The position numbers and the translations under genes are program-made. Positions 1 through 47,057 of a DNA stretch of 47,057 nt are shown here, piece after piece. The stretch lies in IMG/VR virus record IMGVR_UViG_3300040781_000137, positions 1 through 47,057 of that record; one strand, 5' to 3'. This DNA comes from a virus. The notes beneath the pieces were generated by a model that was not told where the DNA came from, did not search any database, and saw only the letters and a program-made list of their open reading frames with translations. Each line of letters starts with the position of its first letter. Position 1 is the stretch's first letter.

Positions 1-388
1 TAGTCGTTATGTTCGCACTTCGTGCTTCACATAAACAACTACCAATTGGATATCAATATCTAATAATATCTAATTCACACCATAGCTATATTCCCCCATT
101 GTTTTTCACAATTTAAGTGATGGCACAAGTTAACGCTGGTGAAAGCGCATAATAAGCCGGTTAGTCTTTTTAGAGAAGAACTTCTACGTTGCTTGATTCA
201 CACCCATGGTTCGACATTTGGTTATTTCGTCGTTGGATTACATCGTGCTACAGAGTAGCATAGAATGACCCTTCTTACAATCAAGGCCTCATTGTGTAAA
301 ACGGCAATCACAAATGTGAGCAGTCTGAGGTCCTACTGGTTTGCCAGCACACATCCACCATAACAGTGGGAATTGTTATAGTAAATTG
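1..388. other. no recognisable gene
   Basis: No open frame with a convincing ribosome binding site was found on either strand in this stretch. I looked for tRNA T-arms: a GGTTCGA-like string near 206 has no matching stem, so no tRNA is called. A short GCAC-TTC-GTGC hairpin lies near 15-25. The region is downstream of the minus-strand gene ending at 389 and may be its 3' untranslated region. I see nothing else in it. Confidence 0.5.
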
Positions 389-613
389 CTACAGAAATGG
401 ATAGTCTATTGAAAATTCGCCGGGCTGCTGAGTTAGCTGAGCTAACTCAGCAGCTGTGCCTTCGCGTTGGAGCGCTATTTGATCGTACACATCGCCACCA
501 ATATATTCATTGATGAGCGCTGGAATGACAATTCTAACAACTTCATCGAATTGAGTTCGACACAGCTCCACGTCAGGTTTGCCTCTTGTCCGACCTATTA
601 CAATATAATTCAT
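389..613 (-). CDS. hypothetical protein, 74 aa
   Basis: I do not recognise this small protein. It opens MNYIVIGRTRGKPDVELC and continues with a mixed helical and acidic composition. There is no cysteine cluster, signal peptide or membrane segment. Its start codon overlaps the stop of the upstream 131-aa gene by four bases, so the two are probably translationally coupled. It is the last of three minus-strand genes running from 1262 to 389. Its upstream partner also starts with a short beta-type segment ending in a G-T/R-R-K/G pattern (VIVGTRKDG versus VIGRTRGKP), so the two could be distantly related, but this is only a visual impression. Confidence 0.6.
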   Translation of the reverse strand: MNYIVIGRTRGKPDVELCRTQFDEVVRIVIPALINEYIGGDVYDQIALQREGTAAELAQLTQQPGEFSIDYPFL

Positions 614-1005
614 TGATTGTCGTCGGTATTGGTGATGTGTCGAACCGAATCCACCGCTGCTTGATTATCGTCAAGTATTTGGGTCAAATGTTCAACAATT
701 GCGTCGGCTTCAGCAGCAGCTTCAGTCGTACCCAACTCACGCTTCTCACGCAACGATTCACCAATCTCATATGCTAACTGAATAGCTCTATTGGATATAG
801 TCGTTATGTTTTTGTGCGCGTTTTGTGATAGTTCGTCAACGACATCATCCGAGACGTCACACAATATGGTGTGATCGCTATACACTTCACCACCGATAGA
901 AACAAGTTTGTCAAAGATGTCCTCAATCTCACTCATTTCGTTGGACGCAAATATGTTCTCATCCAATAACCCATCCTTTCGTGTTCCCACAATTACGTTA
1001 GTCAT
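610..1005 (-). CDS. hypothetical protein, 131 aa
   Basis: Unrecognised soluble protein. After a short beta-like N-terminus (TNVIVGTRKDG) it is acidic and mostly helical (EMSEIEDIFDKL, ELSQNAHKN, a run of Glu/Ala near residues 93-105). There is no membrane segment or metal site. Its ATG overlaps the TGA of the upstream zinc-ribbon gene (ATGA junction at 1005), and its own end overlaps the next gene. The three genes therefore form one compact minus-strand operon, probably driven by the promoter-like site at 1336-1364. The context near recombination genes gives no firm hint of function. Confidence 0.65.
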   Translation of the reverse strand: MTNVIVGTRKDGLLDENIFASNEMSEIEDIFDKLVSIGGEVYSDHTILCDVSDDVVDELSQNAHKNITTISNRAIQLAYEIGESLREKRELGTTEAAAEADAIVEHLTQILDDNQAAVDSVRHITNTDDNQ

Positions 1006-1262
1006 CAGTTCATCGGGTCGCAGTCGTAGCCCTTACGTCGTGGGCCAGGATCGCCCGATACATTCCACATTGATGTTGCATTGTGACCGCCACCAATTCG
1101 GTGCCCGCCACCAAGACCAAGAACTCTTCGCAGAGTTGGTTCCTTGCATTCGGGACAATATGTCAGAGCGTCTTCACTCATACTCTGCACAACGCTAATT
1201 TTTAGTTCCTTCAGTGCGATTTCACATTCAGTGTTTTCGCAAGTGTAGTCGTATGTGGCCAT
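1005..1262 (-). CDS. FmdB-like zinc-ribbon protein
   Basis: 85-aa protein with two cysteine pairs, C8-x4-C13 (CENTEC) and C36-x2-C39 (CPEC), separated by about 22 residues. It opens MATYDYTC, and the pattern Tyr-x-Tyr-x-Cys followed by a CPxC pair and a TLRRVLG segment matches the FmdB-type putative regulatory zinc ribbon found in many phages and bacteria. The C-terminus is Gly/His-rich (GLGGGHRIGGGH) and may bind metal or be disordered. The start is supported by a TAGGA ribosome binding site 6-10 bases upstream of the ATG at 1262. It is the first gene of a three-gene operon. The biochemical role of the family is not established; nucleic-acid binding is inferred from the fold. Confidence 0.7.
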   Translation of the reverse strand: MATYDYTCENTECEIALKELKISVVQSMSEDALTYCPECKEPTLRRVLGLGGGHRIGGGHNATSMWNVSGDPGPRRKGYDCDPMN

Positions 1263-1335
1263 GTAAATTCCTATGTTTTTGTTTTATATTTGTCACGGAA
1301 AGCATTCTGTGCCTATCAGGTGAACGTTAGATTGT

Positions 1336-1364
1336 ATTATCACACAATGCATAATTTATTGCAA
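1336..1364 (-). promoter_or_regulatory. sigma70-like promoter candidate
   Basis: On the minus strand TTGCAA is followed after 17 bases by GATAAT, giving 4/6 and 5/6 matches to the sigma70 consensus. It would give a leader of roughly 65 bases before the zinc-ribbon gene at 1262. The match is moderate and AT-rich DNA yields chance hits. Confidence 0.35.
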
Positions 1365-1384
1365 CATGTCATGTACGTGTTTGT

Positions 1385-1882
1385 TTATTTGTTAGTCGTT
1401 CCAGTGTGTTGTGATATTGCTGTTTGTACTATCCAATATGCATCCACAAGATCAAGAAGACCCTTGGTCTTCTTGATACCAGCATCAGCAAATCTTGTCT
1501 TTGTTTCTGCTGGTAGTGATTCCAGTAACAGGCTTTTTGGTGAATTTCCCTTGCCAGTCGCTATTTTTTTAATTGTGCCAGGCGCGTATATCTCACACGA
1601 TTTGTTGTGGTCCGTGAATAGCATATTCACGATTGTAAATTGCAATCCAGCAAGATTCCTGGTAGCGTCACCCTTTGCCCCGAATGCCAACCCCTCCAAC
1701 GCAACAACATCAACGGCATGTGTGTTAATAATTGTTGACAATTCATCGGCAACATATCGTGCACGCGCAAATATATCATCCGTTTTATCAGATGATATCA
1801 ATCCAAAATTTGTCATTTTACCAGGACCCAGGCCATTTGATATGCAGTAGCCTGTCGAGGTGTATGACTGATCAATTCCCAT
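1385..1882 (-). CDS. RuvC-like Holliday junction resolvase
   Basis: Putative structure-specific nuclease of the RNase H-fold RuvC family, 165 aa from the ATG at 1882. Visible acidic motifs are MGIDQSYTSTG at the N-terminus (first Asp, with the S-x-T-G pattern of RuvC), VVALEGLAFG (Glu), and GLLDLVDAYWI near the C-terminus (paired Asp). The usual spacing and about 165-residue length agree with RuvC. It would cut branched recombination or replication intermediates; T4 uses the unrelated gp49 for this. A GTG four codons upstream (1894) is possible but neither start has a clear ribosome binding site, perhaps because a homing endonuclease gene on the other strand begins only 31 bases away. A perfect 12-bp hairpin lies inside the gene over the catalytic C-terminal Asp codons. 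Confidence 0.75.
   Translation of the reverse strand: MGIDQSYTSTGYCISNGLGPGKMTNFGLISSDKTDDIFARARYVADELSTIINTHAVDVVALEGLAFGAKGDATRNLAGLQFTIVNMLFTDHNKSCEIYAPGTIKKIATGKGNSPKSLLLESLPAETKTRFADAGIKKTKGLLDLVDAYWIVQTAISQHTGTTNK
1451..1477. repeat. 12-bp perfect inverted repeat inside RuvC-like gene
   Basis: ATCAAGAAGACC at 1451-1462 and its exact complement at 1466-1477 are separated by only CTT. On the coding strand this encodes the conserved segment IKKTKGLLD, so coding constraint and a lysine/leucine codon pattern may explain it. Confidence 0.9.
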
Positions 1883-1913
1883 AAATATGCACACTAGTAT
1901 TTAGGAGATATAA

Positions 1914-2825
1914 ATGCCGCGCAAACGTACCAAAGCAGAAATAATTTCTGCGTTTAGAGATGTTCATGGGGACAAGTTCGATTATTCCAACGTTGTGTAT
2001 AAAAACACACACACAAAAGTTAAAATTATATGCAGAAAACACGGCGAGTTTGCAATGTCACCAACAAGCCACATCCACCAACGACAACAGTGCCCTGCGT
2101 GCGCCAATGAACAAAAAGCAGAAAATATGACCCTAACAACGAACAAATTCGTGGATTTAGCAAGCTTGAAACACCCCAATCTGTTTGATTATTCATTAGT
2201 TGATTATGTGAATATGCAAACACCCGTAACAATAATATGTCCACATCACGGAAAATTCCAACAAAAACCAAACCACCACATCCACAGTAGCGCTGGTTGT
2301 CCGTTGTGTGCAAATAAAAACATAACGAGCGAGATGTTTGTTGAACGAGCGAACCAAATTCATTCAACACTATATGACTACAGCCAAGTTCAGTACACTT
2401 TGACCACCACTCCCGTAACAATAATATGTCATCGCCACGGGCCATTTGACCAAAAACCGTGTGTCCACTTGCAAGGAAGTGGATGCCCCGATTGCTGGTC
2501 TTCAAAAGGCGAACTCATAATTGAACAAATTTTGCTGAAAGATAACATTGCACATGAACGAGAAAAACGCTTTTCGTCCTGTCGTTCAAAACTACCATTG
2601 CCGTTTGATTTCTGGTTAATGAACCACAACATTCTCATAGAATATGACGGTGAAGTACATTTTAAATATATCAAACACATACACAAAACTGAAGCTAATT
2701 TTATTCGAATGCAAAAACATGATCAAATAAAATCTAGCTGGGCTGCTTCTCGAGGTATAAAATTAATACGTGTACGGTACGATCAAGTTAACGAAGCGGC
2801 TGATTTGATATTGAGCGAATTGTGA
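1914..2825 (+). CDS. homing endonuclease, zinc repeats + PD-(D/E)XK/Vsr-like nuclease
   Basis: 303-aa free-standing endonuclease. Residues 9-63, 79-132 and 142-194 are three tandem repeats of about 53 aa with the pattern F/Y-D-Y, I-I-C-x2-H-G-x-F, H-x-H/Q and G-C-P-x-C; the cysteines and histidines form probable zinc-binding units like those of the DUF723 group. Residues 199-303 look like a PD-(D/E)XK or Vsr-type nuclease: a Glu-rich helix, PFDFWL, then EYDGEVHF (243-250), D270-x2-K273 and a final IKLIRVRYD strand. The start is set by AGGAG seven bases upstream. It lies on the plus strand inside a block of minus-strand recombination genes, between the 92-aa gene and the RuvC-like gene, as expected of a mobile intronless homing gene. 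It shares its repeat module with the endonuclease at 29069. Target site unknown. Confidence 0.8.
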   Translation: MPRKRTKAEIISAFRDVHGDKFDYSNVVYKNTHTKVKIICRKHGEFAMSPTSHIHQRQQCPACANEQKAENMTLTTNKFVDLASLKHPNLFDYSLVDYVNMQTPVTIICPHHGKFQQKPNHHIHSSAGCPLCANKNITSEMFVERANQIHSTLYDYSQVQYTLTTTPVTIICHRHGPFDQKPCVHLQGSGCPDCWSSKGELIIEQILLKDNIAHEREKRFSSCRSKLPLPFDFWLMNHNILIEYDGEVHFKYIKHIHKTEANFIRMQKHDQIKSSWAASRGIKLIRVRYDQVNEAADLILSEL

Positions 2826-2828
2826 ATA

Positions 2829-3009
2829 TCAACAGTGTTCGTACGGTTCTTTTGATCTGGAACACCTCACCTCGTTTGGAGGGCAAATAGCTACAACATC
2901 ATTGCTGTCAACCTAGAGCACAGTACAGGCAGAGCACCATTCAACAACATCGTTGCTGTTGATTCGTTGACACCACCAGCCATCTTCGTATATTTTTACC
3001 TTTTTTCAT
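2829..3009 (-). pseudogene. possible decayed Cys-rich small gene
   Basis: Directly after the stop of the 92-aa gene, an ATG overlaps that stop (ATGA at 3006-3009) and is followed by six A residues. Read in the next frame, as if one A were missing, the segment encodes KKVKIYEDGWWCQRINSN followed by DVVEWCSACTVL, a TAG at 2913-2915, then VDSNDVVAICPPNEV and a final stop at 2829. The WWC and CSAC cysteines and the repeated SNDVV look protein-like. As written it is broken by a frameshift and a stop; a homopolymer sequencing error, true decay, or chance are all possible. A short direct repeat (ACAGCAAYGATGTTGT) underlies the two SNDVV segments. Low certainty. Confidence 0.25.
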
Positions 3010-3284
3010 TTTACAATTCTCAAGTCAGGTTCATGGGGCTTTGTTTCAACTGGAACAATATCAAATTGGTGCAGTATGAATTTTGTATTGGGTTCCCACT
3101 GAATAGCAACAAACAACGTATTGTCAGCGATCATGACTGACAAATCTGCATGCATACCCGCCAGTTCGTGGAGCAACTTGTTCCACACAAACCCTTCAAT
3201 GAAATCACCGATGCCACCTTTTGGCAAAGCACACGCATCGTCAATGGCATTAATCACAATCAGACGTAAAAGCCGGTCATTCAT
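3006..3284 (-). CDS. hypothetical protein, 92 aa
   Basis: Small protein of unknown function (starts MNDRLLRLIVINAIDDAC). It has an N-terminal helix and a C-terminal beta-rich half (VMIADNTLFVAIQWEP, FDIVPVETKPH). No membrane segment or metal motif is seen. It overlaps the end of the gp46-like gene by eight bases on the same strand, so it is cotranscribed and probably coupled with the gp47-gp46 recombination nuclease genes. A link to recombination is only inferred from this position. No member of the T4 46/47 neighbourhood comes to mind as a match. Confidence 0.6.
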   Translation of the reverse strand: MNDRLLRLIVINAIDDACALPKGGIGDFIEGFVWNKLLHELAGMHADLSVMIADNTLFVAIQWEPNTKFILHQFDIVPVETKPHEPDLRIVK

Positions 3285-5046
3285 TTATTTCTCCAAGATA
3301 GCTAAATCCTTTAGACATTTGAATTGTCATTGTGCGATCAAACGCGTTATCAATTTCATCCCTGTGTGATATAATATATAAGGCCAATTTCTCCTCACGA
3401 GCCTTGCTCTTCAGCATCTTGGCAGCGGACTGAACGCCAACAGCATCTAGACCAACATCAAGAACCTCATCCAACATACAAACATTCACACGTTGGTGTA
3501 TACTCTGAAGCACATCCCTGAACGCAAACGATAAAGCGATGTTGACACGAGCTCGTTGACCATTCGATAAGTTTCCAAAATCCATGGGGCGTCCGAATTG
3601 TGATATCTCAGCCGTCATTTCGTGTGAGAACTCAACAGTGTGTGGTAGTCCAAGCTCCATTAAATATCCAGCAAGTCGTTGATTAAGAAAAGGAATATTT
3701 TTGTTCAGCAGTGCTTTACGTACGAAACTATCCTTCTTCGTCAACAACTTCAATAAGAATTTCTGGTGATCGATAATGTTCTTCAATTCGTTGATTTTTG
3801 ACATATCTAACTCTTCCAGTTCGACCGCCTCCAGTTCATCAAGTTGCTCTAGCATGGGGTTCGTGGCGTTTTCCAGATCCCGTAGTTGCTTCTCGTACCC
3901 CGTCATCTTACCTTTGATGTCGTATAACTCATCAACACTAGACACTGTAATGATCTCGCGCAGTTCCGCTTGACGCTCTTTGAGAATATTAAGGTTGTAT
4001 TTTTGGTCATCCAGATCTGTCACCATTGCTTCCAGCATGGTAGTTGACACACGAACCGTTTCCTTCAGGTTATTAACTTTCACTTCGGTATCAGCATATT
4101 TTTGTAAACAATATGGGCACTCACCATCATCCAGGTGCGAAAGCTCTGATTCTGAATCAGCGATCAGTTTGCTAATCTTGCGAACCTCACTACCGATAGT
4201 CTCAACAGTGTTGCTTGTATCACGGACAGCTGTATCCACATCACTGATTTCATCAAACGCAGCTCGTTCATTTTCAACGTCAATGTCAGCAATCTTTGCC
4301 AACTTCTGCTTAACCACTTCGATGTCTTTGTCATGGCCTATTTGCCATGCTATCACACGACGTGTTGCGCTATCGATTAGTTTGTGATGCCGATCATTCT
4401 CGCGCTGCACAGCATCCAGACGACCTTGTTGGATATCAACTGACTGATCCATTGTCTTGATTTCATCCTTCAGCATGTTTGCTTTTTCAGACAATTGTTT
4501 CAGGTCAAATAGTTCTTCGATGATATCTGTCTGATTGGCGTTGGTGGGATGGCGAACGGGAAGATCCAAGAACGGTGTGTGGTTAGCAGACACAGCAACT
4601 ATACGGACGAACAAATCAAACGGCAACCCGATGATATCTTCTATCTCTTTGTTGGTATTGCCAACACTGTCAGGTGTCTTATCCACACCATTAATATACA
4701 ACTTCACCCAATTGCCAGCCGCTCCAGCTTTCGTTTTACGAGCACGGACGATAGTATACGTATTATCACCTTTGACAAATTCCAACGCAACTTCCATATT
4801 CTTCTTGTTGACGTTGTTTACGAGATTGTCTTTAGATATGTTGGAGATGGGCTTATCATATAGTGCGTACACGAGAGCGTTGATGATAACAGTTTTGCCA
4901 ACACCATTTGCTCCCGCACCACGGTCCGTATTGTCAAGGTCTTCGCCGAGGATCAAAGTTGTTCCGGGTTGATCCAGGTTGATAATGGTTGGAGCGGCAC
5001 CATAACTGAGGAAGTTCCGTAGCTGAAGGGTCTTAAAAACGATCAT
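3277..5046 (-). CDS. 46: gp46-like recombination nuclease subunit (SbcC/Rad50 family)
   Basis: 589-aa SMC-like ATPase, close to T4 gp46 (about 560 aa). With gp47 it forms the complex that resects phage DNA ends for recombination-dependent replication. Visible features: N-terminal KTLQLRNFLSYG, Walker A GANGVGKT at residues 45-52, long coiled coils from about 175 to 450 interrupted by a zinc hook CPYC at 310-313, ABC signature LSNGQRARVNIAL near 490, Walker B VCMLDEVLDVGLD near 520, and a final switch region IISHRDE. The ATG at 5046 is preceded by AGG at a workable distance. It lies 22 bases downstream of gp47, the same pairing as in T4 but in the order 47-46. Confidence 0.95.
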   Translation of the reverse strand: MIVFKTLQLRNFLSYGAAPTIINLDQPGTTLILGEDLDNTDRGAGANGVGKTVIINALVYALYDKPISNISKDNLVNNVNKKNMEVALEFVKGDNTYTIVRARKTKAGAAGNWVKLYINGVDKTPDSVGNTNKEIEDIIGLPFDLFVRIVAVSANHTPFLDLPVRHPTNANQTDIIEELFDLKQLSEKANMLKDEIKTMDQSVDIQQGRLDAVQRENDRHHKLIDSATRRVIAWQIGHDKDIEVVKQKLAKIADIDVENERAAFDEISDVDTAVRDTSNTVETIGSEVRKISKLIADSESELSHLDDGECPYCLQKYADTEVKVNNLKETVRVSTTMLEAMVTDLDDQKYNLNILKERQAELREIITVSSVDELYDIKGKMTGYEKQLRDLENATNPMLEQLDELEAVELEELDMSKINELKNIIDHQKFLLKLLTKKDSFVRKALLNKNIPFLNQRLAGYLMELGLPHTVEFSHEMTAEISQFGRPMDFGNLSNGQRARVNIALSFAFRDVLQSIHQRVNVCMLDEVLDVGLDAVGVQSAAKMLKSKAREEKLALYIISHRDEIDNAFDRTMTIQMSKGFSYLGEINE

Positions 5047-5068
5047 CCTAATTTTTACCTTTTTATTT

Positions 5069-6139
5069 TTATGATTTTTGGGTTTTCAGACCGCTGTATA
5101 TTTCAACCAACATATCGTTATCGATGTGTTCACTCTCGATGCCGTTAAGCATTTGTGCCACGAGTTCATCCACCCCAGCAAGCTGTTGTGTAGACCAATC
5201 AATACCTGACTCTGTCTCAGCTAAAGCTTCCCTCAGTTCCATAGATTCTTCAAGGGTAAACTCACGGAGGTCATGCTTCTTCATCATTGTCTCCTTGATG
5301 GCACCACTTTCTTCGAACGTTACCTGAACGTCAGCCACGCACTTAACACGCATACCACTCGACAATTTGATGGTATCATCAAGAATTTCAGATAATTTAC
5401 ACTTACGGTATTTGGGACATTCTTCCCAATCGATGAATACCATTTCATCCTTATCAAAATCCATCGTCATCATTCCACGAGCATCATCCCCCGCATCGCC
5501 AAAATCCATGGGGAATGCGTTCCCCATAAATATGACGTTATCGCCTGTCTGTCTTTTGTGAAAGTGACCAGATACTATGTGGTTGGGGCCATCAAAATTC
5601 TTGTGATCTGGACCTGTCGGCATTTCACGACCTTGGCCAGTAACGATGAATCCCTTGAATTCGAAGTGACCAGCCCAGAATGGAATATCGTTGTACTTTG
5701 ACAACATCGGATACTCATCGTGGAAAATATACGGACACATCATCACACCATTGCCGATGTGTTTGAATACGGTCGGCTCTTCAACCATGATGAAGTTATC
5801 AAACTCACCGAAGTGAATACATGAGTGCACATCGCGGCTGTGTCTGTGGTAGAGGTCATGGTTGCCGATAGTGAAGTAAACAGGCATGTTCAGTTCATTC
5901 AGCATCTTCGCTGCTTCGTACGCATAGGTGAGTGTAGATATATTCAACGCAGAGCGGTTCTCGTGCCAATCACCAAGAAACTGAACGTGATCAATTTCAG
6001 GATCAGCACGAACGTGATCGCAGAACCATTTGATGAAATCAACACCATCCTGATTGTGGATAGGTGAGTTGGCCTTCTTTCCGAAATGTAGGTCCGTCGC
6101 GAATGCCCCTTTCTTCAAGTGTTTTTGTTTCGTTGTCAT
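5069..6139 (-). CDS. 47: gp47-like recombination nuclease subunit (SbcD/Mre11 family)
   Basis: 356-aa metallophosphoesterase, close in length to T4 gp47 (339 aa). The metal-binding motifs are all present: DLHFGK (17-22), FLGDWHENRS, TIGNHDLYHR, GHFEFKG and GHFHKRQ. The protein is the nuclease partner of gp46 in the Mre11/Rad50-type complex that processes double-strand ends. The C-terminal 120 residues carry the helical region that usually contacts the ATPase (ETESGIDWSTQQLAGVDE). It lies between the gp55 gene and gp46, all on the minus strand. Its own upstream gap (6140-6208) has no strong promoter match, so it may be cotranscribed with gp55. Confidence 0.93.
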   Translation of the reverse strand: MTTKQKHLKKGAFATDLHFGKKANSPIHNQDGVDFIKWFCDHVRADPEIDHVQFLGDWHENRSALNISTLTYAYEAAKMLNELNMPVYFTIGNHDLYHRHSRDVHSCIHFGEFDNFIMVEEPTVFKHIGNGVMMCPYIFHDEYPMLSKYNDIPFWAGHFEFKGFIVTGQGREMPTGPDHKNFDGPNHIVSGHFHKRQTGDNVIFMGNAFPMDFGDAGDDARGMMTMDFDKDEMVFIDWEECPKYRKCKLSEILDDTIKLSSGMRVKCVADVQVTFEESGAIKETMMKKHDLREFTLEESMELREALAETESGIDWSTQQLAGVDELVAQMLNGIESEHIDNDMLVEIYSGLKTQKS

Positions 6140-6208
6140 ATTAGGTCTTCGTTTTTGGCACTGTGCCGTGCGATTGCTTATACAATAATGTTACCTGTGT
6201 ATGATATT

Positions 6209-6958
6209 TTAATCAACGATACCATCGCTTCCGTCTGTTGAGTCGGCAACGTCCCGCACAACATCATCGCTCATCGACGACCGTTGTTCAATCATCTCGG
6301 CGTTGTACTTTTCTTGGTAAGTATAAGATGCATCCAACCCTTGATCGACAAGAAGTAAATCACGAACATCACGTTGACGTCGTTCTGAATTCAGGAATTG
6401 TATAAATGAGTTCTTTATACACTGTGTGAAGAATGCAAAAGGGTTGTTGCTTTTATCAGGGTCAAATGATTTCCATGTTCGTACCAACATCATCATGGCG
6501 AACGCCTGCATGTCATCGTTGTATGAGTATCCAGCAAAGTTTCCTTTCTTGCCATACCGCGCCGCCAGAACTTGAAGCATGTGGGCCAGCTTGTCGGTCA
6601 TCATGGGTTGACCGTTTGCTTGAATGTTTTCTTTACTTTTGGCAACTTCTATGAGAAGGTCTTTGTTATTCAGGTAATTCACTTTCCGAGGCTTGCGTTC
6701 CTTCGTAGGCTTCGCAACCTTCTTCTTAACAGCCTTAACAGCCGCTTGTGCTTGCTCAGACGTGATAGTTCCTTGGTTTGCTGAAGGTTTTAACGTTCGT
6801 TGTCTCGGACGACGTTTGGCAATGTGAATGTTCTTGTAGGCACCAGGTGATACCTTTTGTGAAATTACTTCACCGGTCGCTCGCTCAACTTTAAGATATC
6901 GATCAGTTGACTTGTCAAGCCATTGAACAATGTCAGGGCGTTGTGAAGTCTTTGTCAT
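6209..6958 (-). CDS. 55: gp55-like late transcription sigma factor
   Basis: 249-aa sigma-family protein that would direct host RNA polymerase to late promoters together with the sliding clamp. The core begins with VNYLNNKDLLIEVAKSKE, resembling the start of T4 gp55 (YVNNKELL), followed by a region-2-like stretch: DDMQAFAMMMLVRTWKSF, DPDKSNNPFAFFTQCIKNSF and IQFLNSERRQRD. T4 gp55 is 185 aa; this protein has about 75 extra basic N-terminal residues. I chose the ATG at 6958 because AAAGGA lies about 10 bases upstream; earlier in-frame starts at 7015 and 7036 lack such a site and would cover the promoter. The C-terminus ends DSTDGSDGIVD, without the obvious hydrophobic clamp-binding tail of T4 gp55. 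Confidence 0.85.
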   Translation of the reverse strand: MTKTSQRPDIVQWLDKSTDRYLKVERATGEVISQKVSPGAYKNIHIAKRRPRQRTLKPSANQGTITSEQAQAAVKAVKKKVAKPTKERKPRKVNYLNNKDLLIEVAKSKENIQANGQPMMTDKLAHMLQVLAARYGKKGNFAGYSYNDDMQAFAMMMLVRTWKSFDPDKSNNPFAFFTQCIKNSFIQFLNSERRQRDVRDLLLVDQGLDASYTYQEKYNAEMIEQRSSMSDDVVRDVADSTDGSDGIVD

Positions 6959-7041
6959 TGATGTATCATCCTTTCTCGCAGTGTTGGTTATTCTTATCTG
7001 TACAGTCTTGCTCATAGATTGTATCCGCGTTAGCAATAATC

Positions 7042-7070
7042 AATATACAACAAAATCGTCCAGAAGTCAA
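7042..7070 (-). promoter_or_regulatory. sigma70-like early promoter of gp55
   Basis: Minus strand TTGACT, 17-base spacer, TATATT: five of six matches in each hexamer with ideal spacing. It lies in the 127-bp divergent gap between gp55 and the tail operon, giving a leader of about 75 bases before the gp55 ATG. This would allow host polymerase to express the late sigma factor early. Confidence 0.6.
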
Positions 7071-7085
7071 CTTTTAGAGGTCTTC

Positions 7086-7700
7086 ATGTCAGTATTGCGT
7101 CCGTGTAAGAAAGTAGTATTCAGCTTCGGTAGAATGAATCCACCAACGATGGGCCATCAGTTGTTGGTTGAGGAAGGGCAAAAGATTGCCGAGAGTATGG
7201 AATGTGAGTACATGCTGTTTCCGTCGCGAACCGAAGATAAACCGAACACTAAACCCGAAAAGAGCCGCAACCCACTGCCCTTCCCCGCTAAACTCGCCAT
7301 ACTGCACAGAGTGTTCCCACGAGTAAATATCATAGACGATCCAAAAGTCAAGTCTCCTCAACAGGTTACTGCTTGGCTGGCGGAACGTGGCTACACAGAC
7401 GTTACGTTTGTTGTTGGATCAGATCGCGTGGAAGAGTTCGAGAAACGATGGCTCATTTACACACCAGAAGTATTCTACCAAGCACAGGTTTGGGGAATTG
7501 GCGATCGAGATCCTGAAGCCACGGATGTCAGAGGCGCAAGTGGTACAAAAGCACGCCAAGCGGTGTTGGAAGGGGATATTGATGCTTTCCGGCAAGCAAC
7601 GCGTTGGAGTTGTGAAATAACAGGTGATTTATACACCGCAGTTGAAAAGGGTATGGGGTTAGAAAGTGGCATCAGAAGAGGAAACAAATCCGCAATTTAA
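7086..7700 (+). CDS. nucleotidyltransferase (cytidylyltransferase/NMNAT-like)
   Basis: 204-aa HxGH-superfamily nucleotidyltransferase. KKVVFSFGRMNPPTMGHQLLV (split here as residues 8-28) contains the nucleotide-binding TMGH (21-24); VTFVVGSDRVEEF and RGASGTKARQA supply the second substrate loop and the ISSTxxR-like motif. The fold transfers a nucleoside monophosphate to a phosphorylated acceptor, but which one cannot be told. Start at 7086 is set by AGAGG seven bases upstream; a longer reading frame to 6930 would add a hydrophobic stretch that merely crosses the gp55 promoter region. It is the first gene of the plus-strand tail operon and overlaps the next gene by 35 bases. Related genes occur in several T4-like phages, some next to structural genes. 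Confidence 0.75.
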   Translation: MSVLRPCKKVVFSFGRMNPPTMGHQLLVEEGQKIAESMECEYMLFPSRTEDKPNTKPEKSRNPLPFPAKLAILHRVFPRVNIIDDPKVKSPQQVTAWLAERGYTDVTFVVGSDRVEEFEKRWLIYTPEVFYQAQVWGIGDRDPEATDVRGASGTKARQAVLEGDIDAFRQATRWSCEITGDLYTAVEKGMGLESGIRRGNKSAI

Positions 7701-8409
7701 GATAAGGCTATCATCAGCAGCAGCATCGGCGTCAAGCGATCTCAACACACAACGAAACGCATCAATCACTTTCGATGTAACGCCCGAGTTGGTTGAAAAT
7801 AGGAACATCAACTACAAATCGTTTGATCCGGTCCACGCGCCTGGACAAATATACGTGTACCAAAACACATCAGCCAGAACATTCCAATTATCCAACATTA
7901 AGTTGATCAGCAGAACGCCCGAAGAGGCGTCAAAGAATCTTGCGCGACTGTGGACGATGAGAGGGTGGACAATGCCCAGTTTCGGCACGTCTTCCTTCCA
8001 AAACGGCACAAAAGCATTCAACGAACAAATATCTGCCGACGATAGCGGAAATGTCGATGTGCGTGAAATGATTCGCCAGATGTCAGGTGACACCATACAA
8101 ACAAACTTCCTCGGCGCTCCGCCAGCTGTGTTGTACCTTTCGGCATTCTCTCGCATGGGTGCCAATAACGGAACAAGATCCGTTGGACATTTACGCAACA
8201 TCCCTGTCGTGATTACACAGCTCAGTATTCCGTATCCAACAGATGTTGATTACATTCCAACTGCATCTAGTGACGGCTCAGGTAAAGATTCTACCCCAAT
8301 GCCAACAATCATGACGATTGACATGCAGTTGACCGAAACTCACTCACCGAACGAATATGAGAAATTCAACCTTCAGGACTACAGACTCGGTAACCTTCGA
8401 GGATTCTAA
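7666..8409 (+). CDS. putative baseplate tail-tube-cap protein (gp48/gp54-like)
   Basis: 247-aa probable virion protein. It starts at a GTG (VASEEETNPQF read as Met) inside the end of the previous gene. The N-terminal 35 residues are Ser/Ala-rich and likely flexible. The remainder is beta-rich (TFDVTPELVENRNINY, VLYLSAFSRMG) and ends PTIMTIDMQLTETHSPNEYE followed by FNLQDYRLGNLRGF, a topology similar to the C-terminus of T4 gp48 (a PSTFTLEITMREI-type strand). It sits immediately before the gp53-like and hub genes, two bases apart from the former. The tube-cap role is inferred from position and this weak resemblance; a tail-tube initiator (gp54-like) is the main alternative. Confidence 0.5.
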   Translation: MASEEETNPQFKIRLSSAAASASSDLNTQRNASITFDVTPELVENRNINYKSFDPVHAPGQIYVYQNTSARTFQLSNIKLISRTPEEASKNLARLWTMRGWTMPSFGTSSFQNGTKAFNEQISADDSGNVDVREMIRQMSGDTIQTNFLGAPPAVLYLSAFSRMGANNGTRSVGHLRNIPVVITQLSIPYPTDVDYIPTASSDGSGKDSTPMPTIMTIDMQLTETHSPNEYEKFNLQDYRLGNLRGF

Positions 8410-8411
8410 TA

Positions 8412-8762
8412 ATGCCAATTACATCCAACGCAAATTCAAAGACAACAAAAGTAACCAACTCACAAACTGGACGTTATGTTCAGGGCGGTTCTACTGAACA
8501 ATACGAAAACCGAACGGGTTGGTGGGAACGTCGTGTGTTCGCAAGAAGCTATGACGACGTCACCGTAACGATTACCCCTCGCACTGCCAGACGACCCGAC
8601 CTGATCGCCTACGATATATACCAGAAGGCGAATCTGCAATGGTTTGTCCTCCAGTATAACAACATCGTGGATATTAATACAGAGCTTACTGCGGGCACGA
8701 AACTGTTGCTACCCACACCTGCCCGAATGCAATCCACAGTAATGACAAGATCCACAGGCTAG
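8412..8762 (+). CDS. 53: gp53-like baseplate wedge protein with LysM domain
   Basis: 116-aa structural protein. Residues 66-105 form a LysM-like unit: PDLIAYDIYQKANLQWFVLQ, YNNIVDINTELTAGTKLLLP. This motif, with the YxKANLQWxVL and N-x-I-x-D pattern, is typical of the LysM part of T4 gp53 and of many baseplate proteins. T4 gp53 is 196 aa, so this is a reduced version. The first 60 residues are polar and include a WWERRVFARSYDD segment. It lies between the tube-cap-like and hub genes with gaps of 2 and 8 bases, as part of the baseplate operon. In the virion it would help lock wedge units around the hub. Confidence 0.7.
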   Translation: MPITSNANSKTTKVTNSQTGRYVQGGSTEQYENRTGWWERRVFARSYDDVTVTITPRTARRPDLIAYDIYQKANLQWFVLQYNNIVDINTELTAGTKLLLPTPARMQSTVMTRSTG

Positions 8763-8770
8763 ACTAACTG

Positions 8771-11700
8771 ATGTCCAAACCACCAAATATATTGGCTGAC
8801 TTTCAGACTTACTCTTATCAACACATCATGTTGGTGTGTAATGGGTACGAAGCAGTCAAAGCGTTGAGTGATACAACGGATATGAATGCCTTCCGTCGAA
8901 CAACAGAGTCATCGCCTTTTGATGTAAAGCGAATCAACAATGATCCAGAACGGCAATATGTCGTTCTGATTGATAGCTCAACAGACGTTAGATATTCTAT
9001 CACCAACGTGACATGGAACACTATGATTGCACCAAAGCGTGCGGGCAAAAATAAAGATGGCATGCGGTATGGTGATACTATGGAAGTTGATGGTACTATC
9101 GACATCACTGAACCATATGGTGTTCAATTATATGAGACGTTGGCAAATATCGCTAAAGACTTGAAGAAGGATCCAGCGGGGCTTGTATACATGCTGAAGA
9201 CGTTCTTCGTCGGACACAATAGTAATGGCACTACAGAAGTAATTTCAAACGTTCGTCCATTTGTATTCAACTTAATAGATATCAACTCGGTAATGGACCA
9301 AGCTGGAACAACATACCGCCTGGACATTGTTGGATCAGCAAATGGTTTAGCTAAACTACCACAACACCAGATGGCTGGTGAGAAAGTTTCAGTGGAGATC
9401 GCAACTGGCGATAGAGTAGGATCAATGCTTGCGAAACTGGAAGAAGTGATACAGAAAAAGTACACCAAGTGGAAAAATACAACGTTCGAAGAAATCCAAC
9501 GAAACGATCCCAGCGTTTCGTTGACTGAAATTGAAGCTCGCTTCCAGGAAGTGGTGTATACGTTTGGAGCTGATGCTGTATACTCAACAGCGGAATATGT
9601 CGTCAAAAAACCAGACACAGAGTCTGCAACAATATCTTCGGGTCCTCATGGAACCATCGAATCGATGATCCAGCGGATTGTGAGTGCAGCACCACAATGT
9701 GACAAAGACGCCACAGGCAAAAATAAAGATAACAAGAGATATGTACACAAGATCATATCATATCCAACCGAAACTAAAACAGGACAGCTCGAAATTCGTC
9801 ACATGCTCCACAGGTATGAACTACCGTCGCAGACGAAAAATGGCGAGATTTTAAATCCAGGTCCTGGTGAAGCACTTGAATTCGACTTCATGTATACGGG
9901 CAAAAATGTTGACGTCCTACAGTTTGACATCAAGATGAATATGGGTTTGAGTTTCTTCATGACATATGCAAACGGCAAACACTTACCATCAACCACAACG
10001 GAAGATGCTCAAGGCATAGCTAAACCCAAAACTGTCGGAACGGGTGTCCCACCAGGTGTTAACTTATCTGAGGAAACTGGAACTGAAAAGAAGACTCCTC
10101 GATTCCCACCGACGAGAGTACCGTTGTATTTGGGGAAAACTATAACTGACCCATACAATGCGAACAAAGCTGACTCACTGACAGGTATGGCATATGACGC
10201 CGCGTTGACGAGACACTCCGCTTTGGAGCACGTTGAAGCTCATTTGAAGATTCACGGCAACCCAAACCTGCTTGACGAATTGATTGACACTTCGGGAATA
10301 CAAACAACCATTCCCGTTGAAGGCAATACGGGAGCAGTTAACGTAACAAGAACACCATCTCTAATTAAAGTGAATGTTAAATTTCCAAACAACAACGCTT
10401 TCGAGTTTGATCCCGGTACAGAATCGGGTGTGAAGGATTTTTGGTATCGTGGATATTACAACATATACTCCATTCAGCAACAATTCCAAGATGGTTTGTT
10501 CACGCAAGACATCACAATGTTTAGCATTCCGGTGGATGAAGATAACAGCATAGACAAGGCGTCTCAAGATCCATCACGATATGTAACTGACGCACCACGT
10601 CTACCAGCGGTCGAAGGACGTCCGTGCGTTGTATCAAAATTCCCGTATGATATGATTCAAGGCGTCAAAGGAAATCCAAACGTAAGTGATGAATTCATAA
10701 CCAAAGTGGAAAAGATCGCTGACAACCTAAGCACTCTACCAGAGTGGTTGTTGACAGTAATGAGTTTTGAAACCGGTGGTACGTTCAACCCAGCACAAAC
10801 AACATCAGCTTCATCAGCTGTTGGTTTGATTCAATTCTTGTCAGCAACAGCAAACGGGTTGGGAACTTCAACAGCAGAGTTAGCACAAATGACATCCGTT
10901 GAACAACTGAAGTTCGTTGAATTGTATTTTATTCCACGAACAAAGCAGGGGCCTGGTCTCAGTACTTTGGAAGGTGTTTACACGGCTGTATTGTCAGGAA
11001 CGCCAACCGACCAACCGAATGATGTTCAGTTCACATCACCTTCAAACACATACACAGCCAACGCACCATTGGATATTAATGGTGATGGTACAATCAGAGT
11101 TGGTGAATCAATATCTTTCGCGTGCTCCAGAATGTTTGGTGGTATTGGAGCCATTCAACGAAAACTGAAACAATCAGGAATTGAACAATCAGCGAAGGAC
11201 GCTATTGTTCAGGGAGTGCTAACGCAATCAACACTAGACGCCATCCGCGATTATCAAATACTACACGGCCTGGCTGAGACGGGATATGTGAATGATGAAG
11301 TCGGTCGACACCTATTCAACATACCAGCCTACCGATCGGATGGTTGTATTGACGTGCCCGACACGGCACCACTCAATCAACAACTCAACAATCCTCTGTT
11401 ATTGACTTCGGGAATAACAGCATCTAACCCAGGAGGCTTCGCAGGCGAAGTTGCTCATACTGGCGCGCTGGCAAAGTTCTCCAGCCCAGATTACGGCTTT
11501 AAAGCAGGGATGTATGTTTTGAGATTTACTTACTTTGGAGGTAGGAAGTTGAAAACGGTTAAAGGCATCATCGGGTCAATGGCAGTAGCGTCCGACAAAC
11601 CAAAGCAAAACAAAGTTGCCTTTGCTGAAAGTGTAGCAAACGCACTGGGTGTGGATGTTAAATCCCAACTAGCCATCGATACGAACGATGGGCAGTTGCT

Positions 11701-11806
11701 TGAGATGGCAAAAGCGATAGCAGCATACTACGGCGGTGAAAACTACACACCTTATTCAGATGATGTTTACCGAAGTGCAATATCATTGTTTAGAGGAAAC
11801 TCATGA
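8771..11806 (+). CDS. baseplate hub protein with two cell-wall-degrading domains
   Basis: 1011-aa structural protein. The first 620 or so residues are a beta-rich virion part (IDSSTDVRYSITNVTWNTM, EFDFMYTGKNVDVLQFDIKM) of a kind found in hub proteins of distant T4-like phages. Residues about 650-755 look like a lytic transglycosylase: LPEWLLTVMSFETGGTFNP with probable catalytic Glu667, then SSAVGLIQFL. A calcium-loop-like DINGDGTI follows at 768-775, then a peptidoglycan-binding-like helix bundle near 830 (IRDYQILHGLAETGYVND). Residues 886-1011 resemble the P5-type structural muramidase fold: NPGGF, FSSPDYGFKAGMYVLR, KTVKGIIGSM. The spike gene downstream has no lysozyme domain, so this protein probably opens the wall during infection. 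It overlaps gp5 by four bases (ATGA). Confidence 0.7.
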   Translation: MSKPPNILADFQTYSYQHIMLVCNGYEAVKALSDTTDMNAFRRTTESSPFDVKRINNDPERQYVVLIDSSTDVRYSITNVTWNTMIAPKRAGKNKDGMRYGDTMEVDGTIDITEPYGVQLYETLANIAKDLKKDPAGLVYMLKTFFVGHNSNGTTEVISNVRPFVFNLIDINSVMDQAGTTYRLDIVGSANGLAKLPQHQMAGEKVSVEIATGDRVGSMLAKLEEVIQKKYTKWKNTTFEEIQRNDPSVSLTEIEARFQEVVYTFGADAVYSTAEYVVKKPDTESATISSGPHGTIESMIQRIVSAAPQCDKDATGKNKDNKRYVHKIISYPTETKTGQLEIRHMLHRYELPSQTKNGEILNPGPGEALEFDFMYTGKNVDVLQFDIKMNMGLSFFMTYANGKHLPSTTTEDAQGIAKPKTVGTGVPPGVNLSEETGTEKKTPRFPPTRVPLYLGKTITDPYNANKADSLTGMAYDAALTRHSALEHVEAHLKIHGNPNLLDELIDTSGIQTTIPVEGNTGAVNVTRTPSLIKVNVKFPNNNAFEFDPGTESGVKDFWYRGYYNIYSIQQQFQDGLFTQDITMFSIPVDEDNSIDKASQDPSRYVTDAPRLPAVEGRPCVVSKFPYDMIQGVKGNPNVSDEFITKVEKIADNLSTLPEWLLTVMSFETGGTFNPAQTTSASSAVGLIQFLSATANGLGTSTAELAQMTSVEQLKFVELYFIPRTKQGPGLSTLEGVYTAVLSGTPTDQPNDVQFTSPSNTYTANAPLDINGDGTIRVGESISFACSRMFGGIGAIQRKLKQSGIEQSAKDAIVQGVLTQSTLDAIRDYQILHGLAETGYVNDEVGRHLFNIPAYRSDGCIDVPDTAPLNQQLNNPLLLTSGITASNPGGFAGEVAHTGALAKFSSPDYGFKAGMYVLRFTYFGGRKLKTVKGIIGSMAVASDKPKQNKVAFAESVANALGVDVKSQLAIDTNDGQLLEMAKAIAAYYGGENYTPYSDDVYRSAISLFRGNS

Positions 11807-13428
11807 GAAGAACAGGAGTTATCGATCATCTGGTCGAGAAAACGGATGCATCATCATTATTCCACGGAATAACGACAGGGCGTGTAGTTAGTACAGCGGA
11901 CCCAAGACAATTGGGACGTCTCCGGGTGTATACACCTATGCTAGATGACGATGATGAAGGAGATATCCCATGGGCGTTCTACGGCTCACCGTTCTCGGGT
12001 ATTGTTGATGATTTGCCACGTGGTCGGTCAACAGATGCCGCATCAGGACCTGTTGCTTATGGTATGTGGGCTATTCCAAAAGTAGGTGCCCATGTTTTGA
12101 TCATGTGCATCAACGGTAATCCTGAACAGCGTGTGTGGTTGGGTTGTCTACCAACCAATCTACTTTCACACACAATGCCACACGGACGACACCTGGAGGA
12201 AGATACATCAGGACCACTTACATCAAATGACTCACCAATCGAACCGTTGTACACACAACAACACCGAGCATTTACTAGTGCCAGTACTGATGTCACATCA
12301 TTTGAGAGCGAAGAGTATAAAACTAGAGGAGCTGACCGCTCCGTATCGAAAATAGATGAAACGTTGTTGGATCAGCAAGAATATGCTACCAAAACGGACG
12401 ACGCTGGCGGGTATGTAGAAAACAGAAAACCAACACTGGAAGGAATTGATTCTACGATATACGCTCTCACATCACCTGGCTTTCACAGCATCTCCATGGA
12501 TGACAGTGACATCAACTGTCGTGTTAGAATACGGACAACAAATGGTGCTCAGATCATTTTCGATGATACTAATGAAAGGATATACATCAGCACAGCACAA
12601 GGTAAGACGTGGTTGGAGCTTGATGAAAAGGGTACGATCGACATGTACGCTGAACACGATATATCACTACGCTCACAAGCAGACGTAAACATAACATCCG
12701 ACCAGACAATCCGCCTTGCAGGTCGCAAAGGTGTGCATATTTCCTCGGAGAATGAAGTACGAATTCACAGTGGTGGTGATACCAATATCAAAACGGACGC
12801 GAACTTGCGCATACAAACTGACGAGGATCTGTTAACAGAAGTTTCAGGTACATCACACACCAAGTCAGGTGACATTCGCATCCACGGTTCAACAGTATTC
12901 ATAGAATCAGATTCACTTGTCCACATAAAGGGATCATCAGTGGAACTTGGCTCTGCGTTGAATGTTGCAGGACGTGTAGGCGTAACAGGAACGTTGGATG
13001 TGTTGGGTTTGATATCTTCATCTGTTGACGTGTTATCTCCAACTCACAGCTTGAATCTTCACACACATACTTACATCTTACCGAAATATCCCGAAATACC
13101 ACCACTTCAACCTGGTATAACTCTCCCACAATTGATACCTACTGGTGCCCCAGCTTCCGCTTCTGCTACACCTGCCACTGCTGATGAAAGTGGGTCAGAA
13201 GCTGTAACAGCATACTTTCCGTCACGAGCCCCACAACACGAACCGTGGGCTCGAACGTATCTTGATTTATCTGTAACAGACGTTGACGACGGTGCGCTGA
13301 TAGTATTTGAAGGCATCGCTTCAGATCCAGATAGTGTTAGCGAGTATGCTTATGGTGACGTGAACGTAGGGAAACGATCTGCCGCCCGTGGCAAAAACTT
13401 CGAAAGAAATTCGAATTGGCGCCGTTAA
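11803..13428 (+). CDS. 5: gp5-like baseplate spike protein without lysozyme domain
   Basis: 541-aa central spike. Residues about 20-115 form the OB-fold (TTGRVVSTADPRQLGRLRVY, ... WAIPKVGAHVLIMCINGNPE) shared by T4 gp5 and VgrG proteins. Residues about 235-400 are a repetitive triple-stranded beta-helix region with alternating polar strands (DISLRSQADVNITSDQTIRL, IHSGGDTNIKTDANLRIQTD). T4 gp5 carries a lysozyme between these parts; here the linker (about 115-200) is low-complexity Thr/Ser/Asp and no hydrolase is seen. The C-terminal 130 residues contain an Ala/Pro-rich segment and VTDVDDGALIVFEGIASD. The ATG overlaps the TGA of the hub gene, indicating coupled synthesis of the two hub parts. 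Confidence 0.85.
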   Translation: MRRTGVIDHLVEKTDASSLFHGITTGRVVSTADPRQLGRLRVYTPMLDDDDEGDIPWAFYGSPFSGIVDDLPRGRSTDAASGPVAYGMWAIPKVGAHVLIMCINGNPEQRVWLGCLPTNLLSHTMPHGRHLEEDTSGPLTSNDSPIEPLYTQQHRAFTSASTDVTSFESEEYKTRGADRSVSKIDETLLDQQEYATKTDDAGGYVENRKPTLEGIDSTIYALTSPGFHSISMDDSDINCRVRIRTTNGAQIIFDDTNERIYISTAQGKTWLELDEKGTIDMYAEHDISLRSQADVNITSDQTIRLAGRKGVHISSENEVRIHSGGDTNIKTDANLRIQTDEDLLTEVSGTSHTKSGDIRIHGSTVFIESDSLVHIKGSSVELGSALNVAGRVGVTGTLDVLGLISSSVDVLSPTHSLNLHTHTYILPKYPEIPPLQPGITLPQLIPTGAPASASATPATADESGSEAVTAYFPSRAPQHEPWARTYLDLSVTDVDDGALIVFEGIASDPDSVSEYAYGDVNVGKRSAARGKNFERNSNWRR

Positions 13429-13434
13429 TAAATA
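13427..13434 (+). promoter_or_regulatory. late-promoter-like site (AATAAATA)
   Basis: Matches T4 late consensus TATAAATA at seven of eight positions. It begins at the gp5 stop codon and lies 100 bases before gp25. One of a family of similar sites upstream of structural genes in this window. Confidence 0.35.
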
Positions 13435-13533
13435 CTTGATGGATTATCAAATGCGATATAAGTTACTAAAAGCGTGTGCACCCAACCAAGCGTATGTGTG
13501 TTATCGTACTAGCCTGTGCAGGGAGAATACACA

Positions 13534-13902
13534 ATGACACTTTACCGCGGGTTTTCGACATTCGAGTTTGAAGCAACCAAGTCATTTAAGTTAAATGACA
13601 TAGAACTTGTTAAATTAGACTTACTCAATCACATATTCACCCGCAAGGGTTCACGCGTAATGATGCCAACATTTGGCACTATCATCCCTGATTTGATATT
13701 TGAGCCGTTGGATGAATTCACAACGGAGACACTGGAGGAAGAACTGCGTAAGGTTATTGAGTTTGATCCTCGCGTCCGCCTTTTGTCGTTTGACATGGAC
13801 GTTAATCCAGACCAATATGCTGTCAGCGTTAACATACGGTTGTTCTATATCGAACTCGAATTGACTGACAATTTCGAGTTGAATATATCGTTTGAGGCAT
13901 AA
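13534..13902 (+). CDS. 25: gp25-like baseplate wedge protein
   Basis: 122-aa member of the gp25/TssE family of sheath-initiating wedge proteins. Diagnostic stretches are KLDLLNHIFTRKGSRVMMP, TFGTIIPDLIFEPLDE, and TLEEELRKVIEFDPRV. Length agrees with T4 gp25 (132 aa). In the baseplate it provides the first sheath-like handshake strand and contacts gp6. The ATG at 13534 has GGGAG about 10 bases upstream; the longer frame from 13516 would start inside that site. It follows gp5 after a 105-bp gap with a late-promoter-like site, and precedes gp6 with a homing endonuclease gene inserted between them on the opposite strand. Confidence 0.9.
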   Translation: MTLYRGFSTFEFEATKSFKLNDIELVKLDLLNHIFTRKGSRVMMPTFGTIIPDLIFEPLDEFTTETLEEELRKVIEFDPRVRLLSFDMDVNPDQYAVSVNIRLFYIELELTDNFELNISFEA

Positions 13903-13906
13903 TTTG

Positions 13907-13976
13907 AGCAGAGGGGTGGATTCGAACCACCGTCTTCCGGAGGACCCGGATATTTTCCCAACTAAACTACCAGTGC
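13907..13976 (-). tRNA. aberrant tRNA-like element (Gly-UCC?)
   Basis: Minus-strand cloverleaf-like sequence of 70 nt. The T arm is perfect (GGTGG, loop TTCGAAT, CCACC). The D arm is GTTT/AAAT around AGTTGGGA. The acceptor GCACTGG/CCTCTGC has two mismatches and no CCA is encoded. The anticodon arm TCCGG-GTCCT-CCGGA has a perfect stem but only a five-base loop; opening one pair gives a seven-base loop with TCC as anticodon, but then base 33 is G instead of U. It may be a degenerate tRNA or a tRNA-like RNA. It lies directly downstream of a homing endonuclease gene on the same strand and after gp25. Confidence 0.5.
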
Positions 13977-14010
13977 ATGTTAATTATTATACTTGCATAC
14001 TTTACAAAAG

Positions 14011-15585
14011 TCAACTACTCCAAACATATACATCATTGCCACAATCCCAAATTCTATTCCATCCGTTGTCCTTCATGTTTTCCCATTCAGTCTTTGTAGG
14101 GTCAAAAACTTCAAGCAACTTGCTCAATTTGTGTTTTTGGAATTTTTGCCGTGACAACAAAGAGGTTGTGTCGTTTTTATGAAAGTACTTATAGTTTGGG
14201 GATGACGAGTGACTAAACGTAAACCCCAGTGTATTGTATATACTACCACTCCCCCAAGCATTGTTGTTATATGATACTACCGTCGATGGTTTGTGTGTTT
14301 TGATAAAATATTTGAACAATTTTGACGCCCCACCAACAACAGAATGGTTCAGCTTTGAAGATAACCTGAGCAATTCCCATTCACATCCGTTGGTGAAGCG
14401 AGGTATTCCAAATGACATCACCTGCACCAATTCACCATCATGCCACAATCCATATGCCACCTTCGAATATATACCACCTTGCGTGTGGGTGTTGTCAAAG
14501 AACTCCTTTGCTTGTTTTGATGAAACCTCTTCTATAATACACTTACGTGCCATGACATGATGCCGACAACCACCGATTGTGTTTAGTATTCTAGATTTGA
14601 CAACTGTATTATTATACAGCCAGTCACAGTCGTGTATTTGCGTAAGCGTTACTCCTAATTTAGCACAATCATTGTGTTTGTTGAGATGGTAATTTTTATT
14701 TTTGCCAGCCAGCTCACTGTGCCACCAAACACCGTTGTATTCAAAAGCTACATTAATATCGGGTAGTAGTATGTCCAGCTCTCTACCGTCCAGTACTGTT
14801 CTGTCATTGGTTATTACAGATCCCGTGTAATTATCTGTTATAAAACTTATCATTTCTTGTTGTCCAACAGATGTTGTTGTGTTGTGTATAGCAGGTATAC
14901 CATGCTCGGCCATCTTCATGGATATTAAACCCTGACTTACACCAAGCAAGTCACCAACAATAAAAGTATTCTTGTGGGTGTTATATAGTGTTTTGAGCAT
15001 GTCTGGGTTGTTAATACATGTCCGAGACTCCTCACTTATGTGTTGTTGGTTCGCCCAATCACACCCATAACGTTCGTTCATTGTTGTGTTGTATTTCCTT
15101 CGAACATCTTCACTTTGTGTTGGGAATTCTACCCCACGGTTCGCTATATTTGTTGCTTTTTTCTTGTCAGCAACTTCTGGTGACACCCCTTGACACTTAG
15201 AACAACAATAACTGCGAAACGTCCTACTATCACAGCTCCACTTCACGTGATTTACACCACAAGTTGTACAAACAGGCGGCGTCTTAGTATCGTTATTGAT
15301 ATACCAAATTCGTTCGAGTATCGGAGCTTTCTCGTGAGCAAAATTAGTAGCGTTGACAATACGAACATAAGTGTTAGACTTCGGTGATATCAACATTCTG
15401 TTGTTTGAACATTTGTTGACAAAATCAGCAACTTGTGCAATGGATAGCTCATCCAGGGCGCTCGTATAGTGTCTTGAGATGGTGTAAACGGAAGTTCCGC
15501 ATTGTTTAGCAATATCCTGCTGCCGCCGCCCTTGTGAAATTTCATTCAATAGCCACTCATGATCTAAGTACCGTTTTGCGCCCAA
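14011..15585 (-). CDS. Hef-like homing endonuclease, Vsr-type nuclease
   Basis: 524-aa free-standing endonuclease. Residues 6-40 are a helix-turn-helix (WLLNEISQGRRQQDIAKQCG). A zinc finger is formed by C106-x2-C109 and C128-x2-C131. Residues 265-320 contain the nuclease core ELDILLPDINVAFEYNGVWW (269-288) followed by HSE and a K-x-G-x-x-L-x-Q-I strand, the arrangement of Vsr-like PD-(D/E)XK homing enzymes such as the I-Bth0305I type. The C-terminal 170 residues (YGLWHDGELVQVMSFGIPRF, VVGGASKLFKYF) are the accessory domain common in phage Hef-like proteins. Start is a TTG with a strong GGAGGA eight bases upstream. It is inserted antisense between gp25 and gp6, whose genes are adjacent elsewhere in T4-like genomes of this type. 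Confidence 0.8.
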   Translation of the reverse strand: MGAKRYLDHEWLLNEISQGRRQQDIAKQCGTSVYTISRHYTSALDELSIAQVADFVNKCSNNRMLISPKSNTYVRIVNATNFAHEKAPILERIWYINNDTKTPPVCTTCGVNHVKWSCDSRTFRSYCCSKCQGVSPEVADKKKATNIANRGVEFPTQSEDVRRKYNTTMNERYGCDWANQQHISEESRTCINNPDMLKTLYNTHKNTFIVGDLLGVSQGLISMKMAEHGIPAIHNTTTSVGQQEMISFITDNYTGSVITNDRTVLDGRELDILLPDINVAFEYNGVWWHSELAGKNKNYHLNKHNDCAKLGVTLTQIHDCDWLYNNTVVKSRILNTIGGCRHHVMARKCIIEEVSSKQAKEFFDNTHTQGGIYSKVAYGLWHDGELVQVMSFGIPRFTNGCEWELLRLSSKLNHSVVGGASKLFKYFIKTHKPSTVVSYNNNAWGSGSIYNTLGFTFSHSSSPNYKYFHKNDTTSLLSRQKFQKHKLSKLLEVFDPTKTEWENMKDNGWNRIWDCGNDVYVWSS

Positions 15586-15595
15586 TGTGTTCCTC

Positions 15596-15603
15596 CATAA
15601 ATA
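15596..15603 (+). promoter_or_regulatory. late-promoter-like site (CATAAATA)
   Basis: Seven of eight matches to TATAAATA, 69 bases before the gp6 ATG. It overlaps the 5' leader of the antisense endonuclease gene, so gp6 would keep a promoter despite the insertion. Confidence 0.4.
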
Positions 15604-15671
15604 AGTTCAGATGTTGATACTACCCTACGTTAAAGATAACATTTAGTCAACAGAATTCATTGAGATTAATT

Positions 15672-18600
15672 ATGGCAAGAGCGATATCAAGAGCGGAAGC
15701 ATACGAAAAAGCACACGAGGTGTTCTCGCAAATTAATTTCAATAGTTTTGATTACAACACAATCAAAGAATCCTTGTTGGATTATGTGAAACTGTACTTT
15801 CCAGAAGACTTCAACGATTATATTGAAAGTAGTGAATTCATTGCTATCTTGGAAATGTTTGCATATGTAGGTGAGTTGCTTGCATATCGTGTTGATTTCA
15901 ATGCTCATGAGAACTTCATCTCAACCGCCCAACGTAAAGAATCAGTATTGCGTTTAGCGAAAATGATCTCATATAAAGCAACCCGAAACTTACCGAATCG
16001 GGGGTTGGTAAAGATGACATCAATCACTACTACAGATACAATTTACGATTCTGCGGGCAGAAACCTAGCTGGTCGTAAAATTCTGTGGAATGATCCAAAT
16101 AACTCTGATTGGAAGGAACAATTTCTGTTGATAATGAATCGAATTCTTGATCAAGAATTTGGCACAGTGAGTCCTGCCGATCGTGTTCAAGTAGATGATG
16201 TCTTGTTTGAGTTGTACACCCTAAACAACAACCCAGTATCAAGCAACTCAGGTAGTGTGTTCTCCTACGGTGCTTCAGTATCAGGACAAAACGTGCCAAT
16301 GGAGCTGGTTCCCACAGCACTCGACGACGCAGGTCCATATGAGAAGCGTCCTGAAGTTAGTTCAAAGTTTACGTTGATGTACGCGAGTGATGGTCTTGGC
16401 GACAATTCCGACACAACAGGCTTCCTGATGTTCACGAAGCAAGGTACGCTACAAAAAGTTCAACGCACATTTGATGGCATCACACCCAATCAAACTTTTG
16501 ACATATCAGTTGATAACATCAACGACACAGATGTGTACATCAACAACGTCGATCCAGACACCCGTCAAATCATTGTCGAAGATCCATTCGCAGAAGCTCT
16601 TCCTCATCTAACAACTGCTGATCTACGATATGGTGAGTGGATCCCCGTTGACGTAGGCAACGCACAGAACATCATGTTCAACACAAACAGAAACCGTCGC
16701 AAGTTTGAAGTAGAAACGCTTGCTGACGACCAAATTCGTATCATTTTCGGAGATGGTGAATTTTCAAACATTCCATCTGGCTCGTTTGACATTTGGTACA
16801 GAACATCCATTAACGAAAACATTACCATTCCACGAAACTCTATAAGCAACAAAAACGGTGCGTTCACATACAGTGATGCAGCTGGAAATGTGCAGACAAT
16901 ATCGTTCACTTTCTCACTGGTTAATTCTCTACAGAATGGTTCAGCATCTGAAACAATAGACCACATCCGTCGCGTTGCTCCATCAGTATACTATACACAG
17001 GATCGTATGGTGAATGGTCGCGATTACAACTCATTTATGTTGCAAGATCCATCTATTTTGAAGATGAGAGCCACGAACCGAACTTTCGCCGGCGATTCGA
17101 AGTATATTGCCTGGCATGATCCAAAAGAATATTATGAAGATGTAAAAATATTTGGAGACGATTTGGCTATTTTCTGGGAAGAGCGAACACCAATCACAGG
17201 TGGGTTATCTTCGGTGAATACCGCCCTTACTCCTTCTCAAATTCGCATACAAACAATCGAACCATTGCTTAGTTCGTCTGACGTATTCTCCGTCGTCGCC
17301 CCTGTTCTGGAGAGCTTCAATCTGGATCCAACAAACTACCGTAGAACATTCACGGCAGCAGAGGCGTCAAATATTGATATTGAACTAACTAAAGCACAGA
17401 ACGGTGCAGAGCCAAATGTTGATATGTACTATTATCTGAGCAACGATCAGTCAACTAACAACAATGACAACAACGTCACAACAGCTCCAATCGGCGAATG
17501 GCTTATAAATCCTGACACCAATTCAACAAACTTCCAGTTGGCGGGTGGTGTTATGTTATACGTGTTCCGAATTGAAAGTGTATTCTCATCAGGAACTGCT
17601 GTTGGTTGGGATGTTAGATATCGAACACGGCGACTAGTTGCACACAGTGAAACAACAAAATTCTGGAATACTACAACAACAGATACAGTTATAAACTTCG
17701 ATACACTGGACGGAACCACCGACAAGATTGTTGTGCTGCAAGCTAACCCGAACGCCACAGGCACAGCACTAATGTCTCAAAATACCGCTTTTGCGGTACT
17801 AGCTCAACGCCTAGTATCTGAAAACCTTCCTGATTCGGGTCTTCCAAATCAAAACGAATTGCAGATCTCACCAGCAGATGTTAATAATGATTCAGTGCCT
17901 GATGATATGCAACAATCTGAAATAATGGGCGCGTATGGTTCACCAACGTACGTTTACTTTTCGCGCGAATCAACATCTTCAGCATGGCAACCACAACCAG
18001 ACACGGCTGGTATACAATCACTGGTAGCGGCTGATGAAGCAAAAGTTGAAGATGAAAAACTTTATAAGAAACACGAAGGGCGTTACCCATTGAACTTCGC
18101 ATGGATGCACTCAACGCAAAACCTTGGATTAATTGATCCAGCTCCAAGCAACATCATAGATATGTTCATCATCACTGTTGGGTATTATACTGATCTACGT
18201 AGATATTTGAACAATCGGATTGATAACGCACCCATCCTACCAACACCTTATGAGTTGAAGAATTCATACTCTAACCTGCTGGAAAGCAAGATGATTTCAG
18301 ATGCTGTTATCCTACACCCAGGTAAATTCAAAATTCTATTTGGCCCACGCGCGATCAGCGCACTACAAGCTCGAATTAAGGTAATTCGCCCAACGCACAC
18401 CACTCTAACTGACAATGAGGTTAAGGTGCGGATCGTTGATATCATTAGAAATTTTTTCGATATTAATTATTGGGAATTTGGCGAGACGTTCTTCTTTACG
18501 GAGTTGGTCGCATCTATTCATGCAGAAGTAGGTTCAGAAGTTGATTCAGTTGTAATTGTACCAACATCATCCTCAACACAGTTTGGCGATTTGTTCCAGA

Positions 18601-18695
18601 TACAAGCAACAGAAGACGAGATGTTCATTCCGGATATCAACACCACAGACATAGATATTGTGAATACGTTTACGAAGACAAATATCAGACAGTAA
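15672..18695 (+). CDS. 6: gp6-like baseplate wedge protein
   Basis: 1007-aa wedge protein; T4 gp6 is 660 aa, so this one is half as long again. The N-terminus matches the family well: FNDYIESSEFIAILEMFAYV, GELLAYRVDFNAHENFISTA and AKMISYKATRNLPNRG. The mid region has ADDQIRIIFGDGEFSNIPSG, and the C-terminus has IHAEVGSEVDSVVIVPTSSS, TQFGDLFQIQATEDE. Two gp6 copies per wedge form the inner ring of the baseplate around the hub. The extra length is mainly in the central part (about 480-800), rich in Thr/Asn/Asp and probably surface domains. ATG at 15672 was chosen over an upstream TTG at 15660; the ribosome site (TGAGATT) is weak. Confidence 0.9.
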   Translation: MARAISRAEAYEKAHEVFSQINFNSFDYNTIKESLLDYVKLYFPEDFNDYIESSEFIAILEMFAYVGELLAYRVDFNAHENFISTAQRKESVLRLAKMISYKATRNLPNRGLVKMTSITTTDTIYDSAGRNLAGRKILWNDPNNSDWKEQFLLIMNRILDQEFGTVSPADRVQVDDVLFELYTLNNNPVSSNSGSVFSYGASVSGQNVPMELVPTALDDAGPYEKRPEVSSKFTLMYASDGLGDNSDTTGFLMFTKQGTLQKVQRTFDGITPNQTFDISVDNINDTDVYINNVDPDTRQIIVEDPFAEALPHLTTADLRYGEWIPVDVGNAQNIMFNTNRNRRKFEVETLADDQIRIIFGDGEFSNIPSGSFDIWYRTSINENITIPRNSISNKNGAFTYSDAAGNVQTISFTFSLVNSLQNGSASETIDHIRRVAPSVYYTQDRMVNGRDYNSFMLQDPSILKMRATNRTFAGDSKYIAWHDPKEYYEDVKIFGDDLAIFWEERTPITGGLSSVNTALTPSQIRIQTIEPLLSSSDVFSVVAPVLESFNLDPTNYRRTFTAAEASNIDIELTKAQNGAEPNVDMYYYLSNDQSTNNNDNNVTTAPIGEWLINPDTNSTNFQLAGGVMLYVFRIESVFSSGTAVGWDVRYRTRRLVAHSETTKFWNTTTTDTVINFDTLDGTTDKIVVLQANPNATGTALMSQNTAFAVLAQRLVSENLPDSGLPNQNELQISPADVNNDSVPDDMQQSEIMGAYGSPTYVYFSRESTSSAWQPQPDTAGIQSLVAADEAKVEDEKLYKKHEGRYPLNFAWMHSTQNLGLIDPAPSNIIDMFIITVGYYTDLRRYLNNRIDNAPILPTPYELKNSYSNLLESKMISDAVILHPGKFKILFGPRAISALQARIKVIRPTHTTLTDNEVKVRIVDIIRNFFDINYWEFGETFFFTELVASIHAEVGSEVDSVVIVPTSSSTQFGDLFQIQATEDEMFIPDINTTDIDIVNTFTKTNIRQ

Positions 18696-18738
18696 CAAGA
18701 CCCACATTTTCATGCGGTTTTTCGTGATGTTCCCTTTG

Positions 18739-18746
18739 TGTAAATA
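18739..18746 (+). promoter_or_regulatory. late-promoter-like site (TGTAAATA)
   Basis: Six or seven matches to TATAAATA, 30 bases before the giant gp7-position gene, followed by a GGAGA ribosome site. It lies in the 80-bp gap after gp6. Confidence 0.35.
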
Positions 18747-18775
18747 AGGGGAACAGAGTTGGAGAACCGCCTGAA

Positions 18776-21700
18776 ATGTCTGACAAATCGGATTATAATC
18801 TACCCCGCACGAAATTGCACGAATTGCTTCCTTCCGCATTGGATTCGGATGTAAACACAGCCGTCTTTGAAAACATATTCAACCGTTTCCTCACAAAGAA
18901 TGAAACACGAAAGACGGCTGGATATGTGGGTGAAGGAAATCCCAACGCCCTCACGTCGCGGCAGATTCACGAGCCTACTGTCGCTCGTCAGGCGAATCAA
19001 CTTCAGCCAGTTCTTTACAATAAGATAGGCTCTATTGACCACATGGCCTCCTGGCAGGATATTCTCAACGAACTAGAGCGTCTGGGAGTTGAGATTGATA
19101 AACTTCCTGACTGGGGCAAAACTACAATATTCAACTGGGTTCCACCTATAGACATTGACAAAGTTGTTAATTACCTTGATTACTATTGGGTAGACGACAA
19201 TAACAATGTCCCAGAGTATATTACAATTAAGAATCGTTGTCGAGTATTGGAAGACCGGTTAAACGCTTATCTACATATGATTGCTTTGAATAAAGCAACG
19301 TATCCTGTAGTCGGTATTGACACGGCTCCTACGGGTTCAACATTCACGTACAATCGTTTGATAATTGAAGGAGATTACACCAGCGTATTTGAAGAAGGTT
19401 TTGAGTTTCGTTATAATGACAACGTGGTAAATGTTGAACTGAGTGGACTAGATCATGTCGTCAATTCATCAGTTTTCAATGCAACAACCAACCAAACAAC
19501 AATCACGATCAACACTGGATTCGATACATCATCAGCTGGAGGCACAATCTCACTAAATGAAGGTGCATCCAAGAGAACGCAAGAGTATCTGGACCAATGT
19601 GCAACACCAAAAGGTCCTCTGGGTAAAGAACCAACCGTCACTGGCGTAAACCAATGGATTGTCGCGAATAAGTGGCAACATAGAACAACGGTAACTAATT
19701 TCTCAACAGCGAAACAAGCTAAAATTCCAATTATTGAGTATGATGATAATTTGGAACTTAATGAGTGGACGACCGCGGAACATGAGTGGAAGTATCGTGC
19801 TTCGCCCGCTAATTTGTTTGCCGTACACACCAAGCCAACTTTGATCGAATTGGTAGCACTTAATTACACAGCTACGACCGTCGCTGGTATTACAACGGTA
19901 ACGTTGTCAGAAACTGCTGGCAACCAAACGGATGTGTTTGTAACTGGTTCAATTTTTGAAAACCAAACAAATGAAATCATCGAAGTAGCTTCATCACACT
20001 ACACACAGACGGCAGCTGATCAACCATTTAAAACGGTTATAACACTAACAAACACCATTGTGGCAAGCACCGGGCAGTTGAACCCTGTCATCACTTCAGC
20101 TGGTGACGCATGGGCTGGATACAACCAACATTGGGTGTACTCAAGGCAATTAACATCCAGAGCCTTGCCACACCCAACAGCAAACCCGTTTGTGGATTTT
20201 CCATTGACAGGAACCGGAACAGATACAACAAGACACTATCAATACCAAGGCTCACCGTACGCAATGACGTTCACTATGACAGGAAATGGCATTCGTGTTC
20301 CAGCTACAACAGAACCTGGTACCGATCTGCGATTCTCGGAAACGCCTCAGTCTGGGTGGGAACTTCCTCAAACAGAAAGAGCGCTACTTGGATCCGACAA
20401 CATCAGAGTGTACATTGACGGAAAGCGCACGTATGGAAATTATATAGAACGTGATCACGTGTACGCTTATGGTGGAACTAACACCGATTTTGTTGCAGGC
20501 ATCACAATCAGTGAATCACTGTCGGCAGGACAAGTCGTCAGGGTTGAAATGGGTCCGGCATCGTTTAGTGATGTGGGACTTGAGTGGTTTGATGTCCGAA
20601 CGACAGAAAATGATGTTGTATATGCGGCAGCACCTGCATCCGGCACAACGAGAGTATCATTGGTCGAACACCGGAAGGTTGAACAGGATAAAACAGCTCC
20701 AAACCAATATCCTGAGTTTGATGTTTTCAACAACAACGGTTCACCTACATACGAAGCAAATTCGCTGATCGAGTTTGCTACCGATTCAGATTCTGTTATA
20801 GACCCCAACGTATCGCTTCGTTTGGTCACCAATACAGCACGAACGGAATTTAGCTTGAAACAATTGCTACTTGGTGCTAGTGATGAAATTTTAGCTTACA
20901 AATCATATGACAACTCTGACGCACAATACTGGGTTGATCATAACGCAAACCAGGTATGGTTCTGGAATCGCTTCGGTTGGACCCTGACAGGTTTCCAAGG
21001 TACATCATATGGTCCAGCAACCGTATCGCCAATACCCCCAACCTCGCCATTCATGGATATGGTTTGGTATGACACAACAAACAGAACTTTGATGTATTAT
21101 AGTGGTGTTGATTGGTTAGAGATGCCACAAGTGTTGTATTCATCTAGCAACCCACACCTACAAACAATCTGGCGCAAGGGGTTAAACGACGAGCAATTCA
21201 TACCGAAGAAGGTAGATTGGAAAGGCCGCACATTGTCTGAATACAATACAGAGCGGGATGAATTCATTGAGTCTTATACTCCAACAACCTCAGCACTGTC
21301 AGCCTGGTACAGTTCACAACTTAACGAGTTGTCGTTGGATGGCACGTGGGTTGGTGATTGGGATATCCCAGATCCACTTTATTATAACACCCAACACGAG
21401 AACCGTGCTACACTGACACTAACAGAACTGAACGAGCACTTTGGTACAATCAAGTCATCACAAGACCGTGAGCCAGGCATTGGCGGTTCGGCAGCATCCA
21501 AGTTTCACACAATTCGGTCTGAGGATGTTAACTATGGGCTGGGTGGAACAATTCATGAATATGGAATGAGCTTTGATACACTACTATCATCAGCATTCGT
21601 GAACAATGTAACGCCGATTACGTTATTTGAATTTGCCCGCGATCAGTACGAGATACTCCTAAACGCTCTCCGTGAAAACTTTAGAGGTGAGTTACCAAGC

Positions 21701-24700
21701 CTCATGTTGAATACTGATGTTGGTAACGTAACTGACTTCAGCAACACAATATCAACATTGGTGTTGGATCAATTCACACAGAATGACGCTAATAGCAACC
21801 TATATGGTGACAGCTCAACATTCATCGACACGACAAACACAGGAAACGACGTTGGCATGCAGAACTGGATTGCCACGCTTCCGTTCTTTAATATTCTACC
21901 AAGAGTTCAGCCAGTATATTTAACTGATGATGTTCGAGGCGTGAATCAAATAATTCACCACGATGGACATCGCAAGGATTATAACTTAACTGAAGCAACC
22001 AAAGATGCTATCGCCCGCCGAGTGATTCAATCTGTTGATAGTCGCTCGGGTGCAGCAGCACCATATAACCAACTTGGTCGGTTATCATCAACGTCACCAT
22101 CGGATACTATTGCAGACTTTTTGTTAGATTTCAACGACAGCATTACAAACCGCCGTGGTGTGTATTGGTATCAGGTGGTTGGTGGAACTCGAATATTGTA
22201 TCGGCTTGCCGTCGCAGCAGTAGGAACATCTCAACCACCAGCGACACTGCCAGATGGTGTATTGTGGATCGATACAACAACAGGTAGTCAGACGCTCCGC
22301 CAGAAGTCAGGTTTCACGTGGCCTGTTGTTGCTGGTCTGACTGTTGGAGATGGTAGGCTTCATAATGGAACAAACCCATCCGAAACGTCCACATCAACAG
22401 TATCGGCATGGGAGGTATTTGATATTGATGAATTCCTAGCTGATCTTGTACTTGAAGTGGAGAAACGTTTGTATTCAGCAGCACCTGAAAGTTTCGTTCC
22501 AGTATTTGACTTCAACTTATTACAACAAACCCCGTCAGATCTTGACCGGTACCACACTCTACAAGAACAAGCGTTCTTGGATTACGCCCGCCAGAGTGAA
22601 ATTCCAGCACCACTGGAAAACATAAGCTATGCAGCCACGGATGCTTTCACGTGGAATTACAAACACTCTGCACCAGGGCAGAGCCACAACATTGTAGGCA
22701 CAAGCTCGGTAACAAATACAGTAACACTTGCTGGCGAGGTCTCAAGTGATTTTGCTTCACTGCCAAAAGAAGTGTTCATCAAGAATACAGGCACAACGGA
22801 CGGAACATTTACAGCAATATCGGTTGTGGAATATAACGGACAAACAGTTGTCACAATAAGTGAGCCAGTTAATGATAGCCTGTCTGGTATTTTGTATTCT
22901 GCTCTATTACCGAAGGTCAGCGGAAACACAGGCGCCGAGTCAGCAGGTGACTGGAGAAGTTTATATCAGCAATACTATGGAACACCCTACCCACATCTTG
23001 AGCCTTGGAAACTTCAACAGTATTCCGATAAACCAATATGGTGGGACGCTGAATATAAAGACACAACTGGGACTCGTCGTTGGACGAACGCAATGTGGGT
23101 TGAGATTCAAGCTGGTCGCATTCCAGCAACACGTACCCTGCCTGATGGAATAACAATCTCATCAACGCCAACCAACGGGCAGACAACACAATACAACTAT
23201 TTCTCAGTTAACACTGCGACAGATACACTACTACCTCCATATTTCGCTGGCGGGTCGGGCGTCAACCGTTCAGTGTTCACGAACCTTGGTGAGATAACTT
23301 CACCAGCAGCAAACTATTCTTTCGGTGATAACGGACCGAATGAAACTAACTGGAGATTATCGTCTCAGTACCTGTACGATCAACTAGATGTTGCTTATCA
23401 AATGCAACCACTCAAAGTTATAGATGCTATGTTTGGTTTTGATAAGATTGAAGTCGCAGGTCTGCCTGTTGACACTCGCACCAATCAGGTACCGGCACAC
23501 AATCGCACGAAGTTCCACGGTGACATCGCTGATGACAACAGTATTGTACGTGCGTTGGGGTTCAATCAGTGGTACGTTAATTACAACAGATATCAGGGCT
23601 TTGATGCAAGTTTGGCTGATTTCCGTAGAATGTGGACAGACTGGACAGCACCATTAACATATCAGTTTGCCACATTCGTTGACACGGGTTCGTTCCAACT
23701 TGGTCACAGAACAGTACCGATCAGCGAATTTGATTATAAAATACTTTCAAAACGTTCTCCTGGTGTTGAAGATTTTTGGCTGAATGCTTTTGATGTGAAA
23801 GTACTAACCGTACCGCCAAAAATCACACGAATGAACAACGAAGATGATTGGAGACTAGAGCTGGATATCAACACTCCTCTAACACAGTCGATTGATTATT
23901 ATGATGTTCGCAACTATCCTTTCTCCGTGGATCTAAACACTAATGTGTGTGAATTATATCAGTATACGATTACGAACGTTAATTACTTCAACTCAACAAT
24001 ATCGGTACAATCGAAGCAAACAACAACGTTTAGTGCTGGCCGTGTGATAACTATCACAGGGTCAACGGGTAATGACGGCACATACACTGTACATTCATCA
24101 GTGTATGACGGAACGACGAATACCACGATCGTGTCGCTCGGTGAGACCCTGGACTCACCGATTACAAGCGGATCGGTTAGCGCCGAATACCGAGTAATAC
24201 CATGGGAGACGGGTGATCCGATTTACTTCACAACTAGTGATGTTCTACCAACACCGTTAATATCTGATCAACCCAACATTGGTCCTATAGTATATTATAT
24301 TATAGTTTTGAGTGATACCGAATTCCAAGTGGCTAACACAAGAGCGAATGCTCTTGCGGGACTGGAAGTTGGTCTATCGTCGATCGGTAGAGGTACACAA
24401 CACGTTAGTGAACTGCAGTCGACGTTTTACGCTCTCGATCAAGAATATACGAGTGCGTATTGGAGGCACTATGCGTTGGATACTAGCAACAAACTCACAA
24501 TTACGCCCCCAACCACAATACACGGAATGCAAGAGCTTGTTAATATCATTGATGGGTATTCGGTTGTTGTTAAAGAAGCTGGTTTCAGCATAAACGAAAA
24601 GAATAGCATCACTGACCCTGATTCGGGTCGAGTGGTTGATTGGCAGATTGAGATCGAGCGATTTATAGATTTTGCTTACTCTCTACAAGGACGGCGTGAT

Positions 24701-27700
24701 CAAAACATCAACAACAGATTCGAAGTGACGGCTGACTCAACAACCAATAGCTGGACGTGGGGCAATTATTCACCCAATTGGACAACAGGAACTGAAGTAA
24801 ACGTACTATCTTCAAACGGCCGCCTGCCTATACCAATCCTCCACGGTGTTCGCTATTATGTGATTATTGACTCAACTACAACTTTTCGTTTGGCACACAC
24901 AAAATTGGACGCCACAAGAGGTATTGCCCTCGATCTCGAAGACACACCTAGTGGTGCTACGTTGATGGTTTACCAATCTACAACAAAGACAACAAACTAT
25001 CCGTCACAAGAAATTAATCCTTTCCGTGATGCTATATTCTTCAACCAACCACGCGGCATTGTTTCCAATATGACAACGGGACCTTCAGAAGACATCCGCA
25101 ACACCCAGTTGTTGTTCGATCAATACGGTGAACCGTTGGATCGAGCTCACACGAGAATTTACCGACAGGATGAGCAGACGTTCATTCAGTGTGCTCGGAA
25201 TATTAAAAACCCGAATGTACCTAATATATTATTCACAAATCCGTATAACTTCCTGCACTTTGGTGGAGCTCACATCTTCATTGATGCTTACGAGCACGTG
25301 CTTGTATTCAACAGCGAGACAACGGAAGGAGCGTTGTTGTATGATCCATTTATCGGCTTGAACGTAACTAAATTCGAACTGCTGTTTAATCGCCAGGTTG
25401 AATTTACAGAACGTCCAAACGTTGGCGGGAGTTATTACTCAACATACTTTAATCAAGGGGCATCATTGCTGGACAACTTTGAAGCTAGTGTTGAAAATAT
25501 TCGTTATTTGTACGACGCTTACCAAGCAGTTGAATCAAAAGCGCTAACCGTACAATCAAGAACGTCACTTGGTTACGAAGGCCAGCAAGAATATCTCGCC
25601 GATCTAAATCTGAATCAAAAGTCACAATTCATTTTCTGGAGAGGTTTGATCCAGAATAAAGGAGCGGTTGAGAGTGTTCAAGCATTCATCAACTCGCGTC
25701 GTTTCATTGATGCGAACATTGACGAATTTTGGGCTTACAAGGTTGCGGACTTTGGTTCTGCAAACGACAAAGAGTATCCAGAATTATACATCACAACAGA
25801 GGATATTCGATCAAACGATTTCCGCATCCAGTTCACTGAAACGGGAGAAGTTATCCCCGGTTTTGGTAACGGTGGCTTCTCTGACATTGGTGCAGGGTAC
25901 GACATCACTGGTGAAGAAATCGAACTGGAAGATGATGGAATCACGCCAATTTCTTTGACTGACACGGATCGTTGGTTCGATCAACCTGATATTGTAAACA
26001 CGTTGCGTGATAATGGTTCAGCGCTGTACTTTGCTATGCACGTTGTTGCATCATCTGACATCACTGGTATAATAGATGTGCAGTATCGCCACAATTTCAA
26101 TACTGATTATGAGATTGTAACACTTGAAACAGAACCTGTTGGAACAATACTAGTGTACACCGAAATGGTTGGCAATGCTACTGAAGTGACCCTACCAGGT
26201 ACCAACAAGTACTTGACTTTTACTGGACACATTCAAGTAATCAAGAATGGTGCTATAATGAATAACCCAACAGACTACGAGCATGTAGCATCACCAGGTT
26301 CTTCATCATACTTCAGCACGAAGATTGCATTTACGTCACCACTAAAGATTGGCGATACGGTGCAGATCGTTTACAACAAAGCAACTCTTCAGCCAGAAAT
26401 GCATTTTGATAGAGTTAATTCAAACATCATCCGATTTAAGGACGCTCAGTTGATTGACCCGTCTCACATTATGAAGTTGTGGGGATATCGGGTGAACGAT
26501 AAAGCACAGAATCCGGGCAAGTTGGTTGACAGATTATCAGGCACTATCGTGACTGATATGCCGTTGTGGGATCCAGCTAGAGGTATACACTATAAGCTTG
26601 CAGAGTCAATTATATCTCTAAGAGCACCGTCCGATCCTGCCGTCTATACTGAAACGTTACAGTCTCAGAGCCTCGTCGGAACGTCTTTTACCCCCTGGAA
26701 CAGCACTGAAGTAGGCCACGTATGGATGGATACATCTAAACTTGGTTATGTGCCATACCACGACGACCGTGTGTTTCAAACACTTGACGAGCGTTTGAAG
26801 TATTGGGGATTGTTAGCCGATTGGTCAGAAATAACACTATACGAATGGGTTGAATCGGATCTGCCCCCTGATGAATACAACGACGCAGCACTGAACGAGG
26901 AAGGTGATAGTGAAATAGCAGAACACATCCGTAAGTCAGGCAAGGCAAGGGAAACGGTGTTTGAGCTTCACGACAATGGAGAGTGGGCTGTTGTTGACGA
27001 TAGACACCAAGAGTTCTCTGTTCTATTTGACGCATCTCCCGTATCTGGTACAACCGCCACGTATGAGTTTACACTTGACGCCACGATACTTGACATTGAT
27101 ACAGCTATAGATGCTGACACACAATACGTAAGTGTGTATGTGAATGGCATTGCTCGAATCTCTCCAACAGGCGAAGGTTTTGAAATTCCATCAACTCTGA
27201 TAATGGAAGTTGAAGGTGTGTCGGGTCCAGATATGGTTCGTTTCATTAAACGTATGCCGAGTGATTCGATTGTCGATCAACGTATAGTAGATGGAACAAT
27301 GGAACGTCGATATGAACATACGATCGTGCCTTATGTTGACAAGTTTGGACAAATCCAGAATCGGTATTACTTCTGGGTCGGGGACAAAGTTACAAGAAAC
27401 CTCAAGCAACCGATGTCGATAACATCTGCCCAGAGTCAGTTAACGACAATACCAACACCGTACATTGTGGTTGGCAATCCAGAGCAGGCAGATATTAGAG
27501 CATCAGCACTAACAGATCTGGACAAGTCGTGGCAGTATATGATCGGTGCAGGTGAAGGTGATGCTACATCATCGTATTACCAAATATCTGGTCAAACACA
27601 AGACGACTTCGCTGTTTGGAATGGTGGTGAACACGACCCATTACAGGCGTATGTGGTCGGCGACATAATCACCCTCGGCAACAACATGGAAGTGTTGGTT

Positions 27701-29032
27701 GAGGCTGTGGACGCTGTTAACGGAGACGTGACGGAATTCAGTGTTCTTGTTACGGATGGTGCAACGTCAACGGGAGCAGGACCACAACTTCAAACTAGCT
27801 TGACGAAGATTGATCCGGGTTCAACGACAGGTGCTGGTTTCTATGTTATATTGGCAACAGAAAACATTAACAACACAACACACGGTATCACTCTTGGTTC
27901 GGCAATAAAGAATAAAGGTGTGTCAACCACACTGTTGCCTGTATCGCACGTATCACCAAATGGACCATATGATAACAAATACATACCAGGTTCAGGTTCA
28001 GTGGGGTTGACCTCAACGTATACTGTAGGCGATTCAATTACATTGAACAACAATGCTGTTATTGTTGTTGATTCGGTCGACGCCAACGGCGATGTTGTGA
28101 ACTTCACGGTAGCTGGTGTTGGTGACTCATTCAACCCCGGTGATGAGCTAGTTGAGGTTTTTTCAACCCCTGCCGCCACGAATAGTGGATTCACGCTTTT
28201 CCCGGATACATCCGACGTAGTGTCGGTTATCGATCCATCATTATTCACAGTATCTATTGACGGACGCACGCTGATACCATACGTCGAATACACAATCGAT
28301 TCCACGGGTCGCGTCGTCACGTTGTTGCAGTCTGTTGGAGCAATCGAAGGCCGTGTCGTTGATGTGAGCTTTACCACAGTCGTTGCCGAAGAAATATACG
28401 AAATCCCAGCCAGAATGACTGATATCGTATTGCGAGGACTACGAAGATATGTAAACGAAGACCGACGCTACACCGTTCGATTCACGCGTGATTTCACATT
28501 GCGTGATGATGTGGATGTTACGTTGAAATCGAAGCACACGGAATGGCAGCTCATTCGTCAAGACCAAGCAACGAAGATACCACTAACGTTGTGGAATAGA
28601 GTAACAGAAGCAATGACCGGTTACAAACTTACAGATCCATCCGAAGCTGTTCCTGAGCTTACACGAGTGTTGTATGATGAGCAATATGGAACTGATACCA
28701 GATATGGGTTGGGGGACGGACAAGCTTTCACCAACGGGGCTCAGGCAATCGAGACCTTTATGTTAGAGTTGTTTAATGAAGACGAACCGTTAAATAACAT
28801 TGACCTGAATACATTCTTCGAGCAGTATAGCTTCGACACTCCCGAAAACGTAGAGTTAGCTATGACAGCGGTGTATAACACGTTCGTTACGGAAGATGTA
28901 AATCGTTTGTTCTTTGTTATACTACACGATGCCTTCGCCAACAAGAAACGTTTCGCTGAATTGTTTAAAACATCAATGATAGCTGTGCATGGCATACGAC
29001 CTTTTCAAACTGAAGGATTGTTCGATGACTGA
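18776..29032 (+). CDS. giant baseplate/tail structural protein in gp7 position
   Basis: 3418 aa, over a fifth of the window and about three times T4 gp7 (1032 aa). The N-terminal 130 residues (TKLHELLPSALDSDVNTAVF, NIFNRFLTKNETRKTAGYVG, TIFNWVPPIDIDKVVNYLDY) resemble large wedge-associated proteins of distant T4-like phages. Much of the rest is beta-rich Thr/Asn/Asp modules. Several share a pattern: a strand, G-x-I-T-I-x-G, N-D-G-T-Y/F-T and Y-D/N-G-x-x-T (near 1330, 1755). Two copies of VGDxITLxNNxxVLVxxVDA-type repeats occur near 2960 and 3083. The C-terminal 150 residues (YVNEDRRYTVRFTRDFTLRD, FADNE-like FANKKRFAELFK) are non-repetitive. No stop or frameshift is seen. ATG has GGAGA upstream. 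Name gp7 rests on position after gp6. Confidence 0.65.
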   Translation: MSDKSDYNLPRTKLHELLPSALDSDVNTAVFENIFNRFLTKNETRKTAGYVGEGNPNALTSRQIHEPTVARQANQLQPVLYNKIGSIDHMASWQDILNELERLGVEIDKLPDWGKTTIFNWVPPIDIDKVVNYLDYYWVDDNNNVPEYITIKNRCRVLEDRLNAYLHMIALNKATYPVVGIDTAPTGSTFTYNRLIIEGDYTSVFEEGFEFRYNDNVVNVELSGLDHVVNSSVFNATTNQTTITINTGFDTSSAGGTISLNEGASKRTQEYLDQCATPKGPLGKEPTVTGVNQWIVANKWQHRTTVTNFSTAKQAKIPIIEYDDNLELNEWTTAEHEWKYRASPANLFAVHTKPTLIELVALNYTATTVAGITTVTLSETAGNQTDVFVTGSIFENQTNEIIEVASSHYTQTAADQPFKTVITLTNTIVASTGQLNPVITSAGDAWAGYNQHWVYSRQLTSRALPHPTANPFVDFPLTGTGTDTTRHYQYQGSPYAMTFTMTGNGIRVPATTEPGTDLRFSETPQSGWELPQTERALLGSDNIRVYIDGKRTYGNYIERDHVYAYGGTNTDFVAGITISESLSAGQVVRVEMGPASFSDVGLEWFDVRTTENDVVYAAAPASGTTRVSLVEHRKVEQDKTAPNQYPEFDVFNNNGSPTYEANSLIEFATDSDSVIDPNVSLRLVTNTARTEFSLKQLLLGASDEILAYKSYDNSDAQYWVDHNANQVWFWNRFGWTLTGFQGTSYGPATVSPIPPTSPFMDMVWYDTTNRTLMYYSGVDWLEMPQVLYSSSNPHLQTIWRKGLNDEQFIPKKVDWKGRTLSEYNTERDEFIESYTPTTSALSAWYSSQLNELSLDGTWVGDWDIPDPLYYNTQHENRATLTLTELNEHFGTIKSSQDREPGIGGSAASKFHTIRSEDVNYGLGGTIHEYGMSFDTLLSSAFVNNVTPITLFEFARDQYEILLNALRENFRGELPSLMLNTDVGNVTDFSNTISTLVLDQFTQNDANSNLYGDSSTFIDTTNTGNDVGMQNWIATLPFFNILPRVQPVYLTDDVRGVNQIIHHDGHRKDYNLTEATKDAIARRVIQSVDSRSGAAAPYNQLGRLSSTSPSDTIADFLLDFNDSITNRRGVYWYQVVGGTRILYRLAVAAVGTSQPPATLPDGVLWIDTTTGSQTLRQKSGFTWPVVAGLTVGDGRLHNGTNPSETSTSTVSAWEVFDIDEFLADLVLEVEKRLYSAAPESFVPVFDFNLLQQTPSDLDRYHTLQEQAFLDYARQSEIPAPLENISYAATDAFTWNYKHSAPGQSHNIVGTSSVTNTVTLAGEVSSDFASLPKEVFIKNTGTTDGTFTAISVVEYNGQTVVTISEPVNDSLSGILYSALLPKVSGNTGAESAGDWRSLYQQYYGTPYPHLEPWKLQQYSDKPIWWDAEYKDTTGTRRWTNAMWVEIQAGRIPATRTLPDGITISSTPTNGQTTQYNYFSVNTATDTLLPPYFAGGSGVNRSVFTNLGEITSPAANYSFGDNGPNETNWRLSSQYLYDQLDVAYQMQPLKVIDAMFGFDKIEVAGLPVDTRTNQVPAHNRTKFHGDIADDNSIVRALGFNQWYVNYNRYQGFDASLADFRRMWTDWTAPLTYQFATFVDTGSFQLGHRTVPISEFDYKILSKRSPGVEDFWLNAFDVKVLTVPPKITRMNNEDDWRLELDINTPLTQSIDYYDVRNYPFSVDLNTNVCELYQYTITNVNYFNSTISVQSKQTTTFSAGRVITITGSTGNDGTYTVHSSVYDGTTNTTIVSLGETLDSPITSGSVSAEYRVIPWETGDPIYFTTSDVLPTPLISDQPNIGPIVYYIIVLSDTEFQVANTRANALAGLEVGLSSIGRGTQHVSELQSTFYALDQEYTSAYWRHYALDTSNKLTITPPTTIHGMQELVNIIDGYSVVVKEAGFSINEKNSITDPDSGRVVDWQIEIERFIDFAYSLQGRRDQNINNRFEVTADSTTNSWTWGNYSPNWTTGTEVNVLSSNGRLPIPILHGVRYYVIIDSTTTFRLAHTKLDATRGIALDLEDTPSGATLMVYQSTTKTTNYPSQEINPFRDAIFFNQPRGIVSNMTTGPSEDIRNTQLLFDQYGEPLDRAHTRIYRQDEQTFIQCARNIKNPNVPNILFTNPYNFLHFGGAHIFIDAYEHVLVFNSETTEGALLYDPFIGLNVTKFELLFNRQVEFTERPNVGGSYYSTYFNQGASLLDNFEASVENIRYLYDAYQAVESKALTVQSRTSLGYEGQQEYLADLNLNQKSQFIFWRGLIQNKGAVESVQAFINSRRFIDANIDEFWAYKVADFGSANDKEYPELYITTEDIRSNDFRIQFTETGEVIPGFGNGGFSDIGAGYDITGEEIELEDDGITPISLTDTDRWFDQPDIVNTLRDNGSALYFAMHVVASSDITGIIDVQYRHNFNTDYEIVTLETEPVGTILVYTEMVGNATEVTLPGTNKYLTFTGHIQVIKNGAIMNNPTDYEHVASPGSSSYFSTKIAFTSPLKIGDTVQIVYNKATLQPEMHFDRVNSNIIRFKDAQLIDPSHIMKLWGYRVNDKAQNPGKLVDRLSGTIVTDMPLWDPARGIHYKLAESIISLRAPSDPAVYTETLQSQSLVGTSFTPWNSTEVGHVWMDTSKLGYVPYHDDRVFQTLDERLKYWGLLADWSEITLYEWVESDLPPDEYNDAALNEEGDSEIAEHIRKSGKARETVFELHDNGEWAVVDDRHQEFSVLFDASPVSGTTATYEFTLDATILDIDTAIDADTQYVSVYVNGIARISPTGEGFEIPSTLIMEVEGVSGPDMVRFIKRMPSDSIVDQRIVDGTMERRYEHTIVPYVDKFGQIQNRYYFWVGDKVTRNLKQPMSITSAQSQLTTIPTPYIVVGNPEQADIRASALTDLDKSWQYMIGAGEGDATSSYYQISGQTQDDFAVWNGGEHDPLQAYVVGDIITLGNNMEVLVEAVDAVNGDVTEFSVLVTDGATSTGAGPQLQTSLTKIDPGSTTGAGFYVILATENINNTTHGITLGSAIKNKGVSTTLLPVSHVSPNGPYDNKYIPGSGSVGLTSTYTVGDSITLNNNAVIVVDSVDANGDVVNFTVAGVGDSFNPGDELVEVFSTPAATNSGFTLFPDTSDVVSVIDPSLFTVSIDGRTLIPYVEYTIDSTGRVVTLLQSVGAIEGRVVDVSFTTVVAEEIYEIPARMTDIVLRGLRRYVNEDRRYTVRFTRDFTLRDDVDVTLKSKHTEWQLIRQDQATKIPLTLWNRVTEAMTGYKLTDPSEAVPELTRVLYDEQYGTDTRYGLGDGQAFTNGAQAIETFMLELFNEDEPLNNIDLNTFFEQYSFDTPENVELAMTAVYNTFVTEDVNRLFFVILHDAFANKKRFAELFKTSMIAVHGIRPFQTEGLFDD

Positions 29033-29055
29033 CCCCAAATCACACCTGTAACCAT

Positions 29056-29063
29056 CATAAATA
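29056..29063 (+). promoter_or_regulatory. late-promoter-like site (CATAAATA)
   Basis: Seven of eight matches to TATAAATA, only five bases before the ATG of the GIY-YIG endonuclease, which has no ribosome binding site. If used, transcription would begin at or next to the start codon. Confidence 0.35.
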
Positions 29064-29068
29064 CAGTT

Positions 29069-29977
29069 ATGAAAAAAACAACTGAACAATTTATAGAAGA
29101 TGCCAAAAAGGTCCACGGAGATTTATATTCATATCATTTAACGGAATTAAATGGTATGAATAACAAAGTTATAATAACTTGCCCAACTCACGGTGATTTT
29201 GAGCAACGAGCAGCCAGCCACACAAATGGTAGCGGCTGCCGGCTGTGTTACGAACGCCAACCACACACAAATGAGTCATTCATCAAAGCCGCCAACAAAA
29301 AACACAACAACAAATACACATATGATGGACTAAATTACATCAACATCAAAACTAAAGTACCGATAACCTGCCCAGACCACGGTATGTTTGCTCAAACACC
29401 AAATGACCACCTACAAGGATATGGTTGTCCGTCGTGTGGTGGAACAAAACCCGTATCGTTGGATGAATTTGTAAAACGAGCAAACGACAAACACGATTCA
29501 TATTACACATATGAAAACACACATATTGTTGGAATGAACACAAATGTTGATATTACTTGTCCAATACATGGTGTATTTAATCAACGTCCTGCTGACCACA
29601 TAAACGGTAGTGGTTGCCCTGATTGTTCGCTTGGTAAGCGTGGCCGTTACTCTCTAAAGTATTTCACCGAAAATCCCGATGAAGCAGACAGACCGGGTGT
29701 GTTATATTTGGTGACGGTTGCAGACAAGTTCTGTAAAGTAGGGATAACGGCTAACAGTGTTAGCAGGCGTTTCGCAACTAACGAAGTGAAATTGGTTGTT
29801 CAACACACAGCAACATTGCTAGAGTGTTATAATATAGAGCAACGTATGCTAAATATCGTAAAGAAGGATCAATACCAAGCTGTTGGACTAACATCCAGGC
29901 ACTTTGCTGGCTGGACGGAATGTTTTCCGTTATCAACACTCCCAACTTTACAGGAAGAGTTTAAATGGCTATCATAA
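29069..29977 (+). CDS. homing endonuclease, zinc repeats + GIY-YIG-like nuclease
   Basis: 302-aa free-standing endonuclease. Residues 8-60, 71-123 and 134-186 are three repeats with the pattern F-x3-A-x3-H, Y-x-Y, V-x-I-T-C-P-x-H-G-x-F, H-x-N/Q-G-x-G-C-P-x-C; they are clearly the same module as in the protein at 1914. The nuclease part is different: residues 209-287 look like the GIY-YIG family variant of the T5orf172/MUG113 kind, with GVLYLVTVADKFCKVGIT (210-227), R233/R234, E257 and FAGWTECF. It lies between the giant gp7-position gene and the next structural gene, same strand, and overlaps the latter by 13 bases so that its 3' end supplies the ribosome site (AGGAAGAG) for that gene. Confidence 0.8.
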   Translation: MKKTTEQFIEDAKKVHGDLYSYHLTELNGMNNKVIITCPTHGDFEQRAASHTNGSGCRLCYERQPHTNESFIKAANKKHNNKYTYDGLNYINIKTKVPITCPDHGMFAQTPNDHLQGYGCPSCGGTKPVSLDEFVKRANDKHDSYYTYENTHIVGMNTNVDITCPIHGVFNQRPADHINGSGCPDCSLGKRGRYSLKYFTENPDEADRPGVLYLVTVADKFCKVGITANSVSRRFATNEVKLVVQHTATLLECYNIEQRMLNIVKKDQYQAVGLTSRHFAGWTECFPLSTLPTLQEEFKWLS

Positions 29978-31641
29978 AAGAGTTGGATCCAGTACAAGGA
30001 TTGATTGATTACATATTGGATGTAAAACCCTTCCACACGAAAGTTGTGGAAGTGTTGACCGAATATGTCCACACCGACGGTATGACTGTGTCCTTTGTAG
30101 AACAGTTCGATATGGAAATCCAGCTTGAGTATCCGTCACTATTTGACTTGGAGCAACAATTCCAGGATTCGGGTAGCGTCAACATAGAAGTGCATTCTCC
30201 CGACCCAACAAATGATGATGCATTTGTTGGGTTACTAGGGTATGATGACGCAGGTGATCGGTTGACAGTACTGGGTGATCGCTCTGATGTGTTAATCGAA
30301 TCTAACACATTGTTGGTTAAACTGACAGATGATAATGATTTTTTGATCCACACAGCATCGCTAACAATAGAATCGATAACTGTATATCCAGCAGATCCAG
30401 CCGCCAATCCACCAACATCCCAATACACCGAAATACACGTGCCAGGCTTGCAGGATGTTGCAACACTATCATCACTTGATACTAGTGTGTTGACGGCAAC
30501 ACTTGCTATCCCTGGCTCTGTATTGTCGACGGGTAATATTGGTGTTTTGGGAACATATGGCGGTATTACACCGTATGGGGCTCCAAGCGCCTGGCCAATT
30601 ATATCATACGACACGACTGCCAATGGTCCACACGATCCTGCAGCACTGGGGTATGACAGCGGAAATGACCAAGTGTATCTGCCAGGTGATCGACGAACGG
30701 AATATACTATCGGCAAATCAGTTGAAGTTCGAACCTATAGCATAATTTCAGGTTTGGTAGACACAACAGAATACGACATACTAAACGCAACATACAACCT
30801 TCCAACAACAACAACGGAACAACAACATACGATACTTACATTGGAAGATTCGAATACAAGCGGCGGATTGAAGTCTATTGGTTCACTTGTCCCCAGTGGA
30901 CAAACAATATATGATCTGTATTCAACAGTGACATTAACTCCGTTCCCCATATCAGGTGTTGTGCTAGGATATGCGTCAGGATCATCAAATGTCATTATGT
31001 ACGATGATGTCCCACGGTCTGACGATCCAATAAGTGTTGGTCCAAACCTGGGAGGACTAACACAGGGTGATCAAATTAACCCAACAGTTCCGAACGAAAA
31101 CAATTTTGTCCCAACACGGGCGAACAGTTTCATAATGTTTGGAGATGTATCGGATATATTCATCCCAGGCAGCATCGTTGAGGTCGTCGGCACCGATTAC
31201 ATATTTCAGGTGCTACAAACAACATATGACGGCACGCACACTTTCCTTCGAGTGATTGAAACGATTCAACCTGGGGTATATTCAATGTTGAAAATTCGCG
31301 AAAATCTTGTAGGATATGGGGACATTTTTACGTCAGCAGCAAAGTCTGACGGAACGCTATCCACAAATATTGTTGAAGCTGTAACTTTCAGTTGGGCGGA
31401 CGACGGTGAACGTGATGTTATAGACGGGTATCAGTTCTTGATTATTGAAGCAATTGGAAACACCATCACCGTAAATGGCTTCGCCGAAGCTGTTGTGACT
31501 AATGGCGATCAAGTACAAATACTGTCAGCACCTGCAAATAACGGCCAACATACTATTACAGGTGTATCAGGGTCAACAATAACACTCAGTACACCACTAG
31601 CCAACTCGTCTGGCGGCTGGATTGAAAAATATAACCCATAG
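29965..31641 (+). CDS. putative tail/baseplate structural protein
   Basis: 558-aa beta-rich protein, probably part of the virion. The N-terminus is distinctive: LDPVQGLIDYILDVKPFHTK, then VVEVLTEYVHTDGMTVSFVE. The C-terminal half contains modules like those of the preceding giant protein: FIMFGDVSDIFIPGSIVEVV, TTYDGTHTFLRVIETI, and ITVNGFAEAVVTNGDQVQIL with NNGQHTITGVSGSTITL. Shared modules suggest that the two proteins contact the same structure or arose by duplication. In T4 the next wedge gene would be gp8, but I see no clear resemblance to gp8. RBS AGGAAGAG precedes the ATG, inside the end of the endonuclease gene. Confidence 0.55.
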   Translation: MAIIKELDPVQGLIDYILDVKPFHTKVVEVLTEYVHTDGMTVSFVEQFDMEIQLEYPSLFDLEQQFQDSGSVNIEVHSPDPTNDDAFVGLLGYDDAGDRLTVLGDRSDVLIESNTLLVKLTDDNDFLIHTASLTIESITVYPADPAANPPTSQYTEIHVPGLQDVATLSSLDTSVLTATLAIPGSVLSTGNIGVLGTYGGITPYGAPSAWPIISYDTTANGPHDPAALGYDSGNDQVYLPGDRRTEYTIGKSVEVRTYSIISGLVDTTEYDILNATYNLPTTTTEQQHTILTLEDSNTSGGLKSIGSLVPSGQTIYDLYSTVTLTPFPISGVVLGYASGSSNVIMYDDVPRSDDPISVGPNLGGLTQGDQINPTVPNENNFVPTRANSFIMFGDVSDIFIPGSIVEVVGTDYIFQVLQTTYDGTHTFLRVIETIQPGVYSMLKIRENLVGYGDIFTSAAKSDGTLSTNIVEAVTFSWADDGERDVIDGYQFLIIEAIGNTITVNGFAEAVVTNGDQVQILSAPANNGQHTITGVSGSTITLSTPLANSSGGWIEKYNP

Positions 31642-31649
31642 GGAATACC

Positions 31650-31790
31650 ATGAACGAATATCGAACAACAGATATAGTTCTAGTAGCAGTCATCAGACTT
31701 GATGGATATCAACTGGTTGACATAGAGACACAAGGCAATAAAGGCACATTGGTCAATGCTCCGTTGAACCTGTTGCGTTCAACTGGATGA
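31650..31790 (+). CDS. small protein, 46 aa (DUF5659-like?)
   Basis: Short reading frame beginning MNEYRTTDIVLVAVIRLDGY and ending NAPLNLLRSTG. The pattern T-D-x-x-L-V-A-x-x-x-x-x-G-Y-x-L-V-D-I resembles small phage proteins of the DUF5659 type. The start lies eight bases after the stop of the preceding structural gene, with a weak AGGGA site, so it would be translated from the same message. The next gene has its own late-promoter-like site. Function unknown; the call rests on start context and protein-like sequence. Confidence 0.55.
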   Translation: MNEYRTTDIVLVAVIRLDGYQLVDIETQGNKGTLVNAPLNLLRSTG

Positions 31791-31829
31791 TCAAACAACT
31801 AACAACAAGTGTCAGACGGTTGACACAAC

Positions 31830-31837
31830 GATAAATA
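31830..31837 (+). promoter_or_regulatory. late-promoter-like site (GATAAATA)
   Basis: Seven of eight matches to TATAAATA, 23 bases before the ATG at 31860 and followed by an AGGAGT ribosome site; spacing is as in T4 late genes. Confidence 0.5.
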
Positions 31838-31859
31838 CGAGACATTTAGGAGTAAGACT

Positions 31860-33047
31860 ATGCACGACACAATAAATTTTGGAGTTAAGGGCCACGTACT
31901 TATCACAGACGATCGGGGTGAAGTATTGGTGGATAAACACAATGCGATCCACCCACAGAATATGGCTCGTGTCATCGCTAGGGGGTTGGCAAATGAAGGT
32001 AATTCTGCAATTTACCGCATAGCTTTCGGCAATGGTGGAACAACCACTAACGCAGCTTTCACAGTTACATACAAAGAACCCAACACAGGTCAAGAAACCA
32101 CAGTCAACCAAACATTTGATTCTCGCCTTCACAACGAAACGTATTCAGAAATCATCGACGATTCCAGTACGTTGATCGGAACTGATCCTGGCTCTGCTGA
32201 TTCAACAGGAACGCGTCCAGGTGGATCAGCAAATGCAGGCAACGACCCACTAACAGGAACAGCAGGAACGTCAGGTCCTGGCGTGATTAGTTCAGAAATA
32301 GGCTTTACGTCCAATGTTACAATCACTGCTGTTCTGAACACATCAGAACCATCCGGACAATCAGGCGGTGGTGTTGTATCAAATACGGAAGATGCTTTCG
32401 TATTTGACGAATTGGGATTATACACAGATGGTGCTCCAGCCACAGCATCCAACGGAACACATGACATTAACGTAGGTGCACAGATTTCATCAAACGATAG
32501 TGGTTTGTCTCCAAGTACCACATACCAATTCAACATCAATATAGATGGCGGCGGTTCAAATACTGTTGTGTTCACCACACCTGCTGGCGGAACAGGCGTA
32601 ACTACAGGCTCATCGGAAATTACGTATGGTGATTTGTGTGAAGGGTTGAATGGTGGAAGTTGGATCGATTCAGGAACAATGGGCAATTCATCGATACTAA
32701 TCACCGATCAAACGGCTGATTATCCATCCATTCTTGGTGTGAACACAAACGGTTTTTTGCGTTTTGTATCGGATACGTCAGGTCCAACATCATCTATCGT
32801 ATTCACGCCGTCGAGTGGAACAGGTGCTAACATGTTGACGGCATTAGCAACAACATCTGGTTCAGCGACAACCAGTCTACCCGTTTCAGGGAAAGCACAG
32901 GGCGTTCAGAATGCCGTAACGTCACCAACAACGGAACAGGAACGACTACTAACTCACCTGATTTTTGCACCTGTGTTGAAATCACCGAACCGTACTTTGA
33001 CTATTAAATACACGCTGACTGTATCAGTAGCTCCTACAGTAACTTAA
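31860..33047 (+). CDS. putative virion structural protein, 395 aa
   Basis: Beta-rich, Gly/Ser/Thr-rich protein without cysteine-rich or membrane regions. The N-terminal 75 residues are the most conserved-looking part: VKGHVLITDDRGEVLVDKHN, AIHPQNMARVIARGLAN and IYRIAFGNGGTTT. This kind of N-terminus with the terminal FGNGG occurs in structural proteins of several large marine phages; the exact virion location is unknown to me. The rest contains low-complexity linker (GSADSTGTRPGGSANAGND) and a fibronectin-like segment (LSPSTTYQFNINIDGGG). It has its own late-promoter-like site and an AGGAGT ribosome site and ends just before a strong bidirectional terminator, closing the baseplate/tail transcription unit. 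Confidence 0.6.
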   Translation: MHDTINFGVKGHVLITDDRGEVLVDKHNAIHPQNMARVIARGLANEGNSAIYRIAFGNGGTTTNAAFTVTYKEPNTGQETTVNQTFDSRLHNETYSEIIDDSSTLIGTDPGSADSTGTRPGGSANAGNDPLTGTAGTSGPGVISSEIGFTSNVTITAVLNTSEPSGQSGGGVVSNTEDAFVFDELGLYTDGAPATASNGTHDINVGAQISSNDSGLSPSTTYQFNINIDGGGSNTVVFTTPAGGTGVTTGSSEITYGDLCEGLNGGSWIDSGTMGNSSILITDQTADYPSILGVNTNGFLRFVSDTSGPTSSIVFTPSSGTGANMLTALATTSGSATTSLPVSGKAQGVQNAVTSPTTEQERLLTHLIFAPVLKSPNRTLTIKYTLTVSVAPTVT

Positions 33048-33060
33048 TTGCAGGTATGCA

Positions 33061-33097
33061 GCAAAAAGAGCGCCCCTGTCATGGGCGCTCTTTTTGC
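33061..33097. terminator. bidirectional intrinsic terminator
   Basis: Perfect 15-bp stem GCAAAAAGAGCGCCC with loop CTGTCAT. The A-run at one foot and T-run at the other make it work for both strands. It separates the plus-strand structural gene ending at 33047 from the minus-strand gene ending at 33117. Confidence 0.9.
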
Positions 33098-33116
33098 GAC
33101 TAACCGATTTTGTCAA

Positions 33117-33515
33117 TTATTGATTTTTGACGGCATTGGAAGCATTCTGTGCAGACACCGTTGGGTCCATCGTGTTGAATGTTCCCGTACCAACTGTACC
33201 AGCTCGCGGTGCGAAGATAACACCATCAGCAGAGATTATTTTCACCAATTGGTGAAAATAAGTCAGTGCGTTAACACCGTTGTTCAAAGTGGTGTTGCTC
33301 ATCAGATCCCAAAGTTCCATGTTTGGAGCATTTCGACTGGTTAACAAACGTGCGACTCGTTGACGGTCAATGTTGTCAAGACGACCGAGTTCGAAGTAGT
33401 ACAGATTACCTTGCGCATCTTCCTTCATCACGGCACATTCTACCATGAGTCCATTTCCCTTTAAGTCAATCCACTTCACGTGTGGGAATTGTCCTGGGCT
33501 TGTTCTAACTTTCAT
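33117..33515 (-). CDS. hypothetical protein, 132 aa
   Basis: Unrecognised soluble protein. The N-terminal half is beta-rich (VKWIDLKGNGLMVECAVMKE, GNLYYFELGRLDNIDRQRV), the middle has a helix pair (VARLLTSRNAPNMELWDLMS), and the C-terminal 30 residues are Thr/Ala/Asn-rich and probably disordered. Start ATG has GGAG upstream and a TATAAT twelve bases before the start. It is a single minus-strand gene between two plus-strand structural units, converging on the shared terminator at 33061-33097. A 26-bp perfect palindrome lies within its coding region. Role unknown. Confidence 0.65.
   Translation of the reverse strand: MKVRTSPGQFPHVKWIDLKGNGLMVECAVMKEDAQGNLYYFELGRLDNIDRQRVARLLTSRNAPNMELWDLMSNTTLNNGVNALTYFHQLVKIISADGVIFAPRAGTVGTGTFNTMDPTVSAQNASNAVKNQ
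33236..33261. repeat. 26-bp perfect palindrome in coding region
   Basis: Perfect dyad centred between 33248 and 33249; one half is TTATTTTCACCAA. It encodes YFHQLVKI on the minus strand. It could be a protein-binding site or cruciform, or chance plus coding constraint. Confidence 0.9.
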
Positions 33516-33619
33516 TTGGATTCTCCATTATATGGTTAGTCAGTTATTTCTTATTGCTGAAATATTTAGATCCAATTTTCGGAGAGATACCAATAGATTG
33601 ACAGACTTTGCAGGGATAT

Positions 33620-33627
33620 AATAAATA
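33620..33627 (+). promoter_or_regulatory. late-promoter-like site (AATAAATA)
   Basis: Part of TATAATAAATA; seven of eight matches to the T4 late consensus, 23 bases before the holin-like gene and followed by a TAGGAG ribosome site. TATAATAA also resembles a sigma70 -10 element. Confidence 0.45.
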
Positions 33628-33649
33628 GGGTTATAGGAGCATAACCCAG

Positions 33650-34111
33650 ATGGCAAAGACGAAAGCACAAGAAGTTCAAATAAATTGGAAGTATTGGTGG
33701 ATGTCTGCGGCAGAGATTTTAGATGCCTTCAGAACAATACCACGAATCCTTGTAGCAGGGTATGCATTTCTTGTGTGGAAAGTCGTCGACTGGTTTATGT
33801 CGCTGCCCGAACCAACAACTGAACACACATTTCTTGTTAGTACAGTTATCGGGGGTGCCGCCGCCGTATTCGGATTGTATGTGAATAGTGGAAGTAGTTG
33901 GGACCGCAAGTCAGCCCGTAAGGATTTGTATATGGAATACAATTACACACCAACACATCAAATGCCAACAAGACGTAAATCAAGGGGACACGTGCCAAGT
34001 CAACAGCATCAATCATTCGATGAGATTGAGATTGATTTTGAAGCCCCTCCATCGAAAATTGGGCAGAATGAAACTCCACCCAATTCATTCTTGGATAACA
34101 CTACCGGCTGA
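33650..34111 (+). CDS. putative holin-like membrane protein
   Basis: 153-aa protein with two predicted membrane segments: residues about 31-50 (IPRILVAGYAFLVWKVVDWF) and 60-80 (FLVSTVIGGAAAVFGLYVNS). The N-terminus is short and polar with a WKYWW cluster; the C-terminal 70 residues are polar and charged (RRKSRGHVPSQQHQ). Two closely spaced membrane helices with a charged tail fit class II holins or other small phage membrane proteins. A lone late-type promoter and a TAGGAG site precede it. Its 3' end overlaps the RNase H gene on the other strand by 11 bases. No endolysin is adjacent, so the lysis role is inferred only from topology. Confidence 0.5.
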   Translation: MAKTKAQEVQINWKYWWMSAAEILDAFRTIPRILVAGYAFLVWKVVDWFMSLPEPTTEHTFLVSTVIGGAAAVFGLYVNSGSSWDRKSARKDLYMEYNYTPTHQMPTRRKSRGHVPSQQHQSFDEIEIDFEAPPSKIGQNETPPNSFLDNTTG

Positions 34112-35045
34112 GCATATCCACAAACATGTCTGCGTTGCTCGCAAGCTTCTTCAGTTCGAACCGACCAAGAAACTTCATGAAGTGGAAGTAGCTGAACGTC
34201 CCTGGCTTTTCCAAATTTTCAAGGACTGTCTCTATGATCGTCCGTTGAATGTCTTCGGGCTGATGAGATAAGCTCATCAGCAGCATGTTTTCCTTGAAAA
34301 GTTCCTTCACGATAAACTCTTTGCCGTTCTGGTCTGTCCAAGTTTCGTTCATCAGATTGGCACGTTCGTAATCGTCTTCGTATGCTTTACGTATGCGCGT
34401 CAATCTACATCGCGGCAAAGCACTCTGAACGTTATCGCCCATATCACCACGAATACATTTCTCAAACATGAACAACTCAGCATCGTTGTTGTAGCCAGTT
34501 ACTTTGCCTTTCTTGTCAACACCATTTTCGAGAGTTCGATCTTTACCAGTGGCGGGGTCAATCAGTCGAACGTTTGGATATCCAAGCAACTGCATCATAT
34601 CCTTATCCGCCGTCACGAGAATAACTTCGTGTTCACCATCCATCGTCAGTACCTGAACGGCACCAGCCATTAAGTCATCTGCTTCCAGTAATGGAGCAGC
34701 CAGTGTAATGATCGTTGTCTGTTCGGTAATCAGCTCTTCAAAGTCATCGAGGTGTTGCAGGAATATCTTATACTTCGCTTGTTGAGCTTCAGTCATATCC
34801 TTGCGACGTGTACCTTTATACTTCTTACCAGACAGACACTTGTCAGACATGGTATACTGCTTCCGCCACGAAGAGCGGTCAAAACACATGATGACTTTGT
34901 CAGGTTTAAACGTGTTGTAATACTTCTGCATCGTCAACAATGCTTGATGAGCTGCCAACCCAGCAACGGTAGTATCATCCTCTGTCTTGTTAGCATAGAA
35001 TGTTCTATACAACAAGTTTGATATGTCAAGTACTAGATATTTCAC
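34101..35045 (-). CDS. rnh: RNase H / 5'-3' flap exonuclease (T4 Rnh-like)
   Basis: 314-aa member of the FEN/T4 RNase H family (T4 enzyme 305 aa), which removes RNA primers and flaps from lagging-strand fragments. Acidic metal-binding motifs are visible: LVLDISNLLYRTF (N-terminus), KVIMCFDRSSWRK, LLEADDLMAGAV, VTADKDMMQLLG and IRGDMGDNV. The helical arch region includes KKYKGTRRKDMTE. It is the last gene of a minus-strand replication block gp43-gp45-126 aa-rnh; its ATG overlaps the stop of the 126-aa gene by four bases. Cellular site: phage replisome in the host cytoplasm. Confidence 0.9.
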   Translation of the reverse strand: MKYLVLDISNLLYRTFYANKTEDDTTVAGLAAHQALLTMQKYYNTFKPDKVIMCFDRSSWRKQYTMSDKCLSGKKYKGTRRKDMTEAQQAKYKIFLQHLDDFEELITEQTTIITLAAPLLEADDLMAGAVQVLTMDGEHEVILVTADKDMMQLLGYPNVRLIDPATGKDRTLENGVDKKGKVTGYNNDAELFMFEKCIRGDMGDNVQSALPRCRLTRIRKAYEDDYERANLMNETWTDQNGKEFIVKELFKENMLLMSLSHQPEDIQRTIIETVLENLEKPGTFSYFHFMKFLGRFELKKLASNADMFVDMLSR

Positions 35046-35422
35046 GAATACTCCGATTGTTCCGGTGATGCGTCACTCATAGTTTCAGCCATGTCTCTCA
35101 ACAACAAAGTGATGTATTGTTGCATGATTTGCTCGTCGTCTATTCCAGTAACACCATTTTCACGAAGATACTCAACGAAGGCAGTATTCCAATCAAGCTC
35201 TATGCGAACTCCCTGTGATGTATCGACAGCACCCAGTACTTCTACCCACGGCTCCGAAGAATCTTTCATCTTGCTAACATAAGCGTCATGTGCCTTCTTT
35301 TCAGCTTCGATTTGATCAATACGCTGTTGGCGTTTGAATTCTTCTTCGGTTTGCATCTGCTCCATAATTTGCTTACGGATAGCAGCAACCATAGCTGGAT
35401 TTACTTCCACGTCATCAGTCAT
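35042..35422 (-). CDS. hypothetical protein in replication operon, 126 aa
   Basis: Acidic helical protein without recognised domain. Residues 9-50 form a probable coiled coil (AAIRKQIMEQMQTEEEFKRQ, QRIDQIEAEKKAHDAYVSKM), followed by SSEPWVEVLGAVDTSQGVRI and a second helical part ending PEQSEYS. It sits four bases after the sliding-clamp gene and overlaps rnh by four bases, so it is made together with replication proteins. In T4 the corresponding place near gp45 has the clamp loader or RpbA, but I see no resemblance to these. A replisome or clamp-related role is inferred only from position. Confidence 0.65.
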   Translation of the reverse strand: MTDDVEVNPAMVAAIRKQIMEQMQTEEEFKRQQRIDQIEAEKKAHDAYVSKMKDSSEPWVEVLGAVDTSQGVRIELDWNTAFVEYLRENGVTGIDDEQIMQQYITLLLRDMAETMSDASPEQSEYS

Positions 35423-35425
35423 AAT

Positions 35426-36127
35426 TTATACTCTTGGTAGTAGTGTGATAGTTACGCCGTTTACTTCGATGTTTAGAGTTCCGGCTTTACCCACAGTAAA
35501 GGAACCATCAGGATCGTGCTTAAACAGCGACAATAATACTTTTGCTTGATATTTATGAGCAAATTTGTTGTTTGACCCAGATACTAGTTCCGTTGTATCG
35601 TCAGCAAACTTGTGATTGAACACATCGGCGTTGTTATCGGAGAACTCGAAAGACACGCCTTCGTTGCTGATAATGGTTACAACTTCGCTACCCATAGCTG
35701 CAAGACCTTTCTGATAAAGCATCACCGCCTCACCATTTAATTGTACCTGTTGCTCTGCAACGTCCTTGATCACTTTGGGAGCACTGATTGTTGTCGGGTT
35801 AGCACAACGGTAATCGATTTTGACTCCCTTACCTTTCATGGTGATGGATCTGGCGAATTTATCACCATCACCAACAACAGCTTCCATTGTGAAACCGTCT
35901 TGGGTTTTAGCAATATCATACCGGCTCAGGAATGTTGATAGACGATTCAAACCAATCGAATTAAACGGCATATCCAATACATCAACAGACTGCAACATTA
36001 CAACAGTTTTATCTTCATCCATACCACGAACCGAATTAGGCTCTATGATAATGCTATCGATACCAACAAGCTGCGCTGTAGTCACAATCTTATTGATAAA
36101 TTTAATTTGTTCAGGGTCAAGTTTCAT
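35426..36127 (-). CDS. 45: gp45-like sliding clamp
   Basis: 233-aa processivity factor, nearly the same size as T4 gp45 (228 aa). It forms a trimeric ring that tethers DNA polymerase and also serves late transcription. Opening residues MKLDPEQIKFINKIVTTAQL and the later GLNRLSTFLSRYD fit the clamp pattern (compare YDLNGFLGILSLV in T4), as do the KGKGVKIDYRCANPT and NKFAHKYQAKVLLSLFKHD blocks. I chose the ATG at 36127, which aligns with T4 MKLS; the GTG start at 36160 would add eleven residues without a ribosome site. It lies 56 bases downstream of DNA polymerase in the same direction. The gp44/gp62 clamp loader genes are not in this window. Confidence 0.85.
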   Translation of the reverse strand: MKLDPEQIKFINKIVTTAQLVGIDSIIIEPNSVRGMDEDKTVVMLQSVDVLDMPFNSIGLNRLSTFLSRYDIAKTQDGFTMEAVVGDGDKFARSITMKGKGVKIDYRCANPTTISAPKVIKDVAEQQVQLNGEAVMLYQKGLAAMGSEVVTIISNEGVSFEFSDNNADVFNHKFADDTTELVSGSNNKFAHKYQAKVLLSLFKHDPDGSFTVGKAGTLNIEVNGVTITLLPRV

Positions 36128-36183
36128 TTTGTTCTCATTATGTTGTATTAAATAATACACGCTGTTTCGTGGAGAATCAACTG

Positions 36184-38841
36184 CTAGAATTCTAACAGTG
36201 AATCAGTTAATTGTCCTTGTTTGGTCGGCGATACCAACCCAACAGCCTTGATGATATTTTGTAGAGGATTATCAACCAAACGCTCTAGGTGAGCATCAAC
36301 GTCAATGATATCTACAAAATCATCGATAAACCATTGTGGCACGCTTTCACCATCCACAGGTAGTGCTATACTCTTGAACCGTCCAATCTTACGGGTTAGG
36401 TAAAATACTTTAATCTTCATCCCCGTGATGATCTTCAACGACTCATTGTCATCACGAGCTTCACGACACTTGTTGTAGAATATACCGGCAGCAACGTGAC
36501 CTGGTAATCTCTGACCATCACCAAAGATTGCAAGGTCAGCAGTATACTGTTCAATGCCACGAATACCTTTAGGTAGTCCGATAGCCATCACGTCCTTCTG
36601 GAAGTCAGCTAGCTCATCCTTGTAATTGATAATATCAATAGCAATTGTTGCCCACTCTTCGCCTTTCAAGAATCGTTCAATGAATCCGTTGATCTTATTT
36701 GCAACTTCTTTAGGCATTGTGGTCTTCTTGGTGTCCAAACCCATTACCTTAATCTTGTCAACCTTCTTACCTTCATCATCCAACACATGAAGTATGTACC
36801 GCTTTTTGTCCACAAAGATGCCAGCACCTGTTACAATCTCACGACCTGTCTTAATGTGTTGATCGTACCCCTCTGTGCAACAGAATGTTTCCCTCATGAA
36901 TTCGGGGAATGATTCATTGACTGTCTCACCTACATAATCAGCGAACAGAACAGCATCTTCTATGTTGTCAGCACCCGTCTCAAAATACGTTGAATCTGTG
37001 TCACCATATACAACGGAAGAATCGTTGTGATAACCTATGTGCGTTATCGTCTTACCGGTTTTCTTGTCAATCTCCTGAATTGTTCTGTCGGGTAACAAAT
37101 ATTTCTCATCTAATATCTCTGAAGCTTTAGCACACTGGTGCAGTAGAATAGCGCGACCAGTCCCCGTTGTACTCTCACCCATGCGAAGGTCGTAGAAGCG
37201 GAAGTATTGGTTTGTTAGAGCGCCATAGAATGAGTTGAGTTTGATCTTGTATACGTATTGTAGACGATCATAATAACCAGCCAGTTCCTTATCACCAGCT
37301 TTGTAAGCATCACGCATCTTACCCTGGAATACCTTACGTGAAGCATACCAGTCAGCAAGTATCTGTGGAATCGTTCCTTGTTTGTTTTGATCAAACACAG
37401 TTCCATATCCACTAACAGCCCACTTGTTGTCGAGTAGTACCTGCTTCCAGTCTGCAGCTGTGTGTTCTTCGGTATTACCATCTTCATATTCCAGAATGAT
37501 GGTGTTATCAGCCTTTTTTGCAATGCACTGAGCATCTGCTTCGTGTCCGGTGAATTGTCCAACGATGGTTTCAGGGCTGATATTAATTGCCCTAATCGCA
37601 GACGGGTACAGAGAGTTAATATCAACAGAACCAACATACTGGTGTAGACCTATCTGAGGTAGTAGAACCAAAGCACCCTTGATCTGACCACTCTCCTCTG
37701 GAATATCCATATCATTTACGATCGTGTTAAATACATTGTGGCAATAGTTGATAGCAGCAAGCTCAGCCAACTTAAGCGTTCCGCCAACATGCTTAAACTC
37801 ACCCGTGGATAGGTGGATCATTTCATTTGCTAGTGCAACATACCCCAGTTTATCCTCGAAGCCTTTCAGGATCTCTGTATCACGAATGTTGTATCGTATG
37901 AACATATTAAAATCATTACGAAACAGATCCGCCAACGTACCGTCATACTTCAACTTGGGCAAGTGAGGTAGTTGTTCATCAGCAATGCTTTCCAACTTAT
38001 AAGACGGTCGTTCAGCAACCTCATATTTTTTAAACAATTCGAGATAATCGACACGCTGTCGACCTGACAGATCAACCATCCAGTGATCTTGTCCAAAGCG
38101 TTGGATTTCTCTCCAAGCTATTTTCTTGGATCCAGGAAAGCATAGTTTATTAGCGTATGCCTGACCATACTTCTCCATTCGCTTAGCAATGTACGGTATA
38201 TCGAAGAAGTCGCTATTCCAACCACACAGAACGTCTGCATCATCGAACTCAATTATCATTGCATCCAGCAAAGCTTTCTCATTCTCGAAGAAACGAATCT
38301 CAAGACCGCACTCTGGATCAATGGGTGATATGTCATTCATAGCATCAATGAAGTCTTGCTTAGCTGGACCGACTTCAGGAACTTCACAGTTCGCGTTGTC
38401 AGGTGGCAGGGCAAAAACAACATACTTATTCAGCCATTGGTGAAACATAGCGATTGCGTTGATTTCAGCGTATGGATTATCAATAGTTGAGAATCCGATA
38501 ACAGGACTGTAGTCAACCTCAATATCAAGAAAGCATACATTCAACTTCGGTGCAGGCACGTTGTAGTAGTGCTCAGCGAGAACTTTCAATTCGGGTGGGA
38601 TGTCAGATTCAAACATCTGGATCCCTTTAGAGTTCATCTCTTGCTTCGCCGCATGAAATTCACGACTAGATGCGAATTCGAATCTGGCAAGTTTATCACC
38701 AAACATACTGGTGTATTCGCCCTTGCTTGATTTGACATAGAAGTAGTACGGAGTAGGATACGTGACCATTTCACGACCTGCTTCCGTACGTTCCCAAACA
38801 AGTACTTGTTCACCAATCCTGGCTGTTGAAATGTAGCTCAT
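36184..38841 (-). CDS. 43: gp43-like family B DNA polymerase
   Basis: 885-aa replicative polymerase (T4 gp43: 898 aa). Proofreading exonuclease motifs: VCFLDIEVDYS (Exo I, near 105), VLCGWNSDFFDIPYI (Exo II), YNIRDTEIL (Exo III). Polymerase motifs: GSVDINSLYPSAIRAI (A), KIKLNSFYGALTNQYFRFYD (B) and VVYGDTDSTYF (C, near 612). The C-terminal thumb follows, and the last residues (LTDSLLEF) resemble the clamp-binding tail of T4 gp43. The ATG is preceded by GGAT. Upstream lie a 9-bp hairpin and the dsbA-like gene; downstream is gp45. All motifs are intact and there is no intron or split, unlike in some T4-like phages. Confidence 0.97.
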   Translation of the reverse strand: MSYISTARIGEQVLVWERTEAGREMVTYPTPYYFYVKSSKGEYTSMFGDKLARFEFASSREFHAAKQEMNSKGIQMFESDIPPELKVLAEHYYNVPAPKLNVCFLDIEVDYSPVIGFSTIDNPYAEINAIAMFHQWLNKYVVFALPPDNANCEVPEVGPAKQDFIDAMNDISPIDPECGLEIRFFENEKALLDAMIIEFDDADVLCGWNSDFFDIPYIAKRMEKYGQAYANKLCFPGSKKIAWREIQRFGQDHWMVDLSGRQRVDYLELFKKYEVAERPSYKLESIADEQLPHLPKLKYDGTLADLFRNDFNMFIRYNIRDTEILKGFEDKLGYVALANEMIHLSTGEFKHVGGTLKLAELAAINYCHNVFNTIVNDMDIPEESGQIKGALVLLPQIGLHQYVGSVDINSLYPSAIRAINISPETIVGQFTGHEADAQCIAKKADNTIILEYEDGNTEEHTAADWKQVLLDNKWAVSGYGTVFDQNKQGTIPQILADWYASRKVFQGKMRDAYKAGDKELAGYYDRLQYVYKIKLNSFYGALTNQYFRFYDLRMGESTTGTGRAILLHQCAKASEILDEKYLLPDRTIQEIDKKTGKTITHIGYHNDSSVVYGDTDSTYFETGADNIEDAVLFADYVGETVNESFPEFMRETFCCTEGYDQHIKTGREIVTGAGIFVDKKRYILHVLDDEGKKVDKIKVMGLDTKKTTMPKEVANKINGFIERFLKGEEWATIAIDIINYKDELADFQKDVMAIGLPKGIRGIEQYTADLAIFGDGQRLPGHVAAGIFYNKCREARDDNESLKIITGMKIKVFYLTRKIGRFKSIALPVDGESVPQWFIDDFVDIIDVDAHLERLVDNPLQNIIKAVGLVSPTKQGQLTDSLLEF

Positions 38842-38878
38842 ATTTTATCCGAGTTTGTGAGTAATGATAACACAACGT

Positions 38879-38905
38879 GCAACCTAGGTCACGATTCTAG
38901 GTTGC
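38879..38905. terminator. 9-bp hairpin upstream of gp43
   Basis: GCAACCTAG and its exact complement around a nine-base loop, in the 77-bp gap between the dsbA-like and polymerase genes. On the minus strand no U-run follows, so it is not a classic terminator; attenuation, mRNA stability or a regulatory RNA structure for gp43 (T4 gp43 binds a hairpin in its own leader) are alternatives. Confidence 0.5.
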
Positions 38906-38918
38906 AGTATTGGGGTTA

Positions 38919-39206
38919 TTACGCAGCGTCGTCAGCTTCATCCACAGGTTTTTTACCTTCAACGAGAGTTTCAAACAAGTATTCAAAATCATCCTGCTCT
39001 GCTTGAATGTCAGCGTAGCTGTGTTTATACATGACGCTTGCAAGCTTGTTTGCAAGCGCAGGTTTGATTTCGAACTCTTCCTTAATGCGGGTAGTGATTT
39101 CTTTCTTCACTTCCTTCTCGGCATCCATGCGAGCCATCACGTTAGTGATCTCGACAAGACAGTTCTTCAGCTTTTCGCGCTCTGGTGGGGTTAGGGAAAT
39201 AGACAT
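38919..39206 (-). CDS. dsbA: DsbA-like dsDNA-binding late transcription protein
   Basis: 95-aa helical protein. The order of blocks LKNCLVEITNVMARMDAEKE, a basic helix IKEEFEIKPALANKLASVMY, then KHSYADIQAEQDDFEYLFET, matches what I know of the Phage_DsbA family (E-x-S-x-S-x-x-R-x-x-A-E, KxLRKxAKxYHKQ, AEQxExExLYET). In T4 DsbA is an 89-aa protein that binds double-stranded DNA and assists late promoters, and its gene is near rnh. Here it is the first gene of the block with polymerase, clamp and RNase H, downstream of a strong sigma70-like promoter and a GGAGA ribosome site. The call rests on pattern memory, not on a search. Confidence 0.65.
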   Translation of the reverse strand: MSISLTPPEREKLKNCLVEITNVMARMDAEKEVKKEITTRIKEEFEIKPALANKLASVMYKHSYADIQAEQDDFEYLFETLVEGKKPVDEADDAA

Positions 39207-39236
39207 TGAGTGTTCTCCGTAGTTGTCTTAGGGAGA

Positions 39237-39266
39237 ATTATACAGCACCGATTTTGGGTACGTCAA
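39237..39266 (-). promoter_or_regulatory. sigma70-like promoter of dsbA-gp43-gp45-rnh block
   Basis: Minus strand TTGACG, 18-base spacer, TATAAT: five and six of six matches. It lies 25-30 bases before the dsbA-like ATG. Best host-type promoter in the window. Confidence 0.65.
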
Positions 39267-39275
39267 CGGTACAAT

Positions 39276-39890
39276 TTATTTAAACCATGTGGTGTAATCA
39301 CCAGGGAAGTCAGAAGGTTGGTAAATTAGATGTTCCTTTGCAGCAAAGTTCATTTTGACCTGAAACAAATCACCCAGAATCACCGGAGCGTTGGCGTATA
39401 TAAAATGGGGGTCAGCAGGAAAGAGAATCAATGTACCTCTTTCAGGCTCAAAACCAAACGCGTGTTGCGGAAACTCCAACTTACCACCATACACTTCATG
39501 CAATCCGTCAAAGTACTCACTCTCACAATAGTCTGACAGGAACAAGAACCCAACAATATCACGATCTCTTGTTTTCACCCACTTCTTCCGTAGGTATTGG
39601 CTATTAGCACATTCTGGTTCTGTACGGACACCCTCTGATAGATATTCAAACTGCATCTTCTCGGTGGCACGGTACTGACAACCATAATGTGCAAACACAT
39701 CATCAGCAATGACCCGGAAGCGGTGATAGAGGTCCTCTTCGTGCTTAGCGTTGTGGCGAGACATCTTAATTGGCTGCCCGTCTTTATCAACATCGGGCTC
39801 ATTGAAGCCAAGGTCAGCAATAATCTCTTCGCACTGAAGAGGTGAAACGAAGTCCTGAAATATCAGGAACGGTGATTTTGCAATTGCCAT
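39276..39890 (-). CDS. 2OG-Fe(II) oxygenase-like protein, possibly inactive
   Basis: 204-aa protein with the double-stranded beta-helix arrangement of phage 2-oxoglutarate/iron oxygenases: ATEKMQFEYLSEG, KKWVKTRDRDIVGFLFLSDY, EVYGGKLEFPQHAFGFEPER, GTLILFPADPHFIYANAPVI, LGDLFQVKMNF. Related phage proteins usually carry an H-C-D-N-S metal motif before the K-W segment; here the same place reads E-C-A-N-S, so both first iron ligands appear replaced. The distal His may be in ADPHF and the 2OG-binding basic residue in FQVKM. It may be an inactive structural relative. No clear ribosome binding site; it precedes the dsbA-like gene after a promoter-containing gap. Confidence 0.65.
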   Translation of the reverse strand: MAIAKSPFLIFQDFVSPLQCEEIIADLGFNEPDVDKDGQPIKMSRHNAKHEEDLYHRFRVIADDVFAHYGCQYRATEKMQFEYLSEGVRTEPECANSQYLRKKWVKTRDRDIVGFLFLSDYCESEYFDGLHEVYGGKLEFPQHAFGFEPERGTLILFPADPHFIYANAPVILGDLFQVKMNFAAKEHLIYQPSDFPGDYTTWFK

Positions 39891-39914
39891 GGTTGTTATC
39901 TATTATGGGGTATG

Positions 39915-40970
39915 TTATTCAGAAGCATATTCAAGCTTCCGGATTTCCTTGACGAGGTCCGAAAATGTCATGTCAGATTTCATCATCATTGATACGATGT
40001 CATCTTTCACCATAAGCTCTTCGACACTCTCATTCAACATGGGAGCAATAGTTTCCATTAATGAATCCCAATCAATGACATGATCAACACCTTCGGTCGC
40101 CAGATTCGGATCAATCAACATCTTGGCTTGCTTTAGAAAGTTTGCACCTAGTAGGATGGGATGGTCCATATGCATTCTGTTGTTCAGGTTGAATTGAACC
40201 CCTTGTACAGCTTTCGTACCATTCACCCGAATGTTCAGTTCAACAACTGGCCGGTACTCTTGCCCACCATCACCTGACTTCACAGCCATTTGTGATACTA
40301 GGGGCAGAGTGATTACATTTGGGGAAAGCTCTTTACAAACGAACCGAACACTCTGCCCATCAATCTTCCACTTCTCGGCATGCATAGAACACAGTGTCGC
40401 ACCAGTATCAACAAGAGCTTTCATCTCTTTGCTGTTCGGTAGGCTCGTGATTTTCACAGTAGCGTGATTACCAATCAGGTTGTCTGTGTTGGTTGGTTGA
40501 CTGACGGCAACACCTTCGTGAACAATATTACGACCACCAACATTGGTGGTAAACACGTGTGGTCTGGTCGATACACAATGTGCAGGCCGTAGCATGTTGC
40601 CGTTTACAAGTCTCCACACGATGACAATCCATTCCTCTAATCCAAGCTTCTTACCTTCTTCCTTCCAGTTTCGTCCAGCCATTTTGTATATAACTACAGC
40701 AGGTTTCCTACGGGCTAGTATATCGTTGAAGTCTAATTCTTTGGATGTTGATAAAGTGTAGGGGATGCCACCAACGTGAAAGCGTGTTTGAGATATGTGC
40801 CAATTGTTGCTGAGAGCATGCTTTTCAAAATCTTTGAGAGAATCATACTCACTGTGAACATCTCCCTTTCGCCGTTCTTTTTGCTTCTTCAACGTCTCCA
40901 AATCAACAGTCATTGAGTTTATTTCAACTTCACGTTTAACTTGATCACGATTTTCAGATTGTTCTGTCAT
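39915..40970 (-). CDS. retropepsin-like aspartic protease
   Basis: 351 aa from the ATG at 40970, which overlaps the exonuclease stop (ATGA); a GTG one codon earlier is possible. Residues about 160-290 match the RimB-type retropepsin-like family (PF05618, once called ATP-dependent zinc protease): KALVDTGATLCSMHA with catalytic D188-T-G, then SVRFVCKEL, EYRPVVELNIRVNG, and HPILLGANFLKQ (270-281) followed by IDPN. One DTG per chain implies a homodimeric active enzyme. The N-terminal 150 residues (Lys/Glu-rich helix, then GGIPYTLSTSKELDFNDIL) and the C-terminal 60 acidic helical residues are unknown. Neighbours are an exonuclease and a 2OG-like protein. Substrate is unknown; head or tail protein processing or host targets are guesses. 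Confidence 0.7.
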   Translation of the reverse strand: MTEQSENRDQVKREVEINSMTVDLETLKKQKERRKGDVHSEYDSLKDFEKHALSNNWHISQTRFHVGGIPYTLSTSKELDFNDILARRKPAVVIYKMAGRNWKEEGKKLGLEEWIVIVWRLVNGNMLRPAHCVSTRPHVFTTNVGGRNIVHEGVAVSQPTNTDNLIGNHATVKITSLPNSKEMKALVDTGATLCSMHAEKWKIDGQSVRFVCKELSPNVITLPLVSQMAVKSGDGGQEYRPVVELNIRVNGTKAVQGVQFNLNNRMHMDHPILLGANFLKQAKMLIDPNLATEGVDHVIDWDSLMETIAPMLNESVEELMVKDDIVSMMMKSDMTFSDLVKEIRKLEYASE

Positions 40971-41632
40971 CACTTACTCCGATTGAATTCTTCAATGCGC
41001 TGTAGTAGCGGTTCAACATATTTATCGATTGTATCCGTGAACACAAGAGGGACCATGCCTTTCTCGACACTCATCAGAATTACTATCTGTTCAATCGCCT
41101 CACCAGTGAGTTCATGCCACGCAATTGCGTAGAAAGTTGCCTGCAGGAAATAGTCCTCGATCCAATCACGTTCCTTGTTGTTGTTTGATGTCTTGAAATC
41201 AATGACACTCAACACACCATCATATTCCCCAACACAATCCACGCGTCCCGCTATGCCAAGCGTATCACTATACAGTGGAGCTTCTTGCATACGGATGTTG
41301 TCAATCTTTTTGAGTTTGAATTTGAGTTGGTTGAATCCTTTAATGTGATCAGCGTCACGACCCTTCGTAGGGTTTGGATCATTGTTGAGGAAATTCTCCA
41401 CCATCTCGTGGACGGCAGTACCTCGATCAGCACACCTATTCATCTCCTTTTTGGCTTTGGAGGCTCCAAGACTCTGTTGCCATGCCACCAGATGTGGCTT
41501 CTCCTTCACACCAAGCATTGTTGTGATAGAAGGATACACGTCGCCATTGGGTGTTACGTATGTACGCCCTTTGGCGGTAGTTGTTGCGTTGAGTTCCGGG
41601 AGGTCTACCGGTGAGCCTATATGTGTGAACAT
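40970..41632 (-). CDS. PD-(D/E)XK exonuclease (Cas4/MGME1-like)
   Basis: 220-aa nuclease. Motifs in order: PSITTMLGVK, CADRGTAVHEMVENFL (His of the RecB-type group), GRVDCVGEYDGVLSVIDFKT (catalytic Asp, then D-x-K), and YFLQATFYAIAWHELTG (the Q-x-x-x-Y motif). This set is typical of small RecB/Cas4/MGME1-like exonucleases that degrade single-stranded ends. It is the upstream partner of the retropepsin-like gene, with overlapping stop and start. The start codon at 41632 lies in the loop of a 16-bp inverted repeat and has no ribosome site, and a TATAAATA element ends five bases upstream; no alternative start precedes the first motif. Confidence 0.8.
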   Translation of the reverse strand: MFTHIGSPVDLPELNATTTAKGRTYVTPNGDVYPSITTMLGVKEKPHLVAWQQSLGASKAKKEMNRCADRGTAVHEMVENFLNNDPNPTKGRDADHIKGFNQLKFKLKKIDNIRMQEAPLYSDTLGIAGRVDCVGEYDGVLSVIDFKTSNNNKERDWIEDYFLQATFYAIAWHELTGEAIEQIVILMSVEKGMVPLVFTDTIDKYVEPLLQRIEEFNRSK

Positions 41633-41659
41633 ATACTATTTATACACATATAGGCTCAC
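41611..41659. repeat. 16-bp perfect inverted repeat around exonuclease start
   Basis: Arm GTGAGCCTATATGTGT at 41611-41626 and its exact complement at 41644-41659 are separated by 17 bases that contain the start codon of the minus-strand exonuclease gene and a late-promoter match. It could be a repressor operator or an mRNA hairpin with the start codon in its loop. Confidence 0.9.
41637..41644 (-). promoter_or_regulatory. late-promoter match TATAAATA
   Basis: Perfect T4 late consensus on the minus strand, between the arms of the inverted repeat and ending five bases before the exonuclease ATG, so any transcript from it would be leaderless or serve a later start. Confidence 0.4.
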
Positions 41660-41693
41660 GGAAATCCTACGTTTGGGTTAACCGCTAATGTCC

Positions 41694-42035
41694 TCACTTA
41701 CCAACATACGGCTCGGCGGAGCGTTTGGAATCGTCAGCTGCAGCTTTGCGTTCAGTAGGTGACATAGCTCTAAGCTTGTCCATCTTATCTTTCATTGATG
41801 CCTGGACTCTAGCGCTGGATGCCAAACGGTCCTTCTCAAATTGAGCATTTTTGACTTTACCGGCCTCTCTCTTGGCAACACCTTCGGGAGAAGCATCAAA
41901 TGCCTTCTTTTTATCTGCTGCATCTTTATAGCGCTTACGTTCACCGTCAACAGTACGTTTTGCTGTAGCACGCATTTCATCAGTAACAATTTCATTTAGT
42001 ATGTTAGTTTCAATCAAAAATTCTGTAAAACGCAT
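41694..42035 (-). CDS. putative internal head protein, 113 aa
   Basis: Highly charged, Lys/Ala-rich helical protein. It opens MRFTEFLIETN, almost the same as the 86-aa protein two genes upstream (MRFKEFLNEA), and similar to the T4 internal-protein capsid targeting peptide (MKTYQEFIAE). LIE before Thr resembles a prohead protease (gp21) site. After that point the protein is basic and Lys/Arg-rich (KRTVDGERKRYKDAADKKKA, LRAMSPTERKAAADDSKRS), fitting a DNA-associated head protein. Its ATG overlaps the stop of the preceding gene (TAATG). Packaging in the head is inferred, not shown. Confidence 0.6.
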   Translation of the reverse strand: MRFTEFLIETNILNEIVTDEMRATAKRTVDGERKRYKDAADKKKAFDASPEGVAKREAGKVKNAQFEKDRLASSARVQASMKDKMDKLRAMSPTERKAAADDSKRSAEPYVGK

Positions 42036-42385
42036 TAGGTATTCCCCATCATTCGTTGATTCATAGTTGCAACGATTTTACTCATTGACTTGTTTTTAGA
42101 GACACGACTCTTGCGTTGGATAACACTCTTCTTTGCTCGCATAGTTTTACGGCCTTGGCGGACTTTTTTTGGATCCTTGCGCTTGAAGCAAGACGCAGGT
42201 GTAGCGACCAACTTACCTTTTTTTGGTCCAGCAGTGCAACGATACTTTTTGACAACAGCCTGCCCCTTTCGTTGGAACTGACGGATAGCACCTTCAGATA
42301 GCACCTCACCAGTTTCAACACACACCACAACCTCTTCAAAACAACACAACTCGTCGTCATCGTATAAAATATCGTTAATTCTCAT
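42035..42385 (-). CDS. putative basic internal head/DNA-binding protein, 116 aa
   Basis: The protein has an acidic N-terminus (MRINDILYDDDELCCFEEVV) and a very basic remainder (KKVRQGRKTMRAKKSVIQRK, SRVSKNKSMSK). The junction is VETGEVLSE-GAIRQF near residue 36, where LSE before Gly fits the gp21 prohead protease pattern (hydrophobic-x-Glu). Removal of the acidic part would free a strongly DNA-binding chain, as for some T4 head core proteins. Two cysteines occur in YRCTAGPKKGKLVATPASCF. It shares one-base TAATG junctions with both neighbours, so the genes are coupled. Function inferred. Confidence 0.6.
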   Translation of the reverse strand: MRINDILYDDDELCCFEEVVVCVETGEVLSEGAIRQFQRKGQAVVKKYRCTAGPKKGKLVATPASCFKRKDPKKVRQGRKTMRAKKSVIQRKSRVSKNKSMSKIVATMNQRMMGNT

Positions 42386-42645
42386 TATTTGCTCTTTGCG
42401 GCAATCTGTTGGTCCAATTTAGCAAGGCGCTGTCGTAGAACAGCACGTTGTTGCTTCAACTGGCTTGCCGGATCTTCACTATCAGCTTGAGCTGCAGCAC
42501 GATCTGCTTTTGCCTGTGTTATTTGGTTGGAAGCAGCAAGACGTGGGTTGCGCTGAGCTTGTTTTTGCTTACGCGCAATGTCAGCAGGTGAATCGTTCTC
42601 ATCGTAGTCAATAGTGGCTTCGTTCAAGAATTCTTTAAATCTCAT
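42385..42645 (-). CDS. putative internal head protein, 86 aa
   Basis: Small Gln/Ala/Lys-rich helical protein. It opens MRFKEFLNEATIDYDENDSP, and the first ten residues are close to the T4 capsid-targeting peptide; LNE before Ala is an ideal prohead protease cleavage site. The mature part (ADIARKQKQAQRNPRLAASN, QLKQQRAVLRQRLAKLDQQI) is a predicted coiled coil with a final basic end. It lies seven bases after the 356-aa core-like protein and overlaps the basic protein gene. It is probably an internal or scaffold head protein; the closest relation is with the 113-aa protein that shares its N-terminal peptide. Confidence 0.6.
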   Translation of the reverse strand: MRFKEFLNEATIDYDENDSPADIARKQKQAQRNPRLAASNQITQAKADRAAAQADSEDPASQLKQQRAVLRQRLAKLDQQIAAKSK

Positions 42646-42652
42646 AACAATC

Positions 42653-43723
42653 TCAACTTTGTGCTTGCAAGTGACGGAAGATCATATCAGCCAAATCTTC
42701 TTTTGATACTTCTGAACCTGTGGTTGATCCTTCTTGTTCTTCGTTTTCTTCAAGATCCAGGCTATCTTCGCCAACGTCTGATGTAGCAGGAGCGGCTTTC
42801 ACATTACCATTACCACGAATCTCGTGCCGGTATTTAGCGAGCTTGGCTAAAGTCTTTGCTTCTTTCTCAGCATCCTTCTGGCCCTTCTCGTGCGTCTCCA
42901 TGTCCAGAATCTGTTCTTCTTGAGCAACTTTCTGCTCAGCAGCTGTAATTGCATATCTAGCCGTTTCAGCTTCAGCAGCCGCTTTGCGAGCATCAGCTTC
43001 AGCTTTCTTTGCTTCAGCATCAGCTCTCATCATGCCGATCACATCTTGCAGAGCTGACTTTGCATCTTCTTCACCAGATCCAACTTCATCGAGACCCTCG
43101 CCATCTTCCAGATCACCACCTTCGCCATCTCCCGGATCACCTTCAGTATCAGGGTCTCCACCCTCCAGATCGCCCTCAACCTCTTGTTCTTCTTCCTCAT
43201 CACCTTCAATGACACCCCAATCAACATCAACGATGTCAAACTTGTCTTTCAGTTGATAGAGTACTTCGGCAATTTCACCATGAGAATTATCATCATCAGC
43301 ATCTTCATCAGCACCAGCAAGCATTGTTGCTAGTGCGTGTTCGAAGTCTTCAGCCTGTTCGTCACGAACATATACCTTAACCAACGCGCCTGTTTCGTCT
43401 TCCATGCCAAAACAGGTCGTATCATTGCCGGCATCAGCTTTCTTTTCAGCATCATCCAACTTGCTGATTTCATCGGATGTGTCGAAAGAATCATCAAATG
43501 CTTTTTCAGCAATCTGCTTCCATTTACTTCCACCTGTTAATGTGTGAGCGTCGCCCACCTTGAAATAGCCAATTCTGCGAAGCATTTTAGTCTTTCGTTT
43601 GTCTTCAGCAGCTTGGTTTACAACACCACCACCGAATAGCGTACCACGAGCGTTCGCAACGGAACCAGCTCCGGTCGCTCCAGCAGCTGCGCTCTCAATA
43701 ATAAGATCACGTAGAAATGACAT
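42653..43723 (-). CDS. putative prohead core/scaffold-like protein
   Basis: 356-aa protein. It opens MSFLRDLIIESAAAGATGAG; IIE before Ser is a good prohead protease site and the following Gly/Ala-rich stretch would become the new N-terminus. Residues about 60-165 look globular (YFKVGDAHTLTGGSKWKQIA, LVKVYVRDEQAEDFEHALAT). Residues about 175-220 are extremely acidic and Gly-rich (EGDEEEEQEVEGDLEGGDP). Residues about 228-305 form a long Ala/Glu/Lys coiled coil. The acid-rich and coiled-coil makeup is typical of scaffold or internal head proteins, although it is not recognisably T4 gp22. It has a consensus late promoter 28 bases upstream and an AAGGG ribosome site and is the first gene of the four-gene head cluster. 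Confidence 0.6.
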   Translation of the reverse strand: MSFLRDLIIESAAAGATGAGSVANARGTLFGGGVVNQAAEDKRKTKMLRRIGYFKVGDAHTLTGGSKWKQIAEKAFDDSFDTSDEISKLDDAEKKADAGNDTTCFGMEDETGALVKVYVRDEQAEDFEHALATMLAGADEDADDDNSHGEIAEVLYQLKDKFDIVDVDWGVIEGDEEEEQEVEGDLEGGDPDTEGDPGDGEGGDLEDGEGLDEVGSGEEDAKSALQDVIGMMRADAEAKKAEADARKAAAEAETARYAITAAEQKVAQEEQILDMETHEKGQKDAEKEAKTLAKLAKYRHEIRGNGNVKAAPATSDVGEDSLDLEENEEQEGSTTGSEVSKEDLADMIFRHLQAQS

Positions 43724-43750
43724 ATAATAACCCTTTGTAGTGTTTAGAGT

Positions 43751-43758
43751 TATTTATA
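43751..43758 (-). promoter_or_regulatory. T4-type late promoter TATAAATA
   Basis: Perfect eight-base consensus on the minus strand, 28 bases before the 356-aa head-cluster gene at 43723. Position and sequence are as in T4 late genes. Confidence 0.6.
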
Positions 43759-43763
43759 CATTA

Positions 43764-45212
43764 CTACAACCCTGCAAGCTGTTTTCTGAATATCTCCTCA
43801 ATGATAACCCTTTTGTCTCTGGCAAAAGAGGCAACCTCACGTATTGTGTTCAGTTCAATCTCCAATTCGGCGAACATTAACATGGTACGGTTGTGTATTG
43901 CTTTGCTGTATCCCAACCACCTACCACCATCCAACTGGATACCAAACTCAGACATCTTGTCCAAATACCATTCACGACGCTCATTCAACAGCGCAAGATG
44001 TATTTTACAGTGGTGTACGACTGAACTACGGAATACCGCGACGTGTCTATTGTCTTCCAACGTCAACCACTCAACAACGTTATCCAATGTCCGTTGGTAT
44101 ACATCAGCTTGGTGTTTGCGCAGTTCGCGCTTAATACCCATGCCTGAATGCAAATTAGCACCTACAGGCCACAATTGATTATTCATGGATTGCAGAAAAC
44201 CATCATATATGCTGTCCACATCGCTCAACTGATGCAGACCACCAAAAGTGATAACTTTGGGATCAATCTTACCGTGACTAGTTTTTCGTATTGAGTTACG
44301 AACCAAGTGGTTGAAAGCATTGATGGAAGTGAACTCAAGTTTATTAACAATCTTGAATTGTTCCTGGGTTTCAGGGTTCAGGAACACAACACCCTCAATG
44401 CCGATATCCTCACCATCACGGAGTTTCATATCGCACAGACCACTCGTCATAGTACGCAGAGTGTCAATATACGGCTGAACAATCCGTTGTTTCATCAGTT
44501 CGGCGCTGTATTGGGCATTCTCACGTAGTTGCTTAACTACGGGTCGATCAGCAACTGGTACAGAAGTTAGGTTGGCGTTAAGCAAGTCTTCGTTCGTCCA
44601 ACCACTCATGTCGGCTTCCAACCAGCTCACGAATGTCTGTATGAGATTCTTGTGTGGCACACCGAATATTGCCGAATTAACAGTTGGCACCATGGCCGTA
44701 CGCCACGGAGTTGACGTGTGGTCGTCTTGAATAGTTTTACCATCAAGAGACACAAACCCAATTGTCGGAACCGCATCCCATGAACGTCTGAATATTGTCC
44801 CACCCCATCGCTCATCATTAATTGGTGGGGACAGTTCACCATCATCACCAATCAAAGGACGTAAAAAGACAATACCGTTCGTGCCATACACGATAGCATT
44901 TGGTTGCCGCCCATACAACACTTCAACCTCGTATGCACTACCCCTTTCCATGGTATTCTCATGTACCATTTTCAGGTAATTGTGGGCATTGATAAACCCA
45001 GCGTTAGCGGGTGTTTGTCTGTATTGGTAATCGTTGTAGTATCGTTCCGCCAGACCCTTGTTGGATCTGGATGTGTATACTCTTCCTTCTCTGTCTCGAC
45101 CGACAACAAGGGCTGCACCATCAACCTTTTCGGTTATGGTGAATTCGTCAAAACGTTGAATAACGTCGAGGAACTGTCTGACTGGCAAGTCTTGTAGATG
45201 TTTTATGCTCAT
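43764..45212 (-). CDS. ATP-dependent ligase-like nucleotidyltransferase
   Basis: 482-aa protein with the motifs of covalent nucleotidyltransferases (DNA/RNA ligases). Motif I is FTITEKVDGAALVVG with probable adenylated K29; YTSRSNKGL follows as in ligases; motif III is SAYEVEVLYGR; motif IV is IGIEGVVFLNPE; motif V is QFKIVNKLEF. These lie in the first 300 residues with a long insert between III and IV. The C-terminal 180 residues are helical and of unknown function. Whether it seals DNA or RNA cannot be told; it is longer than T4 Rnl2 (334 aa). It lies upstream of the head cluster and has a TATAAT seven bases before its ATG inside a palindrome-flanked region, with no ribosome site. Confidence 0.7.
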   Translation of the reverse strand: MSIKHLQDLPVRQFLDVIQRFDEFTITEKVDGAALVVGRDREGRVYTSRSNKGLAERYYNDYQYRQTPANAGFINAHNYLKMVHENTMERGSAYEVEVLYGRQPNAIVYGTNGIVFLRPLIGDDGELSPPINDERWGGTIFRRSWDAVPTIGFVSLDGKTIQDDHTSTPWRTAMVPTVNSAIFGVPHKNLIQTFVSWLEADMSGWTNEDLLNANLTSVPVADRPVVKQLRENAQYSAELMKQRIVQPYIDTLRTMTSGLCDMKLRDGEDIGIEGVVFLNPETQEQFKIVNKLEFTSINAFNHLVRNSIRKTSHGKIDPKVITFGGLHQLSDVDSIYDGFLQSMNNQLWPVGANLHSGMGIKRELRKHQADVYQRTLDNVVEWLTLEDNRHVAVFRSSVVHHCKIHLALLNERREWYLDKMSEFGIQLDGGRWLGYSKAIHNRTMLMFAELEIELNTIREVASFARDKRVIIEEIFRKQLAGL

Positions 45213-45218
45213 GTGTCA

Positions 45219-45247
45219 ATTATACACAGAGCATACGTGCCCGGCAA
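45219..45247 (-). promoter_or_regulatory. sigma70-like promoter overlapping a palindrome
   Basis: Minus strand TTGCCG, 17-base spacer, TATAAT. The -10 is perfect, the -35 is 4/6 and lies within the palindrome at 45237-45260. Transcription would begin at the ligase-like start codon, so it may not be real. Confidence 0.35.
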
Positions 45248-45260
45248 CGTTGCCGGGCAC
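45237..45260. terminator. 24-bp GC-rich perfect palindrome / hairpin
   Basis: Perfect dyad; each half is GTGCCCGGCAAC and its complement, able to form a 9-bp GC-rich stem with an AACGTT loop. It lies between the 105-aa gene and the ligase-like gene. No U-run follows on the minus strand, so it may be an operator or mRNA-stability hairpin rather than an intrinsic terminator. Confidence 0.7.
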
Positions 45261-45277
45261 AAACTAAGCACTAGGCA

Positions 45278-45595
45278 TTATTCACTAATTAGCGGTTCAC
45301 CGTCGGCTGGGTCAATCAGTCCTTCAGCAACTACTTCGGAAGTTTCAGCGGGCGCTTCCTCGGCTTTAGCCAACTCCAATGCATCTTTCTGTTCCTTCCT
45401 GATCTGATCGCCAATTTGGTTTTGGACCATTTGTTTTGCAGCTTCCAGCTGCATGGCCTTTGTGCGGGCGTCTACGAAGTCTTGATTCCATTCATTGTAT
45501 ACTGCAACCAGCTCTTGGATCGCTGGTGACATCTCTTCAACGAGATGCTTTTGCCCAGCAATATCCAATACTTTTAGTGTTTGTACTTTAGCCAT
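45278..45595 (-). CDS. small helical protein, 105 aa (DUF6447-like?)
   Basis: It opens MAKVQTLKVLDIAGQKHLVE, and the beta-strand plus EMSPAIQELVAVYNEWNQDF helix resembles small phage proteins that I associate with DUF6447 (a short strand pair, then a coiled coil). Residues 27-70 form a coiled coil (ARTKAMQLEAAKQMVQNQI) and the C-terminal 35 residues are acidic and disordered (AEEAPAETSEVVAEGL). The ATG has a clear AAGGAG site. It lies downstream of the gp41 helicase on the same strand; a weak late-promoter-like AGTAAATA overlaps the end of gp41. No function is known. Confidence 0.6.
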   Translation of the reverse strand: MAKVQTLKVLDIAGQKHLVEEMSPAIQELVAVYNEWNQDFVDARTKAMQLEAAKQMVQNQIGDQIRKEQKDALELAKAEEAPAETSEVVAEGLIDPADGEPLISE

Positions 45596-45652
45596 GATTA
45601 ATTCTCCTTGGGAATATTTGTTATGTGTGTAAACTATTTGCGGACTTATTTA

Positions 45653-46975
45653 CTATCCCATTAAGTCCAGTAAGCTTGACCCCTCACCTGAGGTAGGGGC
45701 TTCACCCATCAATTCTTCAATGGTTGAGTTCTTGTCTGTTTTTGGATTAAACTTAATCGATGGTGAACCACCATCTGTAATTAATAGGGTCTTTGGATCC
45801 CATTTGAGTTGTACAATTGTCCCCAGACCATCCGAATTTCTGGTTTTCTGAAATATGAACGTAATTTCACCTGCAGCTCTCATGGATTCATTCATTACAA
45901 TCGACCAATAAACATCCGTCTCGTTGATCTTGGTCATGCCACCAGCAATCTGTGAGTGATCGTGTTCGGTAGCTTTGACAGCAGATCTGTTCAACTGAGA
46001 AGCGGTAGCCCCATACATGTTGTAGTCAACGAAGATATCGCGCAGTTGCTCAGCGCACAGCTTATCCTTTACTGATACATTACTCATGTCAATCTTCTCA
46101 TTCGGAGCCATCTTATCAAGATAATCGAGGCAAAGTAGGTCAGGAATGATGCCAAACTTCAATTGGTATTCTTTCAGGTAGGCACGAATTTGGTTTGCTG
46201 TCGTACCTGATTTCATCTGAATGATATCAATACGGCCGCGCTTGTCTTGTTCAGCACTCACCTTTGTGACAATCTCGTTGACGTGACTCTTCCATACCTT
46301 TCTGCCGATACCCGTAAGCATAGCATCGAAGCGTTGAGCAACAACGTCTTCGGATAACTCCAGAGATATGTACAGAACATTAAGACCATCAGCCGAGAAG
46401 TTGTAAGCAAGGTTGGAGAGGCATATTGATTTACCACCACCAGAGTTAGCAGCAACTAACAACATTTCCTTACGGGAGATGCCACCAAACAACGCTTCGT
46501 CCACTCCAGTCCAGCTGGTAGAGTGCACGGGCTGTTCGTTGAGCATTCGTTGTAATCGATCTTCAACACCACTGTAATATTCAACGCCCAAATTTTTGTT
46601 GAGTGAAATCGAGACAGCATCTTTAATCAACTTCTCTATATCACCTTCTTCATCTTCATCTCCTATCAAAGGAACAGCTTTCATTATAGCTGCTTCGATT
46701 GCTTTTGATCTGCAGAATCTTTCAATTTCATGTGTGGTGTAATCTATCATGTCGAGAGTAACATCTCGCTCTTCGAATACAACCCCTGATTCTGCCATTA
46801 TCATGTCAACAGTAGGTATGCCTTTGTGTTTAGCCGAATACCGCTTAATAAACGCTACAGCGTTCCTGAATTCTGGGTCAAAGTAACTTGGTTCAATTAT
46901 GCTTTCGCATATTGTGTAAGTGTCGGGAGATGACACCAATAGTTCGATTAGCAGTTTCTGTTTTTGATTATCCAT
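45653..46975 (-). CDS. 41: gp41-like replicative DNA helicase
   Basis: 440-aa DnaB-family helicase (T4 gp41: 475 aa) that unwinds DNA ahead of the replication fork and works with primase. Walker A is ANSGGGKS at residues 176-183; upstream STSWTGVDEALFGGISRKEM is the typical linker segment, and NVLYISLELSEDVVAQRFDA the H1a motif. Walker B is IPDLLCLDYLDKM, followed by ATASQLNRSA (H3) and ITFIFQKTRNSDG (Arg-finger region). The N-terminal 130 residues are the helical collar domain. The C-terminus is shorter than in T4. Translation start at 46975 lacks a strong ribosome site and a TATAAT lies ten bases upstream, within a region bearing a 9-bp inverted repeat. Confidence 0.93.
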   Translation of the reverse strand: MDNQKQKLLIELLVSSPDTYTICESIIEPSYFDPEFRNAVAFIKRYSAKHKGIPTVDMIMAESGVVFEERDVTLDMIDYTTHEIERFCRSKAIEAAIMKAVPLIGDEDEEGDIEKLIKDAVSISLNKNLGVEYYSGVEDRLQRMLNEQPVHSTSWTGVDEALFGGISRKEMLLVAANSGGGKSICLSNLAYNFSADGLNVLYISLELSEDVVAQRFDAMLTGIGRKVWKSHVNEIVTKVSAEQDKRGRIDIIQMKSGTTANQIRAYLKEYQLKFGIIPDLLCLDYLDKMAPNEKIDMSNVSVKDKLCAEQLRDIFVDYNMYGATASQLNRSAVKATEHDHSQIAGGMTKINETDVYWSIVMNESMRAAGEITFIFQKTRNSDGLGTIVQLKWDPKTLLITDGGSPSIKFNPKTDKNSTIEELMGEAPTSGEGSSLLDLMG

Positions 46976-46984
46976 ATGGCTCAG

Positions 46985-47014
46985 ATTATACAGTTGCTAA
47001 CAGGATGTTAGCAA
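46985..47014 (-). promoter_or_regulatory. sigma70-like promoter with 9-bp inverted repeat
   Basis: Minus strand TTGCTA, 18-base spacer, TATAAT. TTGCTAACA and its exact complement (46994-47002, 47006-47014), separated by GGA, cover the -35 and most of the spacer. This looks like an operator over the gp41 promoter. Predicted start is two or three bases before the gp41 ATG, so the message would be nearly leaderless. Confidence 0.45.
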
Positions 47015-47057
47015 CAGGATATTTAGATTGAACGGATCGCAGGATGAACGTCCTGGA

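Follow-up and report, generated by a model that had tools for sequence, protein, structure and literature searches.

A late operon predicted to encode four head-targeted proteins in a T4-like phage of a largely uncultured clade

Four consecutive genes on the minus strand of a viral DNA fragment are best explained, with a probability that we put at roughly 0.78, as a late operon of head-targeted proteins in a T4-like phage whose clade is largely uncultured, with leaders that would be trimmed by a gp21-type protease; we infer targeting, cleavage, location and later role from the genes and their relatives. Under the model we favour, short amphipathic N-terminal segments resembling the T4 capsid targeting sequence (CTS) would carry the proteins into the assembling prohead. 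Once the shell has closed, the leaders would be lost through cleavage by a gp21-type S77 protease at (L/I)xE, directly behind the conserved Glu. The mature, acidic 356-aa protein would then begin much as the mature major capsid protein does; most likely it belongs to the prohead core or the inner shell, a location that we infer. Its small basic partners would be retained inside the head as internal proteins, alongside the packaged DNA. The strongest single argument for this model, as well as its most surprising part, is that the 356-aa protein carries what appears from its sequence to be a capsid maturation junction.

Results

The window (the whole 47,057-base virus record analysed here) is a fragment with T4-like genes. 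Four contiguous ORFs together cover exactly 41694-43723 on the minus strand, where they follow one another in the order 356, 86, 116 and 113 aa, confirming an earlier sequence-only reading that had described four consecutive genes starting MRFTEFLIE-T, MRFKEFLNE-A or MSFLRDLIIE-S, or carrying an LSE-G junction. The 356- and 86-aa genes are 7 nt apart and a TAATG overlap joins both the 86/116 and the 116/113 pair, so that the four genes read as one operon. The T4 late promoter consensus, TATAAATA, is found at 43751-43758 on the same strand, 28-35 nt ahead of the ATG that opens the operon. Because the number of such sites in the window (two, versus 1.44 expected) is not above chance, we only make use of the position of the site and its conservation: [TC]ATAAATA lies some 34-50 nt ahead of the start in most members of the 356-aa family, and TATAAATA itself is present at -35/-33 in XacN1 and RAS14. 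The proposed consensus late promoter ahead of the cluster is thus matched by comparably placed sites in most orthologs. The second TATAAATA (41637-41644, minus strand) ends 5 nt before the annotated start of the exonuclease gene, which suggests either that the true exonuclease start is farther downstream or that the match is due to chance.

The genes next to the cluster encode a DnaB-like helicase and the exonuclease, with a DNA polymerase farther along; the cluster sits amid replication genes, outside the capsid block, which counts against the model we favour. Judged by these neighbours, the four proteins might be replication or recombination accessories whose motif binds some other hub. Three observations argue against such a role, which we regard as very unlikely: the late-type promoter, the capsid-like maturation junction of the 356-aa protein described below, and the location of the XacN1 ortholog directly after a head completion gene. 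Two further ORFs on the minus strand of this region deserve mention in their own right. One, at 39915-40973, contains a retropepsin-like domain (PF05618 'Zn_protease', E 7.5e-14, VDTGATLCSMHA), and VDTGA proteins resembling it occupy the matching place in four relatives (L004, L105, L116, L119). The other, at 43764-45212, has a weak RNA ligase match under the cut-off (PF09414, E 0.0043), with a TEKxDG motif kept in relatives at the same place.

Neither Pfam nor PHROGs scans returned a usable family for any of the four proteins, and a megablast comparison of the cluster region with phages gave zero matches, in line with the suggestion that these proteins are not recognisable by full-length similarity. 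To detect CTS-like N-termini we counted, across all ORFs of the window and of three relatives, an IpII-like pattern, M[RKSTN]{1,3}[FYLI]..[FY][LIVM].E, with shuffled N-termini as the control. Two of the 39 window ORFs carry the pattern, compared to 0.005 expected from shuffles; the corresponding counts are 2/435 in G001, 2/539 in RAS14 and 2/456 in XacN1, where 0.01, 0.07 and 0.04 are expected, respectively. Applied to T4 as a positive control, the pattern selects three of 259 ORFs, namely IpII, IpIII and gp61.1, and is hence a reasonable CTS detector, even if IpI is missed. Both the window count and the recovery of IpII and IpIII bear out the claimed resemblance to the T4 targeting peptide; as a sequence pattern, an N-terminal capsid targeting sequence of about ten residues is present. 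We note in passing that T4 gp61.1 (L073 18966-19130), annotated as hypothetical, has a CTS-like start, MKTFKEFIKE-D.

Could the likeness simply be coincidence, or reflect general N-terminal composition? The motif is short and, genome-wide, a broad version of the pattern is only mildly enriched (eight in RAS14 versus 1.7). Leaving the window out, we took the relatives' ORFs in the interval from the 356-aa gene to the exonuclease and compared them with the other ORFs of the same contigs. The broad pattern occurs in 16 of 47 cluster ORFs and in none of the 281 others (Fisher 2.5e-15), and the strict form, FxxFLxE, in 11/47 versus 0/281 (Fisher 1.7e-10), p-values that overstate independence since many of the cluster ORFs counted are orthologous to one another. 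Together with the shuffling of the same N-termini, this makes coincidence an explanation to which we give hardly any credence; for the cluster as a whole, 16/47 versus 0/281 rules it out, a verdict that does not extend to the 113-aa orphan. The search for further starts of this kind, which the sequence-only reading had proposed, also uncovered two more XacN1/RAS14 families with CTS-like N-termini: one at L005 5043-5777 (minus) and L007 6507-7229 (minus), starting MRFTSYLIE-T and MSFKTFLIE-G, and another at L062 14862-15917 (minus) and L043 5721-6761 (plus), starting MRFVQYLIE-A and MSFVQFLIE-N. By their sequence, these are further candidate head proteins.

The 356-aa protein (42653-43723, minus strand, as are all features below unless stated otherwise) is predicted from conservation and profile searches to be head-targeted. 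It begins with a putative ten-residue leader, MSFLRDLIIE (43694-43723), followed after the predicted cut by SAAAGATGAGSVA; the predicted mature protein is acidic, with a charge of -52 at pH 7. There are 54 loci related to it in viral contigs, and among 50,697 records orthologs in cultured phages are found in XacN1, RAS14 and CM1 only. Nearly all relatives start MSLLxxLxxE, or a close variant, and continue xAAxGATxAGxIA, so that leader and junction are common to about 50 of them; the G001 member of the family has TG in place of xE.

This junction resembles that of the capsid protein. The capsid protein of G001 carries the junction HLLNE-TAAAGSTGADSIAGFR, and those from other genomes of the clade are similar. 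When a profile of the 356-family N-terminus was run against 1,729 proteins, the best non-member was the G001 capsid protein (2e-6), followed by the capsid proteins of SCTP-2 (0.018) and XacN1 (0.033). In the reverse search, a profile built from twelve capsid junctions alone was run against 1,728 ORFs and recovered, beyond capsid proteins, the window's 356-aa protein (1.1e-4) and its orthologs in XacN1 (7.6e-4) and RAS14 (8.8e-4); no other ORF among the 1,728 scored below 0.38, and the G001 member of the family fell into the noise (2.5). The reciprocal searches, each over some 1,700 ORFs, thus single out capsid proteins and the 356-aa family only, and identify in the 356-aa protein what looks like the N-arm of a mature capsid protein (SAAAGATGAGSVANARG, 43643-43693). 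For XacN1 ORF347 or its RAS14 ortholog, the predicted processed N-terminus would be TAGGGATGAG or TAGAGAIGTG.

The remainder of the protein does not look like a capsid protein. There is no match to Gp23 or any other Pfam family, and specifically none to an HK97-fold capsid domain, from which the predicted structure also differs. AlphaFold2 models the N-terminus as disordered and the rest as a small alpha/beta domain with a single long helix (mean pLDDT 58, pTM 0.25). The domain (residues 81-168, 43220-43483) reaches pLDDT 74 and pTM 0.57 when modelled alone; a fold search of the PDB with it returned no match, and a BFVD search returned two entries, one of 468 residues, equal in length to XacN1 ORF347, and the other an unnamed protein of 386 aa. 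The predicted 87-residue helix (residues 217-303, 42815-43075) is probably a coiled coil. Along with the charges of the predicted mature forms of the three smaller proteins at pH 7 (+7, +26 and +4 for 113, 116 and 86 aa), this helix agrees with the idea that the mature parts are basic or coiled-coil.

In the 116-aa protein (42035-42385), whose predicted mature form has a pI of 12, family comparison points to a leader and a basic KKYRCTAGPKKGK core on either side of an LSE-GA junction. Its putative leader is acidic, 31 residues long and ends in LSE (42293-42385). Taking the best 80 of 273 related stretches, the family shares a basic KYRCTxGxRKGR core, ahead of which the homologs closest to the window's protein have an [LI]xE-[AGS]A-like junction. 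Leaderless homologs (SCTP-2 gp12 and those on contigs L195 and L200) start MAKL[IV]Y, which aligns with DE-AKLIF in a longer form on L154, so that a natural start falls at the predicted cut; the SCTP-2 homolog begins near that cut. Contigs L153, L159, L175 and L203 encode fusions in which a peptidoglycan-binding domain (PF01471, E 9.3e-18 in L153) precedes a basic core of the 116-like kind, the two being joined by an LEE-[KR]QVWARSG junction.

The picture is less clear-cut for the 86-aa protein (42385-42645), where motif enrichment and homologs point to a CTS-like segment, MRFKEFLNE (42619-42645), with FxxFLxE conserved in 25 distinct homologs. Within F-x-x-[FY]-L-x-E, F is found in 25/25, L in 24/25 and E in 23/25, an invariance partly due to selection because the homologs were chosen for having the motif. 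Mean pairwise identity is 0.49 over the first ten columns as opposed to 0.22 elsewhere (permutation 6 in 20,000). The residue at P1' varies freely, and in seven of the 25 homologs the motif is internal, at residues 91-118. These two observations would be expected if the N-terminal segments were core-binding prohead-targeting peptides that stay uncut at these Glu residues, in the 86- and 113-aa proteins if not in all four, these being parts of a scaffold or core instead of mature internal proteins. Against this stands the gp21-like junction kept in the 356- and 116-aa families, where it is shared with the capsid protein or falls at natural starts, and we consider the uncut alternative unlikely, albeit the most serious of the rivals. 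The 113-aa protein (41694-42035) is a basic orphan with a CTS-like segment, MRFTEFLIE (42009-42035), that is defined by its motif pattern; a search for relatives found none. A weak match to an ORF on L077 (E 0.02 in a four-sequence comparison) was not counted as a relative.

A gp21-type protease, which the sequence-only reading had suggested looking for, is missing from the window but present in its relatives. The window, being a fragment without the capsid block, contains neither an S77 protease nor a capsid gene. Matches to Peptidase_S77 (gp21) that exceed the curated cut-off occur in all four large relatives (G001, XacN1, SCTP-2 and RAS14). The protease is also present in 9 of 14 further contigs, some of which are fragments; there, its gene is located 1.4-2.0 kb before gp23, close to the T4 arrangement. 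Additional divergent gp23-like proteins occur in G003 (59960-69939), G004 (323166-324014 and 24288-24875), G016 (71028-71612) and G001 (131949-132563). In G003, two extra weak S77 matches lie beside one such protein, perhaps forming a second capsid-protease module.

Discussion

Given motif conservation, the T4 positive control and the match of the 356-aa protein to the capsid maturation junction, we regard predicted head targeting as strongly supported for the 356-, 86- and 116-aa families. There is good support in the 356- and 116-aa proteins for predicted cleavage behind the named Glu. For the 86-aa family cleavage is equivocal, owing to the freely varying P1' and the sometimes internal motif, and the case for putative targeting is the stronger one; in the 113-aa protein, it is the motif that suggests possible cleavage. 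The original proposal of a set of internal head or scaffold proteins is thus supported in large part, with good grounds for predicted targeting in three of the four families and for predicted cleavage in two.

How do these proteins compare with known head components? T4 IpII and IpIII, with the CTS MKTYQEFIAE, have the same N-terminal pattern ending in xE, a small basic mature part and late expression, features that are here predicted from genes. Their mature parts, however, have no sequence similarity to the cluster proteins, and Pfam and PHROGs revealed no similarity to known internal proteins. This fits the observation that T4 internal proteins have little in common beyond the CTS (PMC3012670). 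The 113-, 116- and 86-aa proteins would have a small basic mature part, as T4 internal proteins do, whereas the 356-aa protein is acidic. The T4 core proteins gp22, gp67 and gp68 are likewise charged and partly helical, as well as being protease substrates, as predicted here, but they are encoded in the portal-protease-capsid block, between the portal and the major capsid protein. The four-gene cluster lies outside such a block; in G001 some 60 kb separate it from the capsid block, where other ORFs (39930-40913 and 42288-42728) occupy the places of those core genes.

In T4, gp21 removes 65 residues from the capsid protein and ten from gp24 (PMC9958956). The ten-residue leader of gp24, MAKINELLRE-S, resembles MSFLRDLIIE-S of the 356-aa protein, which also matches the junction and N-arm of the clade's gp23. 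It differs from both gp23 and gp24 in having no Gp23 Pfam match and in being modelled as a small alpha/beta domain plus a long helix. One virion protein may be relevant here: in RsoM2USA, a member of the XacN1 clade, ORF438 was identified by mass spectrometry as a 51.69-kDa virion protein of unknown function (PMC8504454). By its number it falls between the exonuclease (ORF435) and the helicase (ORF441), the interval that holds the cluster in relatives. Note that ORF438 could equally be the ligase-like neighbour and is not counted as evidence.

Why should an acidic, non-capsid protein with a long helix carry a capsid junction and N-arm? One scenario, which we offer tentatively as possible though doubtful, is that a single protease creates the same new N-terminus on the shell and on an inner protein, possibly tying the inner layer to the expanding shell, and that FxxFLxE is a portable signal that directs proteins to the head, also when it lies within a fusion.

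More generally, our analysis yields a set of candidate head proteins that can be tested in a widespread clade of T4-like phages, nearly all of them uncultured, whose proteins lack database families. The code for targeting and processing known from T4 would thereby reach far beyond that phage. The analysis also suggests a rule by which a CTS or capsid-junction N-terminus may mark, from sequence alone, proteins that are carried in phage heads.
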